Source: Kovacikia minuta CCNUW1 | Lineage (GTDB): Bacteria; Cyanobacteriota; Cyanobacteriia; Leptolyngbyales; Leptolyngbyaceae | NCBI RefSeq assembly: GCF_020091585.1 | Contig: NZ_CP083582.1 | Span: forward strand, 124,001 to 188,000 | Reading direction: 5' to 3' | Length of the DNA: 64,000 nucleotides | Part shown: positions 1 through 64,000 of the stretch, piece after piece | How positions within the stretch are numbered: position 1 is the first letter of the stretch | Layout: every line of letters begins with the position of its first letter | The notes under the pieces: model-generated | Told to the model about the DNA's origin: nothing | The model's input: the letters and a program-made list of their open reading frames with translations, nothing else | Database searches by the model: none | Position numbers and translations under genes: made by a program

Positions 1-327
1 CTTCAGGCGTTAATTTGAATTAACTCTAAACATTTAAAGGGGCGATCGCGTCCATCTATTGAAGTAGTCTGACGAATACTATGGCAAGCGTCATGTATTA
101 GATGTGAGGTGTTCAGGGAAGCAATCACCAGTGGCGACGAGTTCAGCCCCACGAGATATCCAAGCCTTTGTGTTTCTCGCTACACAAGCCCATTGATGAT
201 ATTTGCTGATCAGATGAAATATTCATCACAGATTGATTCTGGAACTTACTCTGGTTCCATATCAATCTCGATTGCTAATCCACCCTTTCTGTCATATTTT
301 CTTTGAGCGATCGCTGGATTTTTCTTA
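1..327. other. Intergenic / window edge, no supported gene
   Basis: This stretch lies beyond the 3' end of acnA, which reads leftward. It contains a HIP1-like GCGATCGC at about 43-52 and another GCGATCGC around 307. A 65-codon open frame at 109-306 has no ribosome-binding site and no recognisable composition, so I do not call it. No clear terminator hairpin for acnA was seen. Confidence 0.5.
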
Positions 328-3231
328 CTACACTGCTGGATTGATTGTTGAAGTTTGCTGTAGGAGAAGTTGACGCAAAACATAGGGCAAAATTCCACCG
401 TAAAGATAGTAGTCCACCTCAATCGCGGTATCGATACGCAGCGTTAATGGAAGTGTTTGCTGCTCTCCATGCATGCGATGAATCACTAAAGTTACGGTTT
501 GCTGAGGAGTAATACCCTGTTCCAATCCAATTAGGTCAAATTGTTCTGTTCCATCTAATGCCAGCGATCGCACTGACGTGTTTGCCTGAAACTGGCAGGG
601 CAAAACACCCATCCCGACAAGATTAGAACGGTGGATGCGTTCAAAACTTTGAGCAATCACTGCCTTAATTCCCAATAATTTAGTGCCCTTGGCTGCCCAG
701 TCTCGACTGCTTCCCGTACCATATTCCTGCCCGGCAAAAATCACCAGTGGCGTTCCTTCTACCTGGTAGCGCATTGCCGCATCATAGATGGTCATCTGTT
801 CACCACTGGGTTGATGAAGGGTGAAGCCACCTTCCACACCTGGCACCATCAAATTTTTGATCCGCACATTGGCAAACGTACCGCGCACCATTACCTCATG
901 ATTGCCTCGACGGGAACCATAGGAATTGAAGTCAGCGGGAGCAACCCCCTTTGCTTGCAAGTAAATTCCAGCGGGTGAGGTGGGCTTAATTGCCCCAGCA
1001 GGACTGATGTGATCGGTGGTAACAGAGTCACCAAACAGGGCGATCGCCCGCGCGCCCAGGATCTCTTTTGCGGTTCCCACTTGCATCGAAAAGTCATCAA
1101 AGTAGGGAGGTTCCTGAATGTAGGTTGAACTAGCATCCCACCCGTATACTTTACCTGCTGGACTGGGAATTTCTGCCCAAAGAGGATTCTGTTCAGCGAA
1201 GTTGCGATACAAGCGTTGATAGGTCTCTGCATCGAAGGCAGTTTGCAGTAGTGCATGAATTTCTTCTGGCGTTGCCCACAGGTCTTTCAAATAGACATCA
1301 TTGCCATCCTGGTCTTGACCCAATGGTTCCTGTGTCAAATCAATATCAACCCGTCCAGCCAGCGCAAAACCAATCACCAGCGGTGGACTCATGAGAAAGT
1401 TAGCTTTTACACTCTGATGCACCCGTGCTTCAAAATTGCGATTCCCACTTAAAACACTGGCAACAACGAGATCATTCCCCGTCACAGCAGATTCCAGGTG
1501 GGGTTCTAAAGGGCCACTATTGCCAATGCAGGTGGTGCAACCGTAGCCAACGGTTTGAAAGCCCAACTGATCCAGATAGGGTTGCAGCCCGCTCCGGTTG
1601 AGGTACTCCGTTACAACCCGGGAACCAGGAGCAAGCGAAGTTTTGACCCAAGGCGGAACGTGCATACCCCGTTCCACAGCTTTTTTTGCCAGTAGTCCGG
1701 CTGCCAACATGACCGTTGGATTAGAGGTATTCGTACAGGAGGTAATGGCAGCAATTACGACACTGCCGTGCTGCAAACCAAAGTGGGTTGCAGGAAATTC
1801 TGCTTCAGGTACTTCATTAATTCGATTGGGGGTCGGTCGATTTTGCATCATCTCAACTTCTGTCAATACAGAAGTATTGCGATCGCTTTTCAATGATTCC
1901 CCTATAGGCACATTCTCTGTCGCCTGTTCTCCACCCCCAGCGATCGTTTCTGTGACTGGTGCTCCAACCGCAACTTCGATGCGCTCCTGTAATTGGGCAG
2001 GGGTTTTGTTGTACCCGTTCTCCTGAACAGGCTTTTGCAAAAGTTCTAGAAATTTCGATTTAACTTCAGGTAGGTTGATTCGATCCTGGGGTCGTTTTGG
2101 ACCTGCCACACTCGGTGTTACTGTTGCCAAATCCAGGTCGAGCAGTTGGGTATACAAAATTTCGCCCTGGTGCGGAATCCCAAACAACTCCTGCGCCTGG
2201 AAGTAGGCACGGAAGGTATCCACCTGATCTGGTGGGCGACCGGTCGCCAGCAAGTAGCGGCAGGAGGCTTCATCCACCGGGAAAAAGCCCATTGTTGCGC
2301 CGTATTCCGGTGCCATATTGCTGATGGTGGCACGATCGGGCACGGAAAGACTGGCAGCCCCTTCACCATGAAACTCAACAAACTTGCCCACTACGTTTGC
2401 TTGCCGCAATCGTTCCGTTAAATGCAGCACCAGATCGGTGGCAGTCACACCGGGTTGTAATGCGCCCGACAAATGTACACCCACGACATCCGGCATCAGG
2501 AAGTAAACGGGTTGTCCGAGCATGCCTGCTTCGGCTTCAATACCCCCAACCCCCCAACCCACAATCCCCAATCCATTGATCATCGTGGTGTGGGAGTCGG
2601 TTCCCACCAATGAATCTGGATAATAAATGCCATTTGATTCCAGTACGCCTCTTGCCAGGTACTCCAGATTCACCTGATGCACAATCCCAATGCCAGGAGG
2701 GACGATCGCAAACCCATTAAATGCTTGCATGCCCCACTTTAGAAACCGATAGCGTGCTTCATTGCGATGGAACTCTACCTGCATGTTGAGCTGCAAAGCA
2801 TTGCGGATCGCACTAAAATCCACCTGAACTGAATGGTCAACCACCAGGTCAACCGGCACCAATGGCTCAATCAGGGAGGAGTTGTGCCCCAGGCGGGCGG
2901 TTGTCGATCGCATTGCTGCCAGATCCACCAGCACGGGGACACCTGTGAAGTCTTGCAGCAAAATACGCGCGACGACAAACGGAATTTCAGTTGTGCGTTC
3001 TGCCTGGGGCTGCCAGTTGGCAAGACTCCGAATGTCCTGTTCCTTAATCCGTTTGTTGTCAAAATGACGCAACACCGATTCCAGGACAATTCGCAGACTG
3101 ACGGGTAATTGAGAAATCGGACCAACTCCTGCCTGCTCAAGCTTTGGCAGGGAATAGAAGTGGGCCTTTTCGCCCTTACCCGTTGTAAATTCATGCAGCG
3201 TATCAAACAAATTGTGAGGAGATGCCAACAT
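328..3231 (-). CDS. acnA: Aconitate hydratase, AcnA/IRP type, with central insertion
   Basis: This enzyme interconverts citrate and isocitrate via cis-aconitate in the cytoplasmic TCA pathway. The three [4Fe-4S] cysteines lie in SCTNTSNP and [10 protein letters not shown]. The C-terminal swivel domain carries [16 protein letters not shown] and the active-site segment [12 protein letters not shown]. At 967 residues it is longer than usual AcnA (about 890), because roughly 70 extra Thr/Glu/Asn-rich residues lie between the conserved GPKRPQDR and the first iron-sulphur cysteine. The ATG at 3231 is only 16 nt below the DUF3140 gene, so it may be the third gene of that operon. Many cyanobacteria use the AcnB family for this step, so an AcnA-type enzyme here may be an extra or acquired copy; that is inference. 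Identity is very secure. Confidence 0.96.
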
Positions 3232-3247
3232 AACCGCTAACCCATTT

Positions 3248-3577
3248 TTACTTCAGCGGATCATGCCCCCAATTCATCAGTGAGTAACGCCAGCGAGTAT
3301 GCTCCACATCTCCTGATGGACGTTGGGCAGAGTGACGATGCACATAGCTGATCACCCGATGCATGTGGTGCAAGTCATCCTCTGTATAATCTAGCTTTTT
3401 CTGATTCAAAAGCTGCACAATTCGTTTGCCAGATTGATGACCGATCGACTCATCATCCCCATTTTTTTGCCCTACCTGCTGGGATTCCCTCGTTTTTAAC
3501 CAGGATTCCAACTCCTTAGGAGCCATGTTAACAACCTGCTGAAACTCCGCGATCACAGCACTTCTATCCTCTGTCAT
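3248..3577 (-). CDS. DUF3140 family protein
   Basis: This is a small soluble protein of 109 residues. The lysine/glutamate-rich text, the [10 protein letters not shown] segment and the C-terminal [20 protein letters not shown] segment match the DUF3140 family as I know it; no biochemical role is established. A very strong ribosome-binding site (AAGGAGGATTAGGA) precedes the ATG at 3577. That site lies inside the last codons of the upstream DUF2945 gene, so the two are probably translationally coupled. DUF2945 and DUF3140 often travel together and are associated with stress-type gene sets. The family call rests on sequence memory and the pairing. Confidence 0.75.
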
Positions 3578-3579
3578 TC

Positions 3580-3798
3580 CTAATCCTCCTTAATCTTTTT
3601 CAAGGATTCAGGTTTGTGGGCTGCCTCCTTACCTGTCTTTTCACTTTTAACGAGGTATTCAGGGTTATCCTTTGAAGCAGCAACATGGTGCCCCTTGATG
3701 TCAGTCGGTTCGGTTAACTTTTTCTCGACTTCACCCTTTACTTTTCCCTGGGAACTTTTCCACTCAACCTTCTCGCCTTCCTTAAATTGATCAGTCAC
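3580..3798 (-). CDS. DUF2945 (HVA1/Tudor-like) small protein
   Basis: This is a short basic protein with the pattern typical of DUF2945: KEGEKVEWKSSQGKVKGEV, then DIKGHHVAASKDNPEYLV, then a Lys-rich tail. The fold is thought to be a small SH3/Tudor-like barrel, and its function is unknown. I chose the GTG at 3798 (72 residues) rather than the upstream ATG at 3822. AGGAG stands about 7 nt before the GTG, and family members begin close to the DQFKEGEKVEW segment. It heads the likely operon DUF2945-DUF3140-acnA. Confidence 0.75.
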   Translation of the reverse strand: MTDQFKEGEKVEWKSSQGKVKGEVEKKLTEPTDIKGHHVAASKDNPEYLVKSEKTGKEAAHKPESLKKIKED

Positions 3799-3822
3799 AA
3801 CGTTTCTCCTAATCTGATTCAT

Positions 3823-4111
3823 GAACAGAACCTACGCAAGCCTGGACGTTGTTACCCAAAGCCAAGTTACGAATTGTTTCTAAAGGTACTCAGTCAGAAA
3901 AGGCATAGCCTCTATCCATTGTGACGATTACAGTCCTCGTTAGCCCTCACCTGCTATGCCATAGGGTAGAAATGGGTTGAATGATTGTCTATTTCAGGGA
4001 AGAGACCGTCTGCGATCGTGCTCTGTCTCTTGACGGTAGGAGTTTGAAGCGATCGTTTCTAAAATTGAAATTTAGATTAAGCTATCAACTTTTACCAGGA
4101 AACCTTTAACC
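3823..4111. other. Divergent intergenic region, likely promoters
   Basis: The region between the divergent DUF2945 operon and the secreted Pro/Thr-rich gene. It holds two GCGATCG-type HIP1 cores (about 4013 and 4050) and an AGGA ribosome-binding site just before 4112. No operator or RNA element could be recognised. Confidence 0.4.
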
Positions 4112-4846
4112 ATGCGTCGCTTCAAATCTTTTGTTTCTTTCGCAGGCATTGCAGGCATGGCGTCATTCATTGCAATTCCTGCCAATGCCCAAACCGTTAA
4201 TCAATTACCTACAAATGTTTACACGGCTCCAGACGGAACAGTGGTCATCACTTCACCCACTGGTACCACAACAGTCAATCCCGGTAATTCCAGCAACATA
4301 CCCAGTACCACCCCAGCAGGAACGTCTACTCCTGCGGGAACTTCAAATGTATCTCCCACTAACACGGGTAACTCTACCAGCACTACCAGCCAAAACAGTG
4401 TGCCGCTCTCCAATGGGACAAACAACAGCTTAAATAACGGACTCAATGCCCCAGGAAATGTCATCGTTGTGCCAGGTGCTTCAACGGGTTCTGGCGGAAC
4501 TGGCACTTCCGGTACCAATTCCACGGCAACACCATCTGGAACAACGACAACCCCTGGTGCAACGGGAACTCAGGGTAATTCCACCCCGTTGCAATTTAAT
4601 CCTGGAGTGAATCCCGTCGATGGTGGAGTGAATCCGACCAACCCGACGCCAACCCAGCAACCCACTGGAACGACAAATCCAGGGAATACTGCTCCCCTGC
4701 AATACAACGGTCAGTCTGGTGGCAGCACAACCCCAACCAATCCCACCCCAACCCAGCCACCTGCGGGAACGACCAATCCCGGAAATACAGCGCCGTTACG
4801 TTTCGATAACAGTACGACAACACCATCGACTCCCGCCCCTCGGTAG
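4112..4846 (+). CDS. Secreted low-complexity Thr/Pro/Asn/Gly-rich protein
   Basis: The protein has 244 residues. It starts with a clear signal peptide: basic MRRFKSF, a hydrophobic core, and a cleavage-like ANA-Q near residue 26. The rest is almost entirely Thr, Pro, Gly, Asn and Ser, with no folded domain visible. The C-terminal third contains a repeated block built on TNPTPTQ.P.GTTNPGNTAPL, seen twice in full (nucleotides about 4637-4720 and 4734-4806) with a weaker earlier copy; this suggests recent tandem duplication. It is probably an exported wall- or matrix-associated or disordered protein. The ATG at 4112 follows AGGAAACC. Function is unknown. Confidence 0.75.
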   Translation: MRRFKSFVSFAGIAGMASFIAIPANAQTVNQLPTNVYTAPDGTVVITSPTGTTTVNPGNSSNIPSTTPAGTSTPAGTSNVSPTNTGNSTSTTSQNSVPLSNGTNNSLNNGLNAPGNVIVVPGASTGSGGTGTSGTNSTATPSGTTTTPGATGTQGNSTPLQFNPGVNPVDGGVNPTNPTPTQQPTGTTNPGNTAPLQYNGQSGGSTTPTNPTPTQPPAGTTNPGNTAPLRFDNSTTTPSTPAPR

Positions 4847-5065
4847 TAAATTCTGTTTAGAGCGTGTAGTGAACTTTTAGGGTCCGCTAAAGTAGGGGTA
4901 TGCATAGAAAACCATACCCCTCCGATGCAAGTGAGGATAGGCAGGTCTTGATCGCTCCCTATTTAACCTTGATAGATGAAGTTGCGAGCAGTAAGAATAG
5001 AGCGTACCTAAAGCTGAAATTACCAGAAGCCCAAAGGGGTTTCGTATATCTCAACATTTTCATCA

Positions 5066-5098
5066 AAACAAAGGGACAAATGGAGAATCAGTCCCTGC
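5066..5098 (-). terminator. Possible terminator of the RiPP operon
   Basis: On the minus strand, a 6-bp stem (AGGGAC/GTCCCT) with a 13-nt loop is followed by TTGTTTTG. It sits just past the stop of the last gene of the operon. The stem is short, so this is only a candidate. Confidence 0.35.
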
Positions 5099-5108
5099 CC
5101 CTGGAAAG

Positions 5109-6194
5109 CTACCATCGCTGATGCATGATTAGGGATTGGGATAATGATAGTAAGTCCGCTACTGCGGGATAGCTGAGGTTTTCAGGAAAGCGTAATCCCA
5201 AACGACAAAGGGCTAACTTTACCCAACCTTTGAAATCAAATAACTGCCATAACGCTAGATGGCGTTGTCGTAGAATTTTTACCAGTTGAAGCGGTTGACA
5301 AGTTTTCACTTGGTCTGCCAGGCAGGCTGGCACAGGCTCCCCAAAATCAACTTCCAGAAATCGCACAATCCGCAGTAGCAATACGAAACTAGGGTGGTCT
5401 GGCATTAACGCCTGCAATCGCTCAAGATTAATCTCATCCCGCCATTTTCGTAAAACAAAGGCGACATCAAAAATCCATTGAAGGATGGGACCTGTTTCGT
5501 AGAAATGTCCATCCATGTGAACCACCAGATGCACCAGCATGGCATTTGGCTCTAAAACAGGTAATGCGTTTACACTCAAGTGTTGAGGGGAAAGGTTTGA
5601 TGTCAAGCCCATTCCTTCTTTCCCTTCAAAGAGGCGAACTCGATGATGAACATCGCATAGTACTCCCATTGCATTCTCAAAATAGATTGCATCGCATGTT
5701 TCCATCACGTCTTGAGGTTGAAATCCAAGGGATTGGAACGCTTTTGTCGCAGCCCTCATCTCGTTAGCCGCGATCGCAAAATCCAGATCGCCCATTTGCC
5801 GCGTTCCCGGATCAGGATAGAAACTATCCGCCAAGGCGGCACCCTTCCAAACAACAGGACTTACATCATGAGCTTGCAGCGTCTTTAAAATGGCATCTAG
5901 TGTCAGAAGTAGTGTGAAGTTTGCCTTCTGCGTACTTTGGTAAGACTGCCTAAATTTTGCTTCATAAAGGGCTGGAAGGCGTTCCATTAAACCGTGTTGC
6001 TCAAGGTTATAGGCAACTAACGGAGTGAGTCGATGTTGCTCAAGGGTTTCCAGGCTTGCTGCCCAGTCATTTGCGTTCGCAGATTGCAATTGTTGTTGAA
6101 TAGTATCTCGAATTTCGGCATTTACTGCTTTCAATGGAAGCTGAATCAGCGTATGGGTGAGACTAGATACCATCGTATTAAACCTTAATTTCAA
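5109..6194 (-). CDS. Nucleotidyltransferase family protein (PF14907 type) of the RiPP operon
   Basis: The protein has 361 residues. The core motif is SPVVWKGAALADSFYPDPGTRQ followed by MGDLDFAI, the G-[ST]/D-x-D signature of the polymerase-beta nucleotidyltransferase superfamily in the 'uncharacterised nucleotidyltransferase' group. Members commonly sit in lasso-peptide and related RiPP clusters, where their role is undefined; transfer of a nucleotide to peptide or partner is possible but unproven. Its start overlaps the ABC transporter stop by 4 nt, so it is the last gene of the operon running from 10.6 to 5.1 kb. Family is fairly secure, reaction unknown. Confidence 0.85.
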   Translation of the reverse strand: MKLRFNTMVSSLTHTLIQLPLKAVNAEIRDTIQQQLQSANANDWAASLETLEQHRLTPLVAYNLEQHGLMERLPALYEAKFRQSYQSTQKANFTLLLTLDAILKTLQAHDVSPVVWKGAALADSFYPDPGTRQMGDLDFAIAANEMRAATKAFQSLGFQPQDVMETCDAIYFENAMGVLCDVHHRVRLFEGKEGMGLTSNLSPQHLSVNALPVLEPNAMLVHLVVHMDGHFYETGPILQWIFDVAFVLRKWRDEINLERLQALMPDHPSFVLLLRIVRFLEVDFGEPVPACLADQVKTCQPLQLVKILRQRHLALWQLFDFKGWVKLALCRLGLRFPENLSYPAVADLLSLSQSLIMHQRW

Positions 6195-8035
6195 AATAAT
6201 TCATCCCAGAGGCAGCTAACATTTTTGTTGGGGTTTGAGTTTGTTCTGCCCATGCCTGCGGCATAAAGCCCACCTTTTGCCAAAAGTTCATTATGGGTGC
6301 CTGCCTCTGCAATTTTTCCCTTTTGCATCAGGTAGATATAGTCAGCTCGCATCGCTGCTGTAAAGCGGTGGGTGATCACGATCGCAGTGCGCTCATTGAC
6401 CATTGTGCTGAACCGTTCGAGCCACTGAGACTCTGCCCAAGGGTCCATTGCACTGGTTGGTTCATCTAGGACAACAATTGGAGACTGGCGCAAAAACGCC
6501 CGTGCCAGAGCAACCCGCTGCCATTCCCCCCCACTCAATTCAGCCCCTTCTGCCAGGGATTTGCTTAGCAGTGTGTCATAGCCTTTAGGTAGCCCGGTAA
6601 TAAAGTCATGGGCACCCGCCGCAATTGCCGCTGTTTGAATTGCATGATCATTAAACCGTGCAGACGGATTGCCGACCGCAATGTTTTCCGCGGCTGTAGC
6701 TTGATAACGCACCGGAAATTGAAACAAAACCGTAAGCCGATTCTGATATTCCCGCAGACTTAAGTCTCGAATATCAATTCCATCAATCTCAATTGCTCCT
6801 GCTTCTGGGTCATAGAAACGGCAGAGAAGTTTTAGCAATGTGCTTTTGCCAGCTCCATTATCCCCAACGATCGCAATGGTTTTACCTGCTGGAATAAAGA
6901 GATCAAAATGATCCAAAACCGGAGTTTCGCTGCCGGGGTAGCGAAAGGTAACTTGTCGAAATCGAATGCCCTGAACTAAAGATAGGGGCGCAGGATGGGG
7001 GTTGGGCGGCTCCACAACCTTTGGTTGCCAATCAAGGAATTCAAATAAATGTTCGAGAAACAGGCTATTTTGATAGAGTTGCCCCACATTCCCCAGAAGC
7101 GATCTCATCAACCCTTGACCCCGATTAAACGCTTGATAGAATAACGCCAAATCACCCAGGGTTAGAACACCTAAAATGGTTTGCCAGAGCATCCAAACCA
7201 GGGCGATCGCGCCAATCAGCAATGCGGCGGCTTTCGCTCCAAGACGCACAAACGCCTGATCTCGAAGAATTTTCAGTTTTTGAGAGCGGAGGTTACTTCG
7301 CAATGCCTGATAAGCTGCCTGAAAACCATGCCCAAGATTAAATAGCCGTAACTCCGGTGCCACAAATCCACTCGTTAGCATCGAGTTATAGTAGCCGGTC
7401 CATCGCCGATCAACTGTTGTATTATGCCACCAGCGGTGATAGCGATGATTGAAGTGCATCACTACAAAAAAAGCGGGGGTCATACTCAGAACCAGCAGCA
7501 GCGGTAGCCAAAGACCGTAGGGCACCAGAATCGTAGCGATGGAGATCGCGGTAATGCTATTTTGCACAAAATACCCCAGGCTTTCCATCAGTTCCAGAGG
7601 ACGGCTACTCGCATTACTTTGGGCTTGTTCAAGGCAGTTGTAGTAATCGGGCGATTCATAGAAAGCGAGATCTGCTTCGACCGATTTCTGCTGTACTAAG
7701 GATTGAATGTAATCACCAACTACCTCAGATTGAGCCGTATTGATCCATCCGACACTCTCCTCTATCAGCATTGAGAGAATCATTGAGCCACCCATTAAAA
7801 GGGCAGGCTGAAGCAGGACTCTAGCGCTGTCTACAGTTGGTCCTAGGGCGATCGCCTTCACCAGACTATTGACCAAAACCCCTGTTAAATAAACCGTTAC
7901 TGCTGGTAAAACCCCTTGAATTGCCAGCAGTACCGTCCACGCGATCGTCCAACCAGGAGCAGGCGTCCATACCAGTTTCAGGGCGCGAGGGATGTAAACC
8001 AATTGAGTTGACAATCGTTGTAATTTATTGCGCAT
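6191..8035 (-). CDS. ABC transporter, fused permease and ATPase (RiPP exporter)
   Basis: The protein has 614 residues. The N-terminal half holds about five to six membrane segments. The C-terminal ATPase has Walker A (GDNGAGKSTLLK), Q-loop (LFQFPVRY), signature (LSGGEWQRVALARAF), Walker B (IVVLDEPTSAMD) and the H-loop (VITHR). There is no N-terminal C39 peptidase domain, which fits lasso-type clusters where a separate B2 protease removes the leader. It probably exports the mature peptide across the inner membrane as a homodimer. It starts 3 nt after the kinase gene and overlaps the nucleotidyltransferase gene. Confidence 0.92.
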   Translation of the reverse strand: MRNKLQRLSTQLVYIPRALKLVWTPAPGWTIAWTVLLAIQGVLPAVTVYLTGVLVNSLVKAIALGPTVDSARVLLQPALLMGGSMILSMLIEESVGWINTAQSEVVGDYIQSLVQQKSVEADLAFYESPDYYNCLEQAQSNASSRPLELMESLGYFVQNSITAISIATILVPYGLWLPLLLVLSMTPAFFVVMHFNHRYHRWWHNTTVDRRWTGYYNSMLTSGFVAPELRLFNLGHGFQAAYQALRSNLRSQKLKILRDQAFVRLGAKAAALLIGAIALVWMLWQTILGVLTLGDLALFYQAFNRGQGLMRSLLGNVGQLYQNSLFLEHLFEFLDWQPKVVEPPNPHPAPLSLVQGIRFRQVTFRYPGSETPVLDHFDLFIPAGKTIAIVGDNGAGKSTLLKLLCRFYDPEAGAIEIDGIDIRDLSLREYQNRLTVLFQFPVRYQATAAENIAVGNPSARFNDHAIQTAAIAAGAHDFITGLPKGYDTLLSKSLAEGAELSGGEWQRVALARAFLRQSPIVVLDEPTSAMDPWAESQWLERFSTMVNERTAIVITHRFTAAMRADYIYLMQKGKIAEAGTHNELLAKGGLYAAGMGRTNSNPNKNVSCLWDELF

Positions 8036-8038
8036 AGC

Positions 8039-9056
8039 TTAAACCGATATCACTCCGGAGCAGTCAGCCTGGATCGCATCACAAACCTGTGATAGATAAC
8101 TCATTCCGTTGGGGTACAGGAGACGGCGCACAGGAATGCGTTGAACAATCTGAGACAACTTTATCAACCGCTCTGGTGCAACCCCCATAGCATGCAAAAT
8201 GGGAGCAGCAAACGATTGTCGAATCAATTCAATGACTGCATCCCTACGGGAAACAGGGATAATTTCAATATCTGTTCCCCATACCGCTGGATCACGACGT
8301 TCTGGCAAATAAAGACACGCAAGGTGTTGAGGCAGCCCACAAAATTCGCCCCATCCCCCAGAACCCATAGGAAGGCGGCGTTTGGCAAGTGCCGGGTGAA
8401 CCAATTCTAAGCTCTTGAAAATGTCCCAGAAAATGTTCAGCCTGGTCGGGCCACAATCGCATCTGAGCATAACCAGGTCGTCCAGTAACCGTGCGGCCAT
8501 CCCACTCCAGCGGAAGAATATCATCGGTCAAGAGTGCACATCCCCGCTGAATAAAGGCAGCAGCTAAAGAACTTTTACCCCCTTGACTGGTCGCTAAAAA
8601 ACCAGCCGTTCCTCCAGTCGGAAAGACGATCGCAGATGCATGCAGTGCAGGCAATCCTTGGCGCTCTAACCAAAAAGAGAGAACTGTACCCAAAAAGTCG
8701 ATCTCCAGCTGGATGGGGTTCGCTGGTGTAGTCGGATGGCAAAGAATGCGATCGGACCAAATATAAAAATCACCAGAAGCAGGAAAATGCAAAATATCAA
8801 AATCAGATTGGGGATAGAGATGTACACCCAGATCTGGTTCATCCATTCCTGGAAAAACCGGCGGTTTCTGTTGCCAATCTTCAATCACAGGTTTTTCTGA
8901 AACACATCGAAACTGAAGGTCAGGTTGTCCCTCTGTTAGGTTTAGCGCATGGGTAAAAGCAAAATTACTACTGACCTTGAACCCAAAAATTTGATAAGTC
9001 TTTGTTGAAATTATCGAAGTATCAACATCACGATAAGGAGTCAATATGGAAAGCAT
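8039..9056 (-). pseudogene. HPr-kinase-like (RiPP tailoring) kinase, apparent +1 frameshift
   Basis: Two adjacent open frames form one HPr-kinase-like protein of about 338 residues. The first (9056 down to about 8420) carries the P-loop SQGGKSSLAAAF and LLTDDILPLEW, then RPGYAQMRLWPDQAEHF. The second continues with SLELVHPALAKRR to the end. Removing one T from the TTTT run (plus strand A run at 8418-8421) joins them perfectly as LGHFKSLELVHPAL. In some lasso clusters (paeninodin type) such a kinase phosphorylates the peptide. It lies between precursor and exporter genes, as in those clusters. Whether the frameshift is biological or a homopolymer sequencing error cannot be told here. Confidence 0.85.
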
Positions 9057-9267
9057 AATGATTCAAATGATGGCAACAAATACGGAAGGTAGTTTAACGA
9101 TTGTTCAACCAAGATCTTTGATGTCGCTTGAGAAAATCTGGTGCAGACAACTGCCCGCACCAGATTCCTGTCTTTACAAACAGAACGATCTCAAGCCAAT
9201 GACGTGTATGAGATTACTCATCAACGACTGAGTAGAAAAATATGCCCCCCCCTAAGGGCTTGTCGAA
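9057..9267. other. Short gap between precursor and kinase genes
   Basis: An open frame on the plus strand (9046-9231, 61 codons) runs against the operon and has no support. The C-rich run TGCCCCCCCCTAAGGG near 9243 may form part of a transcript-end structure after the precursor gene, but no convincing hairpin was traced. Confidence 0.3.
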
Positions 9268-9498
9268 TCACTTGTGAGGGTTACCTTTGCCCCTGCCGCC
9301 ACCAGGCTCGTCGTTAGACGGTTGGTTATGATTCGAATTCCCTGGGTCGCAGCCTTCAGAACCATTACCTAGGCCCTGATTACATTTGGGTTTAGAGTCG
9401 CCGCCAAAGGCGCTGACGCCAGCTTGCATGGTTAGTTCAACAACTTTACCCCAGTCTTGCAGTGCGGGAGCAGTATAGGGTTTCAGTGCTTGAGTCAT
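9268..9498 (-). CDS. RiPP precursor with lasso-type leader and long Gly/Asn-rich tail
   Basis: A 76-residue peptide. The leader contains PYTAPALQDWGKVVELT, which fits the lasso-leader pattern Y-x-x-P-x-L-x(3)-G-x(5)-T bound by RRE/B1 proteins. After it comes a putative core (GVSAFGGD, two later Cys residues) and a long tail rich in Gly, Asn, Ser and Pro ending in NPHK. I chose the ATG at 9498 because AAGGAG lies 6 nt upstream; a TTG five codons earlier is inside that site. Typical lasso cores are 15-25 residues, so this one is unusually long. It lies between the B2 and kinase genes. Precursor identity is likely; the product's structure is unknown. Confidence 0.8.
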   Translation of the reverse strand: MTQALKPYTAPALQDWGKVVELTMQAGVSAFGGDSKPKCNQGLGNGSEGCDPGNSNHNQPSNDEPGGGRGKGNPHK

Positions 9499-9834
9499 GG
9501 TTTTCTCCTTCAATGATTTAGTGTATACTTCAGAAACATTACAAATTGCTTTGTCAGTTGACTAAGCAGGTAGACTAATTCAAGGGGAAAAGCATTTCTA
9601 CATTAAGTGATTTGCTTATTCCTCTTCTGTTGTTTCCAGAGTCCATCCGGGAGCGGCGGGCTTCTGGAAACTTCAATATTCAAGAATTTCTTCAACGTTT
9701 CCATTCGATACGCAGTCCTTGTCGTTAACAAGTAATCGTTAACGATTAATTAATTATGAGTACAAGCAAATTTGTATTGAGAGTAATGGCATTAGATCCA
9801 CGTATATCCACAGTTCATCCGATGGCCTGGTTAT
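9499..9834. other. Leader region of the precursor gene, probable internal promoter
   Basis: There are 336 nt between the B2 gene and the precursor gene, AT-rich with runs such as TTAACGATTAATTAATTATG on the plus strand at 9738-9757. A separate promoter giving more precursor transcript than biosynthetic transcript would be expected here. No hairpin or box can be assigned with confidence. Confidence 0.35.
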
Positions 9835-10281
9835 CTAGTTAGGTATGCAGTCAAAGGAAGGAAGGGGTGTGAACGCTGAAAGATTACGACCACCACCGAT
9901 CAATACTTGCCCATTCCGCTCAATCCAGGCATGAGCAGTAAATACACCCATCTCATTGATTGCAACTCCAATGCGCAAATCAGAACGATAGCCATAGCGT
10001 TGCAACAAGAGCTGAGTTGCCAGTGCCCGTGCTAAACACTTGGGTTGCCCAGGAAGATAGTGAGTAGCTGTTTCGATCGCCCATATCACATCATCTATAG
10101 AAATCGCACTCGATGGTTGTTTACTACTGTCTTGGTTAATTACCCTCTGAATCAAGCTATTTAACTGACGAAACGAAAGCAACCATAGTCCCAAGCGAAT
10201 ACAAGCCAGAAGCGTAAATGCTCGGATTAATAAAAACCGAATATGAGACGATAACAACCAAACTTTATGCAATTGCTTCAT
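9835..10281 (-). CDS. Lasso-peptide B2-type transglutaminase-like leader protease
   Basis: The protein has 148 residues from the ATG at 10281; a TTG at 10293 would add four. After a hydrophobic N-terminal half comes the B2 core: the catalytic Cys in GQPKCLARALATQ, then LRIGV, then the catalytic His in FTAHAWIERNGQVLIGG, and a terminal FTPLPSFDC. This family cuts the leader from the precursor held by the PqqD-like B1 protein. The gene overlaps the end of the B1 gene by 17 nt, so the pair is translationally coupled. Assignment is secure by motif and context. Confidence 0.9.
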   Translation of the reverse strand: MKQLHKVWLLSSHIRFLLIRAFTLLACIRLGLWLLSFRQLNSLIQRVINQDSSKQPSSAISIDDVIWAIETATHYLPGQPKCLARALATQLLLQRYGYRSDLRIGVAINEMGVFTAHAWIERNGQVLIGGGRNLSAFTPLPSFDCIPN

Positions 10282-10588
10282 AGCTAATTTCAACCAAGCC
10301 CTTATCTAAAAGGTCATTTAAGATGCCCTTCAAGTCACACACAAACTGTTGTTGTTCAACATCGTATTCACTTAGAATGCTCTCTTTAAGAAAGTCAACC
10401 TTTACAGGTACTTGAATGAGGCTCCAGATTCGGGAAGCAACTTCATTCAAACCGTAATAAGAGCCAGTCTTAATATGCAGAATAACGGCTTCCCCATTTA
10501 AGTTAGAAGATACTTGTTCCTTAACAGCAGCAACCTGAGCCTCCAGAAACACAGCATCGGAAAGTTTCAGTAATTCTCTTTTAGCCAT
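10265..10588 (-). CDS. PqqD-family RiPP recognition protein (B1 type)
   Basis: The protein has 107 residues with the PqqD/RRE fold pattern: LNGEAVILHIKTGSYYGLNEVASRIW, then a helical C-terminal part ending in LLDKGLVEI. B1 proteins bind the YxxPxL part of the leader and present the precursor to the B2 protease. It is the first gene of the operon, and GGAGATTGG precedes its ATG. It is separate from B2, as in many cyanobacterial and actinobacterial clusters. Confidence 0.9.
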   Translation of the reverse strand: MAKRELLKLSDAVFLEAQVAAVKEQVSSNLNGEAVILHIKTGSYYGLNEVASRIWSLIQVPVKVDFLKESILSEYDVEQQQFVCDLKGILNDLLDKGLVEISYEAIA

Positions 10589-10850
10589 AATCCAATCTCC
10601 CTATTGTAGAAACAACGCATACCGTAAAAGCTGTTAGATGTTTTATTGCTTGTCTAGAACTTGAATCTAAGACTTCGATGCTTTGATACTGGAAACAGCT
10701 TGGTCTACAAAAAAGTATATTCGTATACATCAGGAATATTCGGTGCGAGCGCGCAGATTTACAAAAATTTCAACCAAGAATCTGTTTTACATAAGGCTGC
10801 CTCACGGGCGTAGAGAAGACCTTATAAAGTGCCTTTCCATATCGCCTGAG

Positions 10851-10951
10851 CACTAGTAGTCTGTCAACTTTAGCTGAGAGATAGGATTGGTTGGGTAAGG
10901 TTATGGTTTGAGAGGATTTCATCCCTCAAAAAATTCTTGACCGAACACTAG
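10851..10951. repeat. MITE-like repeat, family 1, copy A
   Basis: It begins CACTAGTAGTCTGTCAAC and ends ATTCTTGACCGAACACTAG, giving imperfect inverted ends. A related copy occurs at 33461-33550 with the same start and the same ATTCTTGAC near its end. No open frame is inside, so it would be a non-autonomous element. Confidence 0.6.
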
Positions 10952-11437
10952 TTTTCAGAGGAATCTTTGTCCGTTTGTGCAACTGGATTGTGTAAACTTT
11001 TTTTAGCACCGCCTATACTACGATTAGTCTCGCAGTATCACCCCTAGAATCACAAAATGTTGCTTTGATGGAGCAGGCAAAACTACCCTAAATGCTTCAC
11101 CCCGGTTACGTTCAACAGGACCTAGTACACACACAATATTGCCAAGTTAATGGCTTCTAACTGCCAAAACCGAAAAGGCTTTTTAGTTGAAGGGGCACCC
11201 ACTGACTCTTGTATAGATTCTCGTCAGTAAAGAATTCCTGGTAGATTCACTGCGCTACTAATGTAATCTCCCATACATTTGGAGAGATGGGATAGTAGAT
11301 CTACTAAATTCGTGAAAGCTAAATATTCAAGGTTCTTTGCGAAGATTAAATGAATTGGTTCAGATGCTGACCAATGTGAGACAGCCACTTTCTTAGATCG
11401 TGAATTAAATAACCTGATCAAATGTAACCCTTTACCT

Positions 11438-11509
11438 GTAAGGGCGCGGCATTTGGTAGAGATCTCTGGAACAAGGGTAAAGGCTTTTTGCCGAATGCCA
11501 CACCCCTAC
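11438..11509. repeat. Palindromic-end repeat, family 2, copy A
   Basis: It starts GTAAGGGCGCGGCATTTGG and ends CCGAATGCCACACCCCTAC; the two ends are near-perfect inverted repeats of about 19 bp. A second copy with the same ends lies at 38276-38346. It looks like a small interspersed element of the GTAGGGGCGTGGCA type common in cyanobacterial intergenic DNA. Confidence 0.65.
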
Positions 11510-11695
11510 GTAAGGAATTACACCTTAATAAATTCGTAATCCTTAGGAGCCAAAAGACAGGCACCAGGAGTTAGCCAGAAGGTCACCCGTGTAAGCCGAC
11601 CGCCTTCTCCCCAGGAGTTAAAAACCAGCAACAGGAGCCAGAGACCAGAAGCTAACAAGGAGCAACAGGCAGATTCGAGCTTATTACTCCGGGAT

Positions 11696-12526
11696 TCAGG
11701 TTGGATTCAAATACAACTTGATTTTTTCAGCCAGTACTCGAACGTGGGGTTCTTGCAAAATCCCCAAATGATCACCAGGAATCTCGTGGATTTTAATTCC
11801 CTTAGCAGCAAGGTCATTCCAGCACAGACGGGGATCGGAAGCAAAGGCGCTACTCACCTGCTGATCTCTGGCTTGAAATACAACAACCTCACCTGGGTAA
11901 ACTTGGGGCGTGTATTTGCTAAGAATCTTCTGGTTTTGCTTAATATAAAGAAGATCTTGGAGGCTATCAGGCAGGGGGCGATTAAGCATGCTGTAAAATC
12001 CCTCATAACCTGCTTGTAAGGCATCATGTTTTAAGGTCCACTCTAAAAACCAGCTTTTTGCCTCGGATAATGCATCGATTGACTTTGGCTGCCCAAGGTA
12101 ATTCCAAACATCCAGCAATCTTGAGCGTAATGGTAAGGCTTTCACAACTCCTGATGGGGCAAACGTATCTAGCATTCCCAGCAACGCCACTTCCTGTCCC
12201 TGTATATAAAGCTGTTGAGCCATTTCAAACGCAATTATTCCCCCCAAGGAGACGCCGATCAAATGATATGGCCCCCGTGGCTGTATCATTTGCATTTGCT
12301 GAATATAGTGAGCCGCTAACGCCTCAACTGTATTGAGGTGAATGTCTCCAACAGTCATTTGAACTGCCAATCCGTAGAGCGGGTGTTCAGCGCCCAGATG
12401 TTTTGCCAATGGACGATAGAACCTCATCCCTTTTCCCAAAACATGAATCCCAAATAGGGGAAACTTCAATCCTTTCGGTTGAATTGGCACGATCGAGGAG
12501 TGGAAAGCTGAGTTTTTCTGGAGCAT
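11696..12526 (-). CDS. Thioesterase-domain protein (NRPS/PKS TE type), stand-alone
   Basis: An alpha/beta hydrolase of 276 residues. The nucleophile elbow is GVSLGGIIAFEMAQQL, and the catalytic His is in IPGDHLGIL. The opening FPLFGIHVLGKG and the RPLAKHLG..HPLYGL segment match thioesterase domains that end non-ribosomal peptide or polyketide synthetases. Here it is a single-domain protein with no synthetase in the window. It could be a former TE domain, a type II-like editing enzyme or a free acyl hydrolase. It is transcribed in the same direction as the RiPP operon but 1.1 kb away; a link is not supported. Confidence 0.85.
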   Translation of the reverse strand: MLQKNSAFHSSIVPIQPKGLKFPLFGIHVLGKGMRFYRPLAKHLGAEHPLYGLAVQMTVGDIHLNTVEALAAHYIQQMQMIQPRGPYHLIGVSLGGIIAFEMAQQLYIQGQEVALLGMLDTFAPSGVVKALPLRSRLLDVWNYLGQPKSIDALSEAKSWFLEWTLKHDALQAGYEGFYSMLNRPLPDSLQDLLYIKQNQKILSKYTPQVYPGEVVVFQARDQQVSSAFASDPRLCWNDLAAKGIKIHEIPGDHLGILQEPHVRVLAEKIKLYLNPT

Positions 12527-13184
12527 AAACCTAAACGATCAAATGATGAATTTTTGAACAAGCAGTACAAATTATCCCGGTGTTAATTCATTACCCAGGA
12601 ATATTGGTAGGAATTCTATTGAGAAAAACCAGCTACAACCTTGAATTGAGAATTAACCGTTACTTTGATTTGAGTAGCCCCACTGAGGAGTTACCTTGCA
12701 ATCGGGCTATTCCTATAAAGGCAATAGCCATCAATCACAAGTCATTCGTCATCTGCTAATTCTTTGCACTTTAAATTTGATCAGGTGCAAAACCTAATGG
12801 TTCCATAGGATGTAATGTGCAAAGCAATTCTATGGAATCTATATTGCATGCTGGTTATCACAAACTCCCGAATGTGATTTACGGATAACGATGCATTCTA
12901 AACAAACTCAGTATTGGAAGCATCCCGGACTTTCACGGGAAAGTGATACCACTTTAGATTGCAGATTTTAGAGTGCAGATTTTGAAGCTCTTATAGATAA
13001 GCTTTCCAGGCAATTATCTGCCCTCAACGCTATTTAAATTGGTATGAGATGCTTCACTCTACGAAGAGTGTTCAGCACAGCATTCAACTTATTTACAAAC
13101 CAACCTTCAGAAAGGTGCTTGGAATTTACACAAATCAAACGACTTGAGAACTTGAACTGAGGATTGTGGATTAAATCATCTGGG

Positions 13185-13256
13185 CAGGTTGGGTTGCATT
13201 CTTCAACCCAGGCCTCTCGCAAATGTTGGGTTTCGTGACCTCAACCCAACCTACAA
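13185..13256. repeat. Interspersed GGTTGGGTT/AACCCAACC palindromic repeat
   Basis: The segment carries CAGGTTGGGTTG and TTCAACCCAGG, then ATGTTGGGTTTCGTGACC and CTCAACCCAACCTAC, so several copies of GGTTGGGTT face each other. Repeats of this type are common in cyanobacterial intergenic DNA. A minus-strand frame running through it is a by-product. Confidence 0.5.
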
Positions 13257-13608
13257 AAGTTGATGTTATTCAATTCTCATTCCTAAGAGGTTCTACTGTC
13301 TTTCAGATGCTCCCAGAGTTAGTGGCGACTGAACCATCAAGTTAAAATCGAATCCAGGCTTTTACTAGCCAAGCTTTGTAAAAACCTTTCACAGGTGATA
13401 TGAAACTATGTAGAACTGCCCTTTACTAAAAATTTATCGATTAGTAAGGGGAAGAAACAATTTTATTGGTATTGTTTGTACTTTTACATATCTCTACTCT
13501 CCTTCAGTCGTCAATTCATCTGAGTTCTTATGAAAATTAAACTTGGCTCTTGTTTATAAAGATTAAATAAATGATTGTGGTAATGGCGACCTCGGTCTAT
13601 GTTGGCAG

Positions 13609-13645
13609 GGCGATGTGTAATGCTTTCTAAGCATTACACATCGCC
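13609..13645. repeat. Perfect 17-bp inverted repeat with 3-nt loop
   Basis: GGCGATGTGTAATGCTT, loop TCT, then the exact reverse complement. No T-run follows, so it is not a simple terminator. It lies 65 nt upstream of the membrane-protein gene. Confidence 0.7.
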
Positions 13646-13709
13646 ACAGGCGACCAATTGATTAGAAGGTTTGAGTTATAAAAGAGTATAGCTGGCTTGC
13701 AACAGGCAC

Positions 13710-15431
13710 ATGATTTATTTTGCTCTTGTTTGGAACATTTTAATTGTTATTTGTTGGGTGATTGGAACTGGACTATTGGTTCGCTTAGATGCTCATTGTT
13801 TTCATCGATCGCCCGACCGTTGGATCATTGCTTTATGGTCTGGCGTTGTGTTGCTTGCCATCACGTTGCTGGCTGTTTCTCTCGTGTTACCTTTGTCGCC
13901 ACTCGTTGGCACCGTCGTCGCGATCACCCTTTGTGGACTTGCACTAACCGCTCAGCAAGTTTGGGCAGAACTCGCAACCTTAAGAAAAAAATTTTCGTTG
14001 CCCATTCTGGCGATCGTGGTTTCAGTAGAGTTGGCTGTTGCTGCTTTAACTAGTCACCAGGTTACCTGGATTGACACAGGGCTTTATCACTATGGGAGTA
14101 TTCAGTGATTGGCAAAGTTCGGCACGGTTCCCGGTTTAGCCTTACTATTTCCCAATCTTGGATTCACTTCTTCCTGGCTCGCCTTGGCTGCTCCGCTCAA
14201 TAGCCCCATGCTTGAAGCCAGGGTAAGTGCGGTAACGAATGGATTTATTTTTTTCATTACACTCCTGCATCTTCTCATCTGTCTACGCTACGCCTTTTCA
14301 AAAGCAGCCCAAGTGACAGATTGGTTCATTGTTTGTGCGTTCCTGATTCTCATTCCACTTGCAGCGACGAATAATCTCATCTCGCTTATTCTTGTCTCTC
14401 CTTCACCGGATTTGCCGATCATCTTTCTACCTCCAGTCGCTACCTGGATAATGATTCTCATTTTGCAAGCCGAAACGAGAGCGACTTCACAGGGGCTACC
14501 TAAGCAGGCGCATCATCAAGCCAAGCTCTTGCCGCTTACGCTGGCGATCGGTGCTGTCGCTATCAAGTTGACTGCATTACCGCTGCTACTCGTAACTTTT
14601 ATATTTTCTATTAGTGGGAAAAATGTTATCCGACAGTTCGCTGTAACAGCAGGACTCACATCATTACTCTTGTTACCTTTCCTGGCTGCTAGCCTGTTAA
14701 CCTCTGGCTGCCCATTGTACCCATCCTCTGCTTTATGTCTGGATCTTCCCTGGTCTCTTCCCAAGCAACATGCAACAGCCATTGCGCAGGGCACCCATCG
14801 GTGGACTACCTGGTATCATGCGTCTTCCAAGAATCCCAGTTGGTTATCACTCCTATTGCAGTGGGTAAGTTCAAGCAAGCTAAATTTCGTCATGGCAGTG
14901 CTAATTATCCTCACGATCGCCTTTGTTATTTATGGTTTGGCTACCCCTAAGGTTAAATGCACTCCAGGTTATCTTTGGACGCTCGTGCTGTCTGCCTCTG
15001 GCATTGCTTTTTTGATGATGACGGCTCCATTTTTCCGGTTTGCGATCGGATATCTGGTTTTAATTCCCACACTGTCTGCCGCTGTCCTGTTGCACAAGTG
15101 GTTTCTTCAGGACAAAAACCACCTTGCTTTGGCAATCACTCGACTCTTTGAATGGCTTCAGACCAGACAAACGGCTCAACTAAGTTCCTGCTTAAGTGGT
15201 TTTGTGATTGTTCTGTCGCTGACCTACGGAGCTCAGCATGCCCAACTCCTATTACCACCCCCCCTTAAAACAGCACAACTGCTACAGAAGGAGTTCAACA
15301 ACATCACCTATGTTTCTCCTGTAAACGACCTATGCTGGTCTGCCCCAATTCCCTGTGCCTTTCGGATTGAGAACGTTAAATTGCGAGATCCCGATCGCGG
15401 GCTGGTGGCCGGGTTCGTGCGCGCTGATTAA
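13710..15431 (+). pseudogene. LIC_10190-like multi-spanning membrane protein with in-frame TGA
   Basis: One continuous frame of 574 codons is interrupted by a TGA at 14106-14108 (codon 133). Upstream the text ends TGLYHYGSIQ; downstream it resumes with LAKFGTVPGLALLFPNLGF. Homologs read a tryptophan at this point (pattern LYHxxxIxWL.E.GTVPGLA), so TGG to TGA is the simplest explanation. The protein has about ten or more membrane segments and belongs to a poorly described family of large membrane proteins with a glycosyltransferase-39-like look. The ATG is at 13710. Either a nonsense mutation, a sequencing error, or readthrough; no sign of other decay is seen in the rest of the frame. Confidence 0.8.
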
Positions 15432-15491
15432 TCCTACTCAATCCAGTGACAAAACAGGGTAGCAGCGAAGAAGGAGCAGGCATGGGAAAAT

Positions 15492-15518
15492 AGAGACAGT
15501 TCATTCAATTCTGTCTCT
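15492..15518 (+). terminator. Possible terminator after the membrane-protein gene
   Basis: An 8-bp stem AGAGACAG/CTGTCTCT with an 11-nt loop, followed by TAATC only. Weak as an intrinsic terminator; it may instead be a regulatory hairpin before the M20 gene. Confidence 0.25.
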
Positions 15519-15599
15519 TAATCATGGGCAGTCTCGCTGGGGTTCCTGGTTGGAATTCTACGAGAGTGCTGGAGTTCAATTCTACCCATCCTTACACCT

Positions 15600-16811
15600 A
15601 TGGTTTCTACCTCACTAACGCCGCTCCCCGTTGATGTAGCGCGCATTCGCACCGAAATCCAGACACTTCAACCGCAACTGGTTGAGTGGCGCAGAAGGCT
15701 CCACCAAAAACCCGAACTTGGGTTTCGGGAACACATCACTGCCGAATTTATTGCCCAACAATTGCAAGAGTGGGGAATTGAGTATCAGACTGGGATTGCC
15801 AAAACTGGAATTGTTGCCACGATTAATGGCAAAAAACCAGGCCCCGTTCTGGCAATTCGAGCAGATATGGATGCACTGCCGATTCAAGAAGAAAACGAAG
15901 TGCCGTATAAATCCCAGCATGATGGAGTTATGCATGCCTGTGGCCATGATGGACATGTCACCATCGCCCTGGGCACTGCCTACTACCTATCCCAACATCG
16001 GGATACCTTCAGGGGTACGGTCAAGTTCATTTTCCAACCAGCGGAGGAAGGGCCAGGGGGCGCAAAGCCAATGATTGAGGCGGGCGTACTGAAAAATCCA
16101 GATGTTGATGCGATTATTGGACTACACCTGTGGAATAATTTACCGCTGGGTACGGTGGGAGTTCGCAGGGGCGCACTGATGGCAGCGGTTGAGCTGTTTA
16201 ACTGCACCATTCAGGGGCGAGGTGGTCATGGGGCAATTCCCCAACAAACGATCGACTCAATCGTGGTAGCAGCTCAAATTGTCAATGCTTTACAGACGAT
16301 CGTCGCCCGCAATGTGAACCCGATCGAATCCGCCGTCGTTACTGTCGGCAAATTGAATGCTGGAACTGCCCACAATGTGATTGCTGCGGCTGCCAAAATG
16401 CAAGGAACCGTCCGCTATTTCAACCCCCATTTTGAAGGATTCTTTGGTGAGCGAATTGAGCAAATCATTCGTGGCATCTGTCAGGCTCATGGAGCCAGTT
16501 ATGAGTTGGAGTATTACAGCCTTTACCCCCCCGTCATTAATGACGAGCGGATGGCTGACTTAGTGCGCTCTGTGGCTGAAAACGTGGTCGAATCTCCCCT
16601 GGGAATTGTGCCTCAGTGCCAAACGATGGGAGGCGAGGATATGGCATTTTTCTTGCAGGAAGTGCCCGGTTGTTATTTCTTTCTGGGTTCTGCCAATCCC
16701 GAAAAAGACCTGGCCTATCCCCACCACCATCCCCGCTTCAATTTTGATGAAACCGCCCTTAGCATGGGGGTTGAACTTTTTGTTCGCTGTGTGGAAAAGT
16801 TTTGCTCGTAA
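15600..16811 (+). CDS. M20-family amidohydrolase (N-acyl-amino-acid / IAA-conjugate hydrolase type)
   Basis: The protein has 403 residues and two metal-binding signatures: the MHACGHDGHV loop with its metal-ligand Cys/His, and FQPAEEGPGGAKPM with the catalytic/metal Glu. A dimerisation domain (GRGGHGAIPQQTIDS) sits in the middle, and a terminal metal His lies in AYPHHHPRFNFDE. The family removes acyl groups from amino acids in the cytoplasm; hippurate, N-acetyl amino acids or auxin conjugates are typical substrates, and the real substrate is not readable here. The ATG is at 15600. Family assignment is secure. Confidence 0.93.
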   Translation: MVSTSLTPLPVDVARIRTEIQTLQPQLVEWRRRLHQKPELGFREHITAEFIAQQLQEWGIEYQTGIAKTGIVATINGKKPGPVLAIRADMDALPIQEENEVPYKSQHDGVMHACGHDGHVTIALGTAYYLSQHRDTFRGTVKFIFQPAEEGPGGAKPMIEAGVLKNPDVDAIIGLHLWNNLPLGTVGVRRGALMAAVELFNCTIQGRGGHGAIPQQTIDSIVVAAQIVNALQTIVARNVNPIESAVVTVGKLNAGTAHNVIAAAAKMQGTVRYFNPHFEGFFGERIEQIIRGICQAHGASYELEYYSLYPPVINDERMADLVRSVAENVVESPLGIVPQCQTMGGEDMAFFLQEVPGCYFFLGSANPEKDLAYPHHHPRFNFDETALSMGVELFVRCVEKFCS

Positions 16812-16846
16812 ATGTGGAGGGGGAAGGGAGAAATCAGGAGGTTGCC

Positions 16847-17572
16847 CTACTCAGATTCGGGAGGAGCTTCAAATTTATAGCCGACACCCCGTACTGTATG
16901 GATTAACATTGGTTGGCTGGTATCAATTTCGATCTTTTTACGAATTTGACCAATGTGAACGTCTACTACCCGTGGATCACCGACAAACTCGTGCCCCCAT
17001 ACTTCACGGATCAGATCTGCCCTTGTCCAGACTCGACCAGGATGGCTTGCCAGGAAATATAGCAGGTTAAATTCTAGGGCAGTCAATCCAACCAGGTCTC
17101 CTCCTAGCTTGACTTCAAAGCGTACCGGATCAATTTCCAGCTTGCCGAAGGTGAGTGATTTTTGGTCAGGAGATTGGCGATCGCGGGTTCGCCGCAAGAT
17201 CACCTCAATTCGAACTGCCAGTTCTTCCAAATCAAAGGGCTTGGTCATGTAATCATCTGCCCCCTGAGACAGCACACTTAGCATCGTTGTGTGATCGGTC
17301 TGACTGGTTAACATCAGGACGAAAACCTTGGTACGTTCCTGCATTTCCCGGCACAGATTGTAACCGTTCATGTCAGGAAGATTAATATCCAGAATGACCA
17401 AATCGGGATCGAATTGCCTGAAGATTGCCATCGCACTATTGCCATCGGCAGCAGACTCAATCTGATAGTTCTGCTTGCTCTTCAAAAAGCGATGAACCAG
17501 ATTGCGGATTGCCGGATCATCCTCAACCACCAAAATTTTCTTAGCCGCGTCCATATTCTTAGCAGAGTCCAT
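16847..17572 (-). CDS. OmpR/PhoB-type response regulator (tandem copy 1)
   Basis: The protein has 241 residues: receiver domain (acidic pair in VVEDDPAIR, phospho-acceptor Asp in DLVILDINLPDMNGY, switch Thr in MLTSQTD, Lys in DDYMTKPF) and a C-terminal winged helix ending in IDTSQPMLIHTVRGVGYKFE. It binds DNA after phosphorylation. It is a close paralog of the next gene upstream, 25 nt away, so the pair likely arose by duplication and shares a promoter. The second copy keeps the usual helix after the switch region, while this one has an altered HTTMLSVLSQGADD segment. No cognate kinase gene lies next to it. Confidence 0.93.
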   Translation of the reverse strand: MDSAKNMDAAKKILVVEDDPAIRNLVHRFLKSKQNYQIESAADGNSAMAIFRQFDPDLVILDINLPDMNGYNLCREMQERTKVFVLMLTSQTDHTTMLSVLSQGADDYMTKPFDLEELAVRIEVILRRTRDRQSPDQKSLTFGKLEIDPVRFEVKLGGDLVGLTALEFNLLYFLASHPGRVWTRADLIREVWGHEFVGDPRVVDVHIGQIRKKIEIDTSQPMLIHTVRGVGYKFEAPPESE

Positions 17573-17597
17573 AGCTGTCTTAATTTGAGAATTTTCA

Positions 17598-18320
17598 CTA
17601 TGAGCCTGACTCTGGTCTTGTTAAACCAGGAGATTCAAACTTATAGCCAACTCCCCGGACGGTTTGAATCAGGGCTGGCTGGCTTGTATCCACTTCAATC
17701 TTCTTACGGATCTGCCCAATATGCACATCCACTACTCGCTGGTCACCCACGTACTCATAATCCCAAACTTCTTGTATTAATTCCGCTCGTCGCCATACGC
17801 GACCCGGATGACTTGCCAGAAAATGTAGCAAATCAAATTCCAACGCTGTTAACGGTACGATATTTTCATCCAACTTGACTTCTCGCCGCACCGGATCAAT
17901 CACCAACTTGTCAAAGGTAAGACATTGCTGCTCAGCCGTCGTTACAATTCGTTGCCGCTTTAGAATCGCTCCTACCCGAACTCCCAACTCCCCCAAGCTG
18001 AAAGGTTTGGTGATATAATCATCTGCCCCCTGAGAAAACCCTTTGATTTTATCCGCTTCATCCGTGCGGCTGGTTAGCATTAAAACAAACACCCCCGTGC
18101 GTTCTTGCATTTCTTTACATAAGTTATAGCCATTTGCATCCGGTAGGTTGACATCCAAAATTACCAAATCTGGATTGAACTGCTCAAAAACCGTCATTGC
18201 CGTCTTGCCATCTTCGGCGGACTCCATTTGATAATTTTGTTTGGTTAGGAAACGATGAATTAGATTTCGAATTGCAGGGTCATCATCAACGACGAGAATT
18301 TTGGCAGGAGCCATAGCCAT
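17598..18320 (-). CDS. OmpR/PhoB-type response regulator (tandem copy 2)
   Basis: The protein has 240 residues with a complete receiver (VVDDDPAIR, LVILDVNLPDANGY, MLTSRTDEADKIKGFSQGADD, ITKPF) and a winged-helix output domain (ALEFDLLHFLASHPGRVW, DVHIGQIRKKIEVDTSQPA, TVRGVGYKFE). The ATG at 18320 or the second ATG two codons later could be used. It is probably the first gene of a two-gene transcript with its paralog. The target genes are unknown. Confidence 0.93.
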   Translation of the reverse strand: MAMAPAKILVVDDDPAIRNLIHRFLTKQNYQMESAEDGKTAMTVFEQFNPDLVILDVNLPDANGYNLCKEMQERTGVFVLMLTSRTDEADKIKGFSQGADDYITKPFSLGELGVRVGAILKRQRIVTTAEQQCLTFDKLVIDPVRREVKLDENIVPLTALEFDLLHFLASHPGRVWRRAELIQEVWDYEYVGDQRVVDVHIGQIRKKIEVDTSQPALIQTVRGVGYKFESPGLTRPESGS

Positions 18321-18705
18321 AGCCTTGCGCTTAGAGGAGGAACGAGTTTAATAATGAACTTTGGAGATGCGGCAGAGTCGGTAATAATAGGATAAATCTA
18401 AGTAGATCTTCCCAGACGGAGTTGTGTATCCAACATTCTAGACAATTGTTGGTCGATCGCCCTCTCATGAGCATGACCCATAATCGTGAATTGATGAAGC
18501 TTTCGACAGAAGGCCTGGATAATTAACTGAATAGACTCTCCCTATTTTTGTTATTACAAAGCAACCATTGCCGTATCAGCACTAGTATGCCCTAGCTTTT
18601 GCCGGTCTATCTTAATAATTCTGTGGATTCCCCGATGGTTTCCTCAATATGCTTGTGAATAAGTAGCAGAACAAGTTAGCTTGGAGAAGAGGTGGAGTAT
18701 CAGGC
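18321..18705. other. Divergent promoter region between regulators and CPP1-like gene
   Basis: There are 385 nt between divergent genes. CACTAGTATG near 18581 recalls the end motif of repeat family 1, but no full copy is present. The CPP1-like gene has GGAG 9 nt before its ATG. No other element recognised. Confidence 0.4.
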
Positions 18706-19344
18706 ATGAGTAGTCAAAATCCATACGAACAGCTTGGGGTAACAGAGGCTTCTAGTTTCGATGAAATTCAGGATGCTCGGAATCGCCTATTTGCTGAGTA
18801 CGAGGGCGATCGCAAGCAGCAAGAACTGGTTGAGGCTGCCTATGATGCCGTCTTGATGGACCGCCTGCGCCTGCGGCAGGAAGGCAAAATTAAGGTGCCC
18901 GATCGCATTCGATTTCCTGAAAAAACCGTCAAGCCGCCGCCCAGTCCTTCGCCTGCTCCTACTGCTAGCAACTCAACCTGGCTACAACGCCTGGTTGACA
19001 CTCCTTCCCAGAAAGATATTTTACTTCCAGCGGGCGTAATGACCGCACTTACAGCTGGTGTCTTTCTTATTCCTTCACCTTCCGAAGTCGCTCAACAACA
19101 GCTCCTGCAATTTCTGTTGGTACTGGGGGTTGGCTTAAGTTTCTACTTTTTGTTTCGGAAGGAGCGCAAGCTGGGACGCTCAGTTTTACTGGCTTTGGCT
19201 GGCTTAATTGTCGGCTTGTCCTTGGGGTATATGGTTAGTTACCTTCTCAAAGCCCAACTGCTTGGCATTGGCTTACCACCGGAAGCCCTGGCAGCAGCAG
19301 CTACGTTCCTAGTTCTTTGGCTGGTGAGTAGTTTCCTCCGTTAA
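18706..19344 (+). CDS. CPP1-like family protein (J-like domain plus membrane helices)
   Basis: The protein has 212 residues. The N-terminal part, beginning NPYEQLGVTEASSFDEIQDA, is a degenerate J-like domain without an HPD triad, followed by a Pro-rich linker and four hydrophobic segments. This is the layout of cyanobacterial and chloroplast CPP1 (chaperone-like protein of POR1, formerly DUF3353), which stabilises protochlorophyllide oxidoreductase in plants. A membrane-associated chaperone role is inferred from that. Confidence 0.88.
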   Translation: MSSQNPYEQLGVTEASSFDEIQDARNRLFAEYEGDRKQQELVEAAYDAVLMDRLRLRQEGKIKVPDRIRFPEKTVKPPPSPSPAPTASNSTWLQRLVDTPSQKDILLPAGVMTALTAGVFLIPSPSEVAQQQLLQFLLVLGVGLSFYFLFRKERKLGRSVLLALAGLIVGLSLGYMVSYLLKAQLLGIGLPPEALAAAATFLVLWLVSSFLR

Positions 19345-19501
19345 GGGTTTGTGAAGAAACTAGATTTTGGATTAGCCATCAGCTATCTACTTGAAAGAAA
19401 AAGCTGACGGTTGATCGCTGGTCTTTTTGACCCTGACCATAACCCGCTCACTACGGGCTAGTGGGCAGTTGTGCCCGTTGAAACTTACTCCCTGATCTCG
19501 C

Positions 19502-20218
19502 TTAAAAAAATAGGTGGCTTTCTGGTTGAATATTGACTTCTAGCGGAACTGCCTGAGGTTCCAGGGAGAGCGTATACAAAATAGCATCAGCAGCCGTTTC
19601 GGGACGGAGCATCTTAGTTCGATCGACTTTTAGGGAAACATCGTCCCAAAAGGGAGTATCTATCCCTCCAAAGTAAAATAAGGTGACTTTAATGCCGTAG
19701 CGTTTGAGTTCTTCTGCCATGCATTTGCTGAACCCCACCGCACCAAACTTTGAAGCACAGTAAGCGGCTGCCATTGCCATCGAATGTTTGCCCAAAATCC
19801 CAATTACATTGCAAATGTGTCCTGATTTACGATCTTTCATCAGGTTTGCAGCCGCTTGGCTGGTGTAAAAGCTGCCCTTCAGGTTCAGGTCTAGCATCTG
19901 GTCTAGATCCGTAGGTTCCAATTTATTGAACTGTTTCATCACTCCAGCACCAGCTGCATTAACCAAGACATCAATGTATCCGAAATGTGCTACTACTTTT
20001 TGCATCAAGGCTTCCACCTGGGTGGGATCAGTGATGTCGGCTGGAATCGCTAATATCTGATTGGGCTGGACCTGGGGTAGCTGTTTGACAAACTGATTCA
20101 GACGATCGCTATCCTTTGCCACCAAGGCTAACCGCGCCCCTGTAAGTAGGAGCTTATGGACTAATGCGGAACCAATTCCCCCGGTCGCACCGACAATCAG
20201 GATAACTTTATCTTGCAT
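19502..20218 (-). CDS. Short-chain dehydrogenase/reductase
   Basis: A classical SDR of 238 residues: NAD(P)-binding GATGGIGSAL near residue 10, NAAGAG near 88, catalytic Tyr and Lys in AYCASK. It is probably a soluble oxidoreductase of unknown substrate. AAGGAA precedes the ATG at 20218. It faces the CPP1-like gene and is divergent from the RodZ-like gene, sharing a 30-nt upstream region with it. Confidence 0.92.
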   Translation of the reverse strand: MQDKVILIVGATGGIGSALVHKLLLTGARLALVAKDSDRLNQFVKQLPQVQPNQILAIPADITDPTQVEALMQKVVAHFGYIDVLVNAAGAGVMKQFNKLEPTDLDQMLDLNLKGSFYTSQAAANLMKDRKSGHICNVIGILGKHSMAMAAAYCASKFGAVGFSKCMAEELKRYGIKVTLFYFGGIDTPFWDDVSLKVDRTKMLRPETAADAILYTLSLEPQAVPLEVNIQPESHLFF

Positions 20219-20349
20219 TTCCTTTACATTTCTTTACTGCTTTTCCTATGATACTGACGATGCGAGAATCAGTACCATTGTCATTAAGGAATGAAACGAA
20301 TTGCTTATTTTCTATTCGCAAAAAGATTCAGCAATGGGAGACAGTGGGC

Positions 20350-21366
20350 ATGCAAATGAAAGAATTTGACACAATCCAGAGAGAAAAACTGAAAAGCATT
20401 GCCGACTACCTGCGTCAGGAGCGCCAGGAAAAAGCAATTTCCCTGGAGGAAATTGCAGTTAAAACCTTTATTCCACTACGTTTGCTTCAAGCTTTAGACA
20501 CAGGGCATGTCGATCGTCTCCCTGAGCCTGTGTTTGTGCAAGGATTTATTCGACGGTATGCCGATGCCTTGGGATTAGATGGGTGGGCTTTAGCGAAATC
20601 ATTTCCAACGGAATCTACTCCCACGGAACCGGAACCCGTTGAGCTAACCACTCCTGCTCCCCCCTCCCCAACTCGATCCGAAGCTTCGCCAATTCGCCCT
20701 GAAGAACGATTGGAGAGTGCTAAACCTGCACCACCTGTCCCATCTCCGCAGCGAGTTTCTGTTCCAGGGCAATCCTTTGAGCCGACTCCGGCTAAACTAT
20801 TTCCACTGCCTGGAGTTTTGGCGGTAACGACTGCGGTATTGCTTGTGGGCACGGTGGCGATCGGCCTGCTAAACCGTCCCCAGCCCAATACTGTTGGTTC
20901 AACTGGCTCAACTTCCCAGGAAGGGGCAAATTTACCCCCTTCCTCTGCACCTTCTCCCTCACCACTTGCTTCATCTCAGGCTAAACTGCCCTCCCCTGAG
21001 CCAAATCGTGTTGCTTCCCCTTCACCAGATGGGACCGCTGCACCCAGCCAAACTCAAGCACCAACTCTCCCCGGTTTAGATACACCCGTGCAAGTTGCAG
21101 TAAACCTCAAAGATGGTGATTCCTGGATAGAGGTAGTTGCGGATGGCAAAACCGAGTTTCAGGGAACCCTGAAACAAGGCGAACAGAAAACCTGGACTGC
21201 ACAGAAAAAACTCGTTCTAATTGCGGGTAATGCCGGAGCTGTTTATGTCTCTCATAACCAGGGGCAGGAAGAAAAGATGGGTGCTTTAGGTGAAGTAAAA
21301 GACAGGACCTTTCCTTCGGAAGGGACTACAACTCCTGCGGAGAAAATACCCACTCAAAGCAACTAA
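20350..21366 (+). CDS. RodZ-like HTH/DUF4115 membrane protein
   Basis: The protein has 338 residues from the ATG at 20350, which GGGAG precedes by about 14 nt; an upstream ATG at 20248 would add 34 unlikely residues. Order: HTH-25 domain (ADYLRQERQEKAISLEEIA, then FVQGFIRRYADALGLD), Pro/Ser-rich linker, one membrane segment (VLAVTTAVLLVGTVAIGLL), another Pro/Ser linker, and a periplasmic DUF4115 domain (DGDSWIEVVADGK, LKQGEQKTW). RodZ links cytoskeleton to cell-wall synthesis in rods; in cyanobacteria the role is less clear. Assignment is good by architecture. Confidence 0.88.
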   Translation: MQMKEFDTIQREKLKSIADYLRQERQEKAISLEEIAVKTFIPLRLLQALDTGHVDRLPEPVFVQGFIRRYADALGLDGWALAKSFPTESTPTEPEPVELTTPAPPSPTRSEASPIRPEERLESAKPAPPVPSPQRVSVPGQSFEPTPAKLFPLPGVLAVTTAVLLVGTVAIGLLNRPQPNTVGSTGSTSQEGANLPPSSAPSPSPLASSQAKLPSPEPNRVASPSPDGTAAPSQTQAPTLPGLDTPVQVAVNLKDGDSWIEVVADGKTEFQGTLKQGEQKTWTAQKKLVLIAGNAGAVYVSHNQGQEEKMGALGEVKDRTFPSEGTTTPAEKIPTQSN

Positions 21367-21467
21367 CTCACTCCGATAAGGCTTGTTAGGCGACATTTCA
21401 GGCAGTACTAAGGGTGAGAAAAAGGGGAGAGTAAAAAGGTGGTTTTTCCCCGCCATACAGATTTACG

Positions 21468-21755
21468 CTACTTCGTCTTGCTACTCAAAACCTTTTCTCT
21501 AAACAATTTCCCCGCACTAAAAGCAGGGACGCGAGTTGCTGGAATTTTAATGGGCTTTCCGGTTGAAGGGTTGCGACCTTCCCGTGCTTGCCGATCTCTT
21601 GCTTCAAAGGTACCAAAACCAACCAGGGTCACTTTATCTCCCTTCGCAACAGATTCTAGAATCACCTCTAGCATTGCTGTTAGGACAAGATCCGCATCTT
21701 TCTTGGTAACGTTAGCTTTAGAAGCAATCTGATCAACTAATTCGCCTTTGTTCAT
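21468..21755 (-). CDS. HU-family DNA-binding protein
   Basis: The protein has 95 residues. MNKGELVDQIASKANVTKK, the GFGTFEARDRQAREGRNPST arm and the PKIPATRVPAFSAGK-like end (here IKIPATRVPAFSAGKLF) are hallmark HU text. It is a nucleoid-architecture protein, and I place the start at 21755 after GAGGATC; an upstream frame extension of six residues is unsupported. It faces the RodZ-like gene. Confidence 0.95.
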   Translation of the reverse strand: MNKGELVDQIASKANVTKKDADLVLTAMLEVILESVAKGDKVTLVGFGTFEARDRQAREGRNPSTGKPIKIPATRVPAFSAGKLFREKVLSSKTK

Positions 21756-21931
21756 TTTCAAAGATCCTCGCAATAGTTGCTGTGATTATACTTGAGGCTT
21801 TCGAATGTGCAACAAATTAATTACTTTTTAGAAAAGTATCTTCTCAATTATGTTTTCAGCAATCAAGTATCGGCAATTAGCGGCAAGGAATAGAGCGAAA
21901 AGCGGCGATCGCTAACCTGCTCCTGGCAAAT

Positions 21932-22567
21932 TTAATCTGGAATAATATCCAGCAGGAAGTCTGTCAGGCAGCACGTTTCAATCTCATCTAAGACACGGGT
22001 GTGGACAATATCAAACTTAGCGCCTGCTTTTGAGCGCAGGTCTTCATCCAGGGCATTGAGAAATCCTCGCGCAATGATGTCATCTCCAATTTGAACAAAG
22101 CCAATTCCAAGTTCTGAATCCTGATCCATCTTCAGGGTGGCGTCCACAATGAGTTTGACGATCGCCATCCGATCGCTAGGCTCTCCATCAATCAGAACAA
22201 CAATGATTTCTCCGTTTGGTTTGACTTTTCCAATTGCTTTGCGGGCAAAGTAATCATCCAAAGCCGTTCGCAAGCCGTCGAACAGATTGAGCGTGTCAGG
22301 TGGATAGTTCTGGTCAAAGATTTCCGTTAACTGCTCTGGTTTTACCTGTTTGTATTGATTGAAGGAGCCAGAGGGGTGATCTTTTGAGGAGACATAAATC
22401 GTGATTCCATCCGGGTCAAAAGATTCACACTGCTGAGCCAGAGTAACAATGGCGTAGTGGGCTGCGGTCCAGCGATCGTGAAATCCTGGCGGGGTCATCA
22501 TTACGCTGGGAGCAGTTTTAGCAATAATGACTGTGTAATCTCGGTTTTCCAACAATGGGGCAGACAT
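21932..22567 (-). CDS. vWA-like protein with degenerate metal site
   Basis: The protein has 211 residues and follows cyanobacterial von Willebrand factor A proteins along its length: LLENRDYTVII, CESFDPDGITIYV, GEIIVVLIDGEPSDR, LGIGFVQIGDD, GAKFDIVHTRVLDE. However, where the MIDAS motif D-x-S-x-S should stand it reads AKTAPS, so the first Asp and the serines are missing. It may have lost metal-dependent ligand binding, or act as a partner of an active paralog. Transcribed towards ndhD with a terminator between. Confidence 0.8.
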   Translation of the reverse strand: MSAPLLENRDYTVIIAKTAPSVMMTPPGFHDRWTAAHYAIVTLAQQCESFDPDGITIYVSSKDHPSGSFNQYKQVKPEQLTEIFDQNYPPDTLNLFDGLRTALDDYFARKAIGKVKPNGEIIVVLIDGEPSDRMAIVKLIVDATLKMDQDSELGIGFVQIGDDIIARGFLNALDEDLRSKAGAKFDIVHTRVLDEIETCCLTDFLLDIIPD

Positions 22568-22752
22568 AGTTATAAATCTCCTGGCTCGCAGCTGAATTGA
22601 TAGCAGGCGTCAAGCGTCAGGTGTCGGTATCAGCCAAGCGGATGCATCTCTAAGGGGTGGGGGTTCAGTGATACAAAAGCCTAACTTTGATAGCAATGCT
22701 ATTCTCCAAGGTTCCCAAATCGCTGATCTGATTTACGCCCAATTCAAAAATA

Positions 22753-22786
22753 ATAGGGTTCGGGTAGCGATTCACCCGAACCCTAT
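22753..22786 (-). terminator. Strong terminator after ndhD
   Basis: A perfect 13-bp stem ATAGGGTTCGGGT/ACCCGAACCCTAT with an 8-nt loop, followed on the minus strand by TATTTTTG and on the plus strand by CCTAATTTTTT. It can act on either strand and sits 23 nt beyond the ndhD stop. Confidence 0.85.
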
Positions 22787-22808
22787 CCTAATTTTTTGAA
22801 ATCACTAA

Positions 22809-24402
22809 TCAAACAGGGGGGGCTTTCAACACTTTCATCTCGAATGACTGGAGCGGGAGTGCTTCAGCCAACGATTCATGCCCAACAGTTTGCAAACTAT
22901 TGTGTAGAGTCGCTGTTAACTCCAGGGTTTTAGCGTCATAGATTTGGGTCAGCAGTTTGGGGTATAAACCGATGCCAATAATTGGGATCAACAGCGAGGC
23001 AATGATAAAGATCTCGCGGGGTTCCGCATCTACAAGGGCTTCATGGGAGACCAGTTCCTTGTTCTCTGGTCCGTAGAAGATTTCTCGCAGATTTGACAGC
23101 AGGTAAATCGGGGTTAGAATTACCCCAACGGCTGCCAGCAGAATCACAATGATTTTGAAGGTCTGACTGTAGGCATCACTGGTAGCAAACCCGACGAAAA
23201 CCATTAATTCTGCCACAAACCCGCTCATTCCTGGTAAGGCGAGGGATGCCATTGAGCAGGCAGTCCACATGGCAAAAATTTTCTTCATCTTTTGCCCCAC
23301 TCCACCCATCTCATCCAGCATGAGGGTATGGGTGCGATCGTAGGTTGCTCCCACCAGGAAGAAAAGGCTGGCCCCAATCAAACCGTGGGAAACCATTTGC
23401 AACAGCGCGCCACTCAATCCCAGATCGGTAAAAGAGGCGATTCCGATCGTTACAAAACCCATGTGGGAAATCGAAGAGTAGGCAATTTTGCGCTTCAAAT
23501 TCCGCTGGGCAAAGGAGGTTAATGCGGCATAGATGATATTTACAATGCCAAAAATTACCAGTGCTGGGGCAAAGACGACATGGGCATCGGGTAGCATGCC
23601 AACATTCATCCGCACCAGGGCGTAGCCCCCCATCTTTAATAGAATGCCCGCCAGCAGCATATGAACTGGGGCTGTTGCCTCCCCATGAGCATCGGGCAGC
23701 CAGGTGTGGAACGGAATGATAGGCAGTTTGACTGCATAGGCAATGAAGAAGGCAGCATACATCCAAAGTTGAAAGGTGAGGGTGTAGTTCTTAATTGCTA
23801 GCGAATGCATGTCAAAGGTCACAGTGTCACCGTAGAAGGCCATTGCCAGGGCTGCGACCAGGATAAACAGGGAACTACCCGCTGTGTACAAAATAAATTT
23901 CGTCGCAGCATACTGCCGCTTTTTACCACCCCAGATTGCCAGCAGCAGATAGACCGGAATTAGCTCTAGCTCCCATGCCAGGAAGAATAGCAGCATATCT
24001 TGAACCGCGAAAACCGCAATTTGCCCACCATACATTGCTAGTAGCAGGAAATAGAAAAAGCGCGGCTTCAATGTGACTGGCCAGGTTCGCCAGTGCTGCC
24101 AACGTGGTAATGAACCCGGTTAGCAAGATGAGCGGCATCGACAGCCCATCTGCACCGACCGACCATTTCAGGTCAAGCTGGGGAATCCAGGTGTAACTCT
24201 CAAACAGTTGCAAATCTGGACTGGACGGATCGTAGGCAGTGCAAAATGCATAAACCAAAATGACAAAATCGATCAGCCCAATAACCAGGGCATACCAGCG
24301 AACCGTTTTGCCGTCTTTATCTGGAATGAAGGGGATCAACAGAGAGGCTGCGATCGGAAACAGGATGCTGGTTGTAAGCCAGGGAAAATCAGCGGTCAAC
24401 AT
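22809..24402 (-). pseudogene. ndhD: NDH-1 subunit 4 (NdhD), apparent +1 frameshift
   Basis: An antiporter-like proton-channel subunit of the thylakoid NDH-1 complex, about 530 residues when rejoined. The first frame (24402 to about 24085) reads MLTADFPWLTTSILFPIAA to [10 protein letters not shown]. The rest follows in another frame from [20 protein letters not shown] to the end. Deleting one base within the plus-strand segment 24081-24090 restores LA-(N/T)-WPVTLKPR, the family text. The long intact remainder ([19 protein letters not shown] and so on) shows normal conservation. The gene lies 162 nt after ndhF on the same strand, the usual ndhF1-ndhD1 pair. A sequencing error is more likely than real loss. 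Confidence 0.9.
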
Positions 24403-24564
24403 TTCGGTGATTCGCTTTTAGCTAGTGGTGGTTAGAGAGAGTAGCTTGCTATCAGTTAGCAGTTCATAAAGTGATTGCTGATAGCTCCTAATTGTTAGCT
24501 TCAGTTAGCAGTTGCCAGAATTGTATCGGTCTCCCATCACCAACCACTAACCACTAACAACTTC

Positions 24565-26652
24565 TTAAGTAATGCCAGAGAAAATAACCAAACCAAGGAC
24601 AGCAGCAAACACGATGAGGGCATAAAACTGAGCACGCCCATTTTCGAAGTATTTGAGGAACTCTCCCGTCAACAGCGTGACCAGACCCGTCAGGTTAACG
24701 ACCCCATCCACAACTTTGTAGTCTACTTCCAGAACTTGCCGTGCCAGACGACGGCTACCCAGGACAAACACGTTGTAGTAGATGTCATCAAAGTACCATT
24801 TGTTTTTCGAGAGTTGGTAGAGGACAGGAATTTTAGCGGCGATCGCAGCCGGGTCAATTTTATGCCGAAGATACATCAGAACCGCCAGCGTAATCCCGAT
24901 CAGCGCAATTCCAACTGAACTTCCCCCCATAATTAAAAACTCTGGCAGATTAAAGGATTCTGCTTCGGCTGCCAGTTCCATCACTTCCCCAGGAGGATGA
25001 ATAAAGGCCTCAAAGTAGTTGGCAAAGGGTGTGCCTACCAGACCAATCAGCGTTGAGGGTACTGCCAAAATTAACAATGGCAACGTCATCGTCAGCGGCG
25101 ACTCATGGGGAAACTCACTGTGATGGTGATCGTGCTCTCCATGTTCTGCTGCCCCCTGCCCGTGGTGAGCATCGATCGTCAGCTCCTGTGAATTCATAGC
25201 ACCAGGACCCATCGAAAGTCCCTGTGCTTGAAGTTGTTCAACCTTAATTTTGTTTCGCACATCTGGCTGTTTAGCCCGAAACTCCCCTTCAAAGGTCGAG
25301 AAATACATGCGGAACATATAGAAAGCAGTAATACCTGCTGTCAGCCAACCAATTAGCCACATGGCTGGATTCACTGCATAAGTCGAACCCAAAATTTCAT
25401 CCTTTGACCAGAAACCAGCGAAGGGAGGAATTCCACAAATTGCCAGGGTTCCCACGAGAAAGGTAAATGCAGTTATTGGCATAAACTTCCGTAGCCCACC
25501 CATCATGCGCATATCCTGAGCATAGGCCGGATCGTGCCCAACAACGCCTTCCATACCATGAATCACTGAGCCGGAACCCAAAAACAGCATTGCCTTGAAA
25601 TAGGCATGGGTCATCAGGTGGAAAAGCCCCGCAGTGTAAGCACCCACCCCCATTGCCATAACCATGTAGCCCAACTGGGACATGGTGGAATAAGCTAAAC
25701 CCTTTTTGATGTCATTTTGAGTAATCGCAGTGGTTGCTCCAATAAACGCTGTTGCTGTACCCGTCCAAGCAATGACATTCATTGCTACTGGAATCGCCTC
25801 AAACAATGGAAACACTCGAGCAATCAGGAAAACACCTGCCGCTACCATCGTTGCTGCGTGAATCAGAGCAGAAATTGGGGTGGGACCTTCCATGGCATCA
25901 GGCAACCACACATGTAGCGGCACCTGGGCTGATTTTGCCACCGGACCTAGGAAGACTAGAATGGCAAACAACGCAGCCAGTACACCGCTCAGCGCTCCTG
26001 ACTGAACTAGCGCCTCAAGCCGTTGAGCAATCACATCAAACTCAAAACTCTGGGTTGCCCAATAAAGCCCAAGGATGCCCAGGAGTAAGCCAAAGTCTCC
26101 TACCCGATTCGTTACAAAAGCTTTTTGGGCAGCATCGGCAGCCGCTTTGCGGTCATACCAGAAACCCACCAAGAGGTAGGAACACATCCCGACCAATTCC
26201 CAAAAGACGTAAACCTGAACCAGGTTAGGGCTGACCACCAAACCGAGCATTGAGGAACTAAACAGACCCAGGTAAGCGTAAAAGCGAACATAACCGGGAT
26301 CATGGGCCATGTAACCATCGGTATAGATCATCACCAAAAAGGCGACTGTGGTTACAACTACCAGCATGAGTGCTGTCAAGTGGTCAACGGTGTAGCCCAT
26401 GTTGAGATGGAAATCTCCTGCCGATGCCCATTCAATGACATGAGTGTAGGTTGGATGTCCATGAAACTGGCTCCACAGAATCGCGAAGGAGAGTACCATC
26501 GCCGCTCCAGTCAGGGAAACGATGAAAATTGAGCTGGGCTTCCGAAGACGGTTGGCGATTTTGTTGAATGAAATTAGACCTAAGCCAACAATCATTGCCC
26601 CTGCTAAAGGCAGGACTGGGATCAGCCAGGCATACTGATAGATTGCTTCCAT
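24565..26652 (-). CDS. ndhF: NDH-1 subunit 5 (NdhF)
   Basis: The protein has 695 residues with about 16 membrane segments and the NuoL/NdhF pattern: WASAGDFHLNMGYTVDHLTALM, VFWELVGMCSYLLVGFWYDR, VPLHVWLPDAMEGPTPISALIH, ITQNDIKKGLAYSTMSQLGYM. It is a proton-pumping antiporter-like subunit at the distal end of the membrane arm of NDH-1. A His-rich loop (EHGEHDHHHSEFPHES) lies near residue 510, as in many cyanobacterial NdhF1. Paired with ndhD downstream, so this is probably the NDH-1L (respiration/cyclic flow) set. Confidence 0.96.
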   Translation of the reverse strand: MEAIYQYAWLIPVLPLAGAMIVGLGLISFNKIANRLRKPSSIFIVSLTGAAMVLSFAILWSQFHGHPTYTHVIEWASAGDFHLNMGYTVDHLTALMLVVVTTVAFLVMIYTDGYMAHDPGYVRFYAYLGLFSSSMLGLVVSPNLVQVYVFWELVGMCSYLLVGFWYDRKAAADAAQKAFVTNRVGDFGLLLGILGLYWATQSFEFDVIAQRLEALVQSGALSGVLAALFAILVFLGPVAKSAQVPLHVWLPDAMEGPTPISALIHAATMVAAGVFLIARVFPLFEAIPVAMNVIAWTGTATAFIGATTAITQNDIKKGLAYSTMSQLGYMVMAMGVGAYTAGLFHLMTHAYFKAMLFLGSGSVIHGMEGVVGHDPAYAQDMRMMGGLRKFMPITAFTFLVGTLAICGIPPFAGFWSKDEILGSTYAVNPAMWLIGWLTAGITAFYMFRMYFSTFEGEFRAKQPDVRNKIKVEQLQAQGLSMGPGAMNSQELTIDAHHGQGAAEHGEHDHHHSEFPHESPLTMTLPLLILAVPSTLIGLVGTPFANYFEAFIHPPGEVMELAAEAESFNLPEFLIMGGSSVGIALIGITLAVLMYLRHKIDPAAIAAKIPVLYQLSKNKWYFDDIYYNVFVLGSRRLARQVLEVDYKVVDGVVNLTGLVTLLTGEFLKYFENGRAQFYALIVFAAVLGLVIFSGIT

Positions 26653-27072
26653 TGTTGATGCCTACGTTAAAGTTCTTTACTTAGTTGGGAAAGCCGTTTA
26701 CATTGTGACATACACATCGCCGTAAACTGTCAAGAGCGAACACATCATTTCAACTTCTGCCCAGGGTAGCAGACCTTCATTCGGTCAGGGGTGACTTAAC
26801 TTTCTCCAGAAGTTAGGATTCCCAGCTTCAAAGGTTTGCTTAAACCGCTTTAAAGCAAGGTTAGACGGGCAAAAAAATGAATGGCTCCCCACTAAGAGAG
26901 GCTTTCTGATTCTCTAAAATCAGGTCTAACAAAAAATTGTCCCATGATTTTCTCATGCGATCTTTGGGTGCCGATCGCCGCCTGAACTTTGGCAGCGATC
27001 GCACCTCTACACTGTCTTTTACTTCTGTCTGTTACTTCTGCTTGAAAAAAATCAGACCTGTAAAGAGGGGAG
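26653..27072. other. Region upstream of ndhF
   Basis: A 420-nt gap expected to hold the ndhF-ndhD promoter. Plus-strand frames here have no coding look. No operator was recognised. Confidence 0.4.
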
Positions 27073-27439
27073 CTATCTTGTTGTTCCTACCTGTTGACCC
27101 ACATCAACAGAAGCGGAAGCCTGAGATGAATTCACCAAAACTTTCTGAAGCTCCTGGCAAAGTTCATCTCGTCTGTATAAACCCTCCAAACGGTGGATGA
27201 CTTTTCCTCCTTCAAACAAAAGGATGGTAGGCAGTGTTGTAATTCGGTAGTGACTGGATAGTTTGAGGTTCTCATCCGCATTGATCCCCACCAGCTTAAA
27301 CCGCTTGCCCCACTCACTTTGGAGTCGGGCAAGTAAAGGTTCAATCATTCGACAAGGACCGCACCAGGGTGCTCCAAAGTGGACTAAAACGGGGAGTAGA
27401 AGCTGCTAAAACTTCTTGCTCAAATTTTTGTTCAGCCAT
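27073..27439 (-). pseudogene. Thioredoxin-family protein, apparent +1 frameshift
   Basis: From the ATG at 27439 the frame reads MAEQKFEQEVLAASTP and then goes out of frame. Removing one C from the CCCC run (plus-strand GGGG 27391-27394) continues it as VLVHFGAPWCGPCRMIEPLL and on through the cis-Pro loop (TTLPTILLF) to the stop, about 121 residues. The redox motif WCGPC is intact in the second frame. This is a small soluble disulphide reductase, downstream of the NnrU gene on the same strand. The homopolymer position makes a sequencing error likely. Confidence 0.88.
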
Positions 27440-27499
27440 TGAGAATGAACTATCCTTTTATTTTTACGGAGTTTTTTAATATCTCTTTAGGGATCAATA

Positions 27500-28210
27500 C
27501 TACCAGGGTATGCTTCCACTTGCACCTATCAAAAGTGGGTGTGCCCACCAAATCAGTAAAACAAATCCTAAAACACCCAGATAGGCAGGTCGGAGGAACT
27601 CCCTCAGATTAAGCGTCTGACGCTTTTGGATAATTGCCCAAAAAGGGAAAATGGAAGTTGGTGCTTTGACTGCTTGAAATGACTCACCATAACGAGCGAG
27701 CAAGCGACGATCGCCATGCCATACACCAAATAGATGGTGCAGGACTAACCCGACAGAGGTTAGCACCATAAAGGATGTGCCTAACCACAGCGTATGGGCA
27801 ATGCACCAGATAACCTGCCCAACCATTTGGGGATGGCGGGTAATGCGGATGATCCCCGCTTCGTAAAGATGGACCTGGGGTTTCTGAATGGCGGCAATCT
27901 CTAACAAATTAAAGGTTGCTGGGTAGAGAAATAAAAATGAAATGGCAGATAACAGCCAAACGGCTGGTTTGACCCCTGGAACTGCCTGCATCTGCCAGAG
28001 TTGCAGCCCGTCATATCGGTGGTTAAAGAAGTAAATAATTAGCACCGTTGCCAGGGGCAGACTGATCAACGCAAACAAAACCCGATAAAGGCGAGCACCA
28101 ATTTGCTTCTCGCCCCAGTGACGCAGTGCTGCCAAACCACTGTGAGCGATCGCAAAGGACGCAAGCAATCCAAGCATTACAAAATGGCTGAGTGTCAACC
28201 AGTTCGGCAT
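27500..28210 (-). CDS. NnrU-family membrane protein
   Basis: The protein has 236 residues with about six membrane segments and the NnrU core: ITRHPQMVGQVIWCIAHTLW and FGVWHGDRRLLARYG. NnrU proteins are heme-linked in denitrifiers, and the related plant Z-ISO isomerises zeta-carotene; either a heme or a carotenoid role is possible in a cyanobacterium. The conserved His residues in RHPQM and WHGD are present. It follows the Ser/Thr kinase gene, 78 nt after its stop. Confidence 0.85.
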   Translation of the reverse strand: MPNWLTLSHFVMLGLLASFAIAHSGLAALRHWGEKQIGARLYRVLFALISLPLATVLIIYFFNHRYDGLQLWQMQAVPGVKPAVWLLSAISFLFLYPATFNLLEIAAIQKPQVHLYEAGIIRITRHPQMVGQVIWCIAHTLWLGTSFMVLTSVGLVLHHLFGVWHGDRRLLARYGESFQAVKAPTSIFPFWAIIQKRQTLNLREFLRPAYLGVLGFVLLIWWAHPLLIGASGSIPW

Positions 28211-28288
28211 AACAAAGGGAGGCGATGGGATATGGAGATAAGCATAAAGGATACAGGATGAAGGATAAAGCTCTGTTCTTGTATCCTT

Positions 28289-30271
28289 TCAAAACACTAT
28301 TTCCAATTGCCGCAGGTCAATTGTGTAAAAGTTTCCTGTACCGTGCTTCCAGGTTGTGACCAACAGCACATGGGGATCAAGAATCGCGATCGCCGTTGGG
28401 TTTGGGGGTCCCTCCATGCGTCCAATCCCCTGTCCATATTTATCCAGCAGTAAGATTTGACCCGCTTCAGATATCAGAACATAGCCCCAGGTAGCTGCTG
28501 TCAATAACACAGGGGCAATTTCTAAACCAACACGGGAGATTCGGAGGGGTTTAAGGTCAACCAACAACACTGAATTTTGATGTCCTGGTTCCATTGCGAC
28601 CAGCCGATGGGGAATCGAAGCTGCGATGGCACCTCGTAGTGGAACGGGCAGGTTGAGGGTGCCAACTGATTTTCCTCGTCGGGTAAACACCTCAACCAAC
28701 GCTCCAGTAATGCAGGCATTGCTTTGTAAATCGACCGTATGGGAAAAGGTGGCGAAATGTCGGGAGTCTAGTGCTAACAGTTGAAACACATGGGCGAGCG
28801 GGTGAGAGACAGAAATTGGCTGCCCATCTGACCCATGCCAGATCCGGAGACATCGAGTTAGACAACCTGGTTCAAGAACTGCTGTCGCCATCCATTGCCC
28901 CCCCGGTGCGATGGCAGCAAAAAACTCTCCTCCCAGAGTTGCAATTAACCGAGGAACATTATGCTGCGGCACAGCTCCACTATCGATTCCATGTTGTAAG
29001 CGCTTCTGTCCGTGTTGTGCAACGCCAGGGCTAAACAAATCATTGGAAATCAAATAGACAGCCCTTTGGGCGATCGCAAAGCAACCTTGAGGGCGCACCA
29101 CTAATTCTTGAATCGTTTCAGGCAACCGCACAGTCGTTAGAGAGGCTTCTCCCACCTGCCCAAACTCAGATTTCCGGTTCAAAATACCTTCTGGATAACT
29201 CTGACATCCGATTCGACTCTTAAAAACCTGGTAAACCAAATCACCTTTTGGGTTTGAACTGAGATGACTTCGGTTACCCTGAACATCTATCCAGGAACTT
29301 GCTGAATCCCTGCTGCGGGGAATGTTGTTTTGTTCCGTCATACCCACCAGCTGCCGAACTTCAGCCTGCAAAATTGTCTCATGCACAACTTTGAACGGGT
29401 AGACAGTTACATTTGAAGTCGGCTGAATTAATTGAGAATTTGCCCAATCTGCCCCAAAGTTTAATTCCATCTGTAAAACCGACTCAATCGCGGTTAGCAT
29501 TTCCAGAGCGGAGCGAAACCGTCGAGCAGGAAGTTTTTGCAGCGCCGTCAGAATAATCGTTTGTAAAACAACAGGGATGGCATTGGGAAGCTTAACAGGC
29601 TGGTTTAAGTGGGCCGCCATAAGCTCTGCTGGAGGTCCAGAAAACGGTCGGTAACCGACGAGCAATTCAAATAGTAAAATCCCAACTGCATAAAGATCAG
29701 AGGAATAGGAGTGCTGCCCATAGAACCTTTCAGGGGCCATATAAGCAGGAGAACCCGTATTCCCCGTTCCGTCCTTAGTAATTTCTTGGCTGAGACGGGC
29801 AATGCCAAAATCGGAGATTCGCGCCGTCCATCCTTCCGGGTGGAGGCTAAGCAGAATATTTTCAGGTTTAATATCGCAGTGAATGATGCCCCGATCGTGG
29901 GCATGGGCAAGTCCAGCCAGGATATCCGCAATCAGTTTCAAGGATTGGGCGGGGTGTAGCCGAATATCTTCATCGATGAGACTACGCAGAGTTCCCCCTT
30001 CGCAGTAATCCATAACGAGATAGCGCCCTGTGCGGGTATGCTCCAAGGCGTAGCAGGTCACGATATTAGGATGCTGTAAACTCAGCAGAAACCGCAGCTC
30101 ACGCAGAAATTTGTGGGTCGGAAACCGCTCTTTGTCCAGTTCTTTGAGAGCAAACAGACGACCCGTTCTACGATGACTGGCGCAATAGACTCGACCAAAT
30201 TGTCCTTGTCCAACCAGCCCAAGGAGCCGATACTTGGAGCGTTTCAGCTCTTTTACAAGGAGGTTTGACAC
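28289..30271 (-). CDS. Serine/threonine protein kinase with large C-terminal region (SpkG-like)
   Basis: The protein has 660 residues from the GTG at 30271. An upstream ATG at 30358 would add 29 Cys/His-rich residues encoded by repeat-like DNA, so I reject it. The kinase domain is complete: G-loop GLVGQGQFGRVY, Lys in FALKELDKERF, catalytic HCDIKPENILL, SDFGIARL, and SPAYMAPERF. The C-terminal half is not a known domain by eye, with beta-rich text such as PETIQELVVRPQGCFAIAQ that suggests a propeller. Its neighbours (V4R, phycobilisome-like, ferredoxin) match the Synechocystis slr0144-slr0152 locus, whose last gene is spkG, so an SpkG-like role near photosystem II is inferred. Confidence 0.88.
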   Translation of the reverse strand: MSNLLVKELKRSKYRLLGLVGQGQFGRVYCASHRRTGRLFALKELDKERFPTHKFLRELRFLLSLQHPNIVTCYALEHTRTGRYLVMDYCEGGTLRSLIDEDIRLHPAQSLKLIADILAGLAHAHDRGIIHCDIKPENILLSLHPEGWTARISDFGIARLSQEITKDGTGNTGSPAYMAPERFYGQHSYSSDLYAVGILLFELLVGYRPFSGPPAELMAAHLNQPVKLPNAIPVVLQTIILTALQKLPARRFRSALEMLTAIESVLQMELNFGADWANSQLIQPTSNVTVYPFKVVHETILQAEVRQLVGMTEQNNIPRSRDSASSWIDVQGNRSHLSSNPKGDLVYQVFKSRIGCQSYPEGILNRKSEFGQVGEASLTTVRLPETIQELVVRPQGCFAIAQRAVYLISNDLFSPGVAQHGQKRLQHGIDSGAVPQHNVPRLIATLGGEFFAAIAPGGQWMATAVLEPGCLTRCLRIWHGSDGQPISVSHPLAHVFQLLALDSRHFATFSHTVDLQSNACITGALVEVFTRRGKSVGTLNLPVPLRGAIAASIPHRLVAMEPGHQNSVLLVDLKPLRISRVGLEIAPVLLTAATWGYVLISEAGQILLLDKYGQGIGRMEGPPNPTAIAILDPHVLLVTTWKHGTGNFYTIDLRQLEIVF

Positions 30272-30425
30272 GTTACATAGGGTGTGGAGTGTGGGGTGTA
30301 GGGTTACACGATTAATGGGTAAGCGTAGTGGACGGCAGAAGTTGCAGCCCTTGCCCAATTACCAATTACCGATTACCAAAACATCTCTTATGTATTTTTA
30401 GGAATTCTGCGCTGACAACCAGGAT

Positions 30426-31082
30426 TTAGGCGCAGAGTTGTTGCATGATTGCATCGTGGTTCTGCTTCTTGTCCACCATTGCTTCAGCAGGATTGAGCCG
30501 TCTGGCAAGTCCCAGGATAAAGCGATTGCAGTCTGCACCCATTGATTCACAGGTGGTCTGCACGCAATGCAAGTCCTTACCCGTCAGCTGACTGAAGAAG
30601 GAGCTTAAAACTCCAGTTTCCAGAAAACATGCGGGGCGATCGTCCTTAGGGGCTTGACGCACAAAAGGAGAATTCAGAATTTTGATAACGAGAAACCCAC
30701 GCTGCTGGTAGGACTGATCCAGCTCAATCTTGCCCCAACCATAGGCAACCCAACAGGATTGCAAACATTGCAGTAACTCTGCAATTGACATCTCTGCCAG
30801 GGAAGTTCCGTAGTATTCGGTGATTTCCTCCCGAAAGCGGGTGTAGAAGTTTTTGCCCCACCAACGCCCACAATTGAATAGCACCATTCGAGATGCCTGA
30901 CCAGTTTCTTTTTGCAGACCGGAGTAAATTGCCTGAATCAAGGTTTCTGGCAATGCCAGCAGGCGATCGCCACGACGATTTTCCAACAAGCCCATTTCCA
31001 GATCACTTCGGATGTAGGCATCAGTAGCGTAATAGTTACCGGGAACCCGATTATTTACAAGTAGATCAGCGACGGAAATCAT
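30426..31082 (-). CDS. V4R-domain protein
   Basis: The protein has 218 residues. The C-terminal half has V4R features: ACFLETGVLSSFFSQLTGK, then CVQTTCESMGADCNRFILG with the conserved Cys residues of this small-molecule-binding domain. It is a paralog of the V4R protein at 32223-32903. In Synechocystis, homologs encoded in the slr0144-slr0152 operon influence photosystem assembly; ligand unknown. Upstream comes a short tandem-repeat tract (31141-31204). Confidence 0.85.
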   Translation of the reverse strand: MISVADLLVNNRVPGNYYATDAYIRSDLEMGLLENRRGDRLLALPETLIQAIYSGLQKETGQASRMVLFNCGRWWGKNFYTRFREEITEYYGTSLAEMSIAELLQCLQSCWVAYGWGKIELDQSYQQRGFLVIKILNSPFVRQAPKDDRPACFLETGVLSSFFSQLTGKDLHCVQTTCESMGADCNRFILGLARRLNPAEAMVDKKQNHDAIMQQLCA

Positions 31083-31129
31083 AGCGAGTAAAGGATAAAG
31101 GATAAAGGATGAACGAGAGGGGGAGAGGG

Positions 31130-31206
31130 AGAAGGGGAAAGGCGAAAGGCGAAAGGCGAAAGAGTAGAAAAGGGAGAAAGGCGAAAGAGTAGAAAAGGGA
31201 GAAAGT
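31130..31206. repeat. Short tandem repeats: GGCGAAA and a 25-bp unit
   Basis: GGCGAAA occurs three times in a row (31141-31161), then a 25-bp unit (GGCGAAAGAGTAGAAAAGGG plus AGAAA) is present twice (31155-31204). Heptamer repeats of this kind are a known feature of cyanobacterial intergenic DNA. The tract separates the second V4R gene from the phycobilisome-like gene. Confidence 0.75.
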
Positions 31207-31302
31207 CAGGTTCTTCTTTTTTCTATCTTTCTTCTTTCTGATGATGCGGAAGGGCTAAAACTTTTATCCTTATTCCCTATTCCTTTCCAACATCTGCCTG
31301 AT

Positions 31303-31788
31303 TCACCCCACCAGAGTAGGAACAGCAGTGGATTGCTGCAAGGTATTTTGTGCCTTTGTCAGCATGGGATTTAGCAAACTGACATGAATTGGAGATATCG
31401 TTTGGGCCAACTGCTGATTCAACAAACGATAAAGGGTGGTGTCGATCGTTTGAATGTTATAGAACCCTAAGGTGGCACTTAGCCAACCGAGCAACCTTTC
31501 CTGCACAAAGGATTCATCGTTTAGCAGCATGCCCATCGCACAGTAGCGTAGGAGTAGCAGCCCATTTTTGAGACTCCGCTCTAGATTTTCGATCTTTTCC
31601 TGGGGCATGGTTGCTTGCAATTGATTCGCCACCTGCTGCATAATCTCCAGTTCCCGATCTCGCAGAGATCGGTAGGCTTCTAAACGAGCAGGCAGCGATT
31701 CTACATATTGGTTGATGATACCCAGTTCTTCAGGGCTAAGGTAATGATTCTCGGCTTTATCAAGGATTGCTTCAATTTGAGGATGCAT
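31303..31788 (-). CDS. Phycobilisome-protein-like globin-fold protein
   Basis: The protein has 161 residues, all helical by composition: AILDKAENHYLSPEELGIIN, a Tyr/Arg-rich middle, RYCAMGMLLNDESFVQERLL, and a last helix. The text fits the phycobiliprotein superfamily. The chromophore-type Cys appears only as RYCAMGML, so it may bind no bilin. It sits between the two V4R genes and resembles Slr0146-like proteins of the Synechocystis PSII-assembly operon (from memory). It is probably a soluble or thylakoid-associated assembly factor. Confidence 0.75.
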   Translation of the reverse strand: MHPQIEAILDKAENHYLSPEELGIINQYVESLPARLEAYRSLRDRELEIMQQVANQLQATMPQEKIENLERSLKNGLLLLRYCAMGMLLNDESFVQERLLGWLSATLGFYNIQTIDTTLYRLLNQQLAQTISPIHVSLLNPMLTKAQNTLQQSTAVPTLVG

Positions 31789-31908
31789 GGCGAGTAGAGG
31801 GGTACGGGAGAAGGGGAAGGGGGAACGGGAGAGGGGAAGGGGAAATTAGAAAGAAGCCTCAAATTAGTGAGGAGCCTCAACCATTTCGTCATTCCTCGCT
31901 CCTCGCTC

Positions 31909-32226
31909 CTAAAAGAGATCCGAAAAGGCGTCCAGAGTAAAATTGTCTGGTGCAGGTTGGAGGGTGGGTTGTTCCTGGGGAATGGGGGCGGCGATCGCGG
32001 TTCCTTCCCAGTTGAGCGCAGAGAAAAACTGACTGACGCTAAGGGATAGGCTCAGGGGACCGGCGTTTCCCAACTGAGCAGCGGAGATTTTGACTTCCTG
32101 CACTTCGGGCGGGCTATCCTCCCAATTAAGGGCAGTAAAAAACTGTTGAACGGTAGACTGAAGCCAGGATTCGGGTTTGGCATAGGGCTTGGAGCCGTTG
32201 GTTGGGGCAAAGGCAATACTACTCAT
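31909..32226 (-). CDS. Small protein with repeated FFxALNWE motif
   Basis: The protein has 105 residues. The sequence QFFTALNWEDSPPE appears once and QFFSALNWEGTA again about 50 residues later, each preceded by a Leu/Ser-rich stretch; a third partial motif (TLDAFSDLF) ends the protein. No domain name is known to me. The start overlaps the stop of the upstream V4R gene by 4 nt (ATGA), indicating translational coupling. It occupies the Slr0145-like position of the operon. The short repeats look like linear interaction motifs. Confidence 0.75.
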   Translation of the reverse strand: MSSIAFAPTNGSKPYAKPESWLQSTVQQFFTALNWEDSPPEVQEVKISAAQLGNAGPLSLSLSVSQFFSALNWEGTAIAAPIPQEQPTLQPAPDNFTLDAFSDLF

Positions 32227-32903
32227 CGGATTAGCTCTCCTGCCTTCAGCCGTTTTTCAATATCTCTTGCAGTTGCCCCTTCATTGAGCCAGAAGGAGGC
32301 AGCGTCGATGCGATCCTGCCCACCCAAAAGAAATTTGCAGTAGGTTTCGCCCATTGAGTAGCACTGAATCTCGATACAACTGAGCTGCTTTTTCACCATC
32401 TCAGTGAAGAATCCGGCAAACAGTCCAGCATAAAGGAAACAGACAGGTTTACCGACATCGCCCAGGGTGCGGGCAATGGCAGAGTCAAAAATGTTGATGA
32501 ACATGAAGCCCTGTTTGCGATCGCCCATGTCCACCTCCCAACGTCCCCACCCTTGAGAAGTAAAGGGCCACCACCAGGTTTCTAGCAGAAATAGCAGATT
32601 GGTCTGCCGGATACCCCGGTCAAATTCTTTCTCAAACCATTTCTCGAAGAAGAAAGCATCCTTTTGCCCCCATTCACAGCCGATGGTATACATTGTCACA
32701 GCGGAAGCATCTCCCACTTCTTCTTCTAAACCTTCAACCAGACCGATGATAAAGTCCTCGGTCACCATGACGTTCTGGCTATCGTTCCAGTCCACAATAG
32801 TGCCCTTATCAGGGTCAAACTGGAAGAAGTCACGGAAGCCGTAATGATTATGTTTCTTAGGATTTTTTAGGTGGGCGGAATTTTGGGGCGTTGCTATCAC
32901 CAT
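32223..32903 (-). CDS. V4R-domain protein, first gene of the photosystem-assembly-like cluster
   Basis: The protein has 226 residues. The C-terminal part has the V4R features FLYAGLFAGFFTEMV, CIEIQCYSMGETYCKFLLGG with three Cys. N-terminal text (FRDFFQFDPDKGTIVDWN) differs from the second V4R copy. It is the first gene on the minus strand of the cluster and divergent from the ferredoxin. Probable role is binding a small molecule or pigment during photosystem biogenesis; unproven. Confidence 0.85.
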   Translation of the reverse strand: MVIATPQNSAHLKNPKKHNHYGFRDFFQFDPDKGTIVDWNDSQNVMVTEDFIIGLVEGLEEEVGDASAVTMYTIGCEWGQKDAFFFEKWFEKEFDRGIRQTNLLFLLETWWWPFTSQGWGRWEVDMGDRKQGFMFINIFDSAIARTLGDVGKPVCFLYAGLFAGFFTEMVKKQLSCIEIQCYSMGETYCKFLLGGQDRIDAASFWLNEGATARDIEKRLKAGELIR

Positions 32904-33085
32904 AGTCTTCTCTCGACAAATCAGTGGGTGTATTCAGTTTCTAAATGGCTGCTCTTGACTTAAGATGCCCAGCACCTGCAAGAACTAAACTGCCAAACAG
33001 GAATCGAGGTAAAGATTTGTAGCTTATGGAACGATAAAGACCCGGTTCACCTCAAAAATTGAACGGAGGTTGGAATGATGAGGCA

Positions 33086-33412
33086 ATGACAACTTTTCAA
33101 GTTCGATTGGTCAATGTGGAACTTGGTCTTGACCATTTAATTGCAGTACCAGAGGGCGAATATATTCTGGATATGGCGGAAGACATGGGAATTCGTTTGC
33201 CTTCTGGTTGTAAGCAGGGCGACTGTTCTGCCTGTGTCGCACGGTTGCTTGAAGGTGAGGTAGATCAGAGTGAGCAGAAGTTTCTGAACCAGGCAGAGTT
33301 GGCAGCGGGTTACACCGTCACCTGCGTTGCTGCGCCGTTGTCAGATTGCGTCCTGGAAACCCATCAAGAAAAGGTGTTGTACCAATCGTCTCTCTACTAC
33401 TCTGAGAAATGA
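33086..33412 (+). CDS. 2Fe-2S plant-type ferredoxin
   Basis: A soluble protein of 108 residues. The iron-sulphur cysteines are in LPSGCKQGDCSACVARLL (C-x4-C-x2-C) and GYTVTCVAAP. It starts at 33086; GGAGG at 33064 is a little far, and an in-frame TTG at 33059 lies upstream but is unlikely. It is divergent from the V4R-led cluster, at the position where a ferredoxin (slr0148-like) belongs in Synechocystis. Role: a specialised electron carrier, partner unknown. Confidence 0.92.
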   Translation: MTTFQVRLVNVELGLDHLIAVPEGEYILDMAEDMGIRLPSGCKQGDCSACVARLLEGEVDQSEQKFLNQAELAAGYTVTCVAAPLSDCVLETHQEKVLYQSSLYYSEK

Positions 33413-33460
33413 GATGTCACGGAAATAGGATTGTTTCTACAAAGCTTTTCAACCAGCAAG

Positions 33461-33550
33461 CTAGTAGTCTGTCAACTTAGAGTTGAGGAATAGAGAAAAC
33501 ATTTGAGGTCATTGTTTAAGGGTTTTCAGCCCCGCAAACAATTCTTGACA
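33461..33550. repeat. MITE-like repeat, family 1, copy B
   Basis: It starts CTAGTAGTCTGTCAACTT and ends AATTCTTGACAGCCCC. It matches the copy at 10851-10951 at both ends but differs in the middle. It lies between the ferredoxin and the DUF3598-like gene. Confidence 0.55.
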
Positions 33551-33647
33551 GCCCCCTCGCTTTCCCCTGACAAGGTAAATAGGGAGAATGAGGAACAGTT
33601 ATAGTACCTTAATAAAATGGTTTCTAATCTCTATTCAGAAGTTAAAA

Positions 33648-34112
33648 ATGAGTTCAATCGCGAGTGAATCTGGTGGATATAAGGTGTTTCCACGCCATGT
33701 TGGAAAGTGGGAAGGATTGGTCAGGATTCTGGATGCAAACCTTCAGGAAATCAATCGCCATCGAATTGCCCAGGCTTTTAAGGCATTTGATCACAAATGG
33801 GTGATTGAGAACACGTATCTCTACGAAGATGGAACCTCTTTAACTCACAGCTTTGATATCATTCCAACGGGGAATGGGGAGGTAAAGGTTGAAACAGCGG
33901 AGTCTCTACTGCGCGGAGCGGCAATGAAAGCGCACGAGTATGGGGATAATATCGTTAACTTTCAAGTCTTGAATTCAGCTACGGGCAACCTACAAGAACT
34001 AGAAACTATCACGCTGGTCAATGATCAAGACCGAGTGCGAACTGCCCAAATATTTGAGTCAGATGGGACATTTAAAGGGCTGATGGTGATTGTTGAGCGA
34101 AGAGTGGATTGA
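33648..34112 (+). CDS. DUF3598-like (calycin-type) protein
   Basis: The protein has 154 residues from ATG 33648. An upstream ATG (33588) would add 20 hydrophobic residues and is doubtful. The text FPRHVGKWEGLVRILDANLQ and the alternating beta-rich pattern IENTYLYEDGTSLTHSFD resemble the calycin-like N-terminal domain of DUF3598 proteins. A lipid- or pigment-binding barrel is plausible. Moderate confidence in the family. Confidence 0.6.
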   Translation: MSSIASESGGYKVFPRHVGKWEGLVRILDANLQEINRHRIAQAFKAFDHKWVIENTYLYEDGTSLTHSFDIIPTGNGEVKVETAESLLRGAAMKAHEYGDNIVNFQVLNSATGNLQELETITLVNDQDRVRTAQIFESDGTFKGLMVIVERRVD

Positions 34113-34265
34113 GCCAGTACCAACGCATCGCGAAGTGCCCTATTTGTCAGGAGAAACGGATAATGCGTGAATTTTCGTTGTGGTCAGCGATCGTTTATAC
34201 AGTTTTTGTCGATCGCTTTGTATGACGATATATCTGTCCTAGAGTCAAATCACCATAATTCAGAT

Positions 34266-34290
34266 AGCCTCCTTCACAGGGGGCTTTTTT
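34266..34290 (+). terminator. Intrinsic terminator after the DUF3598-like gene
   Basis: An 8-bp stem AGCCTCCT/AGGGGGCT with a TCAC loop is followed directly by TTTTTT. It fits a rho-independent terminator on the plus strand. Confidence 0.8.
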
Positions 34291-34396
34291 GTCTTCCAGC
34301 ATGGGTCCTTGCCATAACCGTTAAGACATTTTATCTACCGCTGGAAACCTTTTAACTCTGCCTATTGCCTACCTGAAACCTGACACTTGAGACCCG

Positions 34397-35056
34397 CTAC
34401 TCCTGTCTATTCAATTGGGGATCGGGAAGTTTGATAAACACTGCCCGGTACACTGGTTCACCCCGCTTCAGGGTCGAAACTTCTCGTTCGGTGGGCACAG
34501 GAAGTGGATTGGTGTCTAGCCAGTTTTCGGGGTGACGGATAAAAGCAGGGTGGGCGTCAAAGCGATCGCGCATTTCCACCGCAACCTCTTCCACATCCGA
34601 TTGAATCAACACCATGCCATTAGTGCAGAGGGCATCTGCCAGCTCGGCAACAATTTCTGGTTGCACAACCCGTCGTTTCTGGTGTTTGCGCTTAAACCAG
34701 GGATCGGGAAACTGGATGGTAACTTGTCGGAGCGCTCCAGCAGGGATGGAATGCAGAATGGAACTCAGGGAATTATTTACATTACAGAATAAATAATACA
34801 AGTTAGACAACCCCATTTCCCTGCACCATCCATTTGCCTGATCAACCAATGGTTCCCGAATTTCCAATCCCAGAAAATTCCAGTCTGGTCGCTGTTGTGC
34901 CATTTCCAACAAAAACCGTCCCTTGCCCGATCCAATGTCTAGATGGAGCGATTGGCTGGGAACAGCATAGATTTTTTGCCAGTCAGGAGGGCTGATCGGC
35001 ACCTGATATTTTTTGCTGAGTGGATTAACGTGCTCCCGCACGCGGACGATCGCCAA
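34397..35056 (-). CDS. trmB: tRNA (guanine46-N7)-methyltransferase
   Basis: The protein has 219 residues. Motifs: SAM-binding LHLDIGSGKGRFLLEMA, FLGLEIREPLV, catalytic/tRNA-binding VTIQFPDPWFKRKHQKRRVV, and TEREVSTLKRGEPVYRAVF at the end. It methylates G46 in the variable loop of tRNAs. Start at 35056 agrees with family length. Secure. Confidence 0.95.
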   Translation of the reverse strand: MAIVRVREHVNPLSKKYQVPISPPDWQKIYAVPSQSLHLDIGSGKGRFLLEMAQQRPDWNFLGLEIREPLVDQANGWCREMGLSNLYYLFCNVNNSLSSILHSIPAGALRQVTIQFPDPWFKRKHQKRRVVQPEIVAELADALCTNGMVLIQSDVEEVAVEMRDRFDAHPAFIRHPENWLDTNPLPVPTEREVSTLKRGEPVYRAVFIKLPDPQLNRQE

Positions 35057-35300
35057 GGGATGGACTCCAGGGGTATAGGGTGTGGGGAAAGAGTTTCGAG
35101 TTTCGAGTTTTTAGTTTTGAATTTTGAGTTCTGAAATGGGGAACGGGAGATGGGGAATGTCCTCCGCTTCTACCCCCTCCCCTCTGCCCTCGTTCGACTG
35201 AACAATGTTCGGCGAGCGCTCACATCGAACTCACACCGAGATCTGCTCTCTGTCATCCTTAGTCCCCAATTTTTAATTTTTAATTCTTAATTCCCTATTC

Positions 35301-36587
35301 TCAATCGTGTAGTTGCCGAAAAATTCCAAAGACTGATGTGTAACCGTGCAGAAACGTACTCCCTCCAACGGGACCAATTTCGCCATTGCAAAAGAACCCG
35401 CTTAAGGGCACATTGGGGAGATAACGACTAAATAAGCGTGAGTCAAAATTGGATTCACCATAAAGACTTTCTCCACGCCCAACACAGGTAAACATCAAGG
35501 CTCCAACGGGGGAAGTGGTTGAGGGGGTATTCAGTTGTTGATACCGCTCCAGCAACGTTTCCAGATCTTCAGCTGATGCCTCCGCATCTCGCAGGTGAAA
35601 CTGAATCCGTTGACCGGGGCGGATGCGATCGCCAATCGCGATCGCCCCTACTCTCGGATCAACCCCCAATAATTCCCGAATTAAAAAATCTCCCTGTTCC
35701 AGATTTTGCTTGAACTCATTCTGTGCTACCCCTACAAAAAGGGAGTGTTGGGCTAACTGTTGTTCCTCATCGGTCAAACTCTGGATCAGTTCCTGCAAAA
35801 CCTCCAACGGAGTTCGCTTCTGAGAAACCAGTGCCCCCCCTCCACGGGACATCGGGCTGGTACCCGCCTGTTCCTCTAACCCCAACAAAATATTGCGCTC
35901 CCCCTCCGTTACCCAAAACGGTTGACCAATGGGGCGGCATCCCTGCGCCACGATCGTTTCCAGAACAAGCTTGCCACTCAAAGCGACCCCAACCGTTCCC
36001 TGACGGTAAAGTCGGTAGTTACAAAACAATCCATTACTGCTATTGGTCGATCGTCCGCTTGCCAACCCTCCAACCTTAACGGCCCCCGGATAGGCAAAAT
36101 CTAACCCCTGCAATAGGTCATTCACTCTGGCAGAAAACGGATCTGCCAGCAACACAAAGTGGGGTTGCTCCGTAGCAGGTACGCCAATTAGCCGAGTCCA
36201 GGCATCGGGTGGACTATCCAGATCGGGTAAATCCTCGGCTTCCAGATGAAAAGGATGAACCCTAACACCTGGTAAAGATGCCAGCGTTAATGCCAGAGCA
36301 GGTTCCCCTTCCAGTTCCCGCGCCTGGGCTTGCTGACTCATGCCAATCACACCGCTACCACCACAGCCAATGATGGGCAGATTGGGAAGATATTCACGGA
36401 GTAGGGGCATTAATCGAGAGTATTCACTGGCAAACGCAGCAGAAATAAATACGAACCCCAGGTCGGGTGTCGTCTGCAACAAAGCCTGTGCCTCTTGCAC
36501 CACCTCTTCAATGGCTGCTTCCAGAGATGGTCGGGTTGAGAGGGTGCTGACCCACTTCATTGTGCCTGTAATGGATTCTGCTGACAT
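35301..36587 (-). CDS. FIST-domain sensory protein
   Basis: The protein has 428 residues: FIST-N (LGFVFISAAFASEYSRLMPLL, IIGCGGSGVIG, HFVLLADPFSARVNDLL) followed by FIST-C (LMFTCVGRGESLYGESNFDS, PLSGFFCNGEIGPVGGSTFLHGYTSVF). FIST domains are thought to sense small ligands such as amino acids. It stands alone here, without a kinase fusion. Start at 36587 preceded by AGGAGGGA. Confidence 0.92.
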   Translation of the reverse strand: MSAESITGTMKWVSTLSTRPSLEAAIEEVVQEAQALLQTTPDLGFVFISAAFASEYSRLMPLLREYLPNLPIIGCGGSGVIGMSQQAQARELEGEPALALTLASLPGVRVHPFHLEAEDLPDLDSPPDAWTRLIGVPATEQPHFVLLADPFSARVNDLLQGLDFAYPGAVKVGGLASGRSTNSSNGLFCNYRLYRQGTVGVALSGKLVLETIVAQGCRPIGQPFWVTEGERNILLGLEEQAGTSPMSRGGGALVSQKRTPLEVLQELIQSLTDEEQQLAQHSLFVGVAQNEFKQNLEQGDFLIRELLGVDPRVGAIAIGDRIRPGQRIQFHLRDAEASAEDLETLLERYQQLNTPSTTSPVGALMFTCVGRGESLYGESNFDSRLFSRYLPNVPLSGFFCNGEIGPVGGSTFLHGYTSVFGIFRQLHD

Positions 36588-36935
36588 AAAAATCCCTCCT
36601 ACAATGAAGGATAATCACCAGGGTACCTGGAAATGGGGTTCCCATCTACGGACTTATGACGTAACACGGATCTAGGTGGGGAAACTTCGCGTTAAGATAT
36701 GTATAGGTTCACTGTCTGAATGCTAGTCACTTGTCTGTAGGTGAATGGCAAACCTTAAGAGATCAGGCAGAATTTCTCCCGACGCGATCGCTGTCTGTAT
36801 TACTGAAAGTATTACTTTTAGAGCAGTGCGTCAGGGTTAATGGGAGCATGCTGCTTAGGAAGTTGATCCACTTGATTGATTTCACTAAGTAACAAAAACT
36901 ATCCACACTACAAGCGTGACTGAGATAAGCAATCC
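36588..36935. other. Divergent promoter region of FIST gene and cp12
   Basis: A 348-nt region. The minus side supplies the AGGAGGG ribosome-binding site of the FIST gene. A frame of 100 codons on the minus strand overlaps cp12 and is a shadow. No regulator site recognised. Confidence 0.4.
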
Positions 36936-37157
36936 ATGAGTGACATTCAAGACAAAATTCAACAAGAGCTTTCAGAAGCCCGTGCCGTCTGTGATGTAAA
37001 TGGCAGCAACTCCCCTGAGTGTGCTGCTGCTTGGGATGCCGTTGAAGAACTACAAGCCGAAGCATCGCACCAACGCCAAGTCAAACCCAAGACTTCCTTT
37101 GAGAAATATTGCGACGATAACCCCGAAGCGGCTGAGTGCCGTCTGTATGAAGACTAA
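36936..37157 (+). CDS. cp12: CP12 Calvin-cycle regulatory protein
   Basis: The protein has 73 residues. It has the N-terminal disulphide pair (VCDVNGSNSPECAAAWDAVEEL), and the C-terminal pair (YCDDNPEAAECRLYED) with the terminal loop that enters the GAPDH active site. In the dark, oxidised CP12 ties GAPDH and phosphoribulokinase into an inactive complex. It is complete, with all four Cys. A strong terminator follows. Confidence 0.97.
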   Translation: MSDIQDKIQQELSEARAVCDVNGSNSPECAAAWDAVEELQAEASHQRQVKPKTSFEKYCDDNPEAAECRLYED

Positions 37158-37208
37158 TGGCGGTTCAGTCCAGCCAGATGTCTGTTGAACCTTCTTCATT
37201 TCTGTAAG

Positions 37209-37256
37209 AAAAAACAAGTAGCTTTATGCCAGTAACATGAAGCTACTTGTTTTTTT
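37209..37256 (+). terminator. cp12 terminator
   Basis: A stem of 14 or more bp (AAAACAAGTAGCTT / AAGCTACTTGTTTT) with a 15-nt loop, then a run of T. The right arm covers an in-frame ATG at 37237, which argues that the next gene starts further on. Confidence 0.9.
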
Positions 37257-37275
37257 ACCTCACCCCTTCCGTCTC

Positions 37276-37878
37276 ATGTCTACCCCTTCCTGGCTTCCAG
37301 CCCTCGTTTGGACCGATTACCGTGTTGCCCTGATCTTTACCGTTCTGGCTCCACTCGCACTTCTAATTTGGGCGATTACGCAAAAGGCAGAAACGATCCA
37401 AAGAATTTTGATGATTTATTGGCGCGTTGCGAGCCTATTAGCAATTACGGTCTATCTCTTGATTGGGGCACTTCCAATTGGGTTCGTGGCTGGGTGGCTG
37501 GCGCGTGTTCTGATCCCAATTTCTCTCTGGTATTGGGTTGATCTAAACGAAGAAATTGCTGAGCAGTCCCCTAGCCGATTGAAACTTGCCTTTACAGGCT
37601 GGCGTTGGGCTGTTTCGATTTACTGCCTATTGGGAGCTTTGGCACAAATTCCTATTCTGCGCTGTGCCTTTCTCCAGCAAAGTGCCCTGGTGCAAGACTC
37701 GGTTTGTCGTCTCTGGTTAGAACCACCCTGGGCGTTTAAGGCATCCCTCCATGCTAATACCTATCCCTGGTTCCTTGGCTTTGTAGGCATTGCTGGACTT
37801 TCAATTTATGTCCTTTATCTGGCTTATTTTGTTCTGATTCGACTTGGCAAACAGGGGCGATCAGCAACGGGTCAGTAA
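37276..37878 (+). CDS. DUF3177 membrane protein
   Basis: The protein has 200 residues from the ATG at 37276; the earlier ATG at 37237 is inside the cp12 terminator. It has about five membrane segments (VALIFTVLAPLALLIWAI, ITVYLLIGALPIGFVAGW and others) and the SLWYWVDLNEEI segment typical of this cyanobacterial family. Function unknown. Confidence 0.85.
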   Translation: MSTPSWLPALVWTDYRVALIFTVLAPLALLIWAITQKAETIQRILMIYWRVASLLAITVYLLIGALPIGFVAGWLARVLIPISLWYWVDLNEEIAEQSPSRLKLAFTGWRWAVSIYCLLGALAQIPILRCAFLQQSALVQDSVCRLWLEPPWAFKASLHANTYPWFLGFVGIAGLSIYVLYLAYFVLIRLGKQGRSATGQ

Positions 37879-37946
37879 GATAACTGATAAATTTGGTCAT
37901 TCGTTGTTGGTATTCTCCCTAACTCCTCGCCCCTCATCCCCTTCGT

Positions 37947-38240
37947 GTGAACAAACTTTATCGCCTGGAGCAATATACGGAGAAGCGTCGGCAGGAAGTG
38001 TTGCTGGTGACAGCGGAGGTAGATGGGGAACTGGATCAAATTATGATTTTTAGGGGCTTTTCCAGTTCGCTGGTGCGACCAACTGCTTTCGATCCAGATA
38101 TTCCGATCTTGCCTGAAACAGCCAAAATTCTGACCCTCGATCGACTGCTTGGTCCCTACAACCCAAGCCAACCCAACTATTTGCAGCAGGGATTGACCTG
38201 GGAAACGGTGCAACCGCTTCTTTCAGAGGTAGGCGTTTAA
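37947..38240 (+). CDS. Conserved cyanobacterial/plastid small protein
   Basis: The protein has 97 residues (MNKLYRLEQYTEKRRQEVLL to LLSEVGV). I know the text as a short conserved hypothetical of cyanobacteria and plants, with IFRGFSSSLVRPTAFDPDIP as its most distinct part; no function is assigned. The start is GTG at 37947, after a 68-nt gap from the DUF3177 gene; co-transcription is possible. Confidence 0.75.
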   Translation: MNKLYRLEQYTEKRRQEVLLVTAEVDGELDQIMIFRGFSSSLVRPTAFDPDIPILPETAKILTLDRLLGPYNPSQPNYLQQGLTWETVQPLLSEVGV

Positions 38241-38275
38241 GGATCTCGAATGAAATAACACCGACAATCCCAGTC

Positions 38276-38346
38276 GTAAGGGCTTGGCATTCGGCAAGTA
38301 GGCTTGCGGCGAGGCAAAGTTTTTTGCTCGCCTGCCACGCCCCTAC
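38276..38346. repeat. Palindromic-end repeat, family 2, copy B
   Basis: It begins GTAAGGGCTTGGCATTCGG and ends TGCCACGCCCCTACC, with inverted ends like the copy at 11438-11509. It lies directly after the 97-residue gene. Confidence 0.6.
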
Positions 38347-38833
38347 CAGTTACCAACTTTATTTGTTTTTGTTCCTAAGAGCCATTAGTTACAGGTTCTT
38401 GGGCAGGGAAGATGTCCTGAAATTCACAGGAAATTTTGGCTCCAGGCTTTACGATGAAGCTTTCTTAAAGGGGAAAATTCTTCTGAAATTTATGGAGACG
38501 AATACGTAAAACTGGCTTCTGAACAAATCATTCAGATCCTTCCCGATGAATGGTTGGCAGTCCTTATTTTGGGAAAGGATAGAGATTAAGAAACCGATGA
38601 TGAGACGGTGAGGGGGTGGGCATTGTCTACGCTCCCCATGTCTCACCATCCTTTGCCCTGGGGCACTACCTGATGGTTAAGGCAATCTACCGTGGTGTAG
38701 CTGATAGGTTGAATACACGGAAAATTCATTACCCAGGATAGCTACTTACGTCATTTTATTCAGGAAGGTAGTCTGATCTTTGGTAAAGAAAGTGCTATCC
38801 TCCACTGTGAGTGTGTTGTGTGGAGTTAAGTTT
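38347..38833. other. Gap upstream of glmM
   Basis: About 490 nt without a supported gene. It contains an imperfect inverted pair GATGAGACGGTGAGGGG (38597) and CTCACCATCC (38642). Promoter of glmM is expected near its end. Confidence 0.4.
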
Positions 38834-40400
38834 ATGGTATTATCCCCTGCCTGGACACAGAAAACGCCTTCCCCAGGTTCATCCGCAGCCACGGGAGGGA
38901 GCACTTCCACCAAGCCACCTGAACTCTTTGCCAATTTGGAACGATCGGACGAGGCTGTTGAGAAATCCTCCCCTGGTACGGCGATCGTGGGTTCTGGATG
39001 GGGTGGTCTGGACTTACCGGAAAGCCGTCTGTTTGGTACCGATGGGATTCGAGGGCGCGTGGGTGACCTTTTGACAGCCCCACTGGCACTACAGCTTGGA
39101 TTTTGGGCGGGACAGGTGCTTCAAACCCATGCAACGAATTCTGGCCCAGTTGTAATTGGGCAGGATTCCAGAAATTCTAGCGGGATGCTAGCCCTGGCAT
39201 TGGCAGCTGGATTGACGGCAGCGGGCCTGGAAGTATGGGATCTGGGATTGTGCCCAACTCCAGGTGTTGCCCATCTTACTAGCCAGTTGGGAGCAATTGG
39301 GGGCGTGATGATTTCCGCCAGCCATAACCCTCCTGAGGACAACGGCATCAAGTTTTTTGGACCGGAGGGCAGTAAGCTTTCCCTGGTGTTGCAAGAGCGC
39401 ATTGAGGCAGCATTGCGGGGGAAATTGCCCAATCAGCAGGTCACAGGATTAGACCAATGTGGGCAGCATTACTACCGACCCGAATTGACACAGGATTACC
39501 TGGCAGCGATTCAGAAATCTCTTTGGGTAGAAACCCTAACGGAGAATTTGCCTTTGCAAGGTATTCGAGTTGTGTTAGACCTTGCCTGGGGCGCAGCGGT
39601 TCAGTTGGCTCCTGTCGCTTTTCGTCAGCTTGGAGCTGAAGTCATTTGTCTTCATGACCAGGCGGATGGCACTCGAATTAACGTCAACTGTGGCTCTACC
39701 CACCTCGCATCGCTGCAAGCTGCGGTCAGGGAACATCGGGCAGACCTGGGGTTTGCTTTAGCATGGGGATGCCGATCGGGTGCTGGCAGTCGATTCTCAG
39801 GGGCAGGTTGCCGATGGCGACTATATTCTTTACCTGTGGGGGCAGAAGCTACGACAGGCCCAGCAATTACCAGGGGATACGATCGTCGCAACGGTTATGT
39901 CTAATCTGGGATTTGAGCTTGCCTGGGAAAAACTGGGTGGTCAGTTAATTCGAGCGGCAGTGGGAGATCAGTACGTTCATGCGGAGATGCTGCGATCGGG
40001 ATCAATGCTGGGCGGCGAACAGTCAGGACATATTCTCTGCCGCCACTATGCGGTGAGTGGTGACGGGTTGCTGACAGCGCTTCATCTGGCAGCGCTGGTA
40101 CAGCAATCTGGTGTTTCCCTGGCGGAACTCATGAGCCAAAGCTTCCAGACCTATCCCCAGCGCTTAAAAAATGTACGGGTGGAAGATCGCTCCCGACGGT
40201 TGAACTGGAAGGAATGTGCCCCCCTGCAACAGGCGATCGCCCAGGCAGAAACCGCTATGGGAAATCAGGGCAGAATTTTAGTGCGGGCATCTGGAACGGA
40301 ACCTGTGATCCGGGTGATGGTAGAAGCGGTTACCACTGATCTGGTTAACCACTGGACTGAAACCCTTGCCTCAGCCGTTCAAACTTACATAGCAGTTTGA
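38834..40400 (+). pseudogene. glmM: Phosphoglucosamine mutase, apparent +1 frameshift in the metal loop
   Basis: This enzyme converts glucosamine-6-P to glucosamine-1-P for peptidoglycan precursor synthesis. Rejoined it has about 521 residues, with some 65 Pro/Ser-rich extra residues before [13 protein letters not shown]; the start could lie further in. The phosphoserine loop [13 protein letters not shown] is intact. The frame breaks at ADLGFALA. Removing the C at 39762 gives [15 protein letters not shown], the exact metal-binding loop, and the rest ([20 protein letters not shown]) follows in that frame. The site is not a homopolymer. An essential gene is unlikely to be dead; assembly error or a very recent mutation are the options. 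Confidence 0.9.
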
Positions 40401-40422
40401 GGCGGTGTCAGTTTGCTAATTG

Positions 40423-40455
40423 AACCAGGAACAGTGTATCCCCGTTCCTGGTTTT
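40423..40455 (+). terminator. glmM terminator
   Basis: A perfect 10-bp stem AACCAGGAAC/GTTCCTGGTT with an 11-nt loop, ending in TTTTG. It lies 23 nt after the glmM stop and inside a doubtful 94-codon frame, which it helps to reject. Confidence 0.7.
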
Positions 40456-40732
40456 GTATTCTTAAGGAACGAGGGAATCTTGCCAGCAATATGGGAACGC
40501 TTAATCCTGAAAGAGCCAGAGTTAGAACTTACGTATTTTGCCAGAACCTGGACGGTTTAAACGCCTATATTGGTCATGGTGTTCAATTCTTGGGTAAACC
40601 CCCCAAAGTTTGCGTAGGTGGTTCTCAAAGGGTACGGCAACGGTATCAAGAATTGTCATCTTCTAGGGACGTTCCTGATACGATGCAGAAAAATTGAATT
40701 GCATCACGCTCAATCAGAGTGGAGAGTCTGCT

Positions 40733-42130
40733 ATGGAGTTTGAACGGGATCAGGAGTTGGCAGAGGATCAGAACCGGTGTTTAGAGCGGTTAAATTGGGC
40801 TGTTCTGCACCTTGGTGGGAAAGCAAGCCCGACCCAGATTGATAGAATCGCCAGACTGATTATTCAAACCATGACAGGTCCCTGGCGCTTTTTTCACACA
40901 CCAGAGCATATTTTTGAAGTGGGTGAAACGGGTGATGCGGTTGAAATTCTAGCAGCACTGTTCCATGATCTGGTCTACGTGCAGGTGGATCAGGGGGTCA
41001 GCGTTAACATCAGTGCCTACATTTCTGCCTTCGTCAAAGAAATTAATGGCAAACTGGTGATTCGGGATTCTTCGGAGTTACCCGACGATCGCATGTTTGA
41101 GATGGTGACAGGAATTTTTGGATTCTCCCCAGAGCAGGTATTGATCCCCACTGCTGGTCAAAATGAGTTTCTGAGTGCGGTGATTGCAGCCAAATGTTTG
41201 GAACATGACTTACAACCGGAAACCATTGCCCAGATTGCTGCCTGCATTGAAGCCACCATTCCCTTTCGTAGCAAGTCAGAATCGGGGCAAAGTCCCAGTG
41301 ATCGGCTCTACGAGCGTTTGCAAAAAATCAATCAATCTTCTGACCTGGGATGGAGCAAAGAGGATTTAGATAAAATCGTGGAGCGATCGGTGCGGTTGGC
41401 AAACCGGGATGTGAAAAATTTTGCCTATCCTTACTCAGCGGATTTTTTAGACAACACCTGGAACTTGCTACCCGAAACAAACCACGATTTGAAGAATGCC
41501 AACTCCTACACTGTCCAGGGCTACCGCGAGTCGCTGCAAAAGATGGAAGGCTTTATGCATTTCCTCAAACCCCATCTCGTCTTTCAGCGGTTTGGCAAAG
41601 AACCAGACGAAGCCACCTACCAGGAATTGATTCATCGAACGGGCAGAAACCTTGATGTTGCAAGGCTTTATCTGGGCAGCAAACTGCTTTCGATCGCCAT
41701 CATTGAAGCCCTGTCGCGTCGCATTGGACGCGATATTCCAGTGGCAACTATGACGGGAGAACTTCCCTCACGGGGAACTTTACCCCAGTCCCAATTGGAG
41801 AACTTTCTACCAACGGTGGATGTGATGCGTCATCCTCCGGAAACCGACCTGGAATGGGAGGTTTTGGGACTACTGGAAAAGGGACGTAACCAATCCTCAA
41901 TCTACGACATCAAAAATTCTCCTGTCACAACCTTCCTGATCAAATCCGTTGGATTTGGTGATACCCGGCGGCTTCTGCCTCAGGCAAAAGCATTCTTTGC
42001 TGAAGAAATTTCCCCAGAAGAATTCCTTCAATCTTGCGATCCCACCGTTGTTGAAACCATTACCAATGGTATCCTCCAGGTCTTCGAAAGCCGCAAAGCC
42101 GCACTGAAAGGAGTGAATTTGGTGAAGTAG
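40733..42130 (+). CDS. HD-domain-like protein of cyanobacteria
   Basis: The protein has 465 residues from the ATG at 40733; an earlier ATG at 40694 lacks support. The N-terminal part has RFFHTPEHIFEV and AALFHDLVYVQVD, an HD-type metal motif (His, then His-Asp), followed by a second His (CLEHDLQPE) and AACIEATIPF. The C-terminal 200 residues are unrecognised. HD proteins are phosphohydrolases, often acting on nucleotides or alarmones; the substrate here is not known. It precedes the convergent histidine kinase by 13 nt. Confidence 0.7.
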   Translation: MEFERDQELAEDQNRCLERLNWAVLHLGGKASPTQIDRIARLIIQTMTGPWRFFHTPEHIFEVGETGDAVEILAALFHDLVYVQVDQGVSVNISAYISAFVKEINGKLVIRDSSELPDDRMFEMVTGIFGFSPEQVLIPTAGQNEFLSAVIAAKCLEHDLQPETIAQIAACIEATIPFRSKSESGQSPSDRLYERLQKINQSSDLGWSKEDLDKIVERSVRLANRDVKNFAYPYSADFLDNTWNLLPETNHDLKNANSYTVQGYRESLQKMEGFMHFLKPHLVFQRFGKEPDEATYQELIHRTGRNLDVARLYLGSKLLSIAIIEALSRRIGRDIPVATMTGELPSRGTLPQSQLENFLPTVDVMRHPPETDLEWEVLGLLEKGRNQSSIYDIKNSPVTTFLIKSVGFGDTRRLLPQAKAFFAEEISPEEFLQSCDPTVVETITNGILQVFESRKAALKGVNLVK

Positions 42131-42143
42131 ATAGTGGTAGGGG

Positions 42144-43535
42144 TTAGTCCGCCCGTGGCAGCGTAAACCAGAACGTTGCGCCCTTGCCAGGGCTGCTGCT
42201 GACACCGATTTTGCCCCCGTGGGCGACGATAATTTTGCGGCAGAGATAAAGCCCTAAGCCCAATCCACTGGAGCGCCGCGCCTGACTACCCCGGTTGTAA
42301 AGGTCAAAAACGCGATCGCATTCCCCCCGGCTCATGCCAACCCCATCATCCTGTACGCAACACTGAACCATGCTAATGTCGGAAGTGGCACTGAGGGTAA
42401 GGGAAATCCCTGGAGGATTATGATTCAGGGCATTGGCAATTAGATTGGAGAGAACCCGCCAGATTTGGGTTTCATCAGCGTTAACTGAGGGTAAATCTGG
42501 GGGAATCTGGTTGATGAGCATTGCCTGATTTTCCTGGAGTAAAGGTTCTAGATCTGCAAGCGCTGAGTTCACCAGCGTATTTAAGCACAGACTTTGCGGA
42601 TGTAGCTTTAACTCACGCAGGTTGGTTGTGCCCACATCAAGCAGAGAATTAATCAGCACCAGTTGGCGATCGCTGCTATCAACCATCCGTTCCAGGAGCG
42701 ATCGGGGGACCGCGATCGTATCATCTGGTTTTTTCAGCAAATTTCTTAGAACCATCAGTGTTCCAGTTACCGGATTGCGCAGATCATGGGAAACCGCGTT
42801 CAGAAACACCTGTGCTTGACGGCGCGACTCAAACTCTGCCCGTTGTAAGCGCTCATACAAAAACACGGCCAGATCACAGATCAAACAAACCCAAACCAGG
42901 TACATAAAAATCGTCAACATAAAAATTGACGCATCGGGATGACCGGGTTTGATGGAAAAAACAGTCAATCCTAAAGCTGAATTAACTCCGTAAAAGTAAA
43001 ATAGTAGAACCAACTGCGACAACAAATGTAATTCCCACCGCACTGGGATCAGGGTTGCCTGGATAAAAAATACAAGCATCCAACCCAGGATATCTGGCAA
43101 GGGAAACCCACTTAGGCTTGCCAAAATTTGCGGCGCGATCGTCAGAGACCAGGAGAGCCCCAGAAACAAAACTTCGGGATGCTGCCGCCCGAAACGAGTT
43201 CGATGGACGACCAACCAACCAACCAGCAAAACTCCCACAATGATGTAGATGGGAACGGTTAGCTGCTTGAGCGGGTCTGGAACATTTTGCAGTTCCTTTA
43301 ATGGAAAGACTGTACTGTAGAAATCACGCAGAACAAAGGTCAACAGAATCGCAAAGAACAACCACAGACATAGCCCCAATCGATCCCACAAAAACCCGTG
43401 CCGCCATGCTGCATAATCGGCGGAAGCAGGGCTGGTAGAAGGAGTAAAAAAAGCCAGTAACGATCGTCCAATCCCAACCTTTCGGAGTTTGCAGATACAT
43501 ACCTGCTTCAAGGCAAGAGACTGATTGAATCGCAT
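42144..43535 (-). CDS. Membrane sensor histidine kinase
   Basis: The protein has 463 residues. The N-terminal 230 residues carry about six membrane segments, with no known sensor domain. The kinase core has the H-box VSHDLRNPVTGTLMVLRNLL, N-box VLSNLIANALNHNP, G1 VQDDGVGMS, G2 SGLGLGLYLCRKI and the end GKGATFWFTLP. It probably phosphorylates an unlinked response regulator. Start at 43535; an internal Met would remove about 30 residues. Confidence 0.9.
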   Translation of the reverse strand: MRFNQSLALKQVCICKLRKVGIGRSLLAFFTPSTSPASADYAAWRHGFLWDRLGLCLWLFFAILLTFVLRDFYSTVFPLKELQNVPDPLKQLTVPIYIIVGVLLVGWLVVHRTRFGRQHPEVLFLGLSWSLTIAPQILASLSGFPLPDILGWMLVFFIQATLIPVRWELHLLSQLVLLFYFYGVNSALGLTVFSIKPGHPDASIFMLTIFMYLVWVCLICDLAVFLYERLQRAEFESRRQAQVFLNAVSHDLRNPVTGTLMVLRNLLKKPDDTIAVPRSLLERMVDSSDRQLVLINSLLDVGTTNLRELKLHPQSLCLNTLVNSALADLEPLLQENQAMLINQIPPDLPSVNADETQIWRVLSNLIANALNHNPPGISLTLSATSDISMVQCCVQDDGVGMSRGECDRVFDLYNRGSQARRSSGLGLGLYLCRKIIVAHGGKIGVSSSPGKGATFWFTLPRAD

Positions 43536-43884
43536 GTCCTGAAATCCTTATGACTTGGTTAGAATCCAGAACTCAGAATTCAGGAGTCAGAATTCAGGAG
43601 TCGGAAGAGACTTTTGATTCTGGTTCCTGACTCCTGGTTCCCAGATGATTGAGCGTCAGAATTGTTACAATGCGGGCAAATTCTAACTGGGAAATCAGTT
43701 GGGCAACTTCACCCAACTGGCTGACCTGACTGGATGATGGCAGCAAATGTTTCCCCCCAGTTTGATTGGCAGAATGGTTGCCATGCACATTAGACAAACT
43801 GATAAAACTGATTAAAAGATGGAGTGCGGAGTGTGGGGATGGGACCCCGAAAGGAAATTGTTTTGATCGAGATGGACACAGGTT

Positions 43885-44604
43885 ATGAGAGGAACTTCTG
43901 GCATTAGTTTGGCATCTTTGGCGATCGTCCCGTTGATGACGTTTGCTTCCCTTTTTCAACCTGGGGCGTCCCTCGCCCAGAAGCCATCGGCAATTACCCA
44001 ACCCTCCATTCGCTCCAGCAATGTCTGGAAGCGGGTGCTGGGGCCAGTTGCCGTTCCTGCTCCCTGGAATGTGGCTGTTTGCCCCGGAACCACTCCCTTA
44101 CTATGCGTCCGCTATCAGGGAAAGTTAGTTGGGACGGTGGAAATGGGAACCCACCCCCTGGAGAGCCGCGCTGAATTTAGAAAAATGCTCAAACAGGCAG
44201 GGCTGGCATCCAATCCGGTGAATCTTCAGAATTCTAAGAACCGCGATCGCGTCATCATTGCCCTAAAAAACTGGGTAGGAAATTACTACACGTTCTTCAA
44301 GCAAGACAGTAAAACGGAATATGGCAATCAAACCCGGTTTGCCACCCAAGCGCCCCAGGTGTTACAGGTTGGGAACCTGACAGGTGTGAGTTATGGCTTT
44401 GCTGCGGTTAAACCAGAGGGAGGGGTGCAGGAACAGCGGTTGGGCTATGTCGCATTTGATGGGCGCATCCTCTACGTCATTACAACCGCATTTGACCCGG
44501 ATGCGGGAAGAGGTTCATTTGGAAAACTGGAGGACTTACAACGCTTTGAACCCTACCTGAAAAGTGTAGTTGCCCACTTACAGTTGCCGATTTCAAAACG
44601 CTAG
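43885..44604 (+). CDS. Exported conserved hypothetical protein
   Basis: The protein has 239 residues with a signal peptide (MRGTSGISLASLAIVPLM then SLAQ near residue 32). The mature part has two Cys (VAVCPGTTPLLCVRY) and a beta-rich pattern with YGNQTRFAT, LTGVSYGFAAV, YVAFDGRILYVITTAFDP. I do not recognise the family. Divergent from the histidine kinase; convergent with the hydrolase operon. Confidence 0.7.
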   Translation: MRGTSGISLASLAIVPLMTFASLFQPGASLAQKPSAITQPSIRSSNVWKRVLGPVAVPAPWNVAVCPGTTPLLCVRYQGKLVGTVEMGTHPLESRAEFRKMLKQAGLASNPVNLQNSKNRDRVIIALKNWVGNYYTFFKQDSKTEYGNQTRFATQAPQVLQVGNLTGVSYGFAAVKPEGGVQEQRLGYVAFDGRILYVITTAFDPDAGRGSFGKLEDLQRFEPYLKSVVAHLQLPISKR

Positions 44605-44683
44605 CACAGGCTTTAAAGGTGCTGAGCATTGAGAAAAGATTAACGTTCAGTCCTCGGCACTTAACACTCAGCACTGCCCAAGT

Positions 44684-46933
44684 TCAGCATTTCAGTATTG
44701 ATTTTGCTTTGCGCAGGTAAGCGGCACGATCGTCCAGTCCTAACAAACCTTCGTTAATGCGGCGGGTGACTTCTTCCAAATCATCCCGATCGGCAGGATC
44801 GTTAATCTTGCGGCTATTCCAATACCAGCCCGCAGCCAGGATTGCATAGGGGGCTTGTTCCAGCAGTTCCGGTTTTGAGAGGAAATCAACATTCATAGCT
44901 TGGGAAAATTCGGTATAGTTTGCTCGCCCCGTCAGTTGGATCAAGCCCCGTCCCATGAAACGTTTGCCATCACCGGGTTCGGTGTTCCCCAAATCTTCCC
45001 GCCCTTCGTAACTAACCTGCCATTCAGTGGGACCCCAAATTTCGCGGAGGTATTGAAATCCACCACTTTCATGCATCACCTGTGCTAGAAAATGGGCAAT
45101 CCGCAAGGGGGTATTGATTTGAAACTTCTCCAGGGTTTGATTCACTGCGGCGGTGAAGCTGCGGAGGCGATCGGCCGGTGCATCTGGTCCCGCAATCTGA
45201 ATCAACTGATCCGCCGTAATGTGCTGCGAAAGGATCGAGAGAATTGACGAGATACCTTTTGAAGGGGCAGTTTGCAGCGATCGGGCTGCAACCGGGGGTG
45301 AATTTCCGTAAAACAGGCGTCCCCAGCCACTGTTGTTGCCATCGGGAGTCCAGCGGTGTTTCAGGACATTGCGTGGGTAGACAATGCCACCTCCATTGGT
45401 GGAAGAATAATCATCCAGCAAATTACCAAAGGGATCGTTCACAATGTAATCTCCACTGGCTGTGCGCCCAAGGACGACGAGCATATGTCCTCCGGTCGGC
45501 GCGTCCAGCGGACCCCGGTGCAAAATTCCAATTACACTGGGCAATCCGGCTGCGAGGGATTGATCGAGCGCATCAAAATTGAGGTCGGTGTGCCAGGTGG
45601 ATTTAATTCCCAATTCAGCCAGAGCCTGGGTTTGAGCGTTGTGGTCGGTTGTATCTCCATACTTGATAACAATCTGGAAGTAGGCATCATCGCCAGAAAT
45701 CTTGGCACCCAGGAACTTTGCCACCATTGCACAACTGGAGGTATTGCAGGTGCGGAAGGCTTCTTCCATATTGTCCCGCTGGGAAAAGTAGGGAACCGGA
45801 AGGCGGATTTCTCCGTTACGAGAGGGAGTCGGTTGAAGGGTAGGGGGTGGGGTAGGGTTAATCACCTGCCCATTTTTGCCAATCAATTCTATATGGGGCG
45901 CAAAGACGAACCAGGTGTTCCGGTTTTCGGCTCCCAGTCCTCGATTGAATGTGACCCGTAGATGCTGGTTTTCGGCATTTGTGAAAGCCTGTAAGCCAAA
46001 GGCGCTACCACTGGTTACCCGCATTTTTTGGGTCGCTGGTAACGACTGAGAAGGCTGGGTGCTGAGCTTAAAATCTGTGTCCTGGCGAGTGCGTAAGGTT
46101 CCGACAACCCCAACGCTGGAAGGAGCGGTTGCTGCCGCACTCGCAGGCATGGTTGGCGATAGCAGGGTTGCCACTCCGTCTAGTTGATTGCTCATTATTG
46201 GTGGAGCGTTGCCTGTTTCTGGCGGATAGGCGGGAGCCGTTGAGCTACCCGGTGCTGTGGGATAGCTCTCCAGGTCGGGGTAGGTGCTGGGAGGGGAAGG
46301 ATCAACCGGAGGATAGATGGGTTCTGGCTTAGCCAGTAAACTCCTATCTTCCGTGACAGTACGCGCCGATTCCACAAACTTCTCAATTTCCTCGTCCTGC
46401 TTTGCTTGATGTTTCAGCAGATCAGAAATGTAATTCTGAACATCATTTTTGATGATGCTTTCGACCCGTCCAGCAAACAGAGGATAGCCACTTGTGTGGG
46501 TTCTGCTCTTTTCGTAGGGACCACTTAATTGGAGATACTGCCACCCCTCCCCCTTCAGGTCTTCTGACATGCGCCGATAGTCGCGCCAGCGATCGCCAAA
46601 CCGACAGAATTCGTCGATCGCTGCCGTCACCGCAATAATTTGGCTGAGGGCAAACGGAATGTAAGGAAACCAGTCTCGAACGTAAGGGTTATCTTTATCC
46701 ACCTGGAAATTTATCCCAACCAGCGCAGGTAAGATTACCCCTCCGATGATGGTTGTTAGCCGTAACCGATAGTGCCAGCGCCGACACTGGGCCGCTTTCT
46801 TATCTGCCCACATCATTTGATCGAGCCAGCGGTTTTTTAACGATTGCTTGTAGAGATCGGGGATCTGCAACTGCTCGATCAGTCCCCCCATCTCTTCGCG
46901 TACAAAATCGTCGTAGGTTTTTCTTTTTGGCAT
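44684..46933 (-). CDS. SLATT/DUF4231 membrane domain fused to C39-like peptidase and GH19/lysozyme-like domain
   Basis: The protein has 749 residues. Order: DUF4231/SLATT domain with two membrane helices (TTIIGGVILPALVGINF; IPFALSQIIAVTAAIDEF) and helices to about residue 190; Pro-rich linker; a beta segment (TRQDTDFKLSTQPSQS to NRNTWFVFAPHIEL); a C39-type papain-like domain (VPYFSQRDN, Cys in TCNTSSCAMVAKFLG, His in GGHMLVVLG, VNDPFGN); and a C-terminal lysozyme/chitinase-19-like domain (MHESGGFQYLREIWG, RFMGRGLIQLTGRANY). SLATT domains are pore-forming effectors in conflict systems; the two hydrolases point to peptidoglycan. The start is 5 nt after the paralog's stop. No family member of this architecture is known to me. 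Confidence 0.85.
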   Translation of the reverse strand: MPKRKTYDDFVREEMGGLIEQLQIPDLYKQSLKNRWLDQMMWADKKAAQCRRWHYRLRLTTIIGGVILPALVGINFQVDKDNPYVRDWFPYIPFALSQIIAVTAAIDEFCRFGDRWRDYRRMSEDLKGEGWQYLQLSGPYEKSRTHTSGYPLFAGRVESIIKNDVQNYISDLLKHQAKQDEEIEKFVESARTVTEDRSLLAKPEPIYPPVDPSPPSTYPDLESYPTAPGSSTAPAYPPETGNAPPIMSNQLDGVATLLSPTMPASAAATAPSSVGVVGTLRTRQDTDFKLSTQPSQSLPATQKMRVTSGSAFGLQAFTNAENQHLRVTFNRGLGAENRNTWFVFAPHIELIGKNGQVINPTPPPTLQPTPSRNGEIRLPVPYFSQRDNMEEAFRTCNTSSCAMVAKFLGAKISGDDAYFQIVIKYGDTTDHNAQTQALAELGIKSTWHTDLNFDALDQSLAAGLPSVIGILHRGPLDAPTGGHMLVVLGRTASGDYIVNDPFGNLLDDYSSTNGGGIVYPRNVLKHRWTPDGNNSGWGRLFYGNSPPVAARSLQTAPSKGISSILSILSQHITADQLIQIAGPDAPADRLRSFTAAVNQTLEKFQINTPLRIAHFLAQVMHESGGFQYLREIWGPTEWQVSYEGREDLGNTEPGDGKRFMGRGLIQLTGRANYTEFSQAMNVDFLSKPELLEQAPYAILAAGWYWNSRKINDPADRDDLEEVTRRINEGLLGLDDRAAYLRKAKSILKC

Positions 46934-46938
46934 CGTTC

Positions 46939-48567
46939 CTACCTGATTAATCGGTAAATGGTACTGGGTCCGCCATAGTAACCATCAAAATCGGTGTCGG
47001 ATTCCCACAAAAAACAGGCTCTTGAGGAGGAGTTGGAAAGGACGTGGTTGCAGTGATCATCCAGACCAATGCCGATGTGCGCCTCGCCACAGGCAATCAC
47101 CAGGTCACCTGCTTTTGCCTGATCTTTATCCACCGGTTGTCCCCGTCCCCCTTTCAGGGCATCCAGGAGAGCCGGGACGTAGTTGGGGTTATCCCCAAGG
47201 GGCGGAATGCCAGCCTTTTGTAGCACGCGGTTGACGGTCCAGGCACAGGCGTTATTGCCCCCATCGGGACCGTCGGCGGTGGACATGCCCCGGAGACTGG
47301 CGGCAGCAGCGACGATCGCCGCGTTGAGATCCCCTCCTCCAGGCTGGGGAGCAATTCCAGGGGCGATCGGTGGAATTGCAGGTTGACCATTGCTGCCAAG
47401 CAGTTCAACGTGGGGCGCGTAGGCAAACCAGGTATTGCGGTTTTCGGCTCCCAGTCCCTGGTTCAGGGTGACGTGAAAGTGATTATTATCGGCAGCAGCA
47501 TAGGCAAGTACCCCAAATGCCCTACCCCTGCTAACCCATACTTTCTGCGCATCGGGTAAGGATTGGGCAGGTTGGGGAACAAGTTTGAATTCAGTATCCT
47601 GACGGGTTTTGAGGGTTCCGGCAATTCCTACAGCGGAAGGGCTAACCGGGGCAACCGGGGCGATCGCACTTGTATACGCCAGGGACAGGGCTTCGTAGGG
47701 GCTTGCAGGTTGGGGGTTGGGGGTTGGGGGTTGGGGGTTGGGAACTGTGGAATAGAGGTTAGGGGTTGGGGGTTGGGGGTTGGGAGTTGGGAGTTGGGGG
47801 TTAAAAGCTGAAGGCTGAGGGTTGAAAGCTGGATCGGAGAGTTGACCATTGGGGGTTGGTTGGGAGAACAGGGTTTTATCCTGGACGATGCCCTGGGCTG
47901 ACTCCACATATTTCTCGATTTCCTGATCCTCCTTCAGTTGCTGCTTCATCAAGTCGGAGATGTAATTCTGAACATCGTTTTTGATGATGCTTTCGACCCG
48001 GCTGGCAAACAGCGAATAGCTTTTGGAGTGGGTGGTGCGTTTTTTAAGGACAGCAGCGGCTGGCTGCGGCTTCGCTTCTGGCTTGGGCGTTTCTGCTACC
48101 GGATAGGATTCCTGGGATCGAGTGCCAACCACAATGGTGTTGTACTGGTAGGGACCACTTAACTGAAGGTATTGCCAACCCTCTGCTTTCAGGTCTTCTG
48201 CCATCCGGCGGTAGTCACGCCAGCGATCGCCAAAGCGGCAGAATTCTTCGATCGCTGCGCTGACAGCAATGACCTGGCTGAGGGCAAAGGGAAGATAGGG
48301 AAACCAGCCCCGCAAATAGGGATTGTCGTTGTTTACCTGGAAATTAATCCCAACCAGGGCTGGCAGGGTAACCCCGCCAATGATGGTGGTCAGGCGGAGG
48401 CGGTAGTGCCAGCGGCGGCATTGGTCTGCCTTTTTGTCTGCCCAGATCACCTGATCGAGCCAGCGGCTTTTGAGCGCCTGTTTTTGCAAGTCGGGTAACT
48501 GCAATTGGTCAATCAGACTGCTCATTTCATCGCGCAGGTAGTCTGCGTAGGTATTTTTCTTAGCCAT
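46939..48567 (-). CDS. SLATT/DUF4231 membrane domain fused to CHAP/NlpC-like amidase
   Basis: The protein has 542 residues. The first 190 residues are nearly the same as in the downstream paralog (SLIDQLQLPDLQKQALKSRW; two membrane helices). Then a Pro-rich linker made by a heptanucleotide repeat, the same beta segment (TRQDTEFKL..QPAQS; NRNTWFAYAPHVELL), and a C-terminal CHAP/NlpC-like domain (Cys in NNACAWTVNRVLQKAG, His in GEAHIGIGLDDHC). This points to a cell-wall amidase or endopeptidase. Its ATG overlaps the TIR-WD40 stop by 8 nt, so translation is coupled to that gene. It is the middle gene of the three-gene operon. Confidence 0.85.
   Translation of the reverse strand: MAKKNTYADYLRDEMSSLIDQLQLPDLQKQALKSRWLDQVIWADKKADQCRRWHYRLRLTTIIGGVTLPALVGINFQVNNDNPYLRGWFPYLPFALSQVIAVSAAIEEFCRFGDRWRDYRRMAEDLKAEGWQYLQLSGPYQYNTIVVGTRSQESYPVAETPKPEAKPQPAAAVLKKRTTHSKSYSLFASRVESIIKNDVQNYISDLMKQQLKEDQEIEKYVESAQGIVQDKTLFSQPTPNGQLSDPAFNPQPSAFNPQLPTPNPQPPTPNLYSTVPNPQPPTPNPQPASPYEALSLAYTSAIAPVAPVSPSAVGIAGTLKTRQDTEFKLVPQPAQSLPDAQKVWVSRGRAFGVLAYAAADNNHFHVTLNQGLGAENRNTWFAYAPHVELLGSNGQPAIPPIAPGIAPQPGGGDLNAAIVAAAASLRGMSTADGPDGGNNACAWTVNRVLQKAGIPPLGDNPNYVPALLDALKGGRGQPVDKDQAKAGDLVIACGEAHIGIGLDDHCNHVLSNSSSRACFLWESDTDFDGYYGGPSTIYRLIR
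47708..47802. repeat. Heptanucleotide repeat inside the SLATT-amidase gene
   Basis: The plus strand shows GGTTGGG five times in a row from 47708, then a second block of about six variants to 47802. In protein terms this gives a repeated PNPQPPT-type linker. Seven is not a multiple of three, so gain or loss of one unit shifts the frame. Confidence 0.85.
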
Positions 48568-51500
48568 CGTCTTGCACCCGTAGGTTAGAGGAAGATTGGG
48601 GCAGTTGTCCCTTTGTCTGACAAAACTGTTGGATGTCTAAACGGGAGGTTCCAGCCTGGTTCTGAAGATAGTCCTGGGTCCAGGAGCAACCCTGTGCCAG
48701 CAGCTTATCAAGTTCACTGTAAAAATCCAGATTCCACAGGAGAACGTTGTGGTCTTCACTGGCGGTTGCCAGCACTTTGCCATTGGTGCTAAAGGCAACA
48801 TCACTGACCCGATCGCCATGCCCACGCAGGGTGGTAATCAACGTGCCGTCCCGCCGCCAAAGCTTCACAGTATGGTCATGGCTGGCAGTTGCTAGAAGTT
48901 GATCATCATTACTAAATCGGGCTGCAACCACACCGTCCTCATGCCCTCTGAGGGTCGTAATCAATGCCCCCTCTTTTGTCCAGAGCTTAGCGGTGCTGTC
49001 GTAGCTGCCCGTTAAAATTTGTTTGCCATCGTGGCTGAAGCTAACATCATATACCCATCCCTGGTGTCCATCCAGGGTAGTGAGCAGCTTTCCTTCCAGG
49101 GTCCAGAGCCGAATTCGATTGTCCCAGCCAGAGGTTGCCAGGGTGCGGCCATCGGGGCTGAAGTGAACAGTCAGGATGCCCTGTTTGAACTCGCGGAGGG
49201 TACGAACTGGGGTGCCGTCCGATCGCCAGAGCCGCACGGTTTGATCCGCACTGGCGGAAGCAATGAGCTGACCATTGGGACTAAATTCGGCATCATAAAC
49301 AGGACCGACATGTCCAGTCAGGGTCTTTAGCAGCTTGCCATCCCGATTCCACAGTTTGATGCTGTAGTCGGAGCTGCCAGACACCAGCTTTTGGCCATCA
49401 GGGCTAAAGCGCACTGACCAGATCACCGATTGGTGCCCCGTCAGGCGACGCAAGGGTTTTCCCTGCTGATCCCAGAGCCGTACCGTATCGTCTGCTCCCG
49501 CGGACGGCAAGGCGGGTACCATCGGGTGAAAATGCCACACTGTAGACGTTTGCCCGGTGGTCTTGCAGAGTCGCCAGTAGGGGACGGCGCAGTTGCCAGA
49601 TGCGGATGGTACGATCGCCGCCCACCGAAACGAGCCTGCCATTGGCTGGGTTGAAGGCAATCTGGCGCACCTGCCCACTGTGCCCAGACAAGGTGGACAT
49701 CAGCACACCATCCAGAGTCCAGAGTTTAATCGTTTTATCCCAACCCGCAGCCGCGATCGCCTTTCCGTCAGGAGTAAAGCGAGCATCATGGATCAGGGTT
49801 TCGGGGCCGCGAATGGTTTCCAGGGGGGTGCCGTCCCTTCGCCAGAGCCGGATGGTTTCATCCCAACTGCCCGACACAAGCCGCTGGCTATCCGGGCTAA
49901 AACTAACGCTCCTCACCTGGGCAGTATGACCGAGCAGCGTTTTGAGGGGTGATCCGTCCTTCTGCCACAGGCGCACGGTGCGATCGTCACTGGCGGAGGC
50001 GAGCAACTGCCCATCGGGGCTGAAGGACACCGATCGTACCGCCGCATCATGCCTGGTCAAAATTCTGAATGGGCGAGCGGGAAACCGTCCCGTTTTATCC
50101 TGCTGCCAGAGGCGAATCGTGCTGTCTTCGCTGCCTGCTGCCAGCATCTGCCCATTGGGGCTAAAGGCAAGACTGCTGATCGGCTCTCGACTTCCAGTTA
50201 GCACACTGGCTGCCCAATCATCTAGACGCCAGAGGGTAACACGCCCATTGGAGGCAGCCGTCGCCAGGAGTTTGCCATCCGGCGAAAACGTCACCGCTAA
50301 CATTTGACTATGATCCTGGGCTGGCAGGGTGCGGAGCAGGACTCCCCCCCATCCCCAGATCTTGACCGTCCCATCGGCACTGGCAGAGGCAATTCGCTTC
50401 CCATCGGGGCTAACGCTAACGCCCCAGATAATGCCCTCGTGCCCATGCAGGCGTTGCCGCTCTCGCACCCAAAACACTGCCTGTTGCAAGGCGGTCAACA
50501 CGGACGCCCGTAAATTCTGATCCGCCACCCCATCCCGCTGCACCTGAATTCCCGCGCCCATCGCTTCCAGGAGCGCATCAAACCCTCGATCGGACTGGAA
50601 CATTGCCTCTGAGCTGCGGGTCTGAGCCATAATTTTTTCCCGCTGTGCCCCCAGCCTGAGTCGATTTGCCTCGTGATATTGTTTAAGGGTAGTCAGGCCG
50701 AGGGCGATCGCCACCAGCGAAATCAGGCTAATAACGCCCAATCCCACCCGTTGCAGCCGTAGGGCCGATCGCTGTCGTTGGATTTCGGCAGCATTCGATG
50801 CGGTCACGTAGTCCCGTTGTAAGCGAGTCGGTTGGGGGGATTTATGCTCACTCTCTAACAGCCATTCCCGCACCTGTTTCAGCGTGCTTCCCCGGAGCAG
50901 CAAGCTTTCGTCCCGGTTCTTGCCGTCCCATTCGAGCGATCGCACCAGGAGCCAGGTATGGCTTTGTAGGTGGTCGGGGTCGGTATCTAGCGTTCGCAGC
51001 AGAACACTTAAATTGGCGTCAAAATCCCCCCCCTTCTGGTTAAAGTCGATCCACTGTACAGGTGCCAGAGCTGCCGGGAGATGGGTTGGGTTTATCGGCT
51101 GGTACAGCACCGTTACCATCCGTTTATTGAGTTGGGCGGCGTACTCTACCTCACTGGCGCAGTAGGGCGAGTTGACCGCACTCGGAGAAAGGATAAACAG
51201 GACATGGTTGGCACTTTCAATGCTGCGATAAATTTCCTGCTGAAAGTCTGCGCTGCCCGCTGCAATACTTTCCTGGTCAAACCAGGTTGTTTTGCCCTGA
51301 ATTTGCAGCGCATCATTTAAGCGTCGGGCAAATTCGGAATCCTTCCGGGAATAGGAAATAAATACATCCAGGGATACTCCGGAGGGTTGCCGCAAACTCT
51401 CCTGGATGAATTCTTCCTGTAACGGAATGGGGTGATACTGCGATCGCTGGCGGGCAATTTTTAACCATGCTTCGGCATGACGCAGGTTATACCCCCGCAA

Positions 51501-52679
51501 CAACATGCAGGGGTTCCGGTGTTGCCGCTCCCATTTGAGCGCTTTTGCCAGCAGAATTTTGTGTTCTTCATGGTAAACCGCATCCTGACGCAAAACTTTG
51601 ATCAGGCGGGCAGTATCTCGTTGATAGCGTTCTTCATTGGTGTTATCCGCAAAGTTAATAAACTGCAACTCTCGCAGTTCCGGTGGAATCAAATCCAGAT
51701 CAACGGGGCAAATCAGGAGGGGAATGATGCGTTTATTGAGGCTAAGGGCGTAGTTAATTTCCTGCTGACAATACCGGGATTGCAACGAATCAGGGGAAAT
51801 CAGATACACAACGTTGTCCGCTTCTTCAATCCCCTGGTCAATCATCCGCTGGAAGTCTGCCCCTGTTTTGATATCGCTGCGGCTGATCCAGAGGGTAAAG
51901 CCTTCTCGCAACAGGCTTTTGCGAAGCTGTTCCATGAATGCCCGATCCTTATCTGACCAGGATAGAAAAACCTGGGTCATCAGGTTATTGGCATTCTTGG
52001 TACTTTCCGTAATGTATTCACAGTGCAAATCGGTTGGCAGGCAGGGGGGCGCATCCTCAAGCGGGAAGCTGAGCCATTCTTCCGCCCGTTGGCGTTCTTC
52101 CCCTACTAGCAAAAAGCGGGTCTGTTTGTGGGTCCGTTCCCATTCCAGCGCTTTACTCAAAAAATGCGTGTGTTGCCGGACATAGGAGCGATCGCGCTCA
52201 AACACAGCCAGTAAGGCAGCCAGCGATCGCTCAAAATCATCAATCCCCTCCCGGAAGTAGACCCAGTTGATCTTCGCAATTTCGGGGTGCAGGTTCAGAA
52301 AGCAGGTATGGAACCCCTTCGCTGCGTAGGTTTCCCAATCTGCATCGGTGCCATTTGGATGCCGTTGCTGCCAGGTTTCCCGGTTGATCTGCTCCACATG
52401 CATCAGGGGAATGATGCGCTTGTTTAACTTCAAGGCGCGATCGATTTCCTTCGCACAGTAGGGAGAATGCACAGAGTGGGGAGAGATGATAAACAGGAAA
52501 TTATCCGCCCACTCGATTCCAGCATTGATTTGATTCTGATAATCAACCCCTAGCGGAATGTCGTCAAAATCAAACCAAACTTCTAAACCCTGCGCGACAA
52601 GACAATCGTTCAGCTTTTTGGCGAACGCCTTGCTGTCAGCCCTCCCATAGGAGATGAAGGCATCCTGAAAATGACTCAT
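48560..52679 (-). CDS. Triple-TIR, transmembrane, 14-WD-repeat protein (one apparent +1 frameshift)
   Basis: Rejoined the protein has about 1372 residues. TIR domains start near residues 5, 235 and 437; each keeps the Glu of the TIR NADase site in the form SPYC..E or SRYC..E (E78, E307, E510). Each TIR is followed by a similar linker (ALEWER, LLRG, AEAWL), so a unit of about 200 residues is triplicated. A single membrane helix lies near 645-665. Then 14 WD repeats follow, enough for two seven-blade propellers. Between repeats 8 and 9 the frame breaks; dropping the C at 49505 gives LASAGADDTVRLW and an open frame to 48560. The stop overlaps the next gene's ATG. It is probably a membrane-anchored sensor/NAD-linked signalling protein. 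Confidence 0.88.
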
Positions 52680-52945
52680 GGTAGAAATGCACGATCTGCT
52701 AGTGACGATTGCGCTTAAACACCTTAACGGTTCAAGCCATAAATCCTATGAACGATGAATGATGAAGTGCTGCCAACCCCAAACGTTTAGGTAGCCACTT
52801 CATTAATCCGCACACCGATGGTAAGACGAGGGCGAACAGAAGAAAACAGATGGATCACACATCAACACTGTTACGAAAGGTATCCCGTGAATATACGGAA
52901 TCCTTTGAAAACTGTAAATCCTTTGTCCGATTTTTTTTCAATTTC
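52680..52945. other. Promoter region of the TIR operon
   Basis: A 266-nt gap upstream of the TIR-WD40 gene. Plus-strand frames across it have no coding look. No operator or hairpin recognised. Confidence 0.35.
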
Positions 52946-53623
52946 TCACAAAAACTTATCTATCGCCTGCACGCAATTCTCCACGGAAGCCTTTTGGGTC
53001 ATCGCCTCAACCAGTGCTTCGTAGGCAGATTCCTGTTCCTGCAACAGGGTTTTGGCCTGGAGGATTGCCAACCGCTCTTTCTGCATTACTGCCGCAACGG
53101 GCAACCCCAGTTGGGTTAAAACGGCTCGTAGTTTCTGGCGATCGTCCCCGCCGCCTGCCACGTTGCCGTAAACGATTGTTTCCGCTGCAATCCCTGCCAT
53201 CCAGATCGTGCAATAGCGGTCAAGCAGTTGAGCCGAAAGTGTTCCTTGCTGAAGCTCAGCCTCGATCTCCTGCACATCAAAACGAACCCCACCATTCCCG
53301 GCATGCCCCTGCCGCATCGCTTCCCAGGCATTTAGGGCATAACCCGTAACGGGAATGCCCAACTGTTGAGCCACCAGAAAGTGCCCCGCCTCATGCCGCA
53401 CCACCCGATCGCGGTGCTGGGCAGAAAATCCAGCGAACCAATCTAGTAACAAGGTCGAACCCTGCCCCTGCCAGCTCCAGGTATCCAGCGCTGCCAACCC
53501 CAAGCAGCCAAAAGCTGCGATCGCCGGCACCATTGGTGACACATGCACAAACGGCCCCAACAGACTGGTAAAGGTGAACAGAGCAACGACAATGGCAACC
53601 AGATTTAGGGAGAGGGGGGACAT
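52946..53623 (-). CDS. M41-like membrane peptidase (HEAGH)
   Basis: The protein has 225 residues. Two hydrophobic segments open it (VAIVVALFTFTSLLGPFV and AIAAFGCLGLAALDTW). Then comes the zinc motif VVRHEAGHFLVAQQLGIPVTGY and a helical rest with AGIAAETIVYGNVAGGGDDR, the pattern of FtsH-type M41 peptidase domains, but no AAA ATPase is present. Such stand-alone, plastid/cyanobacterial FtsHi-like or Zn-protease-like proteins are known, with unclear role. It lies upstream of the TIR operon on the same strand, 266 nt away. Confidence 0.85.
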   Translation of the reverse strand: MSPLSLNLVAIVVALFTFTSLLGPFVHVSPMVPAIAAFGCLGLAALDTWSWQGQGSTLLLDWFAGFSAQHRDRVVRHEAGHFLVAQQLGIPVTGYALNAWEAMRQGHAGNGGVRFDVQEIEAELQQGTLSAQLLDRYCTIWMAGIAAETIVYGNVAGGGDDRQKLRAVLTQLGLPVAAVMQKERLAILQAKTLLQEQESAYEALVEAMTQKASVENCVQAIDKFL

Positions 53624-53629
53624 GGGGGT

Positions 53630-53805
53630 AGGGATGAGGGATGGGGGATGAAGGATGAATAATTCGGTAATGGGGAATCGGTAATGGGTTAATGGTTATT
53701 CATTGGTCATTCATTGGTCATTGGTTGCTGGAGAAATTTGCACCTACCACCTATCTTCTCTTCATCCCCCATCCCTCATCCCCCATCCTTTCTCCCATGC
53801 CCCCC
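53630..53805. repeat. Degenerate direct repeats between protease genes
   Basis: Short repeated words such as GGGGATGAAGGATG, GGTAATGGGGAATC / GGTAATGGGTTAATGG, ATTCATTGGTCATTCATTGG and CATCCCCCATCCCTCATCCC fill this gap. They look like slipped intergenic repeats. They also create a poorly supported C-terminal extension in the neighbouring carboxypeptidase (SQSTVNSGTGNSG...). Confidence 0.5.
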
Positions 53806-54600
53806 TCACTGTTCACTGTTGACTGTCCCACTATTCCCTGTCCCACTGTTGACTGTTGACTGATTCTGCCCTCCCCGCGCTTTGTAAAATGTTTTGAGGC
53901 TTTGAATATCGCCCACATAGCGCCAGTGCCAGGGTTCATAGTTAACCCCCTGCTTATTATTTTTAGGATAGGAAAGCTCAAAGCTGTAGTGGGCGGCGTT
54001 GGCTTTTAGCCACTGGTAGGCAGGTGTTCTGTCAAAACTGGGACTGAGGTTGGTCGCGGGAACATCCCCATCTCCAACATCGATCGCGTAGCCCGTGTGG
54101 TGCTCGCTATAACCGGGAGGAGCGCTAACCTTTGCCCGCTCCCTGGCATCCTGTCCTCGTTCGGCTTTTACCTCAAAGTAGAGATATTTTTGATCATCAA
54201 TCGAACGAAAGCCGGAGATGGGAACCAGGGAAATCCCTTCCTGCTGAGCGGCAGCAGCCATTTCCCGATATGCCTTTGCCGCCGCCTTACGCAGCTTAAT
54301 ACTGCCATCATCTACGATCGAAATCAGTTCCGATGCGGGAGCGGCTGGATAGGCGTAGAACCCCAGCAAGGTGTCGTCATAGGCTGCGGCAGCCGGAGAA
54401 GGAGATGCCGTTGTGGGGGCAGGGCTGGCAGTTGCCAGTGTCGCGTTTTGGCCGTGTTGCATCCGCAGGGAAAACAAAACGCCTGCCGCCAGAGCAGCGA
54501 CCCCCAGGGCAGACAGACAGACCGATACTACGACAAGATTGACAGACGACTTAGGTTTAGCCTTGGGAATTTCTCTGAGGGCAACAGGGATGTCATCCAT
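53806..54600 (-). CDS. M15-family D,D-carboxypeptidase (VanY type)
   Basis: The protein has 264 residues from the ATG at 54600; a longer frame to 54768 is less likely. One N-terminal membrane helix (VVVSVCLSALGVAALAAGVLF), a Thr/Ala/Pro-rich stretch, then the M15 core: SGFRSIDDQKYLYF, zinc ligands in SEHHTGYAIDVGD, and EPWHWRYVG. It trims the last D-alanine from peptidoglycan stems in the periplasm. The C-terminal Ser/Asn/Gly tail is encoded by intergenic-type repeat DNA. It is upstream of the M41-like gene on the same strand. Confidence 0.9.
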   Translation of the reverse strand: MDDIPVALREIPKAKPKSSVNLVVVSVCLSALGVAALAAGVLFSLRMQHGQNATLATASPAPTTASPSPAAAAYDDTLLGFYAYPAAPASELISIVDDGSIKLRKAAAKAYREMAAAAQQEGISLVPISGFRSIDDQKYLYFEVKAERGQDARERAKVSAPPGYSEHHTGYAIDVGDGDVPATNLSPSFDRTPAYQWLKANAAHYSFELSYPKNNKQGVNYEPWHWRYVGDIQSLKTFYKARGGQNQSTVNSGTGNSGTVNSEQ

Positions 54601-54905
54601 AGGGAGGTTGGGAACTTTTGGAGATTTTTCTGAAGTGTCTATCTTATCCAATCGTCCAACTCCTGCACTCAAAGCGACATTTAATATTACGAATTGTAGA
54701 CTAAGCCCATCAAGCGGAAACCGATTCAGCATTCCAGCCCGATCGCAGCCCTCACCCAAACGCCACACATTTTAACTGAAGAATCCAGAATTCAGGAGCC
54801 AGAATCCAGAATAGCGAATTCTTCCCCCTCCTAACCCTTTCACTTCTGCCCCCTTCACTTCTGACCCCTGCCTCCTGATTTCTTGTCTGCCCTATCTCAG
54901 CAACC

Positions 54906-55832
54906 ATGACCCATTCAAACCTCTTACTCGTTTATCTCCCCCTCATTGGCTGGACTGCAACCGGATGGGTGTTGGGGCGTTTACTGCCACCAGTCGCGCC
55001 AGTCTATCTGGGTCGGTTCCTTTTTTGGATCGGTGTACCCGTCGGAATCGTAGCATTTCTACGCCACACGAAACTGACCTTTTCCCTCTGGATTGCGCCT
55101 GCCGTCGCATGGACAGCCATTCTTACTGGGATTGGGTTAGCCTGGTGGATGTTGCAGGGTTGGCAGCGTTCACGCCCCTGGAGCAGACAAACCCAGGGCA
55201 GCTTTTTGCTGGCATCAATGGTGGGAAACACGGGCTACATTGGTTACCCAGTTTCCCTGGCGCTGGTAGGACCGCACTACTTTGCCTGGGCGGTGTTTTA
55301 TGACCTACTGGGGTCTACATTAGGGGCTTACGGACTGGGAGTTGCCCTGGCATCACGGATGGGTGGGATGGAGCAAAGCACGCGTCAAAATCCGCTGCTG
55401 ATACTGGTCAAAAATCCTGCCCTGTGGAGCTTTGGGTTGGGAATACTGGGACGAAACCTGCCACTACCCACGATCGTGGAAATCAGCCTGACCCGTTTCG
55501 CCTGGTTTGCCGTTTCGCTATCGCTAATTCTGGTTGGGATGCGCCTCAGCCAACTATCTTCACTGAGAAACTTCAAGCCAGCCATCCTGAGTGTGGGCAT
55601 CAAAATGCTGCTGGTGCCCCTGGCGATCGGAATTATTCTGCGGCTCTGCGGCATTACAGGGCTAATGCATCGGGTTCTCCTGCTCCAGATGGCAATGCCG
55701 CCTGCCTTTGCGACCCTCGTCATCTCCGAAGCCTATGAACTCGACCCAGAGTTTGCGGTTACGGCATTAGTAACCGGCAGCCTGGGGCTGTTTATTACAT
55801 TACCTTTATGGCTCTGGTTGTTCGGAATCTAA
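54906..55832 (+). CDS. AEC-family (auxin efflux carrier type) transporter
   Basis: The protein has 308 residues with ten membrane segments. AEC features: LPLIGWTATGWVLGRLLPP at the start, SMVGNTGYIGYPVSLALVG in the middle, and LLQMAMPPAFATLVISEAY at the end. It probably transports small organic anions or malate-like compounds. Its stop overlaps the end of the next, convergent gene by 4 nt. Confidence 0.9.
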   Translation: MTHSNLLLVYLPLIGWTATGWVLGRLLPPVAPVYLGRFLFWIGVPVGIVAFLRHTKLTFSLWIAPAVAWTAILTGIGLAWWMLQGWQRSRPWSRQTQGSFLLASMVGNTGYIGYPVSLALVGPHYFAWAVFYDLLGSTLGAYGLGVALASRMGGMEQSTRQNPLLILVKNPALWSFGLGILGRNLPLPTIVEISLTRFAWFAVSLSLILVGMRLSQLSSLRNFKPAILSVGIKMLLVPLAIGIILRLCGITGLMHRVLLLQMAMPPAFATLVISEAYELDPEFAVTALVTGSLGLFITLPLWLWLFGI

Positions 55833-56293
55833 CCCACCCAACTCACATCTCCATCGGAGGTATTGACAGACGGGAGCGGCTTAGAAATGGGAATATCGCG
55901 TCTGCCGGATTGTTTATTTTCTTCTGATACAGCGGTGGTAGATAAAGAACCCGCCCGCAAAGCAGGGGTACCCGCATTTAGAGGGTCACTCTGATGCAGG
56001 GTTCTGTCTTGCCTGAGGGTTGTATTGCGCGCCTGGTCACGTTTTGCTATCTGTTGTTGCTCAGGCAACACCACTTTTTTCATCAGATACTCGATGGTCT
56101 GTTGCTTGACCCAACCTCGCGCTGCCAAAATCTCTCCAAACCGCATTCCTGTCAGCTTTTGATCGTTGAGTGCCACATCTACTTGACCGGGGGTTAACAA
56201 TCCTGCCTCTACCAGATAACCACCCAGACGCTTGCGATTGGATGCGGGGTTGGGTTCAGATGTAGATGGACTGCGATCGCTAAAATCACGCAT
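55829..56293 (-). CDS. Short MshEN-like protein
   Basis: The protein has 154 residues. Residues about 22-75 (LGGYLVEAGLLTPGQVDVAL, then FGEILAARGWVKQQTIEYL) follow the pattern of the GspE N-terminal/MshEN domain, which binds c-di-GMP in some type II secretion and pilus ATPases. The rest is disordered, rich in Ser/Gln/Arg. It lacks an ATPase. It could be a c-di-GMP reader or an adaptor; the ligand residues cannot be judged by eye. Confidence 0.65.
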   Translation of the reverse strand: MRDFSDRSPSTSEPNPASNRKRLGGYLVEAGLLTPGQVDVALNDQKLTGMRFGEILAARGWVKQQTIEYLMKKVVLPEQQQIAKRDQARNTTLRQDRTLHQSDPLNAGTPALRAGSLSTTAVSEENKQSGRRDIPISKPLPSVNTSDGDVSWVG

Positions 56294-56630
56294 TTCTAGC
56301 CTCAGGAAAAATCAGGGTTTCGACAGTAGATGTAGATGCAAAAACCACGCAACAGAAAGCATCTGTGCGGAAACTTAGGGTTAGAAATAACCACTGCTTA
56401 ATTGAAAATGACCTTGATGATGAGTGATTGCGCTTCTATCTAATCTCGCCGAGTCTAAGCTTTACCTTAAAGCCATCAATCAGTGGTAAAACCACTGAGA
56501 CAACTACTTGAAAGCAGTGATTCAGAATTAACAGGGACACGTATTCGGTTATTCTGTTTCAGTATATCAACAGAAACACGGAAACTTCATCCTCGCTTTT
56601 CTAGCCCCCACCCTCCCACTCCCCTATTGC
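56294..56630. other. Gap between MshEN-like and phosphoribosyltransferase genes
   Basis: A 337-nt gap; upstream region of the MshEN-like gene at its left end. No gene or element was recognised. It has two small inverted runs around 56490 (AGTGGTAAAACCACT). Confidence 0.4.
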
Positions 56631-57155
56631 CTATTCCCCTCTGCCAACAGACAAAGCCGCTGCCAGTTCCGCTGGGTTTGTCTGCTCATAGGGTTCAAAG
56701 GGTTGATGAATCCAGGGATTATCCGGCAGATAGTCCACGTAATAGTCCGGTGCAATTACGGAGCAGTCCTTGTACCAGAGGACCGCAGTTCGCATTTCTT
56801 CAATGTAAAAGCCATAGTTACGATCGAGCCAGACCAGCGTTTTTTTCAGCGTCACCCCAGAATCCACCAGATCATCGACCAACAGCACATGGCTGCCCAA
56901 ATTAAGGGTGGTCATCGTCAAATCGCGGGAGAAAGTAATGGAGCCTCGGATCTGGTTGTTGGCTCCCCCATAGGAAGAGGTTGACAGAATCGCCAATGGT
57001 AAATCGTAGATGCGAGATAAAATATCGCCTACCCTCAGCCCACCCTTCGCCAAGCAAATAATCTGGTTGAATTGCCAACCAGATTGATAAATCTTTACAG
57101 CGAGTTGTTCAATTTTTTGGTGGTAATCTGACCAGGAAACGTGTAAATCTGGCAT
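56631..57155 (-). CDS. Phosphoribosyltransferase family protein
   Basis: The protein has 174 residues. It has the PRPP-binding loop HVLLVDDLVDSGVTL and an upstream lysine-glycine loop (ICLAKGGLRVGDILS). This pattern is close to xanthine/hypoxanthine phosphoribosyltransferases; substrate base not determined. It is divergent from the sugar symporter gene. Confidence 0.9.
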   Translation of the reverse strand: MPDLHVSWSDYHQKIEQLAVKIYQSGWQFNQIICLAKGGLRVGDILSRIYDLPLAILSTSSYGGANNQIRGSITFSRDLTMTTLNLGSHVLLVDDLVDSGVTLKKTLVWLDRNYGFYIEEMRTAVLWYKDCSVIAPDYYVDYLPDNPWIHQPFEPYEQTNPAELAAALSVGRGE

Positions 57156-57235
57156 AGCAGGAGAATGCTGATGAGAAATAAGTAAAAAGATGATGAGAAT
57201 AATACAACTGTTGTCTGAATTTCTCGTATTCCACC

Positions 57236-58684
57236 ATGAATAATTCCCCTTCCGCCCATTCTGAAGTGCCTGCGTCAGAAAAGCTTGACTTACCCACCAA
57301 ACTCGCTTACGGCGCAGGTGACCTGGGAACTGCGATTACCGCAAACATTCTGGTGGTATTTTTACTGATTTTCTTTACCAATGTGGCTGGGTTAAGTCCA
57401 GCATTGGCAGGCAGCGTTCTGTTAATTGGCAAAGTTTGGGATGCGATTAACGATCCAATCGTTGGTGTACTGAGCGATCGCACCAAAAGCCGCTGGGGTA
57501 GGCGACACTCCTGGATGATTTTTGGCGCAGTCCCATTTGGCATTTTCTTCTTTTTGCAATGGCTGGTTCCTCGCTTCAGCGATAACCCCAACGCCAACCA
57601 GTGGGGGTTGTTCTGGTACTACGTCATCATCAGCATCCTATTTAATAGCTTTTATACCGCAGTCAATTTACCCTACACTGCACTCACCCCTGAACTGACC
57701 CAGGACTACGACGAACGCACCAGCCTCAATAGCTTTCGGTTTGCTTTTTCGATCGGAGGGAGCATTCTGTCTCTGGTGTTAGCCCTTGCCATCTTCGATA
57801 AATTTAAGGGCGATGCAATTCAACAGTATCTGGTGTTAGGCGCAATTTGCGCGGTACTTTCTGTCCTTCCAATCTACTGGTGTGTTTGGGGGACTCGTCA
57901 GCGGGTCAAGGAAGCCGAAAGTCGGCGGCAGGAAATTAGCCAATCCGAATCTCTGCCCTATCTGCAACAGCTCAAAATTGCCTTTAGCAATCGTCCCTTT
58001 CTATACGTGATTGGCATTTACCTCTGTTCCTGGCTGGCAGTGCAGAACACCGTTGCTGTAATTCCCTATTTTGTCAAGAACTGGATGGGGCTGACAGACC
58101 AGGACTTTACCAAAGTAGTGATGGCAGTTCAGGTGACGGGGTTAGCCATGCTGTTTGTCTGGAGTGCGGTCAGTAAGCGGGTCGGCAAAAAGGCTGTTTA
58201 CTTCATGGGCATGGCAGTTTGGATCATCGCCGAAATTGGATTATTCTTCCTCAAACCGGGGCAGATTGGACTCATGTATCTGCTGGCGATCATGGCAGGG
58301 TTTGGCGTCTCGACAGCCTATCTGGTTCCCTGGTCAATGATCCCGGATGTGATCGAGCTGGATGAGTTGCACACTGGACAACGACGGGAAGGAATTTTTT
58401 ACGGCTTTATGGTGTTGCTGCAAAAAATAGCCCTGGCGCTCGGTCTATTTTTAGTCGGAATTGCCCTTGAGCAATCTGGATTTGTCTCCACCGTAGCGGG
58501 GCAACCCGAACCCACTCAGCCCGAATCTGCTCTGTGGGCCATTCGTCTGTTAATCGGGCCAATTCCCACTATTATCCTGCTGATTGGTCTGGTGCTGGCG
58601 TATCTCTACCCCATCACCCGCGAGGTTCATACCGAAATTCTGTTGAAACTTCAAGAACGCAAGCAAGCAAGAACGGAGGAGTGA
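57236..58684 (+). CDS. GPH-family sodium/sugar symporter (MFS)
   Basis: The protein has 482 residues with 12 membrane segments. Family features: LAYGAGDLGTAITANILVVF, the loop SDRTKSRWGRRHSWM, LPYTALTPELTQDYDERTSLN, and VPWSMIPDVIELDELHTGQRREG. It would take up a glycoside or uronide with a cation. The ATG is at 57236. No sugar-metabolism genes adjoin it. Confidence 0.93.
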   Translation: MNNSPSAHSEVPASEKLDLPTKLAYGAGDLGTAITANILVVFLLIFFTNVAGLSPALAGSVLLIGKVWDAINDPIVGVLSDRTKSRWGRRHSWMIFGAVPFGIFFFLQWLVPRFSDNPNANQWGLFWYYVIISILFNSFYTAVNLPYTALTPELTQDYDERTSLNSFRFAFSIGGSILSLVLALAIFDKFKGDAIQQYLVLGAICAVLSVLPIYWCVWGTRQRVKEAESRRQEISQSESLPYLQQLKIAFSNRPFLYVIGIYLCSWLAVQNTVAVIPYFVKNWMGLTDQDFTKVVMAVQVTGLAMLFVWSAVSKRVGKKAVYFMGMAVWIIAEIGLFFLKPGQIGLMYLLAIMAGFGVSTAYLVPWSMIPDVIELDELHTGQRREGIFYGFMVLLQKIALALGLFLVGIALEQSGFVSTVAGQPEPTQPESALWAIRLLIGPIPTIILLIGLVLAYLYPITREVHTEILLKLQERKQARTEE

Positions 58685-59200
58685 AGTCGCTGGCTGCTCC
58701 AACATTATCTTTGGCAAAAGTAGCTGGGAAAGGCAAATAAAAAGCACGTTCTGCAAATAAAAATAATATCAGGTATGATTCAATTACTGTCGGTAGTAGA
58801 CACTTCGATAGTAGAAACAACTGTTTGTAGTTTTTTAGTCCTGAAATTTCAAGCGGTCAGTTTCAAGTATTGCGATTAAGCCTCTACACGCACCTATTTC
58901 TTAAAGACAGCTGAATCTTTTCTCCACAAGCAATCCCTAGGGTTATTAGGGTAATTGACCAGGCTGATCTCTTCTAGTTTCCTTCACCTCTAGACTGCCG
59001 AGAATCGAGTTACTAAATTCATTCACCTCAGACGTTAAGCTTGAATGTTTTGCAGATTGCATTCTCGCTTAAACAACCTGAATACTTTTGGTATATGCCT
59101 CAAGGGTATATCAAAAGTATGCTTTTTGCGATTTAGTTTATTCACCTCTTACTAACAGATTGATGCAAAGCAATGTTGCATTCACCGAGGTTTACAAATC
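58685..59200. other. Gap upstream of the glycosyltransferase pseudogene
   Basis: A 516-nt AT-rich gap. TTTTGGTATATG and GGGTATATCAAAAG at 59083-59116 form an inverted pair and could be a hairpin or operator. No gene recognised. Confidence 0.4.
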
Positions 59201-60428
59201 GTGAAAATTGCTATTATCTCCCAACCCACTGATGGTATTTATCCTACCGCCCGTGGTTCGATCGGAATTTGGACGCGGGAAATATCCACAAGAATTGGAG
59301 AATCTCAAGATGTCGTTGTCTTCTCCAAAAAACAAAGCGTCAAGGATAGGAATGTTCAGGTTGGTCGAATTGAGTACGTTAAACAGTGGGTTCACTTTGA
59401 CCTATTTATCACCAGAATCTTAGGGTTAGTTCGGCGTATTTTAAGAGTTCTGCTGAGGCAGGATATCAATCTTTTTTATCGATATTATTACTATGAATGG
59501 TACTATTACCTGTTTTACATTACCTTATCTGCTCTGGGAATTAGACAACGTAAGCCTGAGTGGGTTGTCATTCACAATTTTTCCCAATTTGTACCCATCG
59601 TTAAGTTCTTCAATCCAGGGATAAAGATCGCGATCGTCATGCATTGCGATTGGCTCATTGAGCTAAACGAAAGTGTCGTTAGCAAACGGCTTCAGGACAT
59701 AGATATTATTTTTGGGGTTAGTAACTATATTACTCAGGGTGTTAAAGACAAGCTCCCCCAATTTAAAAGCCGATGCCATACCCTATTAAATGGCTGTAAT
59801 TCAAATGCCTTTAAACCGGTTGGAAATATCGAGTGAATCGATCCAAAAAATACGCCAAGAGTTGGGACTAGGCGAAGAAAAAATAATCGCATTTATCGGT
59901 CGAGTTTCTCCTGAAAAAGGAATCTCAACCTTGATCGAGGCAATGAAATTAGTGCTGGAAAAGAGGCAGGACTGCTGCCTGTTAATTATTGGTCCGGTTT
60001 CCAATAACCCAATTAATCCGCTTTGGCTTCAAGACCAACACTCCGAATTCAAAAAATTTGAGCTACAAAAAGAAAACTATCTTCAGGATCTCCACGAACT
60101 ATCCTCCGGGTTTGAAGACAAAATTCGATTGTTAGGGAGCAAGCCTCATCAAGAGTTACCCGCTTATTACCGTCTGTGCGATATATTTGCCCATCCTTCT
60201 TCCTGGAATGAACCCTGCGCCCTGACACTCTTTGATGCGATCGCCTTGTGTCACGGGTGCATGTCACCTTTACGCCCTCACCCTAAATCCCTCTCCCCAA
60301 GGAGAGGGACTTTGAATCCTGCTCCCTTCTCCCTGGGGAGAAGGGTTGGGGATGAGGGCAAATCAAGAACTTGCAAAAGTGACCTGCTCCCCTGTGCCAC
60401 TCCACCCGAATCGCAATCACTATTTTGA
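59201..60428 (+). pseudogene. GT4 glycosyltransferase remnant: frameshift and truncation
   Basis: The start is GTG 59201 (KIAIISQPTDGIYPTARGSI). The first frame runs to FKPVGNIE; removing one G at 59822-59823 continues it as EISSESIQKIRQEL, then AFIGRVSPEKGISTLIEAM and LCDIFAHPSSWNEPCALTLFDAIA. There the family would go on with a Gly-rich helix and 60-80 more residues, but the frame enters an interspersed repeat (60266-60362). So it lacks the end of the sugar-nucleotide-binding domain. It is probably dead; if the frameshift is an error, the truncation remains. Confidence 0.8.
60266..60362. repeat. Interspersed CCCTCACCCTAAATCCC repeat
   Basis: The text CCCTCACCCTAAATCCCTCT, CCCCAAGGAGAGGGACTTTG, CTCCCTTCTCCCTGGGGAGA and AGGGTTGGGGATGAGGGC makes up a palindrome-rich element. 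It is a repeat type widespread in cyanobacterial intergenic DNA. Here it lies at the point where the glycosyltransferase gene is cut off. Confidence 0.8.
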
Positions 60429-60755
60429 ATTAACCCAGATCAACTACTTCTGCATTAGTAAGGGGTTCCCATTGTCTACAGGACATCCATAAAGCAGGGG
60501 GTTTTCCCCCTAAGGAAAAAACTCACCCCGTTGAGACTTACTGAGCCGAGGAGAGCAGTATCACCTATACTGACGATTTATACGGGCGATCGAGTGCCCG
60601 CTCTTTCAAGAAGACTTTTACAACCCAAGACACTTCGCGAACAACTGCGATGGAAATTTTTGGGGGGGTTTCTGCGCGAAGTCTATAGTGACTCTTTAAT
60701 ATGAATTAGGCGATCGCTCTGGTACAAATGCACCCTTGTACGGTTGAATGAAGTA
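60429..60755. other. Gap upstream of the DUF2791 ATPase gene
   Basis: A 327-nt gap with inverted pairs such as CAGGACATCCATAAAGCAGG near 60479 and a GGGGGGGTTTCTGCGCG run near 60660. No gene was recognised. Confidence 0.35.
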
Positions 60756-62090
60756 ATGGCAACCCCTAACAAGCTTCCTAAACGAGTTTCGACGGCTCTA
60801 ATCAACGCCCTCAGTGCTGGTGTTGTGCCCCGGGTTGGGCTAGAGCATATTGCGGTCGGGCGAGAACAGGAGATGCAAGCGCTCCTACAAGACCTGGATA
60901 ACATTGCAGGCGGAGGTTCTGGGTTCCGGTTCGTCATTGGGCGCTATGGCGCGGGCAAAAGTTTTACCCTTCAGCTTATCCGCAACCATGCAATGGAACG
61001 GGGGTTTGTGGTTGCGGATGCAGACATTACACCCGAACGGCGGTTGGCAGGTTCCGGCGGCTCCAGCGTTGCCACCTACCGAGAGTTGATGAAAAATCTT
61101 TCAACCAAGAGCCGCCCGGATGGGGGAGCTTTGGCAACGATTCTGGAACGCTGGATTGCTGGCATTCAGACCCAGGTTGCCCAAGAAACAGGTAAAAAAT
61201 CGACGGATGCAGGTTTCGACGACCTGGTAGAAGCAAAAATTCGCGAAGTCACCAAGGATGTTGCGGATTTAGTCAATGGTTTTGAGTTTGCGAACGTCAT
61301 CATTGCCTACTGGAATGGCTACCGCACGGATGACGATACCAAAAAGGATTTTGCGATGCGCTGGTTGAGGGGTGAATTTGCAACCAAAACAGAGGCAAAA
61401 GCAGCGCTGGGTGTGCGGGTAATTATTGACGATGAGAACTGGTATGACTACATCAAACTATTTGCCCGCTTCGTTTCCGATATTGGCTACAAAGGCTTGC
61501 TCATGATGTTAGATGAGGTCATTCACCTCTATAAAATCAGCACCACCATTTCTCGCCAGAACAACTACGATAAACTGCTGGCAATGTTTAACGATGCGAT
61601 GCAGGGAAGGGTAACCTACCTCGGCACCCTGATTGGTGGTACACCCCAATTTCTAGAAGACCCGCGCCGGGGATTGTACAGCGACCCAGCGTGGCAACGT
61701 CGCACCTCCCAAAGCCGATTTGCAAGTAAGGCGGGAATTCAGGATGCGATCGGTCCTGTGATTCGGTTAGAACCGTTGACCCGTGAGGAAATTCTGACCC
61801 TCCTGGAACGGCTGGTGCAGGTTCATGTAGCCCATTACAACCTGAAGAAACCCCTCACGAAGCAAGAACTTCAGGAGTTTTTGCAAGCCATTATTAATCG
61901 GCTGGGCGCAGAAGCCCTACTGACTCCAGGCGAAATTGTGCGGGACTTCATGAGCGTGCTCAATATCCTGCACCAAAATCCCAAGCTGACATTCAATCAA
62001 CTCATTCAAGGTTCCAACTTTCAGCCAACCCGATCGCAATCTGCTCCCCAGGCAGATGAAGGCAGCGAATACGCCGAGTTTACCGTGTGA
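60756..62090 (+). CDS. DUF2791/BrxD-like P-loop ATPase
   Basis: The protein has 444 residues from ATG 60756 (a TTG at 60744 would add four). AAA-type motifs: Walker A FVIGRYGAGKSFTLQLIR, Walker B KGLLMMLDEVIHLYK, sensor-like YLGTLIGGTPQFLED. The text resembles the DUF2791 family, whose members include BrxD of BREX-type phage-defence systems and partners of TerB/helicase loci. Here no other defence gene adjoins it in the window: upstream is a decayed glycosyltransferase, downstream a convergent YdcF gene. Partner genes may be missing or elsewhere. Confidence 0.8.
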   Translation: MATPNKLPKRVSTALINALSAGVVPRVGLEHIAVGREQEMQALLQDLDNIAGGGSGFRFVIGRYGAGKSFTLQLIRNHAMERGFVVADADITPERRLAGSGGSSVATYRELMKNLSTKSRPDGGALATILERWIAGIQTQVAQETGKKSTDAGFDDLVEAKIREVTKDVADLVNGFEFANVIIAYWNGYRTDDDTKKDFAMRWLRGEFATKTEAKAALGVRVIIDDENWYDYIKLFARFVSDIGYKGLLMMLDEVIHLYKISTTISRQNNYDKLLAMFNDAMQGRVTYLGTLIGGTPQFLEDPRRGLYSDPAWQRRTSQSRFASKAGIQDAIGPVIRLEPLTREEILTLLERLVQVHVAHYNLKKPLTKQELQEFLQAIINRLGAEALLTPGEIVRDFMSVLNILHQNPKLTFNQLIQGSNFQPTRSQSAPQADEGSEYAEFTV

Positions 62091-62182
62091 GCGGTTGCCC
62101 ACCAACCCATCACCAGGAAAGGGGATTCAGTACAGAAGGCAGGGGGAAATAGCCCTTCTGGCTCCTGCCTCTGGTCGAACGG

Positions 62183-63337
62183 TCAGGAAAGGGGTCTGAT
62201 CCAACCGCGTAGAAAATAATAGATGGAAGCGAGATATTCTTCGATCGCCTCTGTGCTGGCACAAAATGCCTCGGCACTGGGTAAAAAGTCACTGGCTAAC
62301 AGTTGGCGAGAAATTAAATCATTTCCTTGAAGCAACTTGCCCAACCTTTCGGGCGGAGGCAGGGTATAGAAATCGGTGGGTCGAGAATTAATTGCTGCAT
62401 CCCCAAACACATCCTTAAACGTTAAAGCCGTTCGATGCATATTCATGGCAGTGGTAACAACCGTCACCTGCCCACCGTAGTTAATCCTCTGGTCATCCAG
62501 CAGTTTCTTCACATTTTCAGCACTCCTGCGAACAGTAGTGCCATCGTGTTCTAAGGTAATGCTGCCCTCAGGGACTCTCATCGTTTGGGTTAAAAAAGTC
62601 CGAATATCAATTGCTTCAGAGATATTTTCCTTCTTCTCCCCCTCTCTTTGAAGACGATAGGGACGTGTTCCAGCACTGACCAAAATCAAAGGATTGGTCC
62701 CTGCCTGAGTCTCCTCCTGGTAAAGCTGGGCGGCATAAATCAGACGATTGCCCTTGTTCGTCAGTTGAATCGGTAGCCTCGCTAAAACATCAAAGGCAGC
62801 ACTACTAATGGGTCGTACTGCTTTGGCATCAGTTGCCGGAGCATCGCCCTGGCGGGGACGAAGTTGGAGTCGGGTCGTTCCCTGTCCAATCAAAACAATG
62901 ACCCGCCTCCCGCCTCCCTCCAGCCTTGGCAGTGCCTGGATTTGCTCAATTCCTTCCAGTTCCAGTTCTTGAACCAGATAGTAGGAGAAAAAGGGAATAC
63001 TCCCCAGCGCCAGGACAAGCAACCCCAGGACAATGAATCGTCTGGCGATTTTACCTGGCTTTCCTGTGAGCAGCACCAGCAACAGGATGATGATTAATCC
63101 CAAGGGGGTGAACGGGAAGGAAATAATCCGCCAAATCACTCCTAAAACATCTGTAGTGGGTGGAGGCCCCATAAAAAATGACAACCCCAAAACCGCCAGG
63201 ATCAGCAGCAAAACCAGCATGCCCAGAAACGGTTTGGGCAGAAGTTTGAGCAACACAAACCAGGCGATCAAACCCACCACCAACCACAGGAGCACCTGGG
63301 TCAGCAATAGAAATACATCTGTTAGCAGTAAAACCAT
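62183..63337 (-). CDS. YdcF-family (DUF218) membrane protein
   Basis: The protein has 384 residues: about four N-terminal membrane helices (VLLWLVVGLIAWFVLLKLL and others), then a DUF218 domain: RVIVLIGQGTTRLQ, RLIYAAQLYQEE, PLILVSAGTRPY, EHDGTTVRRSAENV, TVVTTAMNMHRTALTF. E. coli homologs ElyC/SanA/YdcF affect envelope biogenesis. The domain binds S-adenosylmethionine in YdcF. Start at 63337. Confidence 0.88.
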   Translation of the reverse strand: MVLLLTDVFLLLTQVLLWLVVGLIAWFVLLKLLPKPFLGMLVLLLILAVLGLSFFMGPPPTTDVLGVIWRIISFPFTPLGLIIILLLVLLTGKPGKIARRFIVLGLLVLALGSIPFFSYYLVQELELEGIEQIQALPRLEGGGRRVIVLIGQGTTRLQLRPRQGDAPATDAKAVRPISSAAFDVLARLPIQLTNKGNRLIYAAQLYQEETQAGTNPLILVSAGTRPYRLQREGEKKENISEAIDIRTFLTQTMRVPEGSITLEHDGTTVRRSAENVKKLLDDQRINYGGQVTVVTTAMNMHRTALTFKDVFGDAAINSRPTDFYTLPPPERLGKLLQGNDLISRQLLASDFLPSAEAFCASTEAIEEYLASIYYFLRGWIRPLS

Positions 63338-63802
63338 GCGTAACCCTCCACCTAGTTAAAGAATAGGGAGTGGGAAGGGGGGAGTGGGCGATCGGGAGGG
63401 GTGTGAGGGTGGAGGGGAAGAGAGATTTTCATGTTTGGGGAGGAGGGTCTGTTAACTCAGGGGCAGCTTGACAGACACCATGATGCAGCTAAATAGCGAA
63501 TTGGCATCAGTGATTCATCCGAGATTCATCTATTCAGCGGAAGTTTCGTCAGCCTGGTCCTTTGTTTGATCCGCTTCAGCCTTTTTTAGAGACTTGGCGA
63601 GTATGAATTCTCAGATAAATTTCTCCAAATTCCTAGCAAGATTGATAACGACCCGATAAACTACTTTTCGGGTCACGACCTGAATAATACATATGTCCTA
63701 GCACTGTCCTCATCATACATGGACGTTGCTAGTTTTCAAAATTGAGTTGCGATCGCAGTCGTTTGATGTCTGGGTGCAGGGTATTTGCAGAAGGAGACTC
63801 CG
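63338..63802. other. Gap upstream of the small membrane peptide
   Basis: A 465-nt region with a GGGAGTGGG-rich run near 63365 and HIP1-like GATCGC words near 63390 and 63750. It contains the AGAAGGAG ribosome-binding site of the next gene. No other gene seen. Confidence 0.4.
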
Positions 63803-63886
63803 ATGACCATAGAATTGCTCTTCGCTGTGATTGTATTTGGGTTTATCTTCTACTCGATTGTGAATGAGGCTCTGGGAAAGAAATAA
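63803..63886 (+). CDS. 27-residue single-pass membrane peptide
   Basis: The ATG is preceded by AGAAGGAG at 63789-63796, a near-consensus ribosome-binding site 6 nt away. The peptide is MTIELLFAVIVFGFIFYSI followed by VNEALGKK. A single hydrophobic helix with a basic end is the layout of cyanobacterial small photosynthetic or respiratory subunits (PetG, PsbT, PsaM and similar), but it matches none that I know. Translation is likely because of the ribosome-binding site; function unknown. Confidence 0.65.
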   Translation: MTIELLFAVIVFGFIFYSIVNEALGKK

Positions 63887-64000
63887 TCCCCTTTCCCCCT
63901 GTTATGTTTGTTCAGTTCTGGAAAAATCGGTCAGGTTGACCTATCCTACAGATAGTTTTGGGAGTCCGTTTGAACAATGGCAGCCGGGTGCGAAAGATGA

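Follow-up and report, generated by a model that had tools for sequence, protein, structure and literature searches.

The 76-amino-acid open reading frame (ORF) at positions 9268-9498 (-) of the window, i.e., the whole 64,000-nucleotide stretch of the Kovacikia minuta CCNUW1 genome that was analyzed, joins a genuine lasso-type leader to a conserved C-terminal module that is also carried by proteins of several phyla. Its product is probably not a lasso peptide precursor, because the gene cluster lacks a cyclase, the Asn-synthase-like proteins of the genome fall outside the cluster-borne cyclases, and the predicted core has no Asp or Glu at positions 7-9. With moderate confidence, we propose instead that a cyclase-less, lasso-derived pathway, which is similar to that of the linear polyphosphorylated peptides (LPPs) of Bacillota but includes a B2 protease, removes the leader and exports the module as a linear peptide.

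Precursor and gene cluster

The features of the cluster are as follows.

5109-6194 (-): NTP_transf_5 nucleotidyltransferase-like protein (PF14907, E 8.4e-44)
6191-8035 (-): MsbA-like ABC exporter, 614 aa (model matches and ABC tree)
8039-8524 (-): C-terminal part of the HprK-like kinase, shifted out of the N-terminal frame near 8420-8440 (43% identical to the kinase of locus L090)
8292-9056 (-): HprK-like kinase, N-terminal frame (43% identical to the L090 kinase; Pfam 13.4 bits, cut-off 33.3)
9244-9259 (-): terminator-like hairpin just 3' of the precursor stop (z -0.32 versus shuffles)
9268-9498 (-): precursor of 76 aa, ATG to TGA, in which a lasso-type leader is fused to the C-terminal module
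9271-9384 (-): C-terminal module, residues 39-76 (CNQGLGNGSEGCDPGNS...SNDEPGG...)
9385-9426 (-): predicted core start and linker, residues 25-38, QAGVSAFGGDSKPK, with Asp at core position 10
9427-9498 (-): leader, residues 1-24, MTQALKPYTAPALQDWGKVVELTM, with Tyr-17, Pro-14, Leu-12, and Thr-2 (NF033521 17.7 bits, cut-off 19)
9499-9834 (-): gap of 336 bp between B2 and the precursor, the site of the cyclase in related clusters; no remnant found
9505-9510 (-): Shine-Dalgarno-like AAGGAG, six bases 5' of the precursor ATG
9835-10293 (-): B2 leader peptidase (NF033537, E 1.2e-32), Cys and His motifs intact
10265-10588 (-): B1 discrete RRE of the PqqD family (PF05402, E 7.2e-14)

The ORF is real, and the original prediction of an unusual RiPP-type precursor with a lasso leader is borne out by the leader spacing and the gene set. 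Tyr-17, Pro-14, Leu-12, and Thr-2, the lasso leader positions given in the available text of PMC10368454, are all present at exact spacing, and the pattern Y(-17)..P.L...G.....T(-2) has two matches in the six frames of the window, namely the precursor and an unrelated frame at 62159. Because Tyr(-17) and Thr(-2) fix the register, we place the predicted cut after Met24, which leaves a core of 52 residues (QAGVSAFGGDSKPKCNQGLGNG...) that begins with QAGVSAFGGD. An eight-residue ring closed within GVSAFGGD had also been considered; the arithmetic is right, and Thr would then stand at -4. A search with the leader alone found no close relative in the 388 genomes of the class; the best match outside the own genome had an E value of 0.055 (L152), and the places of the L040 and L090 precursors appeared at E 0.56 and 0.6. 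The hairpin behind the stop codon has the right position and a stability no greater than that of shuffled sequences.

The region after the leader, which had been singled out as exceptionally long, is indeed the longest at 52 residues, but it is less odd than was claimed: among 50 leader-bearing ORFs near B1/B2 in cyclase-positive loci, at least one of them a chance ORF, this region spans 15-51 residues with a median of 32. Two or more Cys likewise occur in seven of these 50 ORFs.

B1 and B2 lie upstream of the precursor and are adjacent, a feature of lasso peptide clusters, and the HprK-like kinase, the MsbA-like exporter, and NTP_transf_5 follow downstream. The HPr-rel-A models TIGR04352 (kinase, 11.9 versus 200 bits) and TIGR04353 (PqqD, 18.5 versus 35 bits) stayed below their cut-offs. 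At E <= 1e-12, B2 was found in two of the 42 genomes of the order, the own genome included. Could the ORF simply be an ordinary small module protein, a mere neighbor of the cluster that happens to resemble a leader-bearing precursor? Its scores with lasso_leader_L3 (NF033521, 17.7 versus 19 bits) and lasso_cyano (NF033528, 12.7 versus 33 bits) are below the curated cut-offs, and the miss of the former is in line with such an origin. We nevertheless consider it very improbable, given that all four leader positions occur at exact spacing on the strand of the cluster and that the ORF, flanked by B2 and the kinase, occupies the place at which a cyclase followed by a precursor is found in 25 of 30 six-gene loci.

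Absence of a cyclase

No macrolactam cyclase is encoded by the window ORFs of the cluster, and a tblastn comparison of the window with the cyclases from the fetched loci showed no remnant in the gap between B2 and the precursor among its best 30 matches, the best of which had an E value of 0.004 at 601-777. With the own genome counted, B2 has 69 places in 57 of the 388 class genomes; 66 stretches covering the other 68 places were fetched in addition to the own region. A frame of more than 350 aa with the motif SGGxD[SA][SAGT], which can miss variants (as it did in L181), was present in 51 of these 66 stretches and in none of the remaining 15, one of which (L037) sits on a 4.4-kb contig. B1, B2, a cyclase-type gene, a leader ORF, a kinase, and an ABC gene occur together in 30 loci, 25 of them ordered B1-B2-C-A-kinase-ABC.

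Elsewhere in the own genome, PF00733 has three matches, one of which (L006) is QueC-like by sequence while two are Asn-synthase-like. The best NF033535 match of the genome scored 100 bits, far below the cut-off of 525. We rejected this cut-off as proof of cyclase absence: six cyanobacterial cyclase-type proteins encoded next to B1/B2 reach 208-429 bits, each with NF033535 as its best model, so the cut-off does not exclude divergent cyclases and the score of 100 bits is not decisive alone. A tree was used instead. In this quick tree of 61 proteins, 47 of them cluster-borne, the two Asn-synthase-like proteins fall with stand-alone homologues from the genomes G141, G290, and G029, outside the 47 cluster-borne cyclases (support 93 at the fork between the two sets, 99 and 96 inside). 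One of the two, a 580-aa protein that lacks an intact match to the N-terminal glutaminase, scored 240 bits with TIGR03108 and 239 bits with TIGR01536 versus 146 bits with NF033535, and no RiPP genes were present in the ORFs listed around it. No cyclase of the cluster type was thus seen in the own genome.

The predicted core also lacks a usual ring residue. Asp or Glu at core positions 7-9 is present in 39 of the 50 leader-bearing ORFs of cyclase-positive loci; of the 11 exceptions, nine have Trp-type leaders, one lies in L050 and has Asp10, and the last is a chance ORF. The cyclase-less loci contribute ten such ORFs, the own ORF and one chance ORF included, and a single one of them (L082) has an acid at these positions. 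The window precursor has Asp at position 10, and its core start resembles that of the L090 precursor (QVGMTFTTDSFG with Asp9 in L090, QAGVSAFGGDSKP in the window). The L090 cluster bears a cyclase and also has the closest kinase; descent of the window precursor from a lasso precursor with a shifted ring position is plausible.

The earlier reading as a lasso peptide is at odds with these findings, unless another ATP-dependent amidotransferase acts in trans to close the ring. In favor of this, the leader and B1/B2 are of the lasso type, the 580-aa protein without an intact glutaminase match could be a candidate enzyme, cluster-borne cyclases can score far under the NF033535 cut-off, and the L050 ORF beside a cyclase likewise has its first acid at position 10. 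However, the 580-aa protein groups with stand-alone homologues, its listed neighboring ORFs include no RiPP genes, and a ten-residue ring from Gln1 would exceed the range of 7-9 residues given in the available text of PMC10368454. Trans-cyclization is, in our estimate, the least probable of the explanations considered and extremely unlikely.

Cyclase-less relatives

Four cyanobacterial loci (L040, L041, L045, L089) are similar to the window in that they carry B2, a kinase, and ABC with no cyclase in the stretch; L040, L041, and L045 also encode B1 and NTP transferase. They differ in that their precursors are short, start with QVGGSGGFGTT or a similar sequence, and lack the module, and they are not grouped with the window in the ABC tree. 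In the original prediction, the tail was to count as non-functional if homologues kept a short core while their tails varied. Such precursors do exist in these four loci, which are a possible cyanobacterial LPP-like family with variable precursor ends; the window tail, by contrast, is conserved with other proteins and hence is not a freely varying end. In G141 (L045), no lasso-type cyclase was seen elsewhere, as the matches to the cyclase model are AsnB or of the stand-alone type, and none was seen elsewhere in G335 (L041), where the match is a protein starting with MCGISG that lies between other genes. G290 (L040) and G029 (L089), in contrast, each carry another cluster that does include a cyclase-type gene (L044 and L088, respectively). 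A single clade of cyclase-less clusters was unsupported, as the ABC tree required five changes for six rows and the B2 tree 11 for 15. L047 is an apparently decayed duplicate cluster in which kinase and ABC matches share one frame and no cyclase was found; another cluster of the same genome, L052, has all genes.

A conserved C-terminal module

The tail had been described as rich in Gly, Asn, and Ser. The composition is as described, yet the tail is more than a compositional feature and is not peculiar to this gene: it is a conserved module common to many other proteins, with the consensus CNQGxGNGxEGCDPGNSxxxxxSNDExGG. Both the conserved core NQG.GNG.E..DPGNS.....SNDE.G and the C-terminal position are found in the window precursor. 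A profile of 15 module segments detected the module in 60 of the 388 class genomes at E <= 1e-5, and P0001 as query gave module places in 61 of the 388, own included. Another protein encoded by the own genome matches the window tail at 73% identity; with identity at only 46 of 59 nucleotides, a recent copy of that gene was rejected as the source of the tail. A scan of genome contigs with exact-stretch patterns, which reaches close relatives only, found three further module loci, in which large proteins of Archangium and of Vicinamibacterales and Gemmatimonadetes metagenome-assembled genomes (MAGs) end with the module; the window tail is 83, 69, and 75% identical to these, respectively. The window variant with NHNQPSNDE is nearer to these three non-cyanobacterial rows (78, 65, and 68%) than to eleven cyanobacterial rows (50-62%). 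Module relatives on plasmids and viral contigs were not found.

In other settings the module terminates predicted secreted or surface proteins. The carriers of Archangium (L139) and Gemmatimonadetes (L141) match the ice-binding family PF11999, and the Vicinamibacterales carrier (L140), which has no Pfam match, is identical to L139 at 53% of 272 aligned positions. All three are large and share the C-terminal module with the window precursor but have no RiPP leader. The same is true for large cyanobacterial proteins, mostly with an RPHGGSNDEGG-like variant, among them the SLH-domain protein L102 (PF00395) with the module at its extreme C-terminus. L002, L121, and L125 have no Pfam match at all, and no Pfam or NCBIfam model covers the module in the carriers scanned. 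Our literature search on DPGNS in cyanobacteria found nothing, and DPGNS alone gave unrelated titles. L121 is a 123-aa frame that consists of a signal-peptide-like start (judged by eye, as were all signal peptides), an acidic linker, and the module alone. It is a natural parallel: the module is there apparently exported by itself via Sec, and would be exported on a RiPP leader in the window. Four small GYGG-repeat proteins (L122, L123, L146, L147) bear a Cys-less form of the module.

Among 51 distinct module instances, which are those in the fetched loci and not a random sample, 48 lie at most 22 residues from the stop and 19 are preceded by an Asp-rich stretch. The remaining three are tandem copies, 85 aa apart and accompanied by AGYGGTV segments, in the 348-aa frame of a GYGG-repeat protein (L145:7927-8970, -). 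Both Cys are present in 43 instances, neither in seven, and one in a single instance, a frame with stops. This joint presence or loss of the two Cys suggests a disulfide. AlphaFold gave no confident structure for the module (pLDDT 52).

The position of the module raises the alternative that the tail serves as a signal for targeting or anchoring, or as a follower, and that the functional peptide is the short QAGVSAFGGD part, which may be phosphorylated and which the module places at the surface. This is compatible with the C-terminal location in 48 of 51 instances, the Asp-rich stretch before 19 of them, and the short conserved core start retained by the cyclase-less relatives. The three tandem copies in L145, none near the stop, fit a structural unit better, and the module is without a hydrophobic segment; we therefore regard a signal function as improbable. 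The earlier suggestion that the tail may itself be the product is supported as a possibility.

No second fusion of leader and module was seen among the inspected P0001 matches in the 388 class genomes and two further orders (63 and 36 genomes, largely overlapping the 388), nor in the genome-contig scan with its reach to close relatives only. The YxxPxL leader was absent from all inspected module frames below 200 aa.

Decayed cluster or functional pathway

The main and serious rival to linear export is a degenerate lasso cluster that lost its cyclase, had the end of its precursor replaced by a stray module via recombination, and makes nothing useful. There is no cyclase, the kinase is frameshifted, the fusion is known in a single instance, the core start is like that of the L090 precursor with the Asp moved from 9 to 10, and decay is seen in relatives such as L047. 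On the other hand, the frames of the precursor, B1, B2, ABC, and NTP run without a break, a good Shine-Dalgarno sequence precedes the precursor, and the module retains its conserved residues. The kinase frameshift itself may be an assembly error and not decay. Both kinase halves resemble one kinase of another cyanobacterium, L090, and the HprK-like assignment is by homology to this protein. In the same window, ndhD is split between 22809-24071 and 23923-24402 (-) and glmM between 38780-39904 and 39780-40400 (+), each with near-continuous model coverage. Both are normally core or essential genes, and since they are split like the kinase, indel errors in the assembly are likely. A flavoprotein-like ORF (by eye) elsewhere in the own genome (L130:4212-6123, +) is also apparently split between two frames. 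Overall, we judge degeneration to be rather unlikely, though well short of improbable.

Comparison with known systems

The closest known systems are the LPPs of Bacillota, which, according to the available text of PMC13381572, combine a discrete RRE, an HprK-like kinase, an NTP transferase, and an MsbA-like exporter with no macrolactam cyclase. The window has this set, with a kinase that is split and below the Pfam cut-off. The precursors are also alike in their YxxP leader, and LPP C-termini are variable (PMC13381572, available text). LPPs, which that text describes as restricted to Bacillota, differ by a SipW-like signal peptidase and the precursor motif YxxPxVLxHQxIxFETxxS. No SipW-like signal peptidase was found among the eight proteins scanned in 5109-12526, where B2 is present instead, and the motif, in the form given there, is absent from the window precursor. 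Further distinctions of the window are the lasso B2 protease, the lasso-type leader, the cyanobacterial host, in line with matches to cyanobacterial-type NAD(P)H-quinone oxidoreductase models, and a conserved module as core. Because it has the cyclase-less enzyme set of the LPPs without their signal peptidase or precursor motif, we class the system as LPP-like, B2-dependent, and lasso-derived with a module core.

Phosphorylated lasso peptides (paeninodin, pseudomycoidin, Bsf), as far as the available sources describe them, are similar to the window in B1, B2, kinase, and, in some, NTP transferase, and their leaders share Tyr-17, Pro-14, Leu-12, and Thr-2 with the window precursor. The window differs by the lack of a cyclase and of an acid at core positions 7-9.

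Proposed pathway and implications

Since the gene set has no ring-closing enzyme and the tail is that of predicted secreted or surface proteins, an open-chain exported peptide is likely, rather than a lasso. Briefly, B1 would bind the YxxPxL leader, and the kinase and the NTP transferase may first phosphorylate or further decorate Ser, with glycosylation as an option, all before cleavage. Such decoration prior to cleavage has precedents in paeninodin and pseudomycoidin (PMC9266682) and in LPPs (PMC13381572), as described in the available text of these sources. B2, guided by the RRE, would then cut after Met24, one residue past Thr23, and the ABC exporter would release the linear 52-residue peptide, most of which is the CNQGxGNGxEGCDPGNS module. 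The two module Cys could form a disulfide outside the cell. In this manner the module would reach the exterior on a RiPP leader and not on a signal peptide.

The exact leader spacing, the intact B1 and B2, the absence of a cyclase, and the conserved C-terminal module favor linear export, whereas the single fusion instance, the kinase frameshift, the low-confidence module fold, and the lack of a ring acid in 11 of the 50 comparison ORFs as well weigh against it. More tentatively, we suggest that a RiPP leader and a lasso-derived protease and exporter have been recruited in place of a signal peptide, delivering a conserved, disulfide-bearing module as a free, possibly phosphorylated linear peptide, in what may be a B2-dependent cyanobacterial counterpart of the LPPs. 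The fusion is known from one genome; if the cluster is merely decayed, it advises caution for RiPP mining by leader alone. A short conserved module is also picked out that has no Pfam or NCBIfam model in the scanned carriers and whose function would become testable through its free form. If the proposal holds, cyclase-less lasso-like pathways would reach beyond Bacillota and the SipW-type peptidase, and the lasso machinery would be reusable without its defining cyclase for the export of a pre-existing protein module.
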